The notes under the pieces were generated by a model. It was given only the letters and a program-made list of their open reading frames with translations, did no database searches and was not told the DNA's origin. The position numbers and the translations under genes were made by a program. A stretch of DNA of 64,000 bases from the NCBI GenBank assembly GCA_949987705.1, contig OX465281.1:195287112-195351111 (forward strand), in the 5' to 3' direction. This document shows positions 1-64,000 of the stretch, one piece after another. How positions within the stretch are numbered: position 1 is the stretch's first letter; every line of letters begins with the position of its first letter. This stretch comes from Thereva unica. Its lineage: Eukaryota; Arthropoda; Insecta; Diptera; Therevidae.

Positions 1-264
1 AAATGCACTATAATAAACCCTTTTTAGGGATAATAACAGCTGGCTTTTTTGTTGGTTTTTTTAAGGAAAACATTGCACATAATAAACAGTTTTTAAAGGC
101 GTTGCAAGGCACGCGGGTTTTATGCTAGTATATATATAAACTTGATATCTAGAATCATACAAACTTGAAGAAGTAAAATCCAAGATTTTGCATGGAATCC
201 ATTTCAATATTTCGCAGAAAATTTCAACAGTGTATGCTCCTAGTCAAACTAAATATAGTATATA
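1..264. other. Unassigned AT-rich sequence
   Basis: No coding frame or clear element is visible. The stretch ends at the start of the interspersed repeat that begins with CTAGCTGGGACCCGG. Confidence 0.4.
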
Positions 265-660
265 CTAGCTGGGACCCGGTACGCCTCGTTGCACCCATAA
301 GCCAATAGAAGCCAATAAAAACCATCGATTGACTTGATATTTTTCGAGGTGTAAATTTTATCGGTGCCTCAAAGAACTTTGAAATTGTCATTAAATGGAA
401 TGATTCAATTTAATGACAGTTTTATTGTACATTATTACGAAGCTGTCAAACAATAGGTAGGCCATCAAGCTATCGAAACTAAACTGAAGCGAATTTTTTA
501 GTTTTTTCAGTTGTTCCTTTTGATTGAGGGTGTAAAAAATACCCTACGATCTATTCTCAGACCTACCAAATACACCAAAAATTTCATAAAAATCGGTCAA
601 CCCGTTTCGGAGGAGTTCGACAACAAACACTGTGACACGAGATTTTTATACAATTAGATT
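265..660 (+). repeat. Interspersed repeat family starting CTAGCTGGGACCCGG
   Basis: Starts with CTAGCTGGGACCCGGTACG, continues GCACCCATAAGCCAATAG and ends GTGACACGAGATTTTTATA. The same start occurs at 21368 and, worn, at 50125. The same end occurs near 21990 and at 48028. An internal segment reads CATAAAAATCGGTCAACC, then GGAGGAGTTCGACAAC, a motif common in insect interspersed repeats. No coding region is visible. I could not assign a class. Confidence 0.55.
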
Positions 661-3058
661 TAAGCTAGAGCCTCAAACTGGAATAGATCCAATATAATAA
701 AATTCTATAAGCGCAATTCAATTACGTCAGAACCTAAACAATAGTAACGAACGCTTGAGCTTATTACATAAAAGGTGTGCCTTAAGTTCAAACTTTAACA
801 ACTCTTGATAATAACGTAGATTTACTAAATTGATCTTCATACCATGCACACATAGTCGTCTTTATTCATAGCAGAACAACGTGCACTTCTACCGTGACCC
901 TGATAAACAAAACTAAATATTTCAATGTTGCAATTTAGTAAAAAAATATTGTTAAACGCTAAAACAAACGAACGACCAAGTCACTAACGAAGTTTACACG
1001 ATCGATAAATTTTCTTCCAGATAAAATGTTGAAAACTAGCACAAAGTTGACGTCAAATAACAGTAGAAACCAGCTAAGGAACATTCTATAAAGAATCACC
1101 GCAATAACAGAATATCAATTAAGACTCCTTCATAAGAACTAAGCCGGTTTAGAGATACTAACCTAGATTCTTAATGAAATGCAAACTTGTTGGGTTACCC
1201 AAACCTATAATAATGTGCATGTCGTAACTCAAGTCCTCAAGCATAAATTATAATCGCTATGAACGGTTGGGTGATCTTGCAGTATGAGCATTTCTATTCT
1301 ATGAGTGATTACATTTGAAAGGCCAACGGGAAGAGATTACCTTAGACCACAACTTCATATTTATCAACATTTTCGAAACATTACCACAACATATTTTCAC
1401 AAACCTAGTAATGATGACCTAAAAAAATGTAGGTACTTTATTTAAGAAAGGAAAGATCTCTTAAATCTTTCAGCCATGGTCCATAGGTCAAGATCTAGAT
1501 TTTTAGTGAATTTTCTGGTTATGCTACTGAGTCCATCGTTTTCGTTTGACTACAATCCCTAGAAACTAGATGAGTCTTGGATTTTCTAAAACAGCAGTCT
1601 AAGCAATGGTAGCAGTATCCGTCACGGTGACAATTGAAAAAATACTTAAAAGTAAATCTAGCGACACTCTCCGGTAAGGAAGGTTGATCGTTACTTATTG
1701 ATAGTTCCGTGATCGCCAAAACTGTCCACCAATGGCGAATTGATGCAAAATTTTCACTTCTAGGTGATAGCATCTAAAACTTTTGCAGAAGAACTAATTT
1801 CCGAACTGAAACAGAGGGCGAGCTGACGCGGGACTGTCGTCTCAAATAAAAACCCGCGATCGGTGACGATCAGGAAAAAGTCTGTTGTTTCTGTTCGTTG
1901 TCATGTTGTGATGAGGCTAGTTTCACTTTTGTTTTGAGAAAAGAAAAATGCGCCATGATTCGTCATGATCTGCTCCACATTAGCTTAGTTCTCACATGCC
2001 AGTTTTTTTGCGCGTCTTGACAGAGATGTGTTAGGGCTGTTATTGTTGTTGACTTTCTTTCGTCTTAATGGCAGCAGGTAACATAATAATTGCTGCTTAG
2101 TGGCATTCTAATAGAGTAGACTGGTTTTCGTGTAATTTACCCAGCATCACTGAAGATCACTTCAGTTTCATTGCGATCGGCTTAGCACGCTAAATGCGTG
2201 TAGCGAAAGTTACAGTTCTCATCTCAGTGCCGGAGATACCATATACTTTTTTGCATTTTACGAATTGCTAAATGATGCGAATGCCTTTGATTTGCTAACA
2301 AGATCTCTCACGCATATTCTGATTTATAAATGGGCATGGGAAAATGACTTCAGCGATGGTTTTTAAAAAGTTAAGCATTGATGAAGTTTCAAAGATTGTT
2401 GGCAGAGGGTTTATGTAATAGCATTGCTTAAATTGAAGCCAATACGAATTTATTCTGGGAAAAGTATAAGGCGATGTTTGATCGTGTTGGGAGAAGAATT
2501 CATAAATGAAGACATGAAATACTGAAGCAACTTTGGCTATTAATGAACTAATTATATTGCAGATTCGCTTTGTGCTATATTGCCCACGTGCAGTCTTCGC
2601 AACCCTTGTGGAGTTATGATAATTTAAAATTTCACTTGTGCATTGCCTTTTATCGAAAATGCCGCGCTGCAATTTATTACTTTTTGCTGTCTTATAACAT
2701 AAAACTTTTAAGTGGCTTTTGAAAAAATTTCTAAAATACTCATGACTAACTAGTCCAATAGAAATAAAGTTCGAACAAAAAAAATCGTTACATCAATTTG
2801 ACAGCGGAATATTGTCGAACAAGCTCTTCTAAAAGATGGAAAAATAAATTGAACCGATAGCGGCTATCGCAGGTGGAAGTTGGGTTTAGGTTTAGGGGCC
2901 AATAACAATTATTCAACATTCGAAATTTGCAATTACCATAAAAAAATTCATTCAAATTCAAGTCTTGACGACCTAAGACCTTCCGATATGTATGCAATCG
3001 AATCCTACCTCCTCGAAGATGTTGACTTTAGATCGGGTGACCCGTGGATGCTCTTGTC
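661..3058. other. No gene recognised
   Basis: About 2.4 kb of mixed AT-rich sequence. Small open frames exist (for example minus 2295-2672), but none has a domain, splice pattern or composition I recognise. There is a GC-richer patch near 1800-1870. I see no repeat with another copy here. Confidence 0.4.
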
Positions 3059-3066
3059 TATACAAG

Positions 3067-3941
3067 CAGGGGCGGCGCTTTTATAGGTGCAAATGGTGCA
3101 CTTGCACCGGGCGCAGTTTCAAAAATTAAAATTTTAAAAAAACTTAAAATTAAAAAAAAAAAATTAAAAAAGTGTTTCCGTGCCTTCATTGTCATATATT
3201 AAAGAAACTGAACCGAGTGCCTGTGCCTTTTTCAATTGTCTTCTGCAATGGCCAATGTGGCCAATCCAATTCCATTTCGTTCGCCTGATTTCGGTGTCTA
3301 TCCTTTCTTGGCCGGCACGTGTCATACTATTAGGCATCCCTAATTCGGCGAGAAACACCCGGATCGCCTCTGTTCTGAAGTAATTGAAAGCGCCTTCTAT
3401 GTCCAGGTATGCTGTAGGGGTGGACCGTTGTTTTTTCTATGCAAGATTATACTAATACCATGCAGTGATCACTTATAATCCCTTGAAAAATGAAGGCTTG
3501 GAAGGCATCTCTATTATGGAAATTCGAGTATATAGTATTACAAATTTTCTGAGTACATGGTTGTGCTGTAAATAGTTAAAGAAGAAGAAAACAGAAAAAT
3601 ATCATGGAGCATTAAACAGCATTAGCGGAAGAGTTTTGTGAAGTTGAAGCGTAAGCAAACTCCGCACAAAAGCAAGATCGCGAACCAAATCTTGATTGAT
3701 CAAAGATAAGGGCGTTTCATAGGTGCAATTGGTGTATTTGCACCGGGCGCAATTTTAGAATTCCACAAAAAAAAAATTTAAAAAGTGTTTCCGTGCCTTC
3801 ATTTTCACATATTAATGGAACTGCAAAGAGTGTTTGTGCGTTTTTCCATTGTCCTTTACTACGATCAAAAAATGAACAGAAATGATGGGGGCGCAATATG
3901 GCATACTGCACCGGGCGCAAAAAAGTCAAACACCGGCCCTG
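3067..3941 (+). mobile_element. hAT-like non-autonomous element with 8-bp target duplication
   Basis: The left end starts CAGGGGCGGCG and the right end finishes CACCGGCCCTG, so the ends are inverted (CAGGGSCGGYG). Both sides carry the same 8 bases, TATACAAG (3059-3066 and 3942-3949). CAG ends with an 8-bp duplication are the signature of the hAT superfamily. Inside, a stretch of about 150 bp occurs twice (near 3080-3250 and 3713-3860), and minus-strand non-LTR retrotransposon pieces lie at 3190-3420. No transposase is visible. A single end of the same family sits at 53577-53640. Confidence 0.75.
3190..3420 (-). pseudogene. Chimeric non-LTR retrotransposon fragment (RT motif joined to RTE tail)
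   Basis: On the minus strand the frame reads AYLDIEGAFNYF, a reverse transcriptase motif A of I/R1 type. After AELGMPNS it switches to AGQERIDTEIRRTKWNWIG, which matches the C-terminal tail of RTE elements (compare GQERIDDQIRRRKWNWVG near 11740). The two parts do not normally adjoin. The fragment lies inside the hAT-like element. Confidence 0.6.
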
Positions 3942-3984
3942 TATACAAGAATAACTGAGAGAGGAGGGTGAAAGGCGAGCGGCA

Positions 3985-4350
3985 ACGAACCAGGCAACGA
4001 AATATGGAATTTGATTTTGGAACTTGGAATGTCAGAACGCTAAACAGGACGGATGCTCTGCGTTCGCTTTTATTATTACTGGAAAAATACAACAACACAC
4101 AACATCATCACTAATTTACAGGAAACCAAATGGACTCACAGTGGCACACACACGATACTCTCCAGTGGTTCATCGAAAGGAAGAAGAGAGTTCGGAGTTG
4201 CCTTCATAGTGGAAAAGAAAATGAAATCACTAATTCTGGACTTCAAGCCAGTAAATAATAGAATATGTACGCTTCGGGTTAAAACAAGACTACATAACAT
4301 TAGCCTCATAAACGCCCATGAAGACAAGACGAATGAAGAGGAAAGAGGAA
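3985..4350 (+). pseudogene. RTE/APE-type endonuclease fragment
   Basis: Frames read GTWNVRTLNRTDALRSL, then a shifted frame gives RREFGVAFIVEKKMKS and CTLRVKTRLHNISLINAH. This is the N-terminal half of an apurinic-like endonuclease domain of a non-LTR retrotransposon. It is frameshifted and breaks off near 4350. It differs from the RTE copy at 8746, so it is a second RTE family. Confidence 0.65.
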
Positions 4351-4399
4351 TTCTACCAGGAGCCTGTTGCTTTTTAGTTCGGTTATTACGGCAAAACTC

Positions 4400-5090
4400 G
4401 ATTCTATTAGGCCCTAGATAAATTGGGAATGAATGTTATATCTGTTTTGTTTAAATGTGACCTACTGAATCTTTGACCGTTTAGTGTATGAATCTTCGCC
4501 CAAAAACAAGGGAGTTATAAAGATTTTAGTCGAGCGTCAATGTATATTTTCAGATATTTCGAGCTATTCGCCTGGAAATCTGGATATATCAATTACAGCT
4601 CATTATCTCCCAAACAACGCAATTTTCGGAACGACGTTTTTTGTGAAGCTTCTCCCGCTCTACAAGTTGTTCCTAAACATTATATCGAAATTTTCAACCA
4701 CTTCCACGTTATTGATGGAATATCAATTTTCCGAGTTTTTCCGAGAATTTTCCTCACTTTCCCTACCAGTTCGCGAGCAGAAATTTTTTTTCGACCACTC
4801 CTTCAATACAACTTCTCGACTCATCCTACCGTGGTTTGATAAAAAAAACAAATTCATAGTAGGCAAGTAGCAGCCTTGACAAAACTTTATTCCACACCCT
4901 GATAATTTTATAAACGCAGCACAAGATTAGCTTGTTCGGCTAATTCACTCTGCCTAAAACTCTCCTATTCTCGCACACCACTGTCAAGGATTTCGTTTTT
5001 AAATAGAAAACAACTCGATTGCGGAGAAGGCAGGATTTCCGATTTCAAAGATCTTCTTTAACATCCCAGTGGCGTACCTTTGGTCCGCAG
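4400..5090. other. No gene recognised
   Basis: A plus-strand open frame of 128 codons at 4484-4870 has no family features I know. The rest is AT-rich and unassigned. Confidence 0.35.
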
Positions 5091-5500
5091 TCCGCACCCG
5101 GCACATATGTAAGTTATTGTAATCGGTCCGCAAATCGAAATTTTTAACTTATTTTCATTTTTCAAATTTGATAAGAAGTATGTGTGTGCGTACGTATGTG
5201 GTTATTTTCCCTGCATGATATCGCGCGAACAAAAATAAATATCGAGTTCGTTGAGGTGTTGTTCGAAGCGTATTAACAGCAATATGATCTGAAAGATTTT
5301 TGTAAAATTTGGTCGAGCCGTTTTTTTTTGTTAAAACGACATAAGTGATTTTTGTATCTGCACGATATCGGGCGAACCATAAAAGATATCGACTTAGTCG
5401 AGGTGCAGTTCGAAGCGTATTAACGAAAATATGATCTGAAAAGATTTCCATATGTAAAATTCGGCCGAACTGTGAAACCGCGAAACTTTTATTCCACCTA
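5091..5500 (+). repeat. Foldback-family arm fragment
   Basis: Contains two successive copies of a unit of about 150 bp. Each has GCAYGATATCGSGCGAAC, GCGTATTAACG and a GGTCGAGCCG-like segment (GGCCGAACTG in the second). The same units build the arms of the element at 29415-33912 and the repeat at 22290-23060. It is cut short on the right by the hAT MITE inserted at 5509. Confidence 0.65.
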
Positions 5501-5508
5501 CTCCCAAC

Positions 5509-5931
5509 CAAAGTCTAGAAATTAACAAGTCTTTCATCTTCATATAGATAATGAGTGGAAGGCGCACAGCTATATTCAAAAGTTCTTCAAATGACGATGT
5601 CTGGCTATCAGAGAGAAAGTGCAATATTTTTATACGCGTTTGCACACAACTAAACAGCGGAAACTTTTATGAGTTTATATGGGGATAAACTTAATGTATT
5701 GGTGCATATTTGCTCGTTTGTTTTGATTTATGAAAGAAAACAGCTGATTCAATTGTCTTTCCTTTTCTGTTCTGCATACTTTATCGTAAAGAGAGAATCT
5801 GGCTTTGTCTCGCTGAATTCACGAAGTATGCGTTGAGTTTTGCTCAGCAGTGATGTTCATATATGCACGCACACAACTAACGGGGGGAAAATTTTGTATG
5901 AAGATGAAAGACTTGTTATTACTAGACTTTG
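5509..5931. mobile_element. hAT-type MITE, copy 1
   Basis: 423 bp. The ends are inverted repeats of about 35 bp starting CAAAGTCTAG. Both flanks carry CTCCCAAC (5501-5508 and 5932-5939), a perfect 8-bp target duplication. The inside matches copy 2 at 58153-58566 almost throughout, for example GCATATTTGCTCGTTTG and AACAGCTGATTCAATT. There is no coding capacity. Confidence 0.85.
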
Positions 5932-6109
5932 CTCCCAACCATTACTATCGCGACTCTGACATCGGGGCATCGAGAAACAACTCGCTGGAGTGTTATGACT
6001 CCTGAAACGAGTTGAATCTCATCAACCAACCGGTGACAGCGCGCTTGGTAGAGCGGGGAAAGAGAGAAGGCTATGCCAGCAGGAATCAGGAATATAAAGA
6101 GGTAAGAAG

Positions 6110-6372
6110 AAAGAAGGAAAGTTATCTAGGTGGGGAAAGTGGAAAAGGCGAGGCATCGTGGTGTTGCCGGTATTCGAACCAGGGACCTCAGGGATCAAAT
6201 AATAAAATTGCTAGGGAAGCAGAAGTAGCAGCAAACAATAGCAATATAAATCAGCATATAGCAATGTGAAAATAGCAATGGTGAAGCTGAAAAATAAGAA
6301 ATCAGAAGGCCTAGATGGAGTTCCAGTTGAGCTGCTCAAAGCCAACATTATATCAGATATATTGCATCCTTT
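6110..6372 (+). pseudogene. RTE fragment (pre-RT and RT motif 1)
   Basis: The frame shows IAREAEVAANNSNINQHIAM and then, shifted, VKLKNKKSEGLDGVPVELLK. The latter matches the start of the RTE reverse transcriptase (compare AMANGKATGKDGIPPELLK at 10530). It breaks off where the minus-strand CR1 copy begins. Confidence 0.55.
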
Positions 6373-6374
6373 TT

Positions 6375-7460
6375 TTATGTGGCAGTGCTAAGCTCAGGAG
6401 TCACCCTTTGTACTACTAGTCCGCCATGTCATTTGTCACGTCATGGTGCAATGTCTAGCAGTAAGCTTAGTACGGGGGAGGGGTGGGGGGTATAGGTTAA
6501 GGGTTAAAAGGTACGGGGGGTATTGAAGAAGGTGGCGATGAACCCTGCGTTTGAACTCTTGGATGTTGTAGAAGCTCGGAAATACCGACTGCAAGAGATT
6601 ATTCCACAGTTATTCTATTAACAAACGAATTCATATCTTGTTGAGTGCGTGAAAGGGGTAGTTGCAGGTGAAGGGAATGAGACGAGTGGGCTAATTTGGT
6701 GTTGCGGGTATAAGATTGCCGTGGAGGCAGGAGAGCGTTTAACTCGGAGGAACAGTCACTGTGGTAGTAGCGATAAAATTTTGTCAGTGCTGCTACATTC
6801 CTACGGTGGCTCAGGGGGTCGATGGTGGAGCAAGCGGTATCATCATTAATTAACTTAAGGGCCCTTTTTTGGACCTTATCTAACCATGCTAAGGTGGTTA
6901 TTGGAGCGCCGCCCCAAACGAGGGAGTTATATTCGAGAAGAGGCCGAATGTAGGATTTATAAATAACAGCACGGGCCGATGGCTGGAGGAGGAACTTGCA
7001 CCTCTTAAGAAATCCCAAACACTGGGATGCTTGTTTGGCGATTTGAAATATGTGGTCATTCCATCGCAAATCTTTGGCTAATGTCACGCCTAAGATGTGT
7101 AAGGATGGGTCGGCCATTAGTTGAACTTCACCCACTTTCAAAGGTGGAGAGGTGTTGAACTTCTTTTTGGAGATAAGACAGTACTTGGTTTTGTCGGAGT
7201 TGACTCCCCACTTTAGAATCTGTTTAATGTCGTTATTAATCGACTTGGACATTAGTTCGCGATCATCAAGACAGGATCTGACATGAGTCTGTCTTGTATC
7301 GACGCTGTACGAGTAACGTAGAGTACCGTCGTCAGCGAAGCTGAGGAGTGGGTTGGAGGGGATTGAAAGAAGGTCATTTATAAATATGAGAAATAGGGCC
7401 GGTGATAAAATTGACCCCTGGGGACCCCCGCAGAGATCGGGTGGGATGCGGATTTTAGAT
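6375..7460 (-). mobile_element. CR1-like non-LTR retrotransposon, 3' part
   Basis: The minus-strand frame runs from about 7455 to 6599. It shows PQGSILSPALFLIFINDL (RT motif B), SFADDGTL (motif C, FADD), CLGFLKRCK, VIYKSYIRPLLEYNSLVW, and the C-terminal domain with DKVQKRALKLI and HRRNVAAL. The 3' untranslated end (6600-6380) contains the GCACCATGAC and ACTAGTAGTAC segments shared by the other CR1 copies. The 5' half, including the endonuclease, is missing. Confidence 0.8.
6599..7455 (-). pseudogene. CR1-like reverse transcriptase, C-terminal half
   Basis: An open frame of about 285 codons without an initiator, from RT motif B to the end of the C-terminal domain. The catalytic FADD is present, but motif A and everything before it are lost, so it cannot act alone. 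It stops at TAA/TAG after NSFVNRITVE. Confidence 0.75.
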
Positions 7461-8745
7461 TAAAAATTGAACAAAGTAAGGTTGCCAAATAAATGGAAGA
7501 AGGCAATAATTATTAACAATTGGTTTATTTGGTTGCGAGTGGCTGCATCAAGAGATACCCAGGTGGCTTTATGAATATCTTTACGTGCAAATATATAGTA
7601 CTTGCAGCGACCAAATTCTTACCGCCTTGGCAGACTCAACGTATTATTTATAATGAAGTTTTAAGGGCTATACCAATTTTCAGCGACTTCTTGTCTCAAA
7701 GTCAAATATCTATTTTGACTGGACTAAAAAATCCTTGTTGAACTGCACAAACCGATCCCTAAAATTGATTCCGCAAAAACCAATAAACCAGGCCAAACTT
7801 AAGATCCATGAAAAATATTATTTTTCTCTTAACTTTTGCAACAACTTTTTTGTTTCTATTGACTGGTCTAAAATAACTTTTAAATAATAGAAATTTTTAA
7901 ATATTCATAAATATTTCACGCCATAAGGTAATATGTGTCCTTTAATCATCATAAAGATGTTGTCGACCAAACAAGTGTAAGCAAAATATGTAATCAAACC
8001 AAAACTGGATTTTTTATACTAAATCCATAAAGGCTTTTAATGTTACATGTTATTATGATCAGGTAAAGCAGTAACAAGACACCGTAAAAACTGTTTCATT
8101 TTTAAATTATAAAAATATATCTTCCTGAACGTGCATTGTGAACGGACACTAATTCCGTTTACGTGTCAATCGGTATAACTTCCTACGAGTGTTATCTGTG
8201 AAAACATCAAATCGGGTAACGAGCTTGCATCTTTATTTAGTGCAAGTAAGTTTAGTTTGTAACTGTACTACCGTTTGTAACTGATAATATTCACCTTAGT
8301 TAGAGACTTACTTACTCACTTCAGAGTGGAAACTGGTTTAAAGTCGATCGACGTTCTTCTTGCTGGCTGCAATTCAGTTCCACGTTCATTGAACAGAAAA
8401 AGAAGTTTCGGATGCCGATGTTGGTAAGGAGTGTTATTTTTAACAACAGCCTTTTTTGTCGCAACAAAACTGGTACATTTTTTCATATTCTATAGATGGA
8501 AGTTACATCATTGTATGGACTGAGAAAATTATTGCGACGGCAATAACTATGAGAAAAATATTCAATTAAATAAAACATAACAGTTTTGTGGTCAATTATT
8601 TTTAATTAGTAGATGAAAAAAGATTAGCTTAGATTGTGCTTATTGCTTCATATTACATAAAAATAAAGTTATTTATATACAAAATATTTTTACATAAGAG
8701 TTATATTTCCTGAATTAGTTTCCGGCGAGATCATCAATAATGGGG
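7461..8745. other. No gene recognised
   Basis: AT-rich sequence without a domain or repeat I can name. The part 8130-8450 is less AT-rich and could hold untranslated or regulatory sequence, but nothing shows this directly. Confidence 0.35.
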
Positions 8746-9025
8746 GGCGAACGGCTAACAAAGACCTCGGAAAGTGGTGGTACCCGATTTGTCACTTCTG
8801 TCAAGACCCGAGAAAAGTCACTGCAGACGAACACCTAGCAGACCTCTTAGCAAGTCCTAATCCCACCTCCCCGCGGTGCCCCCTGGGGTACTTCTTCGGA
8901 AGGAGCTAACGGGAGACGGGCGAATGGCGAACTCTCTGCGCCACAAAACAGAGTTTTAAGTCGGTTGGGCTGAGGGTTAGCAACCCGCTCCCATAAAAAA
9001 CACCATTGCTACGAATCGGCAAACA

Positions 9026-9847
9026 ATGCTTCGGAGCCGGATGGACAACACGACGACGACCTTTGCTTTTCGAACAAGGCCACGAATCGGATCATGGAAT
9101 GTGAGAACACTGCTGGCTGAGGGACGGCTGGATGAAGTCCTCAACGAGATGAATCGATATAAAATCAAGATCATGGGACTTAGCGAGACCAGATGGCCCG
9201 ATGCGGGGGAGCATATCTGCCCAAACGGTGAGTCCTTCTTATATTCTGGTAGAAACGAAACTGAAAGACGTAGGAGTGGCGTTGGCGTAATACTCACCAA
9301 AGAAGCCAGGTCCAGCCTCATTAGCTGGTCACCAGTTTCTGAGAGGATTATTACCGTGCGCCTGCGTACCAGACTAAGAAGTACTACGGTAGTCCAATGC
9401 TATGCTCCAACTGAAGAGGCAGAAGATGACATCAAGGACGAGTTCTATATGCGACTGAATGAGGTTTTTCGCTCTATTCCAAGGGGAGACATCATTGTTT
9501 TAATGGGTGACTTAAACGCACAGATCGGCCGTGACAACACCGGCCTTGAACACACAATTGGAAACCAAGGCCTAAGCCAAGTTACCAATAACAATGGTGA
9601 GCTTTTCGTTGACTTTTGTAGTTCCCACCAACTCATGGTAGGTGGAACTTACTTTTGTCACAAGAAGATACACAAAGAGACCTGGGTATCGCCCGATGGT
9701 AGAACGAGAAATCAGATAGATCACGTGGCCGTCAGCCGCAGATGGAGAACTATTCTTGAGGATGTCAGGAGTTTCAGGGGAGCGGATACTGGAAGCGACC
9801 ACCATTTGGTTGTAGCAACTATTCGCCTTAAAATCGCCGCAATATAG
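9026..9847 (+). pseudogene. RTE endonuclease domain (APE type)
   Basis: 273 codons. The catalytic motifs of APE-like endonucleases are visible: GSWNVRTLL (residues 22-30), SETRW with Glu54, GDLNAQIG (161-168), RNQIDHVAVS (228-237) and GSDHHLV (256-262). The domain nicks target DNA to prime reverse transcription. The start at 9026 is the first ATG; leader sequence with a CCCACCTCCCCGCGGTGCC stretch precedes it. A frameshift just before the TAG at 9845 separates it from the RT part. Confidence 0.85.
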
Positions 9848-9851
9848 AAAC

Positions 9852-11996
9852 GTGCAACAAACTGCTAGAACCCTTAGACGGTTTAACGTAGACCTCCTGC
9901 GGGAGAGCGTTAAAAAGCGGGAATTTGCTGGAAACCTACAAGACTTATTAAACCAGCAAATCGTTTCTGACGACACAAATATTGAAGAATTGTGGAGTAC
10001 GACGAAGGGCGCGATATTGACGGCTGCGGAAATGAGCATCGGTTATGTCCAAAGAAACCAGCAACACTGGATCTCGGACACAAGCTGACAAAAAATAGAA
10101 CGCAGAAGGGCCCTCAAAAATAACGTAAACTCTATAAACGACCCGGAAAGACGTCACCAATTAGAACGGGAATACTCCCAATTACATCGGGAGGTTAAGA
10201 GAAGTGTCCGGCGTGATAAAAGGCAGCAGATAAATGAGCTCGCAGAAAAAGCGGAAAACGCGGCAAACACAGGCAACAGTAAGGTACTGTACCAAATCAC
10301 TAAACAGCTCTCGGGAAAGCACTCTACTAAAAAGCATGCCGTTAAGAGTGCGGATGGAAGGCTGCTGTGCAGCGACGAAGAGCAACTCCAAAAATGGAGA
10401 GATTACTTCTTCGCCGCCCTGAATGGTACACTTACACAGGAACCTCAGGAAAACAACAGCAATGCACAGCCAATAAGAATCGCCACTCGGGCCCCATCCA
10501 AGACGGAAATAGTAACCGCAATTCATGCGATGGCCAATGGTAAAGCAACAGGAAAAGATGGCATCCCGCCAGAATTGTTGAAAGCCGACTCAAGCCTCAT
10601 AGCAGATGCGCTTCAGCCAATCCTAGAAATAGCATGGAACACCTGTACCTTTCCGGAGGATTGGACGGAAGGTATCATAGTCAAAATACCAAAAAAGGGA
10701 GACCTAACAATATGCGACAATTGGAGAGGCATCTGTTTACTATCTGCAGTGGGCAAAATTTTGTCCCATATATTACTATCTAGGATAAGTGAGGCAGTAG
10801 ACCGAACGCTTAGGAGGCAGCAGGCCGGATTCAGGAAGGGCCGCTCCTGTATTGATCATATTAACACCTTGAGAATAATAGTGGAGCAGTCTACTGAATT
10901 CCGATCCCCCCTTTACCTTGCTTTCGTAGACTATGAGAAAGCGTTCGACTCGGTTAATAGGAGCTTCATTTGGCAGGCACTACGGCGACGTGGACTGCCT
11001 GATAAAATAATAGAATTGATAAAAGCCCTATATAACAATTCCAAATGCAGAGTTCTCCATAATGGAAAATTATCCGACAGCTTTGAGGTGAGCTCAGGAG
11101 TACGACAAGGATGCCTACTTTCGCCATTACTATTTCTTATAGTAATAAATGACATCCCTGTCGGCGCTCTAGATAATGGAACAGGCGGCATACAATGGGG
11201 TTTGGTAGACCGCCTTAAGGATCTCGACTACGCCGATGATATCTGTTTGCTGGCCCACAGACACCAGGACCTCAAAAACATGTTAAACAATTTGGCAACA
11301 GAAAGTAGTCCAGCAGGCTTAAGGCTAAATCCGACTAAAACTAAAGAAATGCGGATAAATGCAAACACCATTGAACGAACAGCGCTGAATAACCGTGACG
11401 TGGAACTGGTAAATAAATTCTGCTACCTCGGTAGCATTATTACCGAAAATGGTGGGGCAGGAGAAGATGTCAGTTCCAGAATAAATAAAGCACGAGGCGC
11501 ATATGCATGCCTGTCCCACATATGGAGATCAACGGAGATCTCAACTAACACCAAATTGCGGCTGTTAAACTCCAACGTTAAGGCAGTTCTTTTGTACGGT
11601 TGTGAAACATGGAAAGTCACCCAATTCATCACAGGGCGCCTACAAGTCTTCATCAACAGATGCCTTCGTCGTATCCTAAAAATCCGCTGGCAAGATAAAA
11701 TTTCAAACGAAGAACTATGGCGCCGTGCCGGCCAAGAAAGGATAGACGACCAAATCAGGCGAAGGAAATGGAATTGGGTTGGCCACACCTTGCGACGCGA
11801 AAACGAAAATCTAGCCAAACAGGCCCTTGACTGGAATCCGCAAGGTTCCCGTCGAGTAGGAAGACCTAGAACAACGTGGAGAAGAACCCTACTAGAAGAA
11901 GCCGCAACAACTGGGAGATCCTGGTCGGAGCTAAGAGCTGTCGCGCAAAACAGAGTCCGCTGGAGGGCAACTGTTTCCGCCCTATCGTGGGTTTAA
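9852..11996 (+). pseudogene. RTE reverse transcriptase and C-terminal tail
   Basis: One frame from 9852 to 11996, broken by a TGA at 10086. Linker motifs include RRFNVDLLRESVKKREFAG. RT motifs are FVDYEKAFDSV (catalytic Asp), SGVRQGCLLSPLLF and LDYADDICLL (YADD, catalytic Asps). The tail has YLGSIITENGG, LLYGCETWKV and GQERIDDQIRRRKWNWVG, then GRPRTTWRR, all typical of RTE elements. The long open part from 10530 is a product of the stop at 10086; its methionine is unlikely to be a real start. Confidence 0.85.
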
Positions 11997-12470
11997 AAGC
12001 AGAACTCACTAAGTCAAAAACCATAGTTTTTAGTAAAGCGATATTTAAGATGTTTGTGTCTCTGAAAATTTTGTAATGGCATATAATAGTAATCGGCTCA
12101 GTATACATTGTTTTTTAGATTTCTTAGTTTAGTTTACAAAAGAATTGAAATAATTATTTAATTCTAATACTGGATTTTTAGATTAAAATAAAAAAACGCA
12201 ACGAATTAGTGGGTTTTGGCAGAAATGATTTGGTAGTTTTGTGTCATTATGGACAAGGTAAATCCGAAACTAACCCCCTAAAAACCTTAACAATATTAGT
12301 GTGCGGGCTATAAGGTATTGCCAGTATAAAGTTGGCATTATAAGACTTACTTTAGTATAAAAAACTGAAAACTTGAAAAATTGTACTTAGTGAATTCTGC
12401 TTGTAAACCAACGCTACGTCCCATGAGGGATTAAAGGAGTTTAAAGAAGAAGAAGAAGAAAGAAGATACC

Positions 12471-14580
12471 CTTATAGTGGCGACTAATGCCACCGGCTTC
12501 ATCTATCTCAGTTCAATAATGTTCAGTTCAATCCACATATGTAAGTGGCTTCACTGGCTAAAGCCTAGTTTATGTTCAGTGCAAAAGCTCACTGGAATGG
12601 AATTCCATAAGTTCATTACTCTCTTTGAACGAGCTGTTACGTTTAACTTCAGTTCGAGTCCAGTTGGGCGAAATGAGGTCTGTTTTATCCACAGTTGAAT
12701 ATGCGGAAATTGTATGCGAACTGAGGTTCGATATTGATTTTAATGTTCAGTTCAATTTGCTCGAACTTGCGCTTCATCGACCAAAGAAGCTACAGTATAA
12801 TGATTATTTGTCAAAGCAATAATGCTGATTCTATTATTAAAATATTGATATTTTATTGCACTTAGTGGAGTCATTATTTGTTATTTTCAATTAGTTTAGA
12901 GCAAAAAAATATCTAATTTGGACTGGGCGAGATTAGATTGTAAACACGAACTGGAGAGACATTTCTTGCTTCTTTTGTGACAGCAAAATTTCCAACTTGA
13001 TATTAGCTGAAGTGAGATTGTAAAATATAAATATACATTGGGAAGCATCTTACTTTCTCTGAGGCAGTTAAATACATATTAGAAACATACTCGTAAAAAA
13101 GCGCTTCATTAGTACCTACTTATTTTCCTTCTTTCCTTATTTTGCTTGATTTTGTCATTGCAATGGCACCTCGCTTCATTTGAAGTATGACATTGTACTG
13201 GCTCAAAAGACGCACCTCCTACAAACTCATTCTATAATCGTACCCGTGTCAGATGCTTTAATAGAGTAGATCACACTATCCATCACTCAATTTTCAACTC
13301 AAACAGGTTTGTGTATGATGTAGATTCTACACTAAATATTCATTTTTCTGTCTCCTTTTCGTGCAACGATTGGGATGCCTATGTAGTTATGCAAAAAAAC
13401 GCTAATGAGAAGGGAAACTTCTCATACTTTTCGCAGACCCCCGAGAACGATATTATAATTGTGTTAGTGTTATGGGAGGGAGATTCTGACAAATTTTCTA
13501 AAATCTATAAAAACTATAAAATCTATTTGTTCATGAGGGTAATAAAAGAAATAATGCATAGTGTAACTATGATGTTATTATTAGTACTAAATTATGGGCG
13601 TTTAATTTGTGGGTTTTATATTTAATTTAAACTAGACGAATTACATCGAAAAATATTTATTTATAATTTCTACTCAATATCTCGCGGGCCCGATAGAAAC
13701 TTTACGTGGGCTGAGGTTTGCCAACCGTGGGTCTAGTCTATGGTTCCTATAAAAATAAACATCTTCTTGGATGTCATTTAGCTGCTGAATGCTGTGGTTG
13801 CGAAGGTGTCAGTAGATTAGGTAGTACAATATTATATGTTTCAAATGCACATCGGGAGATTGTGTATAAATAACCCCTGTATCTCTGGGAAACCTTAATG
13901 TAAAGTTTGTCCATACCTTTACTCAAAAATAAAAATCAACTCCTGATGAACTCCAATATAAACTGATTTCCCAAAATATAGCCTTCGTCAGCTTTAATTT
14001 AATGAAAGTAATAATACAAATATTTAGTTGGAAAAATGCTCACCCAAACACAATCAGCGCTATCGGATTAAAAAAATTGGACAGAAAAATGTGACAGCTA
14101 AGAGCCGTATTATTATTAATTGATAACATGCCGGTCGTCACATTTTGCATACTACCTTCCTTCTAGCTCCCGCTCTATTTTACATAATAACAAAATGAAA
14201 GTTCTAAACTGTTTCTAACTGTAATATATTAAAATCTGCAGGTAATAATGTAAATGACATGTAGGAATGCCTTTTGAAGTGAAAATATGAAACAAGGTTT
14301 TGCATTCTTACAAACATTTTCTTTTTAATTCTGTTTTAACTAGTCGCCAAAGAAATTACAAACAATAAAAAACTGAAGAGCTTGAACAAAAAAAAAAAAC
14401 AAAAAACGCGCGAAAATTGCGAACCATTTAACTGTAAAGAAAACATTTTCTTACCAATATTGTCTATAAACATACAGGTAGAGGTAATTTTTATCTATAT
14501 AAATATAATTGCAGTGTCTGTCTGTGATTTCAAAATCATTGTGTTTTTCTAAGTTCATATGATTATTTACATGATATTAA
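12471..14580. other. No gene recognised
   Basis: AT-rich. GTTCAGTTCAA-like words recur at 12508-12790 without a clear repeat unit. Small open frames (12477-12698, 13311-13625) lack recognisable features. Confidence 0.35.
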
Positions 14581-14599
14581 AACAAAATCAACTATTTTC

Positions 14600-15150
14600 A
14601 AAAAAAAATTCTGTCTGTATGTCTGTTTGTCCGGGCTCATCTCGGAAACGGCTAATTTGATTGGAATGGCACTTTCACTGGAAAATTCAGTATTTTTGCG
14701 GGCATGTTTTAGGCTAATTGTATACCCTGAATATTAGCTTCTTCTGTATGTATGCATGTACATATGTAGAAAAATGTTGCAACTTGATTTTGACCCCCTT
14801 CCATATAACCGATCAACTTCAACCTTTGTACATATGTATGTATAGTTCGCGTGCCAATGCAATCTGACCATTTTGTAAAAAAAATCAAAATGGTGACTCC
14901 AATATGGCACCCGAAATCAAAATGGTGACTCCAATATGGCATCCGATTTTCGTAATTGTACCCCCAACATGGGTATCAAATAAAACGGTATGACAAATAG
15001 AATACAATTGGCTATGAGGTGTTTTTCGAAATGCAAAATGGCGGCCAATACAAAATGGCGAGTTACTTTTTTCCTTAGAACCAACTCGGTTTGGGTATCA
15101 AATGGGCGCTAGCTAAAAGTTCCAGTATTTATAAAATAATAATATGCCTT
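14600..15150. repeat. Unclassified repeat with 31-bp tandem pair and ATGGGTATCAAAT motif
   Basis: A 31-bp unit beginning AAATCAAAATGGTGACTCC occurs twice in tandem at 14883-14946. It is followed by ATGGGTATCAAATAAAACGG and CAAAATGGCGGCC. The ATGGGTATCAAAT(G) motif with nearby gene-less GGCGGCC-type text recurs at 21480-21790 (inverted) and 28880-29360. Non-coding, class unknown. Confidence 0.5.
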
Positions 15151-15387
15151 TTTGGAGTGCACAGTGGGCCCCAATTTTACAAAATTCATGACCTTTCTTA
15201 GAGCTTTTATAAAAAAAAAGTTGAGTCGCCATGGAGCAAGTCCTCCCCAGGATGCCAATTACCTGGGAACGTCAAAATCTGCGTACGAGACGTATTCTGA
15301 ACATGATTGGCTATGTGTCTATTGTGCACGTAGTACAAAATTTTCCCGGTAGGTGGTATTCAACCTCGAATTTTAGAAAAAAAATTA

Positions 15388-15652
15388 CACTGATAAAAAA
15401 AGTTCTTAGCTTAAGAGACTTTTTCTTGAACCAAACAAATAATGTTTTGGATATAACGAAAACGAAATTGTTTTCGGATAAGCAATACTCATAGTCTTGG
15501 TTTTATTGTCTTGGATGAAGACAAAAGTTGACTAGAAGAAAAAAAAATTTCTTGATTTGAGATACTCATTTTAGACTGAAAAATGTATCTACTCAAGACA
15601 ACGAAACGAAGACTATGGAATTACTGGAATCAAGACAATTTTTCTATCAGTG
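15388..15652. mobile_element. MITE with CACTGATA ends and TA duplication
   Basis: 265 bp. The left end is CACTGATAAAAAA and the right end TTTTTCTATCAGTG, both flanked by TA (15386-15387 and 15653-15654). TA duplications are typical of Tc1/mariner-type elements. No coding region. Confidence 0.6.
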
Positions 15653-15654
15653 TA

Positions 15655-16542
15655 GGCAACTTATTTTTTAATAGGTAACTCTAAAAAAATTGATGTATAG
15701 TTGTTTTCAATCCTCGTGACATCCCGCGCATGTTCCCCAGCTAAGCTCTTAAAAATGTTTAAAAGCTCAGACAAAAGCTTCAGTAAACTCCTCCTATCAA
15801 ATCACTTGCTGCCATGTAATCAGTCGCGACTGCGTATTGCTGAAGGGAGGTGTATTTTTTTGGACTTCAATGATTATTTAAAAAATTTACAAATTATGAC
15901 TGAAAAACACCCGTTTTTATATATTTTTTTTATTTTAAGGTTATTTATTTTACACATATGCTACAGAAAAAAGTTGTAGTAATTTCTACTAAAAAACACG
16001 AAATTTGTGTTTTTATCACTTTGATTACTAGATTGTTGACGTTTCCTGCCGCTGCCAGTCGCATACGCGCTTCTGCTCGGGGAGGTTGTGTTGCTTGCGA
16101 CTGCGGGGAACTGTCGGTTTATGAATGAAAACGCTCATTTATCCAAAGGAATTTTTTTCAGCATTTTTTTTTTAAATTATTTTAAATTTAGAAATGAGAA
16201 ATATTTCGCATAATTAAAGTAAAATTATGCTTATTATGTTGAATAAACTGCCTTTGTTGAGCAGGGGCTTTACATGTATTTAAAAGCTCTGCTCAACACA
16301 TAGAAAGATAAATTAACTTTATTCATTCGGCATGCGCGCATCCCTTCCCAAATTATTTTGTTGAGTTTTTTCAGTGTTTGTTGCCGTTTTAACTAAAAAG
16401 AGGGGAAATGATAGAACATTATTTATAAAATTTGGCAACGAGGTGCGCAGAACTGCTCAAATTTTTTGTGTCACGGAGTTTGAAAAATTCTATACCCAAA
16501 ATCATGTGGTGCAGATTTGTTTTTGTTTGCATAGGCAAACAA
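15655..16542. other. No gene recognised; short hairpin at 16256-16300
   Basis: AT-rich. A hairpin with arms TGTTGAGCAGG and CTCTGCTCAACA lies at about 16256-16300, with a loop of about 20 bases. No other feature is visible. Confidence 0.4.
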
Positions 16543-16947
16543 CGGGATAAGATGGGGTCCCGAGACCACATTACAAGTCGAGATCGACTCGAATACGAGT
16601 CGCGTAATCTTCGAGACAAATCTATAACGACTCGTAGTCGCGACTTCGAATCGAAGAGCTCCTTATTAATTTTCTTTGATGGGCAGGAAGAAATTGTAAA
16701 AAAAATATAAATAAACAAGTGCTTATAAGGGATATTATATATCAAGTATTTTTTTAAATATTAATGAGTGATATTCAATTTAAAAAAATCAGGTAAAGGT
16801 TACCGTTTACGATTAAATGGATAATCAAGTTATTGGTGAGTGATTCGACGAGTAGACAACCACATTTTAGCGAGCGATTCTCGACTCGTAAACGAGTCGT
16901 TAAAGCGACGAGTCGATAAAATGTTTGCAGGGGTATTTCTTATCCCG
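16543..16947. mobile_element. Candidate MITE with CGGGATAAG ends and ACGAGTCG repeats
   Basis: The left end is CGGGATAAGATGGGG and the right end CTTATCCCG, so the ends are inverted. Just inside each end are many overlapping copies of CGACTCG/CGAGTCG in both orientations. No target duplication could be read. Non-coding. Confidence 0.45.
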
Positions 16948-19900
16948 GACTATGCACACATTAGTTTATTTATTAGAATTTATTAATTCAACGTAAGCGG
17001 GTTGTTGCTAGTCTGTAATAAAATTACCATTACCAGGTGCTATTTTTATCTGTAACAAGATTCTGTACTTTATTTTTATTCAAATATAGAAAAATCGTTT
17101 AAATTATAATGACCTTCAAAACCCCAATTATTTAACAATATGTTATTCTTCAAACACGACACACTTCCTTTATTTCGAAATTAACTTTAATTGTCCTCAA
17201 ATTTTCGACTTTCAAAATCGCCCAAGCGTTACCGCAACAATTTAACACAATAAAATTGTTAATCTGTTAACCGCCAACAAAAACCTCTTAACTATCTTTA
17301 AACGAACCCGCAAATTACAATAAGCACTTTAGATTTGAATAGGCGACAAGCTTCTGCTGTTAACATTAAGGGTACTTAGCGGTTTGCTTACATGCGCAAG
17401 CTATAATTACTCTCAATTACTACTTGAACAAGTCTGGACTCAATTTCTCTTTCATTAGACCCGACTAACAAAGTATCTGATCGTCTACAATATCTACTGA
17501 TCGTGTAACGGAAATTGTTCCGAAATAAGAAATCAATCAAATCCAGTCAGGACCCGAGTCTAGCCGATAACACCACAGAATTTCTCTATTGCTTCCAGTT
17601 ACGCGAAAGTATTGGCAAGGTAATTGCTTGCACTTAGAGTTTAGACAGTGTAATCTAGACACAATTAAAATGTCCCGAAGTTCTGGTTTCATTTTCGCAG
17701 TTTTTTCCCAGGAAAAAGTAGAAAAACAAAACTATATAAAACAGAGGTTTAAAGTGTGTACATCCATTGGGCTACTGATCTCGCTTCCAGAATACGAAGC
17801 AGGTGATCCACGATCGAAGGCCCCAAAAAGAGGGAAAATCTGAAAACGAAGAGATTCACAGTTCAACGTCTTGTGCAAGCCAAATGAGGTACAAGCATTT
17901 CTCTGCTCTTGATCTCATTTAAATTCTGACCTTGCACAAAATAACAAGCGCCACGGTAACTGTTTCAAGCTAAGATCAAAAAAATCTGAATAAAGCCGAA
18001 GATCTCTGAAGATCATGGTCAAGATTCGCGGCTCCGTTGAGTGAAGCAGACGTTGATGATGGTGATGTCTTAATAAAGCGAAACCAAATTTCCGGCAGTC
18101 GTCGACTACCTGGGTTTAGACCGCAAAACATAATTCACAACGCTCTGGGGCTCTGTGTTTTCTCTGGTTATGAATGTTAATTTTAGCCGCGTAAACTTGA
18201 ACTTCGTTTATTGTGAAGACGACTCTATGTTCAAGATCAATATCGAAAGAGTTATGAATCGAGAAGATCATCTATCATCGTCTGTCCAGGGGTCACTAAT
18301 CCATCCTCCTCAATTGCAGAGAATGCACGTAAATCAACGGCTATGACTTTATGTGCTTCAAAATATCTGGTTTTTGTGAAGATCGTCAAGAAGACATGGT
18401 AGGATCGTCAAGAAGACATGATAATTTAGCTTCTTCAAATAGATAGGACAAATGGAAAGTTGACTCTTCTGCGGCTGTATTTTAATTTCCATGGCAGATT
18501 TTATATTGAAAGTGAGACGACAATCAGCGTGCTTTAGCAGAGGAATACAATATACAGTCGTGAATTGCCGTGCCAGTTTTCGTGAAGAAATGTGGATGAA
18601 ACTGGGTTTTTGTGAAAGGCAAGTACCTAAAAGGAAAAATAATTCAAGAGTTTCGCACTTCGTGATGCATGATATGTAACATAATAAAGAATAAGTACGT
18701 TCGATCACTTGCATTGTAATCGTAAAAAAATGTTCATTACTCAACTATTTTTGATAATGTTCAAGGTATAGTGAAAATATTTTATGGGCACATTTTACCT
18801 TAATAAAAAAAATGTTTTGTACCTTTTCCAGTGTTGCGAGAATGAGATATGGAATTTGGTTAAGGTAGAAAGCACATAGTTTTATTGTTTTGTACACATT
18901 GTTCGTTTTTGATATCACCATTAACTTTAAGGTACACAGTGTTACTTAAACTGGTAGCATTCTTTACTACATAAATTGTAATTCTTTTAAAAAGTACCTA
19001 TGGAATTCATTTATTGCAGAGCACCATATCAGCATTCTATTTCAGTACATATACATTTAGGATAAACTGGTGAGAAAACCCCACGATAATTGAAATAACT
19101 TTAAAACAAGTAAGTTGCAATAGAAAAAGATCATTACATTCACATTTGGCGGAATCGATATCCTTCATAACAGTGAACTATTATTGTCTATAACAAATTA
19201 AAGAGTGAATTATTGTAGTTTACTAGTGTAACGGTCATTTTTGCTCGAAAATCCTGAAATAATTACTTGACTCAAAATCACTGTCGGGAATGAAATTGAG
19301 AAGTTGTTCGGAACTAAAAAGTAGGCGGCGAAAAGAAAAACAAAAATACAGAAAAGAAAAATTGGCGAGTGAGTTTTTTTTTTGCAGTCAGTTTGTGGAG
19401 TCAGCTTCTAGAGTTTTTTTTTGGAGTGATCTTCCAATCTGAATCTTCCACAAACCAACCCGAAGGAGTCGAGAGTATTGTCGGGCCGGCTAGAAAAGGA
19501 TCCGAAGGAAAAAATTTTGGCGTACTAGCAAATTTGGCGAGGATTTTTATGGTTTTAAGGTGCCAAATGGTTTGATTCAGAGAGTTGGTGTGCCGCTACG
19601 AGTTACAAATCGCATGTGCTGGAGGCAGTTCCGAAGAGGAAGATATTGTGGTGCCAACCCCCCGAATAACCGGGAAAGAACCCCCTCAAGAGGAAGAAGG
19701 AAGTGATGGTGCTACCCAATGGTATATAAGCTCGACTGTGGAGATAGAGGTTCCTGCCAAGCAAAAAAATAACAAAGGTAAAAGTTATTGTAGTTAGTAG
19801 TTTGAAGAGCGGTGACCAGAGGTCCCGAAACAAACCCGTGGGAGCCCCTACCCCAATGTGGTAGGGCGGATAAATCCACCTTTTTAATGGCTACTTTGAT

Positions 19901-21367
19901 GGAGAGCGGCGTGACTGAGACAAGAAATACTCAAACAAGTACACCCAGTCACAAGAGGTTTGAGCTAGCATCTTGGTCTACTGGCTCTTGCACGGCTCTA
20001 GGAGACTAGGATTCCCAAGGAAGCAACTCTTATTATCGCCTAGTAAGAAGGTAACGAAGGCTGATTTATGAAATATTTCCTTAATTTGTCATCTCATCAT
20101 TGTCCTTTTTGTTCATTTCACTGTATCGAAGGTCTCAAACATACGATACCCACTTTTGTTCATGTTCAGGGTACAATTTCGTTCGTTATTGCTCCTGCTG
20201 GGCTCCTTCGGGGCTACATGACCAGTAAAGAAGGACTCCAGGGTTAAAGAAAAAAAAAACTGGAAGATAAATCAGGGAGGAAGAGAAAAAACCTTATTGA
20301 ATAATAATATATTTCAGTATACTTGAGCGTTATTAATTTGCGTTTTGTTTTATATTACCATATTATTATTACCATTTCTATTGATTTTTTTTTGTGATAC
20401 TTTGTTATAGTCTATTGTTTTTGCACATAGTACTTTATAAGTTAACAGGAGTTTACAACCGTATTTTATTGAGCCTTCTCACACGGTCCTTTTACACTTT
20501 TACTCCTTTTGTTATTATTTAATATTTATCACTTTTTATTATACTCTAATATTACTGAACAACAATAATAATTTTAGCCACATATGAAGTACTTTAACAC
20601 ATTTTATTTCTTTTCTTGTTGTTTGGAACTTGCACGTCCACTTTGATAACAATAAAAACTACGTTAAGTATTGTATTAAAATTGTAAAAAGACAACGTAC
20701 TGGGCTCAGGGCGACGTTTTTATTGATAATGTCAGTAATTTTTTTGTGAGAGTTTGCTTCGTGGTAGAATTTCGAACTATCACTGAATTCATTTTATTCC
20801 GTTTTTTTTTTCTTCAAACTTAACTGTATGATTACACATTTTCGTAGTTGTTGAAAACTCTTGTTGTTGGCGATTAATAAATATAGATTGATTTATCCTA
20901 GTTTTGTTCCCAGTTTTTCGAATAGGCATGATAGCCTAAATTGTAAGTTTTTCCAGGATGGTTGGCGGGTTTCTCTCCGGGGCTCTCATTCTTTGATTTT
21001 TTGTGTTTGTGGCAGGTTCACTCTTTCCCAGAAAACCAACGGTGGCGCTCTAGGCTGAGCGAACGTTAACCTGGAATGACCTGAAGAGGACTGGCACTGA
21101 CATAGAGGTTAGTGTTGAACTATGAAGGTTTCGGTCCGGCCACACACCCCACGTCCCCTCCGGCGAGCTAGTGAACTCCGTGTGGCCGGCAGCATATCCC
21201 CCTAACATTAGTATCGGCGGTTGGGGAGGATATGAGTTCTGGAAATTTTTTTTTCTTATGTATGGTATTGACTCCTTGGTTCATGCTTTTCCGGGCTTCT
21301 GGCTAGGGGGGCAATACCTCGCATAAGTGGCGCCCAAGATATAGTCGCGCCATTATGCTGCTACACT
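16948..21367. other. No gene recognised (4.4 kb)
   Basis: Mostly AT-rich. At 19369-20010 three short plus-strand frames, one acidic (GGSSEEEDIV), lie close together. They could be the worn 5' part of a retrotransposon, but I see no diagnostic motif. At 21120-21190 an inverted pair CCGGCCACAC/GTGTGGCCGG can form a stem. I looked here on the minus strand for DH-PH exons of the RhoGEF and found none. Confidence 0.35.
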
Positions 21368-22015
21368 AGCTGGGACCCGGTACCCCTCGCTGCACCCATA
21401 AGTCAATAGTAGCCAATAAAAACCATTTTTCGAGATATGAATTTTACACATATGAATTGCCTCAAATAACATGTATCCTTCGGTCTTGAGGCGGCCGCCA
21501 TGGATCTAACGGTATAATATACTATTTCTTGTTGAGGGGCGCCTTGGCGGGCACTGCGACCTATTTTGTTTGGTCTTTTGTGCCATTGAGTCTTTTGTGT
21601 ATATTGAGTATATTGTGTAAACTATTTTGCTAATTGTATTCTACTTATCATACCCTTTCATTTGATACCCATGTCGAGGGGGTTGTGAAGAAAGTGGTAT
21701 TCCGCCTTCTTGAGACGGCCACCATGCATCTAACGGTATTTTGAGCATAGTATATTGCTTACTGTATTTCACTTTAGTTTCAATAGTGTCATGACCTACC
21801 TATTGTTTGACCGCTGCGTAAATTTGAAATTGTCATTAAATGGCGTTCCCAAAATTATAAATTTTTTAGATTTTTCAGCTGTTTCTTTTGGTTGAATAGC
21901 CTACGAACTATTCTCAGACCCACCAAATATGCACAAATATTTCATAAAAATCGGCCAATCCTTTTCGAAGGAGTTCGATAACAAACCCTGTGACACGAGA
22001 CTTTTATATACAGGG
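21368..22015 (+). repeat. Second copy of the CTAGCTGGGACCCGG repeat, with insertion
   Basis: Starts CTAGCTGGGACCCGGTACC and ends GTGACACGAGACTTTTATA, as in the copy at 265-660. The middle is expanded by 21480-21790, which holds inverted ATGGGTATCAAAT-type sequence (CATTTGATACCCATG) and two GAGGCGGCC/GAGACGGCC words. It is therefore a composite of two repeat families. Confidence 0.5.
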
Positions 22016-22289
22016 TGTATCAGTGAAAATGACGAAACGCCTGGCTGTGGATAGGTCTTGGATAGGCGAACAAAAAAAGTAGGAGGGGGGGGGGAGGGGG
22101 GAATTGTAACGGTTTAGCCGCTAGGGTGTTTTGAAATTTTTTTGATAGAAGTTTACATATTACCATGTATTATTGTAACCCTATTCGATATTTTCATGAA
22201 TAAGGCAGCAATCTACGCAGAATACTCCCACTTATCTAAAACTGTCGAAGTCATGGTTTCAAACCACCAAATTCCAAAATTTTTTTGTT

Positions 22290-23060
22290 ATTAATTGGAA
22301 AACTTGAACAATTACCTATGAATAATGCGGGCATATCGCGTGATCCCAAAAAGATATCGACTTCGTTGAGGTGTTGTTCGAAGCGTATTGACGGAAATAT
22401 TTCCGTCAATACGTTTCGAGCAACACCTCAATCCGCTTCGAGCAACACTTCAAAAATTCATACCATTCCGACCATTTCCAAGTCACAGTGGTTTTAGTGA
22501 CGCTACTTTTGTAATTTTAAAAGCAATGGAAAAATCTAAAATTATATAATCTGAAAAGATATTCATAAAATTCGGTCGGGCTGTTTTTTTTGTTTAATCG
22601 ACGTAGGTGATTTTTCTACCTACATGATATCGCGTGAACCAACAACGATACCGACTTCGTTGAGCTGCCGAACGAATATAAGGAATATAATCCAAAAAAG
22701 ATTTTCACAAAATTCGGCCGTCGTTTTTTTTTGCTTAAACGACACACGTGATTTTTTTACCTGCACATTATCGCGCGAATCACAAATGATATCGAAGTGT
22801 ATTAACGAACGTATGATCTGAAAACAAATTTATAAAATTCGGTCGAGCCGTTTTTTTGTTTCAACGACGGACATGATTATAGTATCTGCACGATTAAAAT
22901 ATGTTTAAACTAAAAATGATATCAACTTGTTTGAGGAGCCGATCGAAGAATATTAACACAACCATGCTCTAAACAATATTTCATAACATTCGGTCAAGCC
23001 CTTTTTTGTTTAAATGAAGGGAATTCGACTAAGGGTTAGAAGCATCTTAAATTCATTAGA
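22290..23060 (+). repeat. Foldback-family repeat array
   Basis: Four successive, diverged units with GATATCGCGTGAACC-like, CGTATTAACG and TCGGTCGAGCCG segments and spacing of about 130 to 150 bp. They are the same units as in the arms at 29415-33912. It contains a 66-bp palindrome at 22366-22431. Confidence 0.6.
22366..22431. repeat. 66-bp palindrome without spacer
   Basis: Two arms of 33 bp (TTGAGGTGTTGTTCG... and its reverse complement) meet directly at GGAAATATTTCC. Only two positions mismatch. It is formed from two head-to-head copies of the foldback unit. Confidence 0.75.
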
Positions 23061-23611
23061 TTTTCTTATATATATAATAAACTCGGGTGGATCCACATTT
23101 CATCCTTTCTCATATCGCATGAAAAAAAAACCAAAACAGCTGAAATGGCTTTAAACTGCGCTCTGAATCAACACGTTATTGTTTTTGGTCAACAATGAGC
23201 ATACCACTGAGTACCGCACAGAGCTTTCTTATGGACAAATGTTCAAGCAAAGTAGTGAATGCACTACCTTTTGATATCTTCTAGATGTGAACTATATCAC
23301 GCAACTTCACTTTCCGCTCTTCCAAAACGATTTTGCTCATTCTTTTTTTGGAGCTGCCGACCAGAGCCTTTATTATATTCGCTGTTTCTGCGACCGCGTT
23401 TAAAATCAACTTCTCTACCTTTGGTTTCGATGGAGCAGAATAGGACTATGTAACACCTTTCAACCCAGTTGCTTGAACGGTGTTTTTCCATTAAAATGAA
23501 ATGCTGTATCAACACACCAATTTTAGATTTTTCCATTGCTTTGAAAATTACAAAAGTAGCGTCACTAAAACCACTGTGACTTGGAAATGGTCGGAATGAT
23601 ATGAATTTTTG
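22451..23611. repeat. 93-bp inverted repeat pair flanking part of the foldback array
   Basis: The sequence at 22451-22543 (containing CCATTTCCAAGTCACAG and GTGACGCTACTTTTG) recurs inverted at 23519-23611 with few differences. About 975 bp lie between. It may mark a non-autonomous element inserted in, or generated from, the foldback repeat. Confidence 0.6.
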
Positions 23612-25308
23612 ACATAATTTTACTATCTAAAAGTACATACTATGGATTTGCCAGTAGTGGCGCCATCAATATGGCATCCGAAGAACTTATTAATTGCTGT
23701 AATAGATACAGGTTTTGATTTTCTTCTTCGTCACTTTTTCTAACATCGCAGTCATCCTCTGTAGAAAAATCTTTATTTAATTTTTTTAGTTAATGGAAGA
23801 AGTGCAACGTAAAAAACCGTGTTTTTTTTACTGAAAACCCGGTTTTCGAATTGCATAATTTTCTTGCAAAAACCGGTTTGGAAACCAGGTTTTTAAAAAC
23901 TGACAAACCCTAATAAATAACATAGAATACCATGTGGTTGTTTAGAATACCCAGGCCTTTGGAGAATTTTCTGTGAAAGTGCAAAGGTCACTCCTAGATA
24001 TGCGGCAGATTTAGAACAAAACCAATCCATATAAAACGGTATCAAACCTACAACTCCAAATATGGAATAAAGTGGATGAAATAGACGTTTCAGATGTTAC
24101 TTCTACTTCGATGCAAACCTCGCATAAAGTTCACTCCAACATTGTTAACGCACTTTTAAGAAAAAAAAGAAAACATTTTAATTTATAATAAATTTTTATT
24201 TGATACTCTCTCAATATCTTGAATTTCGAAATTTTACACGTGAACAGTATAGTGTAAAGTCATAATTGTATCCCCAGGTTGATATATATGATGAAATCAC
24301 GGATAAGGATTATCTTCGTTGGTGTTTACGGCCCTATGCGTGGTTGGTCAATGCGCAAAACTCATCTCTCAAAATAATAGGGGATGAGGCCACCATCGAC
24401 CTTGGATCACAGTCATCACTCCTACTATAGTGAATACCGCAACAAACAATATTATTCCCACAATGCACGTCAGCCTAGCATACATTCTCATCACTCCCAG
24501 AATCTTCTTTTTCGTGCACACTACACTCTAGGGACTCGGTTTATTTTAGAGAAATGAACTCGACTTAGAATTGATTGACTGCACACACTCTTAATATGGA
24601 ATAAAGGGAATGAAGTAGATGTTTCAGATTTCGTATGAAACGTATCTTTTTCTTTAAAAAAAAAATAGTGCTAAAGAATACACTACTTTCTGACTAGCAT
24701 TCAAATGTTAACTACAAATTTAACTGGCTACGAATATTGCCTGACTTCAAGGACAGTATTAGCTCGAAAAAATAAATTTAGAATAAAAAATTCGAAAAAA
24801 TGCATGAAATTTTCGATCAAACCTGAACTTTTCATATTAAGACCTTATAATTTGTTCATGAAGCGTACAAAAAAATTGTTTTCTAAAAACTGGCACAAAT
24901 CAAACTGCTGAAAGTCAAGGTTTCCGACAAATAAACAAAAACTATTCATCAAATTTTTTCGAATGTATTAAGTCTGATAATTACTCTTTCATGAAAAATG
25001 AGACACAATTTAATCGCCTTTTAGTCCAGTTAGCCCAAACTTATCGAAATGATGTTCACGTGCCGTTAAATGACTTAATTGAATATTGTCACGTTTCTCG
25101 ATTAACGCTCGGATATCAAGAAACTTCACGGCTAATTTAAAAGTAATTTTGCGATTTTTTACTGCCATAACAAAATTAAGAGTTCGTACCACCATTTGCC
25201 GGATACTCACTCACATGCTTTAGCCATAAGTTTCTCAAGAAAGTGCTTAGACAATTTTCTTTTGTCCAATGAAATTTAAAAAGAAGCAACAAAGTGCAAC
25301 TACACAAA
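23612..25308. other. No gene recognised
   Basis: A 35-bp direct repeat beginning TATGGAATAAAG occurs at 24061 and 24595. There is a stretch with repeated AAACCGG/ACCGGTTT words near 23815-23900. No coding region is recognised. Confidence 0.35.
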
Positions 25309-25689
25309 TACTGTTGAGCCTCGTTTAACCGGGTGGTCTCGGACAATCCCGAGTAACCGTGTTTTAATTTAATAATAATAAGGCCCAGGCTGAACAGGGA
25401 GTTGTTGCTGTTCTGCAAATGAAAAAATTGTAATAGGATGATTAAGGTTATGATGGAGAAAAATTGATTAATAAAGATGCAACAAAGTATTACATGAATG
25501 CGGCTCTGTCGTCTCAGCTACTTCAGACAGTGTCACTGCAAGGGGCTCGCCCAGATCGTCTTCCTCTTCTATATCTAAATTATCGTCAATTTGCATTATA
25601 ACCCTTCACATTGTTGGCACAGACGTAAATAAATTACTTGCGGCGATTTTTGGGATTTTTCGACCCCCCCCCCCCCCCCCCCTCCCTTT

Positions 25690-26925
25690 TTTTATATGAA
25701 AAAACCAAGCTTAGGAGTTATACTACCAGTCCGTCATGTCGTTCAGTTCATGGTGCAATGTCTAGAATACTACTAGAGTAAGCTTGGTTTGAAGAAGAGC
25801 TTAGTTGGTCTGGAGGGTGTAGAAGAAAATGACGATGAACCTCACGTTTGAACTCTTAAGTGTTGTACGAGTTCGGAAATACTGATGTCGGGAGATTATT
25901 CCACAGTTGAGTTGATCTATTCATAAACGAATTTGTAGACCGCATTATGCGCGAACCGGGGTGGCTGTAGGGTATGAGGGTGAGCCGAGCGAGCTAGTCT
26001 TGTGTGGCAGGAAAGATATTGCCGTGCAGGCAGGAGGTCCTGAATTTCAGTGGAACAGTCGCCATGGTAATAGCGATAAACTATGGAGAGAGTTTCTACA
26101 TTGCAACGGTGGCTTAAGGTCTCTGTAGAGGCGCGAAATGGGCCATCACCAATGAGTTTGAGGGCACGATTTTGCACCTTGTCGAGAAAAGCCAAGGTTG
26201 TTTTTGGCGAGCCTGCCCAGATATACGAGTTGTATTCAAGGCGGGGCTGAATGTAGGATTTGTAAATTGTAGCCAAGGCGGCTGGCTGGAGGAGCAGCTT
26301 GCATCTCTTGAGAAACCCAAAGCATTGGGAGGCTTGCTTGGCGATTTGGAATATTTGATTATTCCATCGCAGATCCTCTGTTAAAGTTACCTCTAGGATG
26401 TTGAGAGTTGAGTCAGCCGTTAGATTCCCTTTATCCACTGAAATAGGAGGCAGGTCGGTACAACTTTTCTTGGGGATCAGACAGTACTTCGTTTTCGTGG
26501 CGTTGAATTCGACGCGGTTAATTTCGCCCCAATTGTTGATCGAAGTGGACATCAGTTGACGGTGGTAAAGACAAGGCCTGGCACGTGCTTGTCTTATATT
26601 GTCGAAGGAGTAAGAGAAATGCAAAGTACCGTCATCAGCGAAGCAGTGAAGTAGGTTGGAGGGGATTAAGAGCAGATCATTAATGAAGATTAGAAAAAGT
26701 GCGGGTGAGAGAAGTTACCCCTGGGGAACTCCGGCCGAAATGGCGTGGGGGTTGGATTCGACGCCGTCCAATACTACCTTGATTGAACGGCCTGAAAGAA
26801 AGCTCGGAGTTTATTCAACAGAGCAGGGTGCCATACTCTGTCAAAAGCCTTTGAGATATCTAGAGCAACCAGACCAGACTCACAAAAGCTGTGAATTAAC
26901 AGCCTGCTATGCTAAACTGTCGACT
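25690..26925 (-). mobile_element. CR1-like non-LTR retrotransposon, 3' part
   Basis: The minus strand from 26925 carries RT fragments (motif A region with a shifted frame, then FADDGTLHFSYS), followed by the open frame 26624-25917. The 3' end at 25790-25700 has the GCACCATGAAC and ACTGGTAGTATAAC segments shared with the other CR1 copies. A C/T homopolymer run at 25663-25690 lies next to the 3' end. Confidence 0.75.
25917..26624 (-). pseudogene. CR1-like reverse transcriptase, C-terminal part
   Basis: 235 codons: WGEINRVEFNATKTKYC, LTEDLRWNNQIFQIAKQ, CFGFLKRCKLLL, IYKSYIQPRLEYNSYIWAG, DKVQNRALKLIGD, then RYYHGDCSTEIQDLLP. This is the region after RT motif C. It closely resembles the copy at 6599-7455 and the plus-strand copy near 34700-35300. 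Confidence 0.75.
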
Positions 26926-26989
26926 TCCTCAGTCTGCCTGTAGGGAATCATGACGTCACCGACATGCCACGGCCTATCAGGCGGATACC

Positions 26990-27250
26990 TGAAGTCCTCA
27001 TCCTTCATTCAAACTGAGTATTGTGTGGCCTTCATCGGGCAACGCCTGCCGACCTGGCCTGTCGGCCACCTTTAAGTAAATGGGGGTCTTTAGTGGAGAA
27101 ACATGTTTTACTTAATTTCACCCAGTTTTCTACAAAATTTACAATGTTTCTTGAGGAAAAAAATTGCGTGATATTTGGCGAGACGTCCTCCTCTCCCCAC
27201 GTGAGATTGGATAAGATTCCACCCGACCCATAGATCCGAGTACCCACTCA
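26990..27250 (+). repeat. Interspersed repeat shared with 55440-55640
   Basis: Shares GTGTGGCCTTCATCGG, ACATGTTTTACTTAATTT and AGGAAAAAAATT with the reverse strand at 55440-55640. Non-coding. Class unknown; the text resembles untranslated ends of non-LTR elements. Confidence 0.5.
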
Positions 27251-28225
27251 TCGAACATAATAGTCATGTGCATTCAGTAGCTCGCTTCGATCCCCATTCT
27301 ACAAAAGTTACTCAACATCGAATTTGACCGTTGGGGAAAAATCTAGGGACTCCACTAGCACCTTACCAAGAGCTCGGAAAAATAACATGTGTTCTCCGAT
27401 CGCTGTGGCAAGCGTGGCCTTTCATATTATTTTCAATGCTGGTGGCTGCGTGATACCACTCGCTATCACATCTTGCACTCTAGAGCGAGTTTGATAGAAC
27501 GTGACGAACGCTGTCCCAAAACGTGTGTCTTTTTAACGGCAGACAATCATGATATGTATATTGTGTCGTATTCCCCGAGAGGGGCATTGTATAGAATGCA
27601 TTTCGTCCATCCAGAGTATGTTGTCATAAACAATCTGAATAAGTGCTTGAAGGACACACACAATATTCGGCACACTTAAGATCGAGTTTTTTCATTGTAC
27701 GACGACAAAACCCTATGGAAGATAGGACATTTATCAATTTGCGAGAACCGTATTTTTGCCGATTTGAAGAAATGGAAGGAATTTCGTAGGCCTCAAGCAC
27801 TGACGTGAAGGCGCCTGAGATCGGGGCATGGTGAAAGAGTTCATTTGGGCACAGAGCCCATTTTTCGCAATTTTCTTGTAGGAAATTTAATGTACTTTCA
27901 CGTAGTATAAGGTGTATGTTTTTCGAGTTGTAGTATGTGGGCGATTTTCTACGCTTTCGCTACGTTGCGTTTTTGGCTGTGAAGCCGACCTCCTACAAGG
28001 CAGAAAACTTGAAATTTGGATTCAGTACCTAACATTTAAAACTGCTGAGAAAAAAACTTCAACAATTATGCTTCGAAAAAACCACCATTTGACTGGACTA
28101 TATCACGTAAAAACATGTTCTGACAAATATTTCCACGGAAATTAGAGTGAAACACGGATATCAGAGTGACCCCGGATAACACGGTTAAAAGAGAAAAATA
28201 AGGTCCCGATTAAACGAGGTACGCA
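27251..28225. other. No gene recognised
   Basis: A plus-strand open frame of 96 codons at 27389-27679 (with VINNLNKCLKDTHNI) has no family I know. It lies inside the possible pogo-like relic and could be the remnant of a transposase, but no catalytic motif is visible. Confidence 0.3.
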
Positions 28226-28308
28226 TAATCGAGGTACAACTGTACCTTATTTTCAATACATTTTAAAATGCTTATTTATAATTAGGAATACCTAAAGAAA
28301 GCACTTAC

Positions 28309-28482
28309 CTTGCTGTGTGCTCTTCTTCGCAATAAGTGTGGCGCTCCTCCAGGAGGTTGCAATGGCACAGCTGGTTCCGGTGTAACAGTTTGCACTGGTC
28401 TAGGTGGTTTTAATGTGAGCTTCTTTAAGCTCGCTATTCTCTTATCGCACATAAGCGATACATCATCGATTCTTTGTAATAC
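28309..28482 (-). CDS. RhoGEF exon, proline-rich linker before the expected DH domain
   Basis: 174 bp (58 codons, phase 0), acceptor CTTTTCAG, donor GTAAGTGC. Encodes VLQRIDDVSLMCDKRIASLK, then KPPRPVQTVTPEPAVPLQPP and a basic end with LLRRRAHSK. CDKR and PRPVQTVTPEPAVPLQP are strikingly family-like. The donor shows that the gene continues to lower coordinates. I found no DH-PH exon below this point. Confidence 0.85.
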
Positions 28483-31400
28483 CTGAAAAGAAAAAAATTA
28501 TGTTAGCTTTTTAATGAATATAAAATAAATCACGTTCAGACACATAAACTGTTTAGGACCTTAACAGAGACCAAGTGCAGTATTTTTTTATAAACTGCCG
28601 AAGAATGTTAAACATAAGTGAAATTTAATGTTATTATTGAAATATTTTTACTAGATTGCTAAAAATTTTCATTATATTCGAATGCGGACATAAACTCAAG
28701 ACCGGACCGGTCCAGCGGTTGGTGTGTTCTCTGACGGCCATACGACTCTGCATGGACGGCAACGAGACTTCCATACATATTGTCTGTGAATGTCCTATTT
28801 TGATCTGACTTAGAGGGAGAAAGTTTATCGGAGAGCTTATGATCGCTAGTCAAGTCTGGTCTTCTTCAACTAAATACCTTTTTGCTTTCGTCCGGACGGC
28901 TGGGGGTTTTCCCAGATTTTTTGTACACTTCTGGTTACCCGATCACCTTGAAATTGTGCACACAGCTTCAGCTCCGATGACAATGTAATATGGAATACTC
29001 ACTACACCGTTAGATCCTTGGGGCCGTCTCAAGAGGACGGATTAACGTTTTCTTCAAGGACCAAATTTTGCAATCGATATTTCAAATACTTCCGGATATC
29101 CTATCATGCTGAAATTTTGCATACAGCTTTAGCTCCGATGACAATGCAAGAATTGGTATACTCAATATGCCTTTAGATCCATGGCGGCAGTCTCAGGAGG
29201 GCGGATTGAAATATTCTACACAACCCCTTCGTCATGGGTATCAAATGAAAGGGTATGATAAGTAGAACACCATAGGCAATATAGTATACTCAATATATCG
29301 TTTGGTCCATGGCGGTCATCTCAAGCGGGCGGATTACCATTTTTCGAGATGGGTATCAAATGAGAGAGTAAATTTTTTTTGGTTGAAATTGAAGAAAAAG
29401 TACATAGTTGGAATGTGGGTTTGACCCTTTCGATCTACACGATCAACTCCCCAGTATGATGAACGTAGACGGAAAAACTGACTTCTTACAAAATAGTAAT
29501 ACGTTTAGCACTAGTGGGAGATTGACTAGTATTAGAACTGGTGACAAAGCAATCCTGAGAGAAGCTAGTTCAAATAACTGTAATTGTGGTAAATCCATAA
29601 GATTTTTCTAGAGAGATTTGTTTTTCCCGAACGTTAGCAAATAAAAATTTCCTTCGTACTTCGATTGTTACACTAAAGCGGGTGCTCGAATCCGTATTGA
29701 GCGTGTTGAAGCGCCGCTAATAAACTGGGAAGTGAATGACTTCATTTGGAACTTCTAAAGGTTTCCGAAGATATTAGCAAAACTAATCAATGCAAAGTAC
29801 TTGTCAGACTTGAACAAAAAGAACAAATTATTCGGTAACTGTTGGAAATTCCGAGATAAGCCGCAATTTCCTGCAGCTGTAGAGCGTAGAAAACAGTTCC
29901 CCGTCAAAAAAGTGGTGATCCAATATTTGAAAAATTCGTGATGTTTGTAAAGGGTAACGTAATTTTTGCACGGTTTTTAAAAGTGTCGGATTTTGACAAG
30001 TTGACAAGTGATGTTTTGTTTGGAAAGCTATCGCTGTGCAGAATCCGAAAAAGATCACTTCGTTTAGATCGAGTCTCACTCCATCAAGTTTATTAGATAT
30101 TAGCAAAACTTATCAATTTAAGGTCCTTCTGACAGCCGAAGTTTTTCCATTTAAACAAAAAAAAGGCCCGACCGAAAGTTATGAATTTTTTTCCAGAGCA
30201 TTTTTTCGTTAATATTCTTCTTACGGCACCTCAAAGAAGTCGATATAGTTTTTCAGTCTCGCGGTATCGTGCAGGTACAAAAATCACGAACATCGTTTAA
30301 ACAAGAAAACGGCTCAACCGAATTTTATGAAAATCTTTTCAGATCATATTTTCGTTAATACGCTTCGAACGACACCTCAACGCAGTCGTTATATTTGATG
30401 ATTCGCGCGATATTGTGCAGAAAAAAATAACCATATACGTACGCAGACACACACATACTTCTTCCCAAATTTTTGCTTAAAATGCTATTAGGACTTTGAA
30501 CAATGAAAATACGTTGTAAATTTTGATTTCGATTTTAGGACCGATTACAACTTCCCTATACTGGGAAGTTAAAAACTGCAAAATATAATTTGTAAAAGGA
30601 GTGGAAGTCGACAAATTTTTTGATATTTTTTCCGACTTCGACTACAATAACTAGAAAATTCCTTGCGACTCCAACTCCGTAGCCCTGATCAATAGTACTT
30701 ACTATTGCACTAAAATTGACAGTTTATATAAATAAATTGATTACAAATTTGCAAGTCCAGGACGCATTTGTGCCCGTTTGTGATGTTTCTTCTTCAAATG
30801 CAGAATTTGAACAGCAGTTTGAGACATAACCTTTGACCGCTTGAAAGAAATTAACTGCCAGTGCACCTAATATTTAAATGAAAATTCATAGTGAATTCAA
30901 AACTGCAGTCATCTGGCATACAAAATACAACTAAGTGTCTTCTTATTGTAAAAATATTTCTCTACTGCCATTCATAACATATAATTTACGTAAAGCACCA
31001 AGATCAAAAATGATAACTCCAGCACGTAAACACCAAATTATTGTCATACTAGATAAACATCTTGAAATAAACTACAATTTCCTCATATGCACCATGAATT
31101 CCGCTGAAGAGGTATCGCTTTTGGTGAACAGATACAATAAGAAGTAACAAAAACCCCAAAAGAAAAGCCATCCATAAGGAAATACTTTTCACTAATGTCA
31201 CCTGAAGCAATGCTGCAAAACATGAACTCCACAGCAATGTTAAAAAACAAACATCCGATGTCATGCAGGAAAACCAACTGCTGGGGTACAGGTTCCCATA
31301 GCAGAGATGATCATTTTCACTTTTCTATCCATGGAAACATCTTCCCATTGACTGGGAACAATGTGGAAAATTCATCACCTTCGGTCTTGACATTCGAGTT

Positions 31401-34400
31401 TCCAATGATTACCATCCTCACGATATTTTCTTGCTTCAATGCGAAAACATTTTAATGACGATTATCGTCAGCGATAACCAGGTGGACATAGGTGATAAAG
31501 GTCAGGAGCCTTACTGACTGGCGTCGACAGTAGTCGCTAGACGGAAGTCACATAAAAGAGATTCATGCATGCAAAGAATTCGAAAACGGGTCCCGAAATC
31601 TCGCGAATTGCCATTTTGGCGAAAGTGAAAGTCCATTCCTATGGCGTGGCGTGGGTAGACTTCAGAAATTTGCAATGGGAAATAATAAAGCGCTCGCATC
31701 TTCACGTGGAGGAATCGAAGAATTAAAATGCATTAATTGAATTCGACTTAAAATAAAGGAAAAAAAATAAGATGCGGAGATGAGAATTGGAAAAGTGGTC
31801 GTTGTTTTTGTATGGAAGGAAATGGGAGAAAGCTTGTTTATTATGATTTTTGGATGATAAACGCAGTCAGAATATAAAATGTTTGTGAGGGTTTTCGAGT
31901 GGGGTTTTTTTGTGAAATTTATTTACCTAATGGAAAATTTCTTCCAATCGAAAGCAATATGTCAACAAAAAGTTAGCAATGATTAGGTAAGATTTGTTCT
32001 GCGGTGATTGAATACCTAAAATTGGTTCTACATAGTGCTAGGGCATGGACTTTACCAAAGTAAATGAAGATTTTTTTTAGTTTTAAAATTCTATTAGAAT
32101 TAAATAATTGTATGTATATGCAAATAGGTTTATATTACACGTTGAAATAACAAAACTGCAAAGTTGTCCCAAATGGGAGCTGATTTTATATTAAATTATA
32201 ACAAATCATGATATCAAGAACATTTGAATGACATTGAAACTCAACTGAAAGAAAAATAAATAGTTTAAAAGAACTAAAAGATACGTTTTTATTTTAAAAT
32301 GAACCAAAAAGCACAAAATAATTATTTTAAATGTAAAAATTTTATTGCAGCAGCTACTTACTTAAATGTAAAAAATCGTGGAGCGCTCTTTACCTATATT
32401 CTTAATTTATTAATACTCGGAACTTTTCCATTTCCGCCCTGCAGCAATAAAAACTTTACATTGAAAATTAGTTTTTACTTTTTGGTTCATTTTAAAATAA
32501 AAACGTATCTTTTAGTTTTTTTTAAACTACCTATTTATTTTTATTTTATACTTTTTAGTCTAGTCTAGTATATGTCTTCCATGATTTTGCTACCAAGTCG
32601 TGGGCTCAGCGGGACACAACTTCTGAAATCGGCAGCCATCTTGGAAACGCTTTCTCGATTTTCAACTTTAAATTGAAATCGTAATTTTCAACGTATTTTC
32701 ATTTTTCAAGGTCCCAACAGCATTTTAAGCAAAACATTGAGAAGAAGTATGTGTGTGTAAGTAGGTCTTTTTTCCTGCACGATATCGACTTCGTTGCGGT
32801 GTCCTTCGAAGCGTAAACGAAAATATGATCTGGAATTTTTTTTTTATAAAATTCGGTCGAGCCGTTTTTTTTTTGTTTAAACAACATTATGTGGTTTTTG
32901 TACCGGTACTATATCGCCCGAACCAAATATGATGCAGAAGTCGTTGAGGCGACTATTGCCGAATATCAACGGATGTATAATCTCTTAAAATCCGGTCGAG
33001 CCGTTTTTAAGTTTAAACGACGTTCCTGACTTTTGAACCTGCATGATATCGCCCTAACAAAAAATGACTTTTTCGAGTTACAGATCGAAGTATATTAACG
33101 AAAACATGCTCTGAAGAAAATTTCATAACATTCACTTTTTTGTTTAAATGGGCCGACTTCGGCTAAGGGTCACAAGGACCTTAAATTGATTAGTTTTGCT
33201 AATATTTAATAAACTCATTGGAGTGAAACCCATTCTAAATGACATCACCTTTTCTGGTTTCAGCAGAGCGAAAGCTTCCCATCAAGACGTCATCTGTCAA
33301 AATTCTAGCACTCTTTAAAAACAGTGCAAAACTTACGTTACCTTTTACAAACACAACAAATTTATCAAACCACAGGTTAGTACTTTTTGGGCTGGGAATT
33401 GTTTTCCGCGTCCCACCAGTTTATGGAAATTTAAGCTCACCTTGGAATTTCCAGTAGTTACTGAACAATTTGGCCTCTACGATCAAGTCCAATAAGTCAA
33501 ACAGCTCAAGTGGCGCAAACGAACCAAGAAAGAAATGTTTGTTTGCTTACGTACGTTCAGGAAAAAAAATTGTCTAAAAAATATTGTGGATTTACCACTA
33601 ATCGTTAATTAAATTAGCTCCTCTAAGGATTACTTTGGCACCAATTTTGCTACTAACCAATTTCGCACTAGTACTAAAACTATTATTATTTTTAAGTTTT
33701 TTAATGTTTACATATTATTTGATATCACAAAATTGTTGTTGTTCAGTATAGGAGTTGTATTAGTATGAAGAACCAGGCGTAAGAATTTGATGTGATTTTT
33801 TCTTACAATTCGTTGTTATTACTGTTCAATAATAAACGAACTATACTTTCATAATATTCAGCATTCATCATGCTGGGAAGTTGATCGTGTGGACCGAAAG
33901 GGTCAAACCCACAACAGGACTCGCGAGATATTCAGGTGCCTCAAAGTCGACATCAACAAATCCACTGCCCCAACAGAATCCCCCTTTATGGTACGTAAAA
34001 CATGTACCTCACCTTTGGCTAAACCCCTGCGCAAACTTTTTGCCCTGCCTTACTTCTCCGGAATATATCCCGACTCTTGGAAACTAGCTCTTGTTCATCC
34101 AATCCCAAAAAAAGGTGAAGCCAGCGACCCCTTAAACTACCGCCCAATAGCAATTACTTCTGTTCTCTCCAAAACCAGAGAGAAAATAATCAATAGAACG
34201 CTGATAAAATATCTAGAATCCAAACAAATCATACACGACAGGCAATACGGCGTAAGACCAAAACAGTCTACTAGCGATCTGCTTGTGTGTTTAAGCATTC
34301 ACAGCTTTGGTGAGTCTGATCTGTTTGTTCTAGATATCTCAAAGGCTTTTGACATAGTATGGCACCCTGCTCTGTTGACCAAACTGCAAGCTCTTGGTAT

Positions 34401-37400
34401 AAACTCAGTTATAAGGAACTGCATTGAGAGCTTTATTTCTGGCCATTCAATCAAAGCAGTATTGGATGGGCCGAATCCATCCCCCACGCCATTTCGACCG
34501 GAGTTCCCCAAAGGTCAATTCTATCACGCGCACTTTTCCTAATATTTATTAATAATCTGCTCTCAATCCCCTCCAACCAACTTCACTGCTTCGCTGATGA
34601 CGGTACTTTACATTTCTCTACAATATAATACAAACACGTGCCAGGATTTGTTTTTACCACCGTGAACTGATGCCCACTTCGATCAACCGGGATATCAAAT
34701 CAATTCTTATTTGGGGTGAGTAACATGAATCGTGTTGAATTTAACGCCACCAAAATGAAGTACTGTCTGATCTCCAACAAAAATTGTACCGACCTTCCTC
34801 CTATGACCTGCCTCAGTGGGTGAAGAGAATCTAGCGGCTGACTCAACTCTCAACATCCTATGGGTAACTTTAAAAGAGGATCTGCGATAGAATGATCACA
34901 TATTCCAAACCACCAAACAAGCCTTCCAATACCTTGGTTTCTCAAAAGATGCAAGATCCTCCACAAGACAGCCGCCCTGGCTACAATCTACAAATCCTAC
35001 ATTCAGCCTGCCTCGACAAGGTGCAAAATCGTGCTCTCAAACTCATTGGTGATGACCCCTTTCGCGCCTCCATAGAGACACCTTAAACCACCGTTGGAAT
35101 GTAGCAGCCCTCTCTATACTTTATGCCTATTACCACAGCGACTGTCCCACTGAAATCAAGACCTCCTGCCTGCACGGCAATATTTTTTCCGCAACACAAG
35201 GCCAGCCCGCTCGGCTCACCCCCATACCCTAAAGCTTCCCCGTTTACGCACAATACGGTCTAGAAGCTCGTTTATGAATAGAACAACTCGACTGCGGAAT
35301 AATCTTCCGCAGTCAGTATTTCCGAAACCGTACAAGACCTTAGAGTTCAAACGTGAGATTCACCGGCATTTTCTTCTACACTCTCCAGACCACCTCTAAC
35401 CTTTCCTTTCTCCTCTATCCTTCAAACCAAGCCTACTACTGGCATTGCATCATGACCTGAACGACGAACTGGTAGTATAAAGGGTTACTCTTGAGCTTGG
35501 CTTTTTCGTATAAAAAAGTCAGTCTTTATTGAATACTAAATATTGAAATCCTAACAATGGAATATGGTCCTTGGGATAGTTAAGTAAAGTTTTTTAAATT
35601 TTAACAGCATTCTTAAATAATGCATTATGCAACTAATTTAAAGAAGCTAGCGACCCTATAAATTATTCGTCTGGAAACAGAAATTACCATAAATAACACA
35701 AATTTAAATTACTGTTAAAAAATGCGAACATGCAGAATTTTGCGATAATATTACAGAATTTGTGAGCACCTTCAATGTCTCCCGCTAGTTTAACCATTCC
35801 GTAACATTTTTAACTACCTACTAAAATTTTAATTTACTGACATAACATCTAATGGAAAATAAGAAATTACTTAGAATTTACAATTTTCGCATTCTCCTCC
35901 ATTGCATCCAATTAAAATTTAATGCATTTAATGCGGCATTTTAACGTTCCCAAGCGTGTACTCGCCTCGAGCCTCACCGCAGACAACAATTCCATAATTT
36001 TGCAAATCTTTGCAGAGGAAACACGCGGAATTGCTTAACGAGGTTCGAAGGTGCCACGGTCTGGGGATCACGTGAAGCGTTTCAAAGGTGCACCCCGATG
36101 GTGGTCAGGTTCAAGATTATCAAACTAGAATCGAACTCTCCAGTCTGTTGATGCACCGGTAAATTTTCAGGTAGAACTTGTTCCTGGGGCATTCTTTTGG
36201 AGCCACCATTGGCGAGTTCTCTGGGACGCCGCCGGGAAACTTGTCGTTCTGTTATGCAATTTTCTTTGCGTTCACTGCAATTGGGTCAGCAAGGCCAAGT
36301 TTGGTCGGTATGAAGTATGAAAATTAACCGGAAAACGCGCTATCATAACCCAAATAGAATCTGCATCGACACTTTTTGATATTTTACCATGAGCAGCGGA
36401 GATGGGGCTTACGATAATATTGGCGAATATGGGTGAGGATTATATGAGATATTTCAATTACCGGTTTTGAGATTTTTTCTGTTAAACTGGATTAATGCTG
36501 GTATTCTGCCTTCATCGTATTCGTGCAGTTATGAACAAATTTGTTAACAAATTAGTAAAAAGTTGCTATTCAATCGCTCTTCAACCGTTCAGATTAATAT
36601 TTTTGACTTTCTTACTCAAGATTTTCAAGGGGTCAGCAATCTGCCACTTGAGTACATCAACAGAACATTTTTTTATGATTTCACCCATATTAACCACACA
36701 AGACTTTCCGCAAATTAAGAGTCTTATGCTTGATTATAATTATTAACTACCCATTTTTATTTAAGTCCGGAATGTTAAGAAGATTCTGGTAATTGATCTC
36801 AATCACGATGAACAATAGTTAACCGGATTCCAAATATTTTGAAAGTTATTTTTCATTCGTGTTCTGCTTAGTTGGACAGGAAATTACTTGGGTGAAAACA
36901 TAACTTAGAGAAAAATGTTATATAATTTGTTTGTTACTATTATGAATATCTCATTCAGGTATTTCATCTGATTGTAATGACTTTTATTGTGATACGATGA
37001 AGCTTAAGACTAACTCTTTGTATTACTAGTCCGTCATGTCGTTCAAGTCATGGTGCAATGTGTATTAGTAAGCTTGATCTGAAGGAAAGAGTAGAGAGGA
37101 TAGGTTAGGGATCTGGAGGGTGCATGAGTAAATGCCGATGAACCTTGCGTTTGAACTCTGAGATGTTATATGAGCTCGGAAACATCGACTCCGGAAGACA
37201 GTTACACAATCGAGTTGCTCTATTTAGGCAGGAGGTTCTTGATTTCATTGGAACAGTCGCTGTGGTGACAACAAAAACATTAGGCATGTGTATAAGGATA
37301 TAAGGTCGAGTACTGACTGTATTTAAACCCAGAACTAGTATGTGCAGAGACGACAATGGCGGTATTATTAGTAACCCAACGGAAGTCCAAAATAAATGGG

Positions 37401-40400
37401 AAAACTACTTTGAAGACCTGCTTAGCCAAAATGTTCCAACATCAACAAGAAGAGACATAGCAGATGACCATATAATAATAGCGAGTCCAACCTTGGAAGA
37501 GGTTAAAAAAGCCATAAATAAGCTCAAAAACAATAAAGCCCTTGGAGGAGACGAAATTGCTGCTGAGATACTTAAGTACAGCAATAACAAAGTCGTAGAA
37601 TGTCTGCATAGGCTTATATGTGGCATATGGAATGCAGTATCGCTACCGCAAGGCTGAAACAAAGCAGCCCAATATCCTGAAAGGATAGAACCTATTGCTG
37701 AAGAAATACTGGGTGAATACCAAGCGGGTTTCCGTAAGAAAATGTCTACAACAGACCAACTATTTTCCCTAAAACCGCTTTTAGAGAAGTGTTGGGAGAA
37801 CAATGTAAACGTATATCAGATCGTAGATTTTAAACAGGAGTATGATTGAATATCACGTTGCATATACTGTAAGGACGAAGAAGGGAATCTGCTCACCGAT
37901 CCTAAAGGGATCTTGGAGCAATGGGAAAAGCATTTTCATGAATTGCTACATGAGGAGCTAACTGAGGATTCGGAGGCTCCACCAATATCGCTTAGAAGAA
38001 ATTAGAGCAGCCATCAGCCGGCTCAAAAACAACAAGGCCTCACGTGCAGACGGCATCGCAGCGGAGCTGGTGAAATGTGGAGCACCTATATTACACCAAG
38101 CGATTCATGAATTAATTGTGCGAGTATGGGAGCAGGAAGTGATGCCAGAAGACTGGGAAAAGGCATCCTCTGCCCGGTACATAAAAATGGAGATATCACA
38201 GCGTGCAATAATAACGTTGTTGAATACTGTGTATAAGATATTCTCCGCTATCCTACAAAACAGGATGGCCCCATACGCCAGAAACATCATAGGCCATTAC
38301 CAGTGTGGCTTCAGCCCAGGCAAATCAACGACTGATCAGATTTTCACCTTGAGGCAGGCTATGGAAAAATGTCTAGGGTTTCAAAACTCAATTCAACACC
38401 TCTTCATAGACTTTAAAGCTGCCTATGATAGCATAGCCAGAGTAGAACTCTACAAAGCCATGAGAGAATTCGGCATCCCCAACGAACTGACAAAACTATG
38501 TACGTTGACCGTGACCAATGCGACAAGCCAAGTAATGCTGTAAACATACTAAGGGCGACGGCGACGGTGCACACAAATTAAAAAGCACACACAAGAATAA
38601 TCATCTTCGACATCCGAATGCTACACACGCGCACAGGAACATACGAGAATAGCAACACAATCCCATGTCACGCCGCGCAGGCAACTTTGAGGGGCGACGG
38701 CTACGAAATAGAACTTGGATTGATTGAGCCGCCACGCTCGGCGACCTCGTCGTCGAGTGGTCTGCATATTGTGCTGCACCCTTCATACTCATAGAAAAGC
38801 TGTGTGTTCTATTCGTTTTTGCCAGTCGCTGTGGGAACTATTTTCGCCCTTAGTATGTTTACAGCATTAAGGTATCCGGAACACTGTCCAGACCAGTCAA
38901 CATCTATAATGGACTCCGACAAGGGGCCGGTCTGGTCCGCTTCCTTTTCAACCTGGCGTTGGAGAAAGTGATCCGAGATTCGGGCGTGACATCAAGGGGC
39001 ACAAGTCAACCCAATTACTGGCTTATGCAAGCGACATTGACATCATTGGAAGAACAACAACAGCTGTACAAGAAGCTTTCACTCAGATTGAGCAAGCGAC
39101 TACACATTAACGAAAGCAAAACAAAGTAAATGGTGGCCTCGTCTACAAGAAAACCTAACATTGGTTCCACAATCAAGGTAGAGGAACACGAGCTTGAAGT
39201 GGTAAAATCATTTACCTACCTTGGATCAATGTAGCAGCCGACAATAGCATGGATCCAAAAATAAACGCACGACAGCTAAAACTCTAACGATAACGTCTAA
39301 ACTTTTACTATATAAGACGATGGTCTTACCGGTTCTCACATATCCATCTGAAACGTGGGTGCTTAGCAAAAAGCACTCAAACTTCTCAGCCGTGTTCGCA
39401 AGGAAAATACTTCGGAATATTGTTTGCCCCGTCTATGAGGAAGGACGATTCCGGAGACTTTACAATGACGAGATCTACGAGCAGTATCGCGACCAAGATG
39501 TTGTGAAGAAAATAAAACTTGGTAGGCTCCGGTGTGCAGGGCCTCTAGTTCATATGAGGGGAGATGAGCCTGCTCGGAAAGTTCTCTGTGGTTCGACATC
39601 GAGGGAGACCCGACCTTCGCTGGAAGGATGGCGTAGACCAGGGCGCTCAGAGCTTAGGGATGCCAAACAGGATGACATTGGCTGCGAATCGGAACCGGTG
39701 GAGAGCACAGTTGCGAGAGGCCAGGACCGGATCCCGGTTGTAAAGCCATGATGGAAGTGTCTACTCCGCTAGGTTAGCTCCGGTTTTATACGGTAGATAT
39801 TTTTAATAGTAGGAACTGCGACATCAAGAGAAGCACAGAGGTTTGAGAGAATATTCTCAAGATTTTTCCCCTATGACTTGGAGGCACCATTTAGCACGAC
39901 GTCAGTTGCAAGGACGACTTTCCAACGAATCGATACGGTATTCCATATCGTTTACAGTAGAGCGTAACACGGAGATTTGCCCATGAACTTTTAATTCAAG
40001 TGGATTGATCAGATCTTGATGCACGTCCTTGACAATGGCAACATGTAATTCCTTTAACTGCCGCTGAAAATCTTCCTGAAGACAGTTCATTCGGTTTCAA
40101 AGGTCACCTAGCAGATCTTTGAAGTCCAGGCTCCCTTTGGAGAAGGTTTGGACTGCGGGAGATGGTGTGAGCGGTTTCGTCTGTTTTTTGTTTCTTGTTT
40201 CAACACCGTTATTTATCATAGTGATAATTTCTACGCAAGTCAATAGGAAACCGTAAAAAAAATAAAACAAATATGCACGCGCGTCGAGCTATAAGTCGAA
40301 AGAAGACAGATTATCGCAAAAGGCACAACAGAATATAGATAAAAAATAAGAAAATTAAACACTTGTGGGTGACAACTTTCGAGATTCAACTAGCGACCTT

Positions 40401-43400
40401 CATTCTTAGGATTTCGACATGAACATAACGTCGTTACTCCCGAGTATGTCATTAACTTCGTAAATCGTAAATACTTAGATATGTCAAAAGAAGGGGTTTA
40501 TGAACGTACCGATGTACCGATTTAGAATTACCAGATCGGATTCACCGGCCAAGTTAATATTTGGTATGCAAGAAATCAAAAAATGGATATTCGTAGATTA
40601 GTCAATTAGACTTAGGGAGATGAGTTTCAATTCACATAGATTATGCCTCGACTAAATTTAACTTTACCACTTAATGCCCAAAAGAAGAAGAGAAATCCAA
40701 ACCGGATCAATTCGAAGCAGTTTATAAGATATTTATTGAATGTTTAACTTTTTTTAAAAGAAGCATAATAAAAATAAATCGGCACTGATCTGCTTTTGAG
40801 AATCCGGATACTAACACAACATATGTTTAATAAAATGCTAAAACATCATGAAATAATCACTTGATGATTTTAATTTTATTGTTCCTTATGGAGTAGTAAA
40901 CATAATTTATCAAATTAACTTTGACTACTATTTATTCTATTCAGTCAACCCAATATTTACGATTTCATTCACTTAAACAAGACCTTTCAGGGGATATCAC
41001 TAAAACCAATACTAAACCTGTGCTTGTATAGCCATATTCCAAAGATGCACTAGGTACAATTACCAACTAAATAAATGTCCCAAACTCATCAATAAAACGA
41101 AATTATCTCATTCAGTTTTACCATTGAACGAAAAAATCAGTGTCAATGTTCACAGTTAGATATTCCATTGATTACTAAAATTCGTTCCTCCAAACAAAGC
41201 TCTATTAGTATTGAAACAAACGTATGCAAAACATTGATAACAACTTCTAAGAACAGCTGCAACAATAGTTAACGAGTGAGTAATGTCTAGCCCTTATCAA
41301 TGAAAGAACGATTAAAAAATAATGGACTTACTTGACTGACTAAAGCTTTGGTTTCGGGCGTTGTGCTTTCTTGGAAAACATTTTTAAACTCTCTCGGACT
41401 AGATAATTTGAATTCTGATGCAGTGGCGATAAATTGTTGAATCTCTTGTAGGCTTTGCTCGGCAATCTCTGCCGATACTGAACATTTTTCAATTCGTTGA
41501 GATGCAAGAAGTTCGACACCCTTAGCACACCATTTGTTAGCCTGTGTTTTGGAATAAGATAAGATAGTTATTATAATTATTTTGAATAAACAATATAATT
41601 TACTTTCTCAACTCTTTCCATAAGCTCTCGACTTTTATTTAAAGTTTCAAGCCTTCTTGTTAATCTTTCATTGATTATATCACAGACACGTAGAAGCTCA
41701 TCACATTTTGGTTGAACGACATCCCTAGGATAAGCTCCTCTAATCCCGATAAGTTGCTGTCCGGCTGATATCACCTCTTCTGCTCTTTCTATATCGGATT
41801 GACAGATTTTCTGAAACGCTTTAGTTTCCTTAATCAGAGTGTCGACACGTGTAACGGTCTCTCCAATCTCAGTCATTTCCGAGACTGTTTTCAGGTGACC
41901 ATCAAAATTGGCCTGTAAAATTAAATAGTGCTTATTAGATCTAGTTCTAAAGACATGGGTTATTACAAGATGCTCTTACCTGCAATTCTCTGAAATCCTG
42001 CTCAAATCTTCTCAGCTCCAAGCATTGTCTCAACCGGGCCTGATGTGTCTTCCAGAATTCATCGAAACGCCTCTCGGTCTCTTCCAATTGGACAAGGAGT
42101 CTGCGATAATCGCGACAGTCATCATGATGATGGACATTAACACGCTTTAAATTCCCTGCACTGGATGCGAATGATTTGAGCATGAGCGAGCGAGCGAACG
42201 AGAGAGTGAGAGAACGCGAAATGTTAACCGAATATATGTGATTAAAAGCGTGGTTTGTGCGAGATTAGATTTGAATGATGTGCGATGAACGTTTTGTTTG
42301 ATTTTTGTTAAATTTTCTCTATATTTATATTTATGTTAAAGTGTCAAGTTGTTGCAAAAAAACAAATTGAGAAATGTGATATGTTGGTATGTTTTATTTT
42401 GTTTTCGAAAACTGTGTGTATAATATTGTTAAGTGGAAAATATTGTGGAAACAATTATTTATTCGCAACATTTAAAGCGCATGCAGGCTTTAATTTTTAG
42501 TTAGTTTATTTTACACATTTGGGGCTTTGGACAATTAGGCCAGGCAACGAAAAAAGGTATAGAGGGGAATGCTTGGAACACAATTTTTGACTTAGCAAAA
42601 TTGTTTGGACTAGTTAGAAGGTGAACATATCAAAAGTCCCCGTCCGTAGCCCTTGAGCCGGGGAGGCAGGGGGGTTTGAAGGACCCATGTTTCGGGTTTT
42701 CGCTTATATCTCTGATACTATGCGTCCTAGCGACATTACCACTTTATACAAAATGAAAGCTGATTAAATTTTCTACAAGTTTGACTTAGTCAAGTTTTTC
42801 GATATCTTGTAGTTTTCGAGATATCTGCTCTTGAAAGTCTGTAATTTTGGCAAAAAAAAAACGTTTTTGCTCCTTTTACCGGATAATTCTCCAATAATGC
42901 ACCTGAAAAGTAAATGCCACCAAAACGGTTGTAGAGCATTAAATTCCCTTCAATAATATAAAATTTTGCAAAGAGGTGTCAATGATATCGACAATCTGCG
43001 AGAGCTACATACATCGACTTTATTACAAAGCACTACCACGGAAGGAGATGTACTGTATTCTTTGACGGTTATTCCTCATCAACCTCAAGGGCGAAAGTAG
43101 CAGAGCATCAAAGGCGCTATCGACTTAGCAAGTCTGTTGACATCCATTTTACCGAAGACACCGAGACAAAAGCCAGCTTGAGGACAATGGGATCAAGACC
43201 CTTCAAGCAGAAAGTGATGCGGACGTTCTGATCGTAGATACGGCTGTGGAAATGTCGGAAACAACAGCTGTCGGCATTGTGGGTGAAGATGTCGACCTCA
43301 TAGTCCTCTTAATGGCTAAAGCTGATGCGCATAAGGACATTGTTTTCATCAAACCTGGACGTGGGAAGATAAGGGATTCATTCTTCTCGTCTCAAGAGCT

Positions 43401-46400
43401 TCAGCAACAAGGTTTTAAAGACGCGCTATTTTTGCACGCCTTTACTGGATGCGACACAGCATCTTCTGCATTCAAGAAAGCAAGGTCGCATTTGCGAATT
43501 TGTATCTGAAATCACCAGGGGTCTAGAAAACAGCAGCGGTCTTTTCAGACCCTTCCTCCATCACCGCCCAAGTACAAAAGGCAGGTGAAACCTGTATCTT
43601 GAGGTGGTATGTGGCTCCAGCAAAAGATATCTCCCTCAATGCCTACAGGTACAAGTCATTCTTGAAATCGGTGGCCACCATCAAGCCTAATATCTCGTGT
43701 CTTCCTCCAACCGAAGGAACAGTAAAACAGCATTCCCTCCGAACATTCCATCAAGTTCAGCTGTGACTGGGAAATGACCTGCCTCTTCAGATGTATAGGT
43801 GGAAGATTGAGAACAACTATCTGGTCCCAGTGCATAGTGAGTTAGCAGCTGCACCGAAGGATATCCTGAAAATGATTTTCTGCCGATGTAAGAAAGACTG
43901 TGCCAGCGCGAAGTGTGGCTGCAAAAAAAGAAGCCTCAAATGTTCCCCAGCATGCCAAAATTGCCAGGGGAAGTGCCTGAATGGGGTCATTCAAGTTGAC
44001 TCCGAAGATGAAGAAGACCAGGAGGATCCTCTGACCGTTTCTCTACACGGGTCCGATGAAGAAGACATTGGAGAAAAAGAAAATGAAAACAAAGACGAGG
44101 ATGAAGGTCCCTCCCACCCCAAGATCGCAAGAAATTGACTCAATGGTGTCTACTGTTGTAATGTTTTATGTTAATTCACTTTCCTATGTCAATAAACTTC
44201 GTTTTCATTTAATTGTTGTGATTTATAAAACTATCCCAATGCCTTATAGATGCTCATATATGTAGAAACATGGATATAGCAACATATTTTCCCATTAAAA
44301 TAGTTTAGATCTTCTTTAATTAAGTATGAGAAGCCTGGTTAGCGGGTCTACAAGTATATATTCCAAAACGAATAATTATGCTATTTAGACGTCCGGTACT
44401 CACTATGTGTACATAATGGTGCATATTTCAGCCAATTCGTGGACTGGGAATGGTGAGAAATACTTCGGATTTCACGCACAATACTTGAAATGCTTTAATA
44501 TTTGAAAGAAAATAGATAAAATTAAAATAAAGTATTATATACTATCGAACTATACTTGACTAAGTCAAACTTGTAGAAAATTTAATCAGCTTTCATTTTG
44601 TATAAAGTGGTCATGTCGCTAGGACACATAGTTCCGAGATATAAGCGAAAAATGGTCCTTCAAAACCCCCCTGCCTCCCCGGCTCAAGGGCTACGGAGCG
44701 GACTTTTGATATGTTCACCTCCTAACTAGTCCAAACAAAGTTGCTAAGTCAAAAATTGTGTTTCAAGTATTTCCCTCTATACGTTTTTTTGAGCATTCGT
44801 TGCTTGGCCTAAATAAAATATTTTTGTTTTATTTTTAAAAATTATCACTATTTTTTAAAATATACAACTAAATATTTTATGGATTGGAGTTTCAACGAAA
44901 TGAAGAAATTAATTATTATAACAAATATATATATGTACCAACATTTCTACTTTCTATCAATAAAACAGAACAAAGGCCGTACTACGATCCTTCACAAAGA
45001 ATTAACAAAATAAATAAAATATATTAAATTGATAATAAACAAAATATTAAAGTAGTCTAGGGAAATGTATTATGAAAACGTTATGTTTAAAAAGCAAAAA
45101 AGTCTAGACATATAGTGGGTTTCCATGACAGCTTGAAGCTTACTTGAAGCGTACTTCAAGTACAAATGTAAACGCAAGCAGCTCGACTGGAGTCGATCAA
45201 AAAGATTTTTGTGATCGGCTCGAGTGCTTGTCATGTAAACCGAGCTTGAAAGCTTGAGTGCTCGAAATTGCGAAAGTTACCCGGGGGCTACACAATTTGT
45301 CTGCAATTGCAATTTGAAATATTGCATGTCAAAGTTTTATTTAATGTGTCTAAAGGTAATGTGTGGGAATATGAGGAGACAAAAATATTTATGAAGAAAT
45401 AAAAGCACCATAAAAAGAAGAAATAAAAGAAATATAATAGTAACTTCAAATGACAGCTAAAGAACTCAAGCTCAGTTCAAGCTAATATGCGGCTTCAAGT
45501 AGGCAGAGCATATACGCGCTCGAGTTCTTGAGATTTTCAAGCCTTCGAGTACTCAAGCTGTCATGGAAACGTAGTAATAGAAAGAGGGAGAAAGTTCTGC
45601 TTCAACTTGTAATATACCACTTTTCACTATTTTGTTGTATTGGATTGATGCATAAGTTGGTGCGTTCATTTTAAATAAAATTTTGAAAAATGGACTTTGT
45701 ATGCTGTTTATACCATATTTTCATACTTATATAAACTGTGTCTTATCGCACTAAATACCTGATCGAAGTAAAAGGTAGTGCTAAGCTAAGGAATCACCCT
45801 CCGACATGTCTAGCAGTAAGCTTAGTCCGGGGAGAATAAATTAAGGGATGTGAGGGTCCGGGGGGTTATTGAAGAAGATGGCGATGAACCCTAGGTTTAA
45901 ACTACTGAATGTTGTAGGAACTCGGAAATACTGACTGCGAGAGACTATTCTATTCTTGTTCTAATTAGAAACCAATTGGGCGCTAGAGGTAGTTAATTAT
46001 GCAAAATATGAGGACCGAATTCCGTCAACAAATTTCACTTGAGAATAGCTGAAAGAGGAATAATACGGATGTTGCCGGACCATATTTGGGTCCAATTTTT
46101 TTGTCTCCTCTTTTATATAGACACCTCTACTGTTTCCGTGGCCCACTTTTTGACGATGGATTTTGATGAACCACCACAAAATAAGAAGAAACTGTGAAAT
46201 AAAATTCTTCGATATCACGCTTAGTTTTCGAGATATTGACACTTGACGACGTTTTGAGGTATTTCCTCAAAGTTGCTAGTTATATCAGAGCTACGATTTA
46301 CGTGACGCCGATGTTTTAATTATGAATTTCGATAAAAACCTTAAAATAAGACGAAAATGTATATTTTTATGCGCGAATGGCTAACAAAGACCGCAGAAAG

Positions 46401-49400
46401 TAGTGGAACCCGATTTGTCACTTCTGTCAAAAGCTGAGAGGATCCACTGCAAACAAACACCTAGCAGCTCTGTTTGCAAGTCCTAATCCCACCTCCCCGC
46501 GGTGCCACAATTGGCGAATAGCGAGCTTTCTGCATCACAAAACAGAGTTTTAAGTCGATTGGGCTGAGGGTTAGAAACAGGACACGAATCGTATCATAGA
46601 ATGTGAGAACACTGCTTGCTGATGGACGGCTGGATGAAGTCCTTAACGAGATAAATCGATATAAAATAAAGATCATGGGACTCAGCGAGACCAGATGCGG
46701 GGGAACATATTTGCCCAAACGATGAGTCCTTCTTATATTCTAGGAGAAACAAACCAGAAAAGAAGCCAGGTCCAACCTCATTAGCTGGTTACCAGTTTCT
46801 GAGAGGATTATTACCATGCGCCTGCGTACCAGACTAAGAAGTACTACGCTAGCCCAATGCTATGCTTCAACTGAAGATGCAGACGACGACATCAAGGAAG
46901 AATTCTATAGGGGAGACATCATTGTTTTAATAGATGTCCTAAACGCACAGATCGGCCCCAACAACACCTGCCTTGAACACACAATAGGAAATCAAAGCAT
47001 TGGCCAGATCACTAACAGCAACGGTGAGCTTTTCATTGTCTTTTGCAGTTCCCACCAACTCATGGTAGGTGAAACTTACTTTTGCCCCAAAAAGATACAC
47101 AAAAATACCTGGGTATCGCCCGATGCTAGAACGAGTAACACTGGAAGTGACCACCATTTGACAGTAGCAACTATTCGCCTTAAAATTGCCACGATCAGAA
47201 ACGGTCAACGCGATGCCATAAACCGTAGACGGTTAAACGTAGACTTTCTGCGGGAAAGCATTAAAAGGCGAGAATTTGCTGGGAAACTACAACAAACCTT
47301 AAGTCAGCAAAGAGTTTCTGGCGAAAATAACATTGAAGAGCTGTGAGTAATACAAAGGGCGCTATTATAAAAGCAACGGAAACAATCGTCGGTGATATCC
47401 AAAGAAACCAGCAACATTAGACAAATAGAACGCAGGAGGGCCCTAAAAAATAAGCGAATTCTATAAGCGACCCGGAAAAATTTCTACAACTTGAATGGGA
47501 ATACTCCCAATTACACCGGAAGGTAAAATGAAGCGTCCGGTTTGATAAAAGCCAGAAGATAAACGAGCTCGCAGAAAAAGCGGCAAACACAGACAACAGT
47601 AAAGTGCTGTACCAAATTATTAAATAGCTCTCTGGAAAGCACTCTACTAAAAAGCATGCCGTTGAGAGTACGGGTGGAAGGCTGCTGCGCAGCGATGTGG
47701 AACAACTTCAAAGATGGGAGAGATTACTTCTTCGCCGCCTTATATGGTTCATTTGCACAGGAACCTCAAGAAAGCAGCAATAATGCACAGCCAATACGAC
47801 TCACCACCCGTAAACCATCCAAAACAGAAATAGTAACCGCAATTCATGCAATGGCTAATGGTAAAGCAGCTGGAAAATTTGGCATCCCGCCAGAACTGTT
47901 GAAAGTTGACTCAAGCGTCATAGCAGATGCCTTACAGACAATCCTGGAAAAAGCATGGAACACCTGAACCTTTTCGAAGGATTGGACGGAAGGTATCATA
48001 GTCAAAATTCCAAAAAAGGGAAACATTGTGACACGAGATTTTTATAGATATAGATTAGGTATAGGCGACACAATTGAAACCTCTTGCACTTATTTTCTTT
48101 TCTTTCGGGGACATTTCTACTAGAGGAAGCAATAATTGTAATAGGGAAGCATTTTAGTTTCCAATAACAGTTTCAAGTGAAAAGCATTTAAGTATTGTAA
48201 TAGAGAATAGGGCCCCAGGACTCTGATATATCAGACTATAACCTTTAACCGTAATATTAGCTTTAGTGGCATTACTAAGCAATATTTGAAAGCCGCCGAT
48301 TTTACGAACTTTTGCATCAACCTAATACATAAAGTATACTGCTCCAAAATTCAATAATGTAGTTTTTGTGAAAGAGTAGTATTTAGCAGAGTATTAAAGG
48401 TTTATTCTAGTAGTACTAACGTATTGTGGGCAATTAGAACACTAAGCTAAAAATTAAAGAACACTCAACACTGGCGAAAGCTAATGCAGCAAAATTCATT
48501 GTTTCTGTCATAACCATAGGCAATATTAATTCGAAGGCCAAGCTATAGAGAAGTCCAATTGGTAACTGAAATTCTGTTTACAGAAAATATTCGATTTTTT
48601 CATTTTTTATTTAAAAAAGAAAAGCGAGAAATAAATCCAGCCAAAATAATAGTATGGCTTACTTCATCGAAAGAAGTCGCAGAGCAACAAAAGAACCTAT
48701 TTTATTAGATTGAACATCTTAATGTAAGAAATTTTCCGGAGAACCTCCGCGGAATGTAAACGAATTTTGAATCTAAAACCTCTCAGGGAAATAATATTCA
48801 CTAGTCTTAAGGTAAATAGTTTTCGAAAAAATTAGCTGATCATTACTTCGTTTCGTTTTCACCTTTCAATGACAAAACTTGAAAAGTGCATATGTATATT
48901 TCATAACAATACTTTTTAACGTTGCACTTTTTCTTATATTAAAAAAAATAATGATACGCTCGCCCCTAATAAATATAAATTAAAGCGGGTTTTAAAACCA
49001 CTCGAAGGTTCAAGAAAAAAAAACTGCACATACTTGTTTTTCAAATATTTAAATTCGCCTTTCCAATATTAAAAAATCATTAACTCTCTTACCGGAAATT
49101 ATTTAACATGCATTTTGCGGCGAAAGGCTAAGAAGCTTTACAATATTTAATAAATGAATCGATTAATCGAATGGAAAACACCAAACCAGTGCAGAGCTAA
49201 AGATAACGTTTAAATGAAGCAAAAAAAGCAACCTACCGCTCAATAGAACTGACATTGCCGGTACGTTCCGAAAATTCCTTAATTTCATCATTTGATTTTA
49301 TATTATTTAGAAGACTCTCTCCATGTTTTGCTGCTGATAAGATTTCATCCTAAAAATATTTTAATATTTTTAATTATGAATAAATTAATTGATTATATTA

Positions 49401-52400
49401 TTATTTTATTTAACCTTAAGTCGTTCATACTCTGCTCCTTGATGATCTAACAATTTTTGTGTGGCATCAACAGAATTTGGAAATTCCGTGTCATGAATAG
49501 CTCGAATAAATATATCAAGATCGGCTGAAACTTGATGTGTTAGGCTTGAAAATTTTTCTAGAGACTAAAATATTGATTTAGTTAAGAAAAAAACTAAGAT
49601 TAAAAACTATGTATATATTTACTATTCTTTGCTGTATCCATTCGTGATGAGAGTACACAAGAGTACCACCCATATCTTGACTTAGTTGTGACTTATCTAT
49701 GTGTTCATGTAATTCTTCTATAGATGAGCAAATGACTAGGCGAAAACGATATTCTTCTTTTATAAATTTAGAACTAACCTGTAAGGTTATATTTTTAAAC
49801 ATGCTGAACTGACTTTCTATAATGGCAGTTTACTTACTTCTGAAATGGCTTTTTGGAAAAATCCTGATGGCCTCAATACATACACAACATGAATAATACC
49901 CGGAAAATATACCTACAAGATTTTATATTAGAGTATACTGGTTTAATTTGGATTAATTTGAATTAACAAAAAAAAAACATAAATAATAAAACACACTTAA
50001 ACGCAAACATTTCTTTAGAAAGTTCAGTTTAGATGAACATATGTGGCTTTTAAATCGAAGCTTGACAGAAAGATTTCTAATGATAATCTAAGTGAATATA
50101 ACTGTTTCTTTTATTATTATTGCTAGCTGGAACTCGGTGGGTCACACTGCACCCATAAACCAATAGTATGGCGTACGCTAAAACAATAGGGAATCTCAAA
50201 ACCGCCTTTTCCATGGGCAGTGAGAGTCTCAAATCCCACTACGAAAGTACATTCGATAAGGAAAATGCCACTCCGTTCGTTTAAAATCCCAAATCACCCA
50301 GAATTCAATGGGAGCTTGGGTGCTGGATGATCTGTACTTCCACCGTTGTTGCAAATTCCGAATATGTCCAATCTCATTCTCGACGCCAAAATCAAATTAA
50401 TAAGAAATGTTATGCCGTTGAAGTTCATTAACCTCTCGGCAATACGGTTCACTGCCTAGTCAGCGCTAGCTTCCCATTCAAATTGCACACCCCTCCCAAA
50501 CCAGTTAGGAGAACTGTATGGCATTATGGGAAAGCCAATTGGGAAACCTAGGCCCAACAGATGGTTTAATGGGGAGTGTATGAACGACATAAAAACAGAA
50601 GAAGCAACCTTTCGAGCGTACAAACGTTTCACGAGAGAATCGCTCCAGTTAGAATATATACAAGTAAGAAATTCCTGTAAAGCCACCATCAGGAAAGTCG
50701 AAACTTCATTCGACAACAAATTAAGAAGTCCTTAATTCAACCTCTAGTAGCAAAAACTTCTGGTCCTTGGTAAGCTCCATCAAAAAGAATTTCGCTACAT
50801 CCACAACCCCTTCATTTATCCACAAGGTGATAACAGACAGCAAATCCAAGGCTGATTTATTAGCATCTTTGTTCGCCTAATAAAAAAAGAGGCAAAAACC
50901 TACATCGAAAAAAATTGATTTTCAGCCGAAGTCGAAATTTTCAAAGGGCATATTGGACTAAAAATTTCAGGTTTCGTGTGCTTCGTGCCCGTGATGACTT
51001 TTAATCAGAAAGGTACGAAGAATCTAAATATCACAATATCAAGTGATTTGACGGAGACCGTTTTTCCATAAGAAGTTTGCGGGGTCCTTTAAACACAATT
51101 GGAGGGCATGGCGGGCGGATAAAGCCTCCGCTATTTGGGTGGCATTTCCGAGAATGCTGCCCAACGTGGAGGCCCACTCCTATCCGTCGCCTCCTGTTGG
51201 GGAGGGTGGTTGGCTTAATCTCGCTTTACGCAGTTCCAGTAAGGGCAGCAGTAAGAAAGAGGGCTAACCGCAGAAAATGGAGGGCCGTATGCAGGCTAAC
51301 GCTAGAAACGGATACGTGCGTGTGTGCAGTGTCTGCGGTGTATGCGTCGAATTTGCGTTGACAGACAGTTGCAAGCTTGGGTTCCGTTTAGTCTTTTACA
51401 AATAACCAAAAAATTTAAGCGACAAGTGCATGTGTCTCTTTTGTGGCTTGCGTTCGGGTATTTGAGACTATGGTGAATACGACAATGAGGAAAAGTTGGA
51501 AGTAGACCAACTTTTAGGTGATGGCCCAATCAAATTTTCAACGCCTGCCAACGCGCGAAAAACGTACGTTTTGTTTACGTAACTACGTCTCTCATGATCC
51601 AGAATATGTTAGAGGGGAGACAGAGTCAGTGCGAAAGTCAGATAACACACTGTGTGTCTGTAACGTAATGACAAGGCAAGTGAGCCAAGTCTGTTAAAAA
51701 TCGGTGTACCCTCGGATTTATTACAAACGAAGACAGATGGTTAACGAGTGAGTAGTGAGTGAGCGAGTTACGACCTCACGCAGGTCTTGGAAATGCAGGA
51801 TCTAGGAAACACCTTCATCGTTTCAAGTACCATAGCTCAGCGTTATGATTAAGTATGACTAGATATCCAGGATAATGCAGACCACGTTTTTTTATTGTGC
51901 GAGATTCAGCGAATATGGGCTGGAACCAGGGGGATTCTTCATGTGACAAGCTCATTTATTCTCAAATTCTGGGTGGTTATTTTACCAGCCCAGAATTTTC
52001 CGGGTGGGCACTGGTACCTATCATACCCACATTATCCGCCGGCGATGACCGGCCCGATTTCTTATCTCTATAAATGACCTACTTTCAATCCCCACCAACC
52101 CACTTCTCAGACTGCCACATAAAAAAGCCATATTAGCCCAGCGCATTCACAGAGAACATGTGTAGAAATCGCGTCGCCTTCCATTCAAAGTCGGCGTTCT
52201 GCCTCCTGAGAAAGTCCTAGGCCATGGAGATGATACCGCAGCCCTACATGGCCAGACAGATATTTCACCGATAGCATCCGACCCATTTAAAATGATAACG
52301 CCCCTTAACCCAATCCTCTATCAACGTGCACTATTTCGTTATATATTGCATAACAATATAAAAATACACTTACTGATATTTTTAATAAAACTGCTTTAAC

Positions 52401-53000
52401 GGAAGTCCACTTGTCTTTCCGTCGATCTATAATAAGCTGGAAGCCCAAATCCGCATCTTGCATGCTAAAAAATACATTAATCACTTTCAATTAAATCATT
52501 TTTAAAAACACATAATTACGATGGCACTGAAGTTAAATATAAAATTAATTTTTGATAGTCGGCATCCTCCAAAGTTTGAAAATTGTTATTATCGGGAAAA
52601 ATGATTAAAGGACAACCATCTCTGGATCTTCCTCCTGAGTAAGAAAGTAATTATGTAATTTTTATTAATAGTTTATTTATTTAAACCCCTTTACCTGTTA
52701 TGATGGCATGCTGAGGATGTAGCAAATCAGCTACATCGCCAATATTTAAGTGATCTTCGTTTCCATTAGTTATGTTCGTTGGAATCACAGGATTACTAAG
52801 TGAATTAACACTACCAGATTTATTTTGTTGATTGCTGTTGATGAAACTCGTTGTATGAGAGTTGGGAGGATTTTGTACTGTTTGATGTAGCACCGTTTGT
52901 ACAGAGGCAGTACTATTTACAGATGTTTGATGTTGAAATATATGCGGCCTTGCATGATGTGACGTTTGTGATTCAGATAAATTTGTATCAAGATCGTTAT
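28309..53000 (-). CDS. CRAL-TRIO/spectrin-repeat RhoGEF, puratrophin-1 (PLEKHG4)-like, partial
   Basis: Spliced gene in eleven exons: 53000-52695, 52634-52520, 52464-52374, 49912-49838, 49778-49623, 49564-49415, 49349-49237, 42160-41980, 41912-41604, 41541-41332, 28482-28309. Every junction has AG acceptor and GT donor and all phases agree, giving about 626 codons without a stop. Order of domains: polar Asn/Gln/Ser-rich region, Sec14-like CRAL-TRIO fold (motifs GCPLIIFPDNN, FQLIIDRRKDKW, FPGIIHVVYVLRPSGFF, GGTLVYSHHEWI), helical spectrin-like repeats, then a linker with RPVQTVTPEPAVPLQP. In this family such an N-terminal half precedes a DH-PH module that activates Rho GTPases at membranes or the cytoskeleton. 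The first exon lies above 53000 and the DH-PH exons below 28309; neither was found. Assignment to the puratrophin-1/PLEKHG4 branch rather than MCF2/DBS is from recognition of the sequence and is less sure than the gene itself. Confidence 0.85.
28670..28820 (+). pseudogene. Non-LTR retrotransposon C-terminal zinc-knuckle fragment
   Basis: The frame reads RLCMDGNETSIHIVCECPIL, with the CxxxGxETxxHxxCECP pattern found at the C-terminus of R1/jockey/I-type elements after the RNase H or RT tail. It is a short scrap in the 5' flank of the RhoGEF linker exon, within the 12.85-kb intron. Confidence 0.5.
28870..29360 (+). repeat. Unclassified repeat, ATGGGTATCAAATGA family
   Basis: The unit TTTGCATACAGCTT...CTCCGATGACAATG...TTAGATCCATGGCGG...GGGCGGATT occurs in two to three diverged tandem versions. 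ATGGGTATCAAATGAAAGGG follows. Related text is found near 14600-15150 and, inverted, at 21480-21790. Non-coding. Confidence 0.5.
30590..32250. other. Spacer of the foldback element, no gene recognised
   Basis: Short open frames on both strands (for example 30935-31147 and 31195-31455), none with a transposase motif. The composition is like the surrounding intron. Confidence 0.35.
32252..32543. mobile_element. Palindromic MITE nested in the foldback element
   Basis: About 290 bp. The left arm contains AAAGATACGTTTTTATTTTA and AATGAACCAAAAAG; the right arm has the exact reverse complement of these. The arms are about 90 to 100 bp, so the element is nearly all inverted repeat. Target duplication not resolved. 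Confidence 0.65.
33913..34542 (+). pseudogene. CR1-like reverse transcriptase, N-terminal half
   Basis: The frame shows ALPYFSGIYPDSWKLALVHP, IPKKGEASDPLNYRPIAITS (RT motif 2), RQYGVRPKQSTSDLL and VLDISKAFDIVWHPALL (motif A, catalytic Asp). It ends after PEFPKGQF, where a frameshift interrupts motif B (PQGSILSP in other copies). The first 8 codons of the longer open frame lie in the foldback arm. Confidence 0.75.
33913..35510 (+). mobile_element. CR1-like non-LTR retrotransposon fragment, plus strand
   Basis: Begins just at the right end of the foldback element and runs to the CR1 3' end (GCATTGCATCATGACC, GAACTGGTAGTATAAAGGG). The RT part is open at 33913-34542; the later part is frameshifted but shows CFADDGTLHFS, then QDPPQDS...DKVQNRALKLIGDD and RYYHG-like text. 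5' truncated. Confidence 0.75.
35516..37010. other. No gene recognised
   Basis: Intron sequence of the RhoGEF gene. The part 35940-36340 is clearly richer in G and C than its surroundings and has no second copy in the window. It may be single-copy, possibly regulatory, but no motif proves this. Confidence 0.35.
37012..37262 (-). mobile_element. CR1-like 3' end fragment
   Basis: The minus strand shows NRATRLCNCLPESMFPSSYN and ISEFKRKVHRHLL, the last part of the CR1 C-terminal domain. It is followed by the shared 3' end with CATTGCACCATGAC and ACTAGTAATAC. Confidence 0.7.
37330..37860 (+). pseudogene. RTE-type pre-RT/RT fragment A
   Basis: The open frame at 37340-37657 has VQNKWENYFEDLLSQN and LEEVKKAINKLKNNKALGGD (RT motif 1). 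After a stop it continues with EEILGEYQAGFRKKMSTTDQ and VDFKQEYD. Several internal segments are missing. A second RTE-like copy begins at 37862. Confidence 0.65.
37862..39775 (+). mobile_element. RTE-type retrotransposon fragment B, interrupted by a MITE
   Basis: Shows LLTDPKGILEQWEKHFHELL, SRLKNNKASRADGIAAELVK, GHYQCGFSPGKSTTDQIFTL, HLFIDFKAAYDSIARVEL (motif A), then after the MITE at 38535-38867 NGLRQGAGL and FNLALEKVIR (motif B), and the tail with KILRNIVCPVYEEGRFRR. YADD is not intact. Many stops and frameshifts, so it is a relic. Confidence 0.7.
38535..38867. mobile_element. MITE inserted in an RTE copy, TA duplication
   Basis: 333 bp. The ends are perfect inverted repeats of about 24 bp starting ATGCTGTAAACATACTAAGG, each flanked by TA (38533-38534 and 38868-38869). 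It splits the RTE reading frame between the residues ATSQV and the following VSGTLSRP. Non-coding; ends and TA duplication suit a Tc1/mariner-type MITE. Confidence 0.75.
39900..40220 (-). pseudogene. Possible non-LTR ORF1 fragment with coiled coil
   Basis: The minus frame reads KGSLDFKDLLGDL, a stop, then MNCLQEDFQRQLKELHVAIV and VNDMEYRIDSLESR. The heptad pattern suggests a coiled coil such as those in ORF1 proteins of non-LTR elements. No zinc knuckle or RRM is visible, so the assignment is weak. Confidence 0.35.
40221..41331. other. Intron sequence, no feature recognised
   Basis: AT-rich part of the 12.85-kb RhoGEF intron, next to the exon at 41332. No repeat copy in the window. Confidence 0.4.
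41332..41541 (-). CDS. RhoGEF exon, end of spectrin-like region
   Basis: 210 bp (70 codons, phase 0), acceptor AAACACAG, donor GTAAGT. Encodes ANKWCAKGVELLASQRIEKC, then a helix and the end LVSQ. Another open frame overlaps this exon, but only this one joins the exons on both sides. The next exon is 12.85 kb away. Confidence 0.85.
41604..41912 (-). CDS. RhoGEF exon, spectrin-like repeat
   Basis: 309 bp (103 codons, phase 0), acceptor ATTTTACAG, donor GTAAAT. The helical sequence includes FDGHLKTVSEMTEIGETV and IERAEEVISAGQQLI, then LRRLETL-type leucine spacing near the end. Introns of 62 and 67 bp separate it from its neighbours. Confidence 0.88.
41980..42160 (-). CDS. RhoGEF exon, spectrin-like repeat
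   Basis: 181 bp, donor GTAAGAG. Two AG acceptors lie close together here (GCATCCAG and AGTGCAG). Only GCATCCAG keeps the frame with the exon at 49237-49349. Encodes AGNLKRV, then the long helix with RRLLVQLEETERRFDEFW and ending FEQDFRELQ. An in-frame ATG lies 23 bases upstream, in a CTCG/CTCT-rich tract; see findings for a possible alternative start. Confidence 0.82.
42161..42260 (-). promoter_or_regulatory. CTCT/CTCG-rich tract upstream of RhoGEF exon, possible alternative start
   Basis: On the minus strand a pyrimidine-rich run (CTCTCACTCTCTCGTTCGC and CTCGCTCGCTC) precedes an ATG at 42183. That ATG is in frame with the exon at 42160-41980. The tract may serve as the polypyrimidine tract for the acceptor, or it may be a GAGA-type promoter element. 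The sequence cannot decide between these. Confidence 0.35.
42536..42800. repeat. Left inverted terminal repeat of the transposon at 42536
   Basis: Pairs with 44545-44811. Differences are mostly small indels such as an extra stretch after CCCATGTTTCGGGTTTTCG. Confidence 0.75.
43056..44138 (+). pseudogene. PIN/FEN-like and CXC-domain protein of the transposon, broken
   Basis: Three frames carry consecutive parts: FDGYSSSTSRAKVAEHQRR (43061), then ESDADVLIVDTAVE, VVGEDVDLIVLL-like text (GIVGEDVDLIVLL) and FLHAFTGCDTASSAF (43183-43509), then MYRWKIENNYLVPV and the cysteine array CRCKKDCASAKCGCKK...CSPACQNCQGKC (43791-44138), followed by an acidic tail. The Asp pairs resemble PIN/FEN nucleases (inference), and the cysteine spacing matches CXC (TSO1/tesmin) domains. 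Frameshifts near 43180 and after 43500 and a stop near 43765 show it is not functional. Confidence 0.65.
44545..44811. repeat. Right inverted terminal repeat of the transposon at 42536
   Basis: Reverse complement of 42536-42800 with a few short indels. The region AAAATTTAATCAGCTTTCAT is matched exactly near the inner end. Confidence 0.75.
45119..45570. mobile_element. Candidate MITE with GTTTCCATGACAGCTTGA ends
   Basis: About 450 bp. The left end is GTTTCCATGACAGCTTGA and the right end is its reverse complement with one change in the inner part (TCAAGCTGTCATGGAAAC). Inside are many CTTGAAG/CTCGAGT words. The target duplication could not be read. Non-coding. Confidence 0.55.
45780..45960 (-). 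mobile_element. CR1-like 3' end fragment
   Basis: Contains the CR1 3' end words GTCTAGCAGTAAGCTTAG and GGTTCATCGCCATCTTCTTC-like text on the minus strand, as in the copy at 6375-7460. About 180 bp remain. Confidence 0.6.
45961..46372. other. No gene recognised
   Basis: A minus-strand open frame of 81 codons has no known features. The text AGTTTTCGAGATAT near 46218 also occurs at 42812, inside the inverted-repeat transposon region. Confidence 0.3.
46373..48027 (+). mobile_element. Second copy of the RTE element at 8746, truncated
   Basis: Starts at the same point as the copy at 8746 (GGCTAACAAAGACC) and follows it through the leader, endonuclease and linker. It has internal deletions (for example the endonuclease start and part of the middle) and several stops. 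It ends at KIPKKGN within RT motif 2, where it joins a GTGACACGAGATTTTTATAG segment. Frames with TKTEIVTAIHAMANGKAAGK-like text remain. Confidence 0.8.
46816..47346 (+). pseudogene. RTE endonuclease/linker fragment of copy 2
   Basis: 176 open codons: MRLRTRLRSTTLAQCYAST, FYRGDIIVLIDVLNAQIG, then GSDHHLTVATIRLKIAT and RRRLNVDFLRESIKRREFAG. The segment with RNQIDHVAVS is deleted, so the nuclease is incomplete. It shows the intact junction that is frameshifted in the copy at 8746. Confidence 0.75.
48053..49236. other. Intron sequence, no feature recognised
   Basis: AT-rich and without repeats shared in the window. It leads directly to the RhoGEF exon at 49237. Confidence 0.4.
49237..49349 (-). 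CDS. RhoGEF exon, spectrin-like repeat
   Basis: 113 bp, acceptor TTTTTAG, donor GTAGGT. Encodes DEILSAAKHGESLL, then a linker ending GNVSSIE plus two bases of an arginine codon. That codon is completed by the first base of the next exon, 7.1 kb away, which fixes the acceptor used there. Confidence 0.82.
49415..49564 (-). CDS. RhoGEF exon, first spectrin-like helix
   Basis: 150 bp (50 codons, phase 0), acceptor ATTTTAG, donor GTTAAA. It begins SLEKFSSLTHQVSADLDIF and ends HQGAEYERLK. The heptad-like spacing of leucines and charged residues indicates the start of the spectrin-like helical bundle that follows CRAL-TRIO in this family. Confidence 0.85.
49623..49778 (-). CDS. RhoGEF exon, end of CRAL-TRIO domain
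   Basis: 156 bp (52 codons, phase 0), acceptor CCTTACAG, donor GTAAATA. It carries the segment that ends ELHEHIDKSQL, then GGTLVYSHHEWIQQRI. HEHID, GGTL and HxxWI are conserved at the C-terminal end of the CRAL-TRIO domain in this family. An open frame continues for some codons into the intron, so the naive open frame is longer than the exon. Confidence 0.9.
49838..49912 (-). CDS. RhoGEF exon, CRAL-TRIO core
   Basis: 75 bp (25 codons, phase 0 on both sides), acceptor TCTTGTAG, donor GTAAGTAA. Encodes VYFPGIIHVVYVLRPSGFF and QKAISE. The VVYVLRPSGFFQK segment is a hallmark of the Sec14-like domain of Dbl-family exchange factors. Confidence 0.88.
49913..50429. other. Intron sequence with a worn repeat start
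   Basis: At 50125 CTAGCTGGAACTCGGTGGG followed by GCACCCATAAACCAATAG matches the start of the repeat at 265. The rest is unassigned. Confidence 0.4.
50430..50884 (+). pseudogene. CR1/jockey-like pre-RT fragment
   Basis: The frame shows RPNRWFNGECMNDIKTEEAT and AYKRFTRESLQLEYIQVRN, then SKNFWSLVSSIKKNFATS and SKSKADLLASLF. This matches the region between endonuclease and RT in CR1/jockey-type elements. Stops and frameshifts are present. It lies in the 2.46-kb RhoGEF intron on the opposite strand. Confidence 0.6.
51080..51430 (+). pseudogene. R1/LOA-type RT C-terminal fragment
   Basis: Two frames give LPNVGGP and RRLLLGRVVGLISLYAVPV, then RKRANRRKWRAVCRLT. The pattern LPNxGGP...RRLLLxxVV...LYxxPV is typical of the region after RT in R1/LOA-type elements. 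Only about 100 codons remain. Confidence 0.55.
51431..52373. other. Intron sequence with a short CR1 scrap
   Basis: At about 52035-52118 the plus strand reads FLISINDLLSIPTNPLL, matching CR1 RT after motif B (FLIFINDLLSIPSNPLL at 7390). The rest is unassigned. Confidence 0.45.
52374..52464 (-). CDS. RhoGEF exon, CRAL-TRIO core
   Basis: 91 bp, acceptor TTTTTTAG, donor GTAAGTG. Encodes MQDADLGFQLIIDRRKDKW followed by SVKAVLLKIS. The first base completes the serine codon of the previous exon. The strand LIIDRR and the tryptophan are typical of this domain. A 2.46-kb intron with retrotransposon pieces follows. Confidence 0.87.
52520..52634 (-). CDS. RhoGEF exon, start of CRAL-TRIO domain
   Basis: 115 bp, acceptor TTACTCAG, donor GTAATT. 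Encodes GGRSRDGCPLIIFPDNNN and the following helix with DYQKLILYLTSVPS. The GGR...GCPLI...FPD pattern is the usual opening of the Sec14-like domain in MCF2, DBS, Trio and PLEKHG4 exchange factors. It is separated from the exon above by a 60-bp intron. Confidence 0.85.
52695..53000 (-). CDS. RhoGEF exon, polar N-terminal region
   Basis: 306 bp between acceptor TTTTTTAG and donor GTAAAG. It starts with two bases that finish a codon and ends with one base over. The 101 residues are rich in Asn, Gln, Ser, His and Thr and look unstructured, then end with PQHAIITG, which runs into the CRAL-TRIO domain. Only this frame joins the next exon openly. The preceding exon is not in the part of the window I could resolve. 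Confidence 0.75.
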
Positions 53001-53219
53001 CTAAAAAACAAAATAAAGTTTCATTTAGTACAAGAATTTTTAATTGTGCAGTTTTAATAACTACAAAGGGTTGAATTTTCTCTACTTAAGGAGAATTGTT
53101 AATAGACTTTCAAAGCACCCCTAACAATCTAAATTTTCATTACTAATTAGGACCGCATGATTTCAAGTAGTTTTAATAATTTTAATATATTGTGTGCGAA
53201 AAGTAAAGCGAAGCGAAGT

Positions 53220-53582
53220 TGACTTGATGGAGCTAAGAACATTCCATCTAGATGCAATTGATTTCGATCGTATTAATCTTCGACCAGACGAAGCAACAGC
53301 ATTAACAAAAGCTCAAAGGGAAGAATTAAATATGTGCTCGTAGGAAGCGCAGTCATATTTAAACTCAAGGATCGTCCACACGACTAATAGAGCACAAAAT
53401 TAATACTGGCAACCACCCGCCAATTTCGACATCCCCTTATCGCTTGAACAGTCAGCGCAAGGCTATACTGGAAAAATAAATTGAAAGAATGTTGGAAATG
53501 GACATCATCGAGCCCTACGAATTCCCTTGGTCGCACCAAAAATAGTGGTTCCCAATAAAGATGGAGGTATAAGGCCAGGGCC
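53220..53582 (+). pseudogene. Ty3/gypsy reverse transcriptase fragment
   Basis: One frame reads NTGNHPPISTSPYRLNSQRK and then RMLEMDIIEPYEFPW; another continues PKIVVPNKDGGIRP. Together they match the opening of a Ty3/gypsy reverse transcriptase. A stop and a frameshift break it. It ends at the hAT-like end at 53577. Confidence 0.65.
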
Positions 53583-53640
53583 GGTGTTTCGTTTTTTTGC
53601 GCCCGGTGCATAATGCCATATTGCGCCCTATCACTTTTTG
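53577..53640. repeat. Single end of the hAT-like family seen at 3067-3941
   Basis: Starts CAGGGCCGGTGTTTCG and continues GCGCCCGGTGCA and TGCCATATTGCGCCC, the reverse complement of the right end at 3880-3941. No partner end or target duplication was found nearby. Confidence 0.6.
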
Positions 53641-54368
53641 GTCGCAGGGAGGGACAATGGACAGAGACAACAAATTTCTTCTACTTCGATGGCTCTACAG
53701 CCCAATTCGAGCCTTGGCCTTCATCAGCTTCTTCCTCCAGGCGTCTTTCTGCTCCGCAACTTGTCTCCAGTTTCTTGTGTTGAGCAATTTTGCTGCATCG
53801 ACCTTAACATTGTCTTCCCACCTTGACCATGGTTTGCCAACTGGTCTTCTGTCATCTAGTAGTAGGTACAAGGTTTTTTTTGGTATCCTTGAGTCATCCA
53901 TTCTTTGGACATGACCGGCCCAACGTAAAACGCAGTAGCTTGGCATGTGTCGAGAGTTTACACTCTTTGTATAAATCGTACAATTCATGATTGTAGCGTA
54001 TTCCCCATGCATCGTCTTCATTGATCGGGCCGCATATCCTTCGGAGAACCTTCCTCTCAAATATATCCATCTTGTCGGCGGATTTCTGGGAGATGCTCTA
54101 TGCTTCACATCCATACGTAGCTACTGTACATATGATGGTTTTGTAGATTCTTATTTTTGTTTTTCTGTGGATGTCTCTGGATTTCATGACTGGCAGTAGT
54201 GAGAAGTATGTTCTGTTCGCGGCGTTTATTCTTCTTTGTACGTCTATCGTTTCATCGTTGTCTTCACTGACTGTGGACCGCAGGTAGTTAGATTGGTTTA
54301 CCCGTTCAAAGTTATATTCCCCCCAGGTGGTATTGTGGTTTCTTCTTCTTCTTTCCACCCTTGACTAA

Positions 54369-54788
54369 CTATTTGGATTTGTTAAGTAGGGTTGCATTCG
54401 CATCAATGTTAACTTTGCGAATTACTCCTTCTAGGCAGACATTAAATAGCATGAGTGCCAGCCCATTGCCCTGCTTTAAGCCTTGCTTGACTGGAAAGGA
54501 CTCCGTCAATTCTCCTTGTAGTCTGACTGTACACCTTGTATTTTCCATTGTCATTTTCGTCAGTTTCACTATCTTTAGGGGTATGTTTAGGTCCAGCATT
54601 GTCGCGTACATTTTTTCCCTGTCGATGCTGTCGTATGCTTGTTTGAAGTCGATGAAAAGTAGCCTTTTCGGAAGATTTGCCTTATTGAGAAAAGTTGATC
54701 CATTGTTGACCTTTCTGAATCCAGCTTGGTATTCACTTATTGCAGCTTCTGCGTAAGGTTCCAGTGTGACCTTAATTATATTGGTCAT
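54369..54788 (-). pseudogene. RTE reverse transcriptase core fragment
   Basis: 139 codons with motif A (FIDFKQAYDS) and motif B (KQGLKQGNG). The first methionine lies at the junction with the 127-bp palindromic MITE; upstream coding sequence continues on the far side of it. Confidence 0.7.
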
Positions 54789-54789
54789 T

Positions 54790-54916
54790 TGGCCCTATTC
54801 TGATTCTCACTTTCACGGCGAGTGACAATCCAAGACACATTTTCAAATAAAAAGTGTAATGTAAAATTGTGTCTTGGGTAGTCACTCGCCGTCAAAGTGA
54901 GAATCAGAATAGGGCC
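54790..54916. mobile_element. 127-bp palindromic MITE inside an RTE copy
   Basis: Inverted ends of about 50 bp, GGCCCTATTCTGATTCTCAC and its reverse complement, separated by a short AT-rich middle. CATT lies on both sides (54786-54789, 54917-54920), a likely 4-bp duplication. Removing the element and one CATT restores the order VYKI-MTNII of the RTE reading frame. Non-coding. Confidence 0.7.
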
Positions 54917-55149
54917 CATTATTTTATATACTGTGCTTAAAAGAGATTAGCCTCTACAGTTTCCACAGTTAAATCTGTCCCCTTTCTTGTGTATTGGGCA
55001 GATAATGCTTTGCTCCCATTCTTCAGGCATTTTATCGTTCCTCCATATGCAGCATAGTAATTCGTGTAAAGCTGCTGAGAGCGATTCGCCTCCTTGTTTG
55101 ATCAACTCTGCTAGGATATTAGAATACACTCCTCATACCCCAAGTAATT

Positions 55150-55440
55150 TGTAACATGTTTGCTGAAAGGTTTAGCGAAATGTATTGTCACAACTCTGTT
55201 CCAAGGCACACTGATTCAACTGATGCACACACTTCAGTTCCCATAGATGATCTATCCCTGTCGATTGAAGAAATACTGACCGGTTTAAACAATCATGACC
55301 CGAAAAAAGATCATGGACCCGACAATCTGCCCCCTAGTTTTTTGCAACGATGCTTAAATCATATCTCGTTCCCTCTGTATATCATCTTTAACAGATCATT
55401 AACGTTAGGAAGATTTAGAGGAATCCTAGATAAGAGGTCG
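55150..55440 (+). pseudogene. CR1/jockey-like RT N-terminal fragment
   Basis: The frame shows MFAERFSEMYCHNSVP, LSLSIEEILTGLNNHDPKKD, HGPDNLPPSFLQRC and FPLYIIFNRSLTLGRF. This is the start of an RT domain in CR1/jockey-type elements. It stops abruptly at about 55420, where an unrelated repeat begins. Confidence 0.7.
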
Positions 55441-55640
55441 TTCATTAATTACGTGAGGCGTTTAGGGGGGAGGGGGTCGACCCGAATCTCACCCAGTCAC
55501 ATATCACGTAATTTTTTTCCTAAAGAAACAGATTGCTAAAAAAAACTGGGTTAAATTAAGTAAAACATGTCACGGTAGACCGTGATCTTTCAGACCAGGT
55601 CAGCAGGCACGGGCCGATGAAGGCCACACATTATCCAGGC
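55440..55640 (-). repeat. Interspersed repeat shared with 26990-27250
   Basis: Reverse complement of the repeat at 26990. Shared words on the minus strand are GTGTGGCCTTCATCGG, ACATGTTTTACTTAATTT and AGGAAAAAAATTACGTGAT. It directly abuts the truncated CR1/jockey RT fragment. Confidence 0.55.
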
Positions 55641-55849
55641 TCGGGATTAGGACTTCAAAAAATGTTCATGGCCTCAAAGAAAACTGGCCGATTGGCGGCG
55701 GCTGGCGAAGGCGGTGACTTGATAAACATTTAAAATACACGGACCACCATATTTGTTAACACAATGAGCGGAGAAATAAAATGTATGGGAAATTCTCTCG
55801 CAGGCCGCCGTCACCTCCTCCGCGCCAATCTGTTTGCGCCTTAAGGTCT

Positions 55850-57117
55850 CTCCAGGCTTACGCCGTGAACATCCGCGAACAAGCGTAAACGCAAGTGTGC
55901 ATGGTTGTCGCGCCTAGTTCGCGCCTTGCTTTCAGTTTCAAGTGGGAGCTTGAGGAGACTTACTAGAAGTTCAGATCTTCAGACACAAATTGACTATAAG
56001 TGCTCACACATTTCTTGGACTGCAAGCCCCATCCAGTTGGCGGCCAGTGAGTGTATGATGATACTTGGCTTCAGGGGGGGCAAAACCGAACCGTCACCTC
56101 CTCGTGGTGCCCCCTGGATAACCAACTAACGACGGTAGTAGGGAGGAGACCCTTAAAAGCCTACCAAGCCAAGATGTAAATGTCATCGTGTCGAGGGCTG
56201 CGTGGCAGTGGGTAGTGCTGCACTGTCTCTAACGATCTCCTCTGGGCACCGGGCGCACCCAGTTGTATATAGCCTTATCCTAATATGGAGGCTCTGTTAG
56301 GATGGACCTTCCCTTTCCTGCCGTACTCGTGGGACTCTTATGGACCAAAAAATTTATATAAAAACAGACGAAGAAAGAGGTTATGAGTCTGATGCAATAA
56401 GTATCAGCTCAGAGCTGGAGAGGGAACTCCTTGGAGGTACCTCGTCTAGCACAGAAGCTTCGGCTTCTCAATCAACAACACTGGCCCAGGCAGCTGGTGA
56501 CAATGTTGTTGAAGAAATAACTGCCAAGGTTGTCGGTATGACCGTGCAACCTAGTAAGAAAAAATCCGGTGCTGCCAAGAGGAAGAGGGCCAAGGCAAGG
56601 AAGGCTGCAGAGGAATTGGGGAGCTCCACGGAGCACACCCGAGTCCCACATGCGGAACTTCCTTCCCAACAAACCCAAGGCAGGACAGTGGTCAGAACGG
56701 GGGGCTCCAAGGAGCAGACCTGGACGACCGCTGGACTGCCAGACGTTTCTGGACCTGGGAAATTGGTAGCACCAACTCCTACAACTTCTAGGGGGCTATG
56801 TCCTATGCCGGACCCAACTGACGCACTGCCAAAACGGCAGCGGTCTGAGGATTCTCCGGCTGGGCAGGGACCCCAGAAGAAGAAGAAAAAAGGGGGAGTT
56901 GCAAGAACCCTCATACCGAGATAAGTTAGCTGGGATCACCATGGCAGTGGTCCTGGACAACTATCCCGAGGGGAAATTGACAGAGGAGCAATCATCCTCT
57001 GTCTGCGATGCCATCCTGTCTGAGGTAGACAAAAGTCGTAAAGGCGATTGTCTGCCTCAGTTTTTGGGTTCAAGGACGGCAGGGGGTCTCATTAAGATCA
57101 CCCGATCATATTAGCCT
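55850..57117 (+). mobile_element. LOA-clade non-LTR retrotransposon, 5' part with ORF1
   Basis: A GC-richer leader (about 55850-56339, with CGTCACCTCCTCGTGGTGCC) is followed by an ORF1-like frame and then a shifted frame with the conserved ORF1 end. It breaks off after about 1.25 kb, before any endonuclease or RT. Such a piece keeps the 5' end and lacks the 3' end, unusual for a simple 5'-truncated insertion. Confidence 0.6.
56340..57114 (+). pseudogene. LOA-type ORF1 protein, frameshifted
   Basis: The first frame (56340-56924, 194 codons) is Ser/Thr-rich with two basic clusters, KKKSGAAKRKRAKARK (residues 73-88) and KKKKKK near 183. At about 56900 the homology moves to another frame: PSYRDKLAGITMAVVLDNYP, then LTEEQSSSVCDAIL and PQFLGSRTAGGLIKI. 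PSYRDxL...AV..xNYPE..LTEEQ is the familiar C-terminal domain of LOA ORF1 proteins, which bind element RNA. No zinc knuckles are present before the break. Confidence 0.6.
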
Positions 57118-58152
57118 ATCCTCTCTCATAGAATAGTTACCAGTGGCCACCGCTAGGAGGTTATGATCGCACTTCCATCAGTCCGAAATAGTTACGGCAC
57201 GTGCATGTTATGCTACATGTTATTCCCCCTATTCCGCTGATGACTGGCCACTTTGCTTTACCATACTTTCCAAAAACTGGTTTTAGAAAGAAGAGGGTGG
57301 GAGGGGGACGACCGAAAGTAGATACATAATTATTACATCATCCTATTTTACGAACTGCTTCAGCATTTTTCCTCGATAATGAACAAAGGGAAAATAGTTC
57401 ATGTTCCTTATTCATGAGACTTTACAATACCATTCCTTCCAATTTGCCTCATTACACGGCATAACATTTCTTCCATCAACACTTCCAATAATTCCAATAA
57501 ACCGGTTTTAGAGGCAAGGGGTCGCGGGGAAGTTTGTTACTTGTGCATCCCAAAAAATTCTCGACTGCAACAGAGCAACACACTAACACAATCATAATTT
57601 CATTCTCGAGGTCTACGAAAATGACTTAGCTTAACTGAAAGTTTGTACACAGCTACATAGACAATAGAATTGTTACACGAAAAAATGCAGAACAGTCAGT
57701 TTATCGTGTAATTCGTATAACACGCACAAACCGGTTTGTTAAGGCAGAAAGTGTTATGCCGTGTAATTTGCCTCAATAGCCATCGATTCACATTGTTTCC
57801 AAAATATACAAAGAGTTCCCTATTGGGAACTATCTGGATTTGGGATATCCCCGTACAGAGAGAAATTCACTCGTCACTCGACTTACAGGTACATAACTTC
57901 GATTTGGGGATTCCCTATTATCGTGCATTCTTGCCATACATGATGTTATGCGAATTTAGGCTGGAAAAAATAAAATCTTGCAAATCTTGCGGATCCCGCA
58001 CGTGTTATCCCGCTAATTTCATGCGGGATCCCGCAATTGCGGGATTGCGGATCCGCGGGATTGCATTCCCTACCCTCGACTGTTTACCGTCACCGGCCAG
58101 CCAAAAGCACCACTTGACGAATGCTGCGGCGTACGAGCCAAGTAACACTGAC
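57118..58152. other. No gene recognised
   Basis: An inverted pair TTACACGGCATAACA lies at about 57453 and 57749. At 57990-58065 the word GCGGGAT and its complement recur many times in both orientations. The 187-codon open frame at 57736-58299 crosses into the MITE and is not a gene. Confidence 0.4.
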
Positions 58153-58566
58153 CAAAGTCTAGAAATTAACAAGTCTTTCATCTTCATATGGTTAATGAGT
58201 GAAAGGCGAACAGCTGCATGCACAAGTTTTTCAAATGACGATGTCAGGCTATCAGAGAGAGAATGCAACATTTTTATACGCGCTGGAATACAACCATAAG
58301 TCGGAAAATTTTATGAGTTTATATGGGGATGTATTGGTGCATATTTGCTCGTTTGTTTTGATTTATGAAAGAAAACAGCTGATTCAATTTTCTTTCCTTT
58401 TCTGTTCTGTATACTTTACCATAAAGAGAGAATCTGGCTTTGTCTGGCCGAGTTCACAAAGTATGCGTTGAGTTTTGCTCAGCAGTGATGTTCATATATG
58501 CACGCACACAATCAACGGTCGGAAATTTTTGTATGAAGATGAAAGACTTGTTATTACTAGACTTTG
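58153..58566. mobile_element. hAT-type MITE, copy 2
   Basis: 414 bp with the same CAAAGTCTAG inverted ends as copy 1. Both flanks carry ACACTGAC (58145-58152 and 58567-58574), a perfect 8-bp duplication that differs from copy 1, so the two insertions are independent. Confidence 0.87.
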
Positions 58567-58574
58567 ACACTGAC

Positions 58575-59338
58575 CCGCGAAAAGGCTCTTAGAATAAAGA
58601 ACTACAGGAAGGGCCCTCGCCGAATTTTAGCGCTTGTCGAGTATGAATGCCGAAGTTTTTGTAGCTGTGTATCCACAAGCGAGTGGAATAGAGTAGGGGC
58701 AAGTTGGAATTCGAATTATCAGTTATCTATGATTATCTCGTAGTTGCGGCCGAGCTGGCTGATATGACTTCAGGCAAGGGAACGAAAATCAGCCCGATTC
58801 TTGTTAAATTCGAGAAAAACTTGATGACATTTTTTTAATCCAGATATTCCGTAATAAAGTGTTTATAATCTTCCCTTATTCCACCAGTTAACCTGCAGTT
58901 TATCAAGAAATTATAAAACATAAAATTTCTGGGTTTTCTATCTGCAATTTTATTATCTGTCATCGCCAAGCCAATCTCTGTCGCTCAGTCAGGCATATTT
59001 CTGATAATATGTAGCATCAACAACATCAATAAAATTGCATCATATGATTGGTTGGAACAGCTGCTATTTAATATGACGAACATAATTGTAGATAACATAA
59101 CGAAATAAACATTAAAAGATGTTACATTGCAAGATACAAAAACGTAAACTGCATTACTTGCGAAATGAGTCAAGCATTATTGATATTTCGATAAAAAAGT
59201 TCAGATTTGTAATCGTGAAGTAAATATAAATTTTAAATTAAAAATATATCTTTTTATTTATTCGATTTTCAGTAAACATACTTCAGCCGATATTTTCCAG
59301 TGAAATACTTTTAAACAAGAAAATTTCTTGCAATTTTT
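58575..59338. other. No gene recognised
   Basis: AT-rich, no shared repeat or coding region seen. Confidence 0.35.
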
Positions 59339-59339
59339 C

Positions 59340-59625
59340 GATTGTTTATATTTTTAACCGACTTCAAAAAAAGAGGAGGTTATCAATTCGACGTGTAGGT
59401 ATTTTTTTTTGTCCTGTTCAAATAATAACTTTTTTCTTTGTTTGTTTGAAAGGGTAGTGTTTTTGTATAGCGAGGGAAGCTTTTTTCTCCACGCTTGGTT
59501 GATGGTGGAAATGCGCCTAGGTACAAACCTATGCGCTTTTGTTTGGGGTTTTTCGCCTAGGTACAAAACCTATGCGCTGTAGAATAGTGCCCTAGTTCAC
59601 TACTAGTGCACGAGAAGGGAAAAAA
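59340..59625. repeat. Repeat patch with CCGACTTCAAAAAAAGAGG and two tandem hairpins
   Basis: The text AACCGACTTCAAAAAAAGAG near 59357 resembles a word widespread in insect repeats. At 59513-59536 and 59551-59577 the near-palindrome GCGCCTAGGTAC...ACCTATGCGC occurs twice. The stretch lies just outside the inferred end of the BEL LTR. Confidence 0.45.
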
Positions 59626-60020
59626 ATGTCTTAGGTGATACACCAAAAACGCTTGATTCTAGTTGAAAGTCAACTGGTCTTTATTCATTTAAAATTCGAC
59701 TTATATACTACCTGGCTAACATATTTTTTTTTCTCTAATTTAATATTTACAACAAAAAATATTTTCCTTTAAAGAAAACTTAAATGCATATTCAACAATT
59801 AAATTCTTACGTTCTAATGTAATATGATCTGTCTGACTGATAAGAGTATTGTGGTAAAAATGCTACGTTAACAAGAAAATAAATTTTTACTGTAATGAAG
59901 CTAAGTTGTTTTGTGGTAAAAAATTGTATTACTTGAATTTGAATATTTTTGGAAAATTTAGGTTTTGATGGACTTAAAAATAAATGCGTGATCTGAAGAA
60001 ATAAATGCGTGATCTGAACA
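59626..60020 (-). repeat. 3' LTR of the BEL element (right boundary firm, left inferred)
   Basis: On the minus strand it starts TGTTCAGATCACGC directly after the polypurine tract. The start contains a tandem pair of ATAAATGCGTGATCTGAAG-like text. A TATATAA box lies at 59707-59701 and AATAAA at 59685-59680. The end is placed at ACA (59626-59628) by analogy with TG...CA ends; no 5' LTR is in the window to confirm it. Confidence 0.6.
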
Positions 60021-60030
60021 TCCTCCCCCG
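60021..60030 (-). promoter_or_regulatory. Polypurine tract of the BEL element
   Basis: CGGGGGAGGA on the minus strand, immediately before the LTR start TGTTCAG. It would prime plus-strand DNA synthesis. Confidence 0.75.
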
Positions 60031-60052
60031 CGTTGAATCATCTGTGATTCAA

Positions 60053-63000
60053 CTAGACTGGTGTATCGTCTGCTAGCGCTGGGTTGATGTTAAAGTCGGA
60101 TGTGTTGATGTCTAAGGAATGTCTTCTTCTCGGAAGAGGTATTGGGATGCGCGGTTTTGTCTGACGCCTTTTCTTGACATATTTACAGGTTATATAGCCT
60201 ATTGCAGCTAAGGTACTAAAGACTGTCAAGTACCCTAAACTAAAATAATGGACATGATGCGGTGTCGTCTGAAGGCCATTAGCTTCCTCGGTTTGAAGTT
60301 GTTTGATGTCTTCTTTTAATTTAGTGAAGTCTTCTTCTAGGGTTTGCTGGTTTCTGGGCGGTTGAAGTAGTTCTTCTAATTGTGAAAATGGGATTATGTC
60401 CGTGAGGTTCTGTGACGGCAAGAATGCTGTTCTGATGGTACTTGGGTAGAGATTGTGAGACTGTATTGTTGTGCCCGTGTCCTTGATGGTGCATCCAGGT
60501 TGTAGCGTGAGCATTCCTTGCCCCTTCAGTAATTGCTGTGAGACCGCGCTTCCACATACGAGATTTATGGTGGTAGATTCATTCATATTGTAAATCCAAT
60601 CATTTGGATTTAATAGTTGTATCCACCTGGGAGGATTCTGTGATCGGACCAATTTACAACTTGGAGGCGTTGACGAATGCATTAAGAATTCCACTTCGCA
60701 TATACTAACGTTGGACGCTTTCCTGTAGATAGGATGATGCTGTTGACACATGTAGCTGGAATAATCAATTTTTGTGCATCTTGCAAGCTCTTGATCGGAT
60801 AGCGGGTAATATTGATCTCGATGTAAGTTGATAATGAGGTAGTTTGTTGAGGGTTCTATAGTTATGTAGCTTCCATTAGCTACAATTGGTAATGGAATAA
60901 TGCGCAGCAATTCATACTGTTCATATGTGAATAGTGGTAGTCGCGCTCGGAATATGATGTGATCCTTAACCAAACGACCCTGTACTGTCATCAGGTTGTA
61001 TACTTGCAATAAGTTGTTCTGACTTCCTGGTAGACGAACTGTTGAAGGTAAGTGCTCCTTGATAATGGTTATCTGCTCTTGTAGCTGCCTTGGTGTCAAT
61101 AATTGAGGGTTGATCTTACCGTGGTGAGTGTCGATAATTAGGTCCAATAAGCTATTCTGCATTCTTTGGTAGTTGGATATCATCAGGATCAGACTAAGAG
61201 AGGCTGAGCTCAACCATTCCTTTAATTGCTGCTCTTTCAATTCTTCCTCAATGGTATTGAGGGAGCGGTTAACATAGCGATTGAATTCCTCGAACTGTTG
61301 GTTGATGTCGTCGTATGATCTTCGAACTATGTTCGTCGTTGAATCAATCAGCGTGGTTTGGTTTTTGATGAGGTCTAGAAGATATTTCTGGTTTCCTTCT
61401 ACCTTGTTTATAACCTCGGACATTTCCTCTGCGTAGCTGGAGTCGAGCACCCCAAATAAGGAGTGTGCAATATTCCCGACAATATCGAGTGGGGCTCTTT
61501 TCTTCCTTGAATTTGTTGGAGATTGAAGCAGTTCATTTGTATCCTTTAAGCCTTGTAAAACATTTATGAATTGAAAGTTTGTAGAATTGCATTGCGATTG
61601 GTCTGTCATTCTACTGCATATGTGCTTTAGTCTCTCGATCCCGTAACCGATATTATGATACTCTCGCCAATAACTCGTCATATTATAATAGATGACTAAG
61701 TTCCACTCATGTGATATTAAGTGGGTTGGCCCCATACCCTCAAAGTAAATTCCAGGCTGGTTCTCAAATGGAGTTATGGCCACAGGACTTGTGGAGCCCA
61801 TTACAGGAAAGATCAAGCAAGCTAACAATGATAAGGTTAGAGCAGTCCTTGAAACCCGTCGGCGTTTCGGTCGTGATGATGGATGTTCTGAGACGCTCGC
61901 CAGAGGTTCTAGCTGATGTTGTGGAGCAGAACCAGATGCGATAGGTTCTGGCTGAATGTCTGCCATAATAGCTCGGGAATCCATTGATCCAATTGGGGAT
62001 GAGTCTTGCTGGTCCGTCTTCAAATCTGAAACGGTCACTGTGTCCACTTCAGACGGTATTGGCAATGGTGCCAGTTTATGTATTGGGCGTCTTAAGACAC
62101 CGGATGCGGTCTTTACGTCTGCGACTCTAACTAAACCATCTTGGCCCTTAATGGTTTTTAGGATTCTTCCTAGTTGCCAGCTTAATACTGGAAGGTTATC
62201 TTCTTGGAGCACAACCACGGTGCCTGGTTGGACGTTTTGGCATCGATTTTTCCATTTATACCTGTGTTGTAGTTCATGAAGGTATTCTCTAGTCCACCGA
62301 TGCCAGAATTGTGTCTTCAGGTGGGTTACTAGCTTCCATCGTTGTAGCAGAGTGATCTTGGTTTGTTCGGCCTGAGGATCAATAACACTTGTTAACGGTT
62401 CACCTATGAGGAAGTGACCGGGAGTAAGAGCCGAAAGATCGTCTGGATTTTCCGAGAGTACGGTTAGTGGTCTAGAGTTCAGTATCCCCTCAATCTCCAC
62501 TATCACTGTCTCCAATTCCTCGTATGTGAGGGATGCCGTTGATACTGTTCTTATTAACAGATGTTTTGCTGACTTCACCGCTGCCTCCCACAATCCGCCA
62601 AAATGTGGTGATCTTGGAGGAATAAAATGAAAATCTATGCCATTTCCTGTACAGAATGTGGTAATCTTTTCTTCTGAGTCCTTGGAATACACCGAATCTC
62701 GTAACTCCGTTAGTTGATTTTTTGCTCCTACGAAATTTGTGGCATTGTCGCAATATAGATTGCGACAATTACCGCGTCTACTGGTAAATCTTCGGAGGGC
62801 GGCGATAAATGCTGCTGTTGTTAGATCGCTAACGACCTCAAGATGCGTAGCTTTGGTGGCGAAACAACAAAACACTGCTACGTAACATTTATGCGGACGC
62901 TTCCCTCTTAATTTGTAGTGGATCCAGAACGGACCACAGAAGTCCACGCCAGCGTTTACAAATGGTCTTGCGGGTTGTACTCGCGTTTGTGGCAAATTTC

Positions 63001-64000
63001 CCATAAACTGTGCAAGTAATTTTGGTTTAGCTCGTGAACATCGCAAGCAGTTTTGGACTGTTGATCTTGCAGTTGTTTTACCTTTTAAAGGCCAAAACCT
63101 CTCTCGTGTTATTGCAAGTAAGTTCTGGGCGCCTGCATGTGAATTTTTATGGTGTAAATGTTCCATCAGCATCTTTGTGGTGCTATGTGCGTAAGGTAAT
63201 AGCATTGGATGCTTTGTATCGTAAGGTAGGTTGGCTTCCTCGAGTCTTCCTCCTACTCGTATAATCCCATTCTCATCAATAAATGGGCTGAGGCTGCTGA
63301 TGGGACTTGCGTTGTGTACGATGGCTGACTTTTTCAATTGCTGAAGCTCCTCCTTGAATGTTTCAGCTTGCGTTTCCTTAATAAGGACAATTAGCGCTTC
63401 TTCTAGCTCATTTACAGTTAACTGCCCTTTGCTTCTATCTGGTTCTGTTTTGCACTTACAGTTCTTTACAAATCTAAGAACGTAAGCCGTAACCCTCTGC
63501 ATGTGGCTAAATGAATTACGATGGTTGATGGTTTTGGTAACCAGTCCTGCAACCATGCTTACTGGGATTGTAATCTTTGTTTTTTTCTTCTCCAAATCGC
63601 TCGCTGCAGGAACATATTGTGCCGGCCAAATGGATTCCTTCCCATGCAGGAACGGTGGTCCGTGGAACCATAACGCGTGGCCTGCTAATTTCTCGGGAGC
63701 AAGACCTCTGGATAATACATCAGCCGGATTCTGCTTTGAGGCTACATGTCGCCATTGATTGGCTTCAGATAACTCCTGGATTGCTGCTATCCTATTAGCA
63801 ACAAAGCTCTGGAAGGATGATGACGCAGAGTTCAACCAGTTGAGGACAATTTCAGAATCAGTCCAGTAGAATGTCTTGCAGTTTTGTAATTTTAAATCCT
63901 CCTTAACTCTTTTGGCTAGTTCGGAGGCAAGTTTCGCAGCACACAACTCAAGACGAGGAAGAGTTATCTTCTTGACAGGGGCTACTCTCGATTTAGCACA
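60053..64000 (-). CDS. BEL/Pao Pol-Env polyprotein, C-terminal part
   Basis: Open to the window edge; the visible frame starts within CAKSRVAPVKKITLPRLELC, so an initiator at 63946 is not real. Counting from 63946: RNase H region with FYWTDSEIVLNWL (26-38), integrase zinc site with His266/His270 and Cys300/Cys303, integrase core Asp335 (VDFCGPF), Asp400 (YCDN) and Glu454 (GLWEA), then a BEL-type C-terminal domain with the LGRI motif. An Env-like part follows without a stop: hydrophobic segment about 700-718, furin-like RKKR at 814-817 before a probable fusion segment, coiled-coil region about 880-910, and a transmembrane helix at about 1234-1255 with a basic tail. Such envelopes related to insect errantiviruses occur in roo-type BEL elements. 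Whether it forms particles cannot be told from sequence. Confidence 0.88.
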   Translation of the reverse strand, partial: CAKSRVAPVKKITLPRLELCAAKLASELAKRVKEDLKLQNCKTFYWTDSEIVLNWLNSASSSFQSFVANRIAAIQELSEANQWRHVASKQNPADVLSRGLAPEKLAGHALWFHGPPFLHGKESIWPAQYVPAASDLEKKKTKITIPVSMVAGLVTKTINHRNSFSHMQRVTAYVLRFVKNCKCKTEPDRSKGQLTVNELEEALIVLIKETQAETFKEELQQLKKSAIVHNASPISSLSPFIDENGIIRVGGRLEEANLPYDTKHPMLLPYAHSTTKMLMEHLHHKNSHAGAQNLLAITRERFWPLKGKTTARSTVQNCLRCSRAKPKLLAQFMGNLPQTRVQPARPFVNAGVDFCGPFWIHYKLRGKRPHKCYVAVFCCFATKATHLEVVSDLTTAAFIAALRRFTSRRGNCRNLYCDNATNFVGAKNQLTELRDSVYSKDSEEKITTFCTGNGIDFHFIPPRSPHFGGLWEAAVKSAKHLLIRTVSTASLTYEELETVIVEIEGILNSRPLTVLSENPDDLSALTPGHFLIGEPLTSVIDPQAEQTKITLLQRWKLVTHLKTQFWHRWTREYLHELQHRYKWKNRCQNVQPGTVVVLQEDNLPVLSWQLGRILKTIKGQDGLVRVADVKTASGVLRRPIHKLAPLPIPSEVDTVTVSDLKTDQQDSSPIGSMDSRAIMADIQPEPIASGSAPQHQLEPLASVSEHPSSRPKRRRVSRTALTLSLLACLIFPVMGSTSPVAITPFENQPGIYFEGMGPTHLISHEWNLVIYYNMTSYWREYHNIGYGIERLKHICSRMTDQSQCNSTNFQFINVLQGLKDTNELLQSPTNSRKKRAPLDIVGNIAHSLFGVLDSSYAEEMSEVINKVEGNQKYLLDLIKNQTTLIDSTTNIVRRSYDDINQQFEEFNRYVNRSLNTIEEELKEQQLKEWLSSASLSLILMISNYQRMQNSLLDLIIDTHHGKINPQLLTPRQLQEQITIIKEHLPSTVRLPGSQNNLLQVYNLMTVQGRLVKDHIIFRARLPLFTYEQYELLRIIPLPIVANGSYITIEPSTNYLIINLHRDQYYPLSDQELARCTKIDYSSYMCQQHHPIYRKASNVSICEVEFLMHSSTPPSCKLVRSQNPPRWIQLLNPNDWIYNMNESTTINLVCGSAVSQQLLKGQGMLTLQPGCTIKDTGTTIQSHNLYPSTIRTAFLPSQNLTDIIPFSQLEELLQPPRNQQTLEEDFTKLKEDIKQLQTEEANGLQTTPHHVHYFSLGYLTVFSTLAAIGYITCKYVKKRRQTKPRIPIPLPRRRHSLDINTSDFNINPALADDTPV

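What the first reader, a model, noticed from the sequence alone, without database searches (positions are those of the whole stretch)
42536..44811. Transposon with long inverted ends encoding a PIN/FEN-like plus CXC-domain protein
Seen: ends inverted over about 265 bp, AAT on both flanks, and a broken gene with DADVLIVDT, GEDVDLIVLL and GCDTASS, then a nine-cysteine CXC array and an acidic tail. Known: PIN/FEN nucleases use conserved acidic residues in comparable motifs, and CXC (TSO1/tesmin) domains bind DNA. Inference: the protein may be the mobilising enzyme, so the element would use a nuclease fold not usual among DDE, Helitron or Crypton transposases. I cannot match it to a named superfamily.
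Basis: partly seen in the sequence, partly recalled or inferred. Interest (0 to 1): 0.8.

Follow-up and report, generated by a model that had tools for sequence, protein, structure and literature searches.

The report
Broken jumping gene, nuclease-fused transposase
This stretch is a dead, shortened copy of a cut-and-paste jumping gene whose complete relatives make one large protein joining an ordinary-type transposase to a flap-cutting, DNA-repair-type nuclease and a cysteine-rich tail; the kind is probably already known (Academ), but what the extra nuclease does during jumping is open and now testable.

The parts
42533..42535 (.). target site duplication, left copy (AAT)
42536..42804 (+). left terminal inverted repeat, begins TAGGCCAGGCAACG
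42962..44138 (+). remnant of the transposase gene: DNA matches the open copy L009 from 42962 on; by tblastn residues 1075-1130, 1150-1255 and 1250-1472 of the 1472-aa protein; frames shifted and stops inside; the DDE core and the N-terminal fingers are missing
43058..43072 (+). FFDGY, FEN-type acidic motif (D1094 in P0091 numbering)
43213..43236 (+). SDADVLIV, FEN-type paired acids D1166/D1168
43282..43311 (+). GEDVDLIVLL, FEN-type paired acids D1190/D1192
43447..43467 (+). GCDTASS, last FEN-type acid D1245
43881..43976 (+). CXC (tesmin/TSO1-like) nine-cysteine array
43998..44138 (+). acidic C-terminal tail
44543..44811 (-). right terminal inverted repeat, ends TTGGCCTA
44812..44814 (.). target site duplication, right copy (AAT)

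Best explanation
The feature is an old, internally deleted, non-autonomous copy of a terminal-inverted-repeat DNA transposon. Complete members encode one ~1470-aa protein: two N-terminal CxxC...HxxC sets, a possible winged-helix segment, a DDE (RNase H-like, P-element/hAT-like, with an all-helical insertion) transposase core, a FEN1/EXO1/XPG-type nuclease with a full set of catalytic acids, a CXC array and an acidic tail. Shown: anatomy, end sequence, 3-bp target duplication, both catalytic domains in one open frame, invariance of both sets of acids. Predicted: the folds. Inferred: fingers, winged helix and CXC bind the long ends; the DDE centre cuts and joins the 3' ends with a 3-bp stagger; the FEN domain cuts the non-transferred strand or removes the 5' flaps left at the ends. 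The kind is most likely AcademX of the Academ superfamily. The window copy keeps the ends but not the core, so it could have been mobilised only in trans and is probably inert.
Confidence: 0.82

Rival explanations
1. The FEN/PIN nuclease is itself the mobilising enzyme and the element uses no DDE chemistry.
For: Only the nuclease, CXC array and tail remain in the window copy; the nuclease has a complete set of acids in 35 of 35 relatives.
Against: The open copy and full-length relatives carry a DDE-type core with invariant acids in the same frame, its predicted fold is most like P-element and Hermes transposases, and a constant 3-bp duplication is what staggered DDE strand transfer gives (established knowledge).
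Confidence: 0.03
2. The same fused protein, but from a separate superfamily that is neither AcademX nor any named kind.
For: No reference sequence of Academ was at hand; no held paper was found that joins Academ with XPG or CXC in the sense meant; beyond DUF6589, a term in no held paper, Pfam has no name for the core.
Against: Duplication length and the presence of a nuclease are what a paper states for AcademX (passages); another reports Academ in all arthropods it surveyed (PMC6327564, passage), which fits the many insect relatives.
Confidence: 0.18
3. The FEN domain is kept for a task other than the transposition reaction, such as countering host repair; the DDE core makes every cut, as in P elements.
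For: P-element and hAT transposases cut both strands without a second nuclease (recalled); host flap endonuclease is among the factors implicated in finishing retroviral insertion (passage of PMC11054761), so an on-board one need not be required.
Against: It is fused to the transposase, its acids are invariant in 35 of 35 proteins, and both parts also occur together in the far relative L038, which argues for a role in the reaction itself.
Confidence: 0.25

Closest known systems
AcademX lineage of the Academ superfamily (PMC10045372, passages read; Kojima 2020, cited there, is not held)
   Same: 3 or 4 bp target duplication, DDD/E superfamily, encodes a nuclease; 3 bp here in 17 of 18 copies, 4 bp fits L034 of another family.
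   Different: No reference sequence could be compared; whether AcademX proteins carry a CXC array is not stated in what was read. That its nuclease is of XPG type is recalled.
AcademH (helicase-bearing Academ)
   Same: Superfamily, if the Academ placement holds.
   Different: 9 or 10 bp duplication and a helicase; here 3 bp and no helicase among the Pfam matches of 18 relatives.
P-element and hAT (Hermes) transposases
   Same: Predicted core fold with an all-helical insertion.
   Different: Target duplication 3 bp, not 8 (8 is recalled); extra FEN nuclease and CXC array; no sequence match of the intact protein in the PDB.
FEN1/EXO1/XPG (Rad2) nucleases
   Same: Fold and seven acids in matching order (FEN1 numbering recalled).
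   Different: 9-18% identity in the listed rows; fused to a transposase.
TnsA + TnsB of Tn7
   Same: Works like, if the inferred division of labour holds: a DDE enzyme with a second nuclease for the other strand (recalled).
   Different: TnsA is a restriction-enzyme-type fold and a separate protein (recalled); no relation claimed.

Membership tests
Academ superfamily, AcademX lineage | 3 or 4 bp target site duplication | tested here: met
   3 bp in 17 of 18 copies; other families: 3 bp in 3 of 5, 4 bp fits one more, none in one
Academ superfamily, AcademX lineage | encodes a nuclease (not a helicase) beside the transposase | tested here: met
Academ superfamily, AcademX lineage | DDD/E transposase | tested here: met
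   model and invariant acids; by prediction only
Academ superfamily, AcademX lineage | protein similarity to Academ reference entries | not testable with these tools
   Repbase not held; Kojima 2020 not held
hAT / P element | 8-bp target duplication (recalled) | tested here: not met
   3 bp in 17 of 18
FEN1/EXO1/XPG nucleases | PIN-like fold of the family | tested here: met
   on a model
FEN1/EXO1/XPG nucleases | seven metal-binding acids | tested here: met
   35 of 35 rows; the window copy lacks the stretch with the first of them
FEN1/EXO1/XPG nucleases | 5' flap cleavage | not testable with these tools
   needs biochemistry
tesmin/TSO1 CXC domain | nine-cysteine CXC array | tested here: met
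   34 of 35 proteins and the window; the exception is P0090, one Cys replaced
tesmin/TSO1 CXC domain | match to the curated Pfam model | tested here: inconclusive
   no match listed for 18 relatives at E <= 0.1 or the window piece at E <= 1; database names of several relatives say 'Tesmin/TSO1-like CXC domain-containing'
Nuclease-only transposon without DDE enzyme | no DDE core in complete copies | tested here: not met

The most novel reading that the evidence does not exclude
The family is a two-nuclease transposase in one chain: the DDE centre makes the 3' cuts and joins, and the FEN/XPG centre makes the matching 5' cuts or clears 5' flaps, so that a DNA-repair nuclease was built into a transposase as a eukaryotic counterpart of TnsA/TnsB. 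The same pairing in the far relative L038, in which I saw no CXC array, suggests that the pairing is old and the CXC array a later addition.
Probability: 0.35. Interest if true: 0.7.

Novelty: new member of a known kind. Interest (0 to 1): 0.42.

Why it matters
It settles what looked like a transposon run by a repair-type nuclease: it is a DDE-type transposon that carries such a nuclease as a fused part. It gives an open-frame copy, many relatives, both predicted active sites and the exact ends, so the question of what a FEN/XPG nuclease does in transposition can be tested with single catalytic changes. It also links many unnamed or 'CXC domain-containing' insect proteins, and part of Pfam DUF6589, to a transposase.

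Tried and rejected
Nuclease-only mobilisation: rejected (DDE-type core in complete copies). A TA duplication would also fit the window alone, but across copies the reading with ends TAG...CTA and 3 bp is the constant one. Pfam and PDB sequence searches of the intact protein gave no family and no chain; the profile of 35 relatives gave two PDB chains that I do not take as relatives (E 0.0029 and 0.21). Among 18 relatives Pfam gave DUF6589 weakly in 6 and, in one member each, chance-level matches that include two PIN-type models (NYN E 0.034, 5_3_exonuc_N E 0.059). Rfam: no match at the gathering cut-off in the window. Foldseek on the transposase model gave no match at E <= 0.001. Literature: searches for Academ with XPG and for tesmin/CXC domain with transposase listed nothing on the subject; DUF6589 is in no held paper; AcademH/AcademX are in 7 held papers, of which I read passages of two; Kojima 2020 on AcademH is not held. 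PMC3985635 on RNase H-like proteins has no Academ (passages); PMC3627910 mentions only a RecQ helicase in Academ (passage); PMC9143410 reports Academ copies in whitefly (passages).

Left out of counts: L015, L018 and L028 had no second end in the 9.5 kb taken, so the duplication count used 17 of 20 fetched loci plus the window. L030 was cut by the stretch held and not used. L034: its inverted repeat runs 13 bases beyond the TAG that I took as its end, so that end is uncertain. The 35 rows of the residue counts are P0090 and 34 of the 61 hits, chosen for being near full length. The protein search of the genome scored 32 of 3582 candidates, so copy numbers are lower bounds.

Full report
What is in the window. 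Its ends are inverted over about 270 bp at 87.5% identity (E 1.8e-94), begin TAG and end CTA, and are flanked by AAT on both sides. Between them a gene on the + strand is broken over three frames. The motifs reported are present, followed by the nine-cysteine array and an acidic tail. No Rfam family reaches its cut-off in the window. Close by on the minus strand is a frame with a DBS-like spectrin domain at 41290-41607 (E 1.4e-14), probably a host exon, so the insertion is probably intronic (inference).

Other copies. A search of the 910-Mb genome with the left end gave 42 matches, a lower bound (40 of 370 candidates scored). I fetched 20 of these regions. In 17 both ends were found; in L015, L018 and L028 the second end was not in the stretch taken. 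With the window that makes 18 two-ended copies, 793 to 8314 bp long. A 3-bp direct duplication is present in 17 of 18; permuting right flanks gives 1.9 on average and at most 10 (20,000 permutations). The exception is L020; L014 lies in a TA run, where the match says little; L019 also fits 4 bp. Sixteen of the 18 hold some of the gene; L012 and L024 do not. Of ten other copies compared with L009, seven are 97-98.5% identical over their longest matching piece, L023 96.8%, L022 93.7% and L011 90.7%; the window copy is 94.4%. The two ends of one copy are 97-99% alike in 10 of 11 such copies (L009 included) and 94.4% in L011, against 87.5% in the window copy, which is therefore an older insertion than most of these.

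The complete gene. L009 is 5708 bp long and has one open frame of 1472 codons; L019 (5694 bp) is nearly complete but broken. The window copy aligns to L009 only at the two ends and from about codon 1060 on, with a further gap; by tblastn it keeps residues 1075-1130, 1150-1255 and 1250-1472. L009's own protein has one CXC cysteine replaced that the other 34 of 35 rows keep.

Relatives. Three protein searches gave 89 hits to the window remnant, 61 to the intact protein and 271, of which 120 are listed, to an alignment of shorter relatives; only the ~8000 candidates sharing most words were scored in the last two. Named sources are mostly insects (beetles, moths and butterflies, wasps, bees, ants, aphids, whitefly, thrips, a stick insect, a fruit fly), with two soft corals and single hits labelled as a rust fungus and a fish that may be contamination (inference). 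Many are full length at about 1440-1550 aa. Several bear the database name 'Tesmin/TSO1-like CXC domain-containing protein', one 'XPG N-terminal domain-containing'.

Other families in the same genome. Protein matches of 30-46% identity occur at many further places. Each has the gene (33-38% identical over the whole) between its own inverted ends of about 425 to 1110 bp. Taking the ends at TAG, L033, L035 and L036 have 3-bp duplications, L034 fits 4 bp but not 3 and its end is uncertain, L037 has none.

A far relative. Some family members match Pfam DUF6589: 4 of the 120 listed bear the label, and 3 of these 4 are above the cut-off, while in another set 6 of 18 matched only weakly. A genome search with DUF6589 found a different repeat family, 6 of 9 matches over the cut-off, and none in 14 control genomes. 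Its copy L038 has the core in one frame and the nuclease in another; hhalign aligns them to the family at E 1e-27 (541 columns, 21% identity) and 1.9e-10 (214 columns). The aligned letters keep the first and second D, the H and the final E of the core, and in the nuclease the counterparts of D1094, D1166/D1168 (as E/D) and D1190/D1192; the first acid is one position off in that alignment and the last lies beyond it. I saw no CXC array in its listed frames (150 codons or more). The pairing of DDE core and FEN nuclease thus looks older than this family (inference).

Name. A held paper says, in passages read, that AcademX makes 3 or 4 bp duplications, AcademH 9 or 10, and that the difference seems related to the nuclease and helicase they encode (PMC10045372); another lists Academ among superfamilies with a DDD/E transposase (PMC9587614, passage); a third reports Academ in all arthropods it surveyed (PMC6327564, passage). 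That the AcademX nuclease is of XPG type is my recollection; no held paper had both words. On this evidence AcademX is the likely home. Without reference sequences I do not call it proven.

Mechanism. Shown: one polypeptide with two complete sets of catalytic acids, long inverted ends, a 3-bp duplication. Predicted: both folds. Inferred: DDE catalysis of 3' cuts and strand transfer with a 3-bp stagger, FEN cleavage of the other strand or of 5' flaps. Host flap endonuclease is among the factors implicated in finishing retroviral insertions (PMC11054761, passage), which makes an on-board flap nuclease reasonable. The window copy, lacking the core, could move only by help from a complete copy.

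Noticed in passing
L038 3480-7367 (-), L039 2603-8130 (+): A far-diverged repeat family of the same genome with a DUF6589 core (21% identical to this family) and a FEN-type nuclease part in separate frames, with no CXC array seen; 6 places match DUF6589 over the cut-off.
   Followed up: partly
L039 5265-5825 (+): A PIF1-type helicase frame (Pfam E 1.5e-24) in a ~1.65-kb stretch that L038 lacks, between the core and the nuclease part; perhaps a nested Helitron piece.
   Followed up: no
L014, L021, L022: Three copies share the same two internal deletions (residues about 217 to 828 and 1100 to 1302 missing), so a shortened derivative seems to have multiplied.
   Followed up: no
window 60056-64000 (-): Open frame with Pao retrotransposon peptidase, integrase zinc-binding and baculovirus-F-type envelope domains: probably a BEL/Pao element of the retrovirus-like sort.
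   Followed up: no
window 8981-11993 (+) and 46571-48024 (+): Two copies (about 79-80% identical) of a non-LTR retrotransposon; the first has endonuclease and reverse transcriptase domains.
   Followed up: no
window 5164-5468, 22450-22947, 30150-30432, 32670-33216: Dispersed and partly tandem repeat units (146-bp period at 30150-30420) shared between four places.
   Followed up: no
window 27875-27914: A 40-bp piece 80% identical to part of the element's end, perhaps the trace of a far older relative.
   Followed up: no
G000:C3:55332381-55332899 and C4:11560826-11561258: Pairs of inward-facing end matches spanning only 519 and 433 bp, probably miniature copies with ends but no gene.
   Followed up: no
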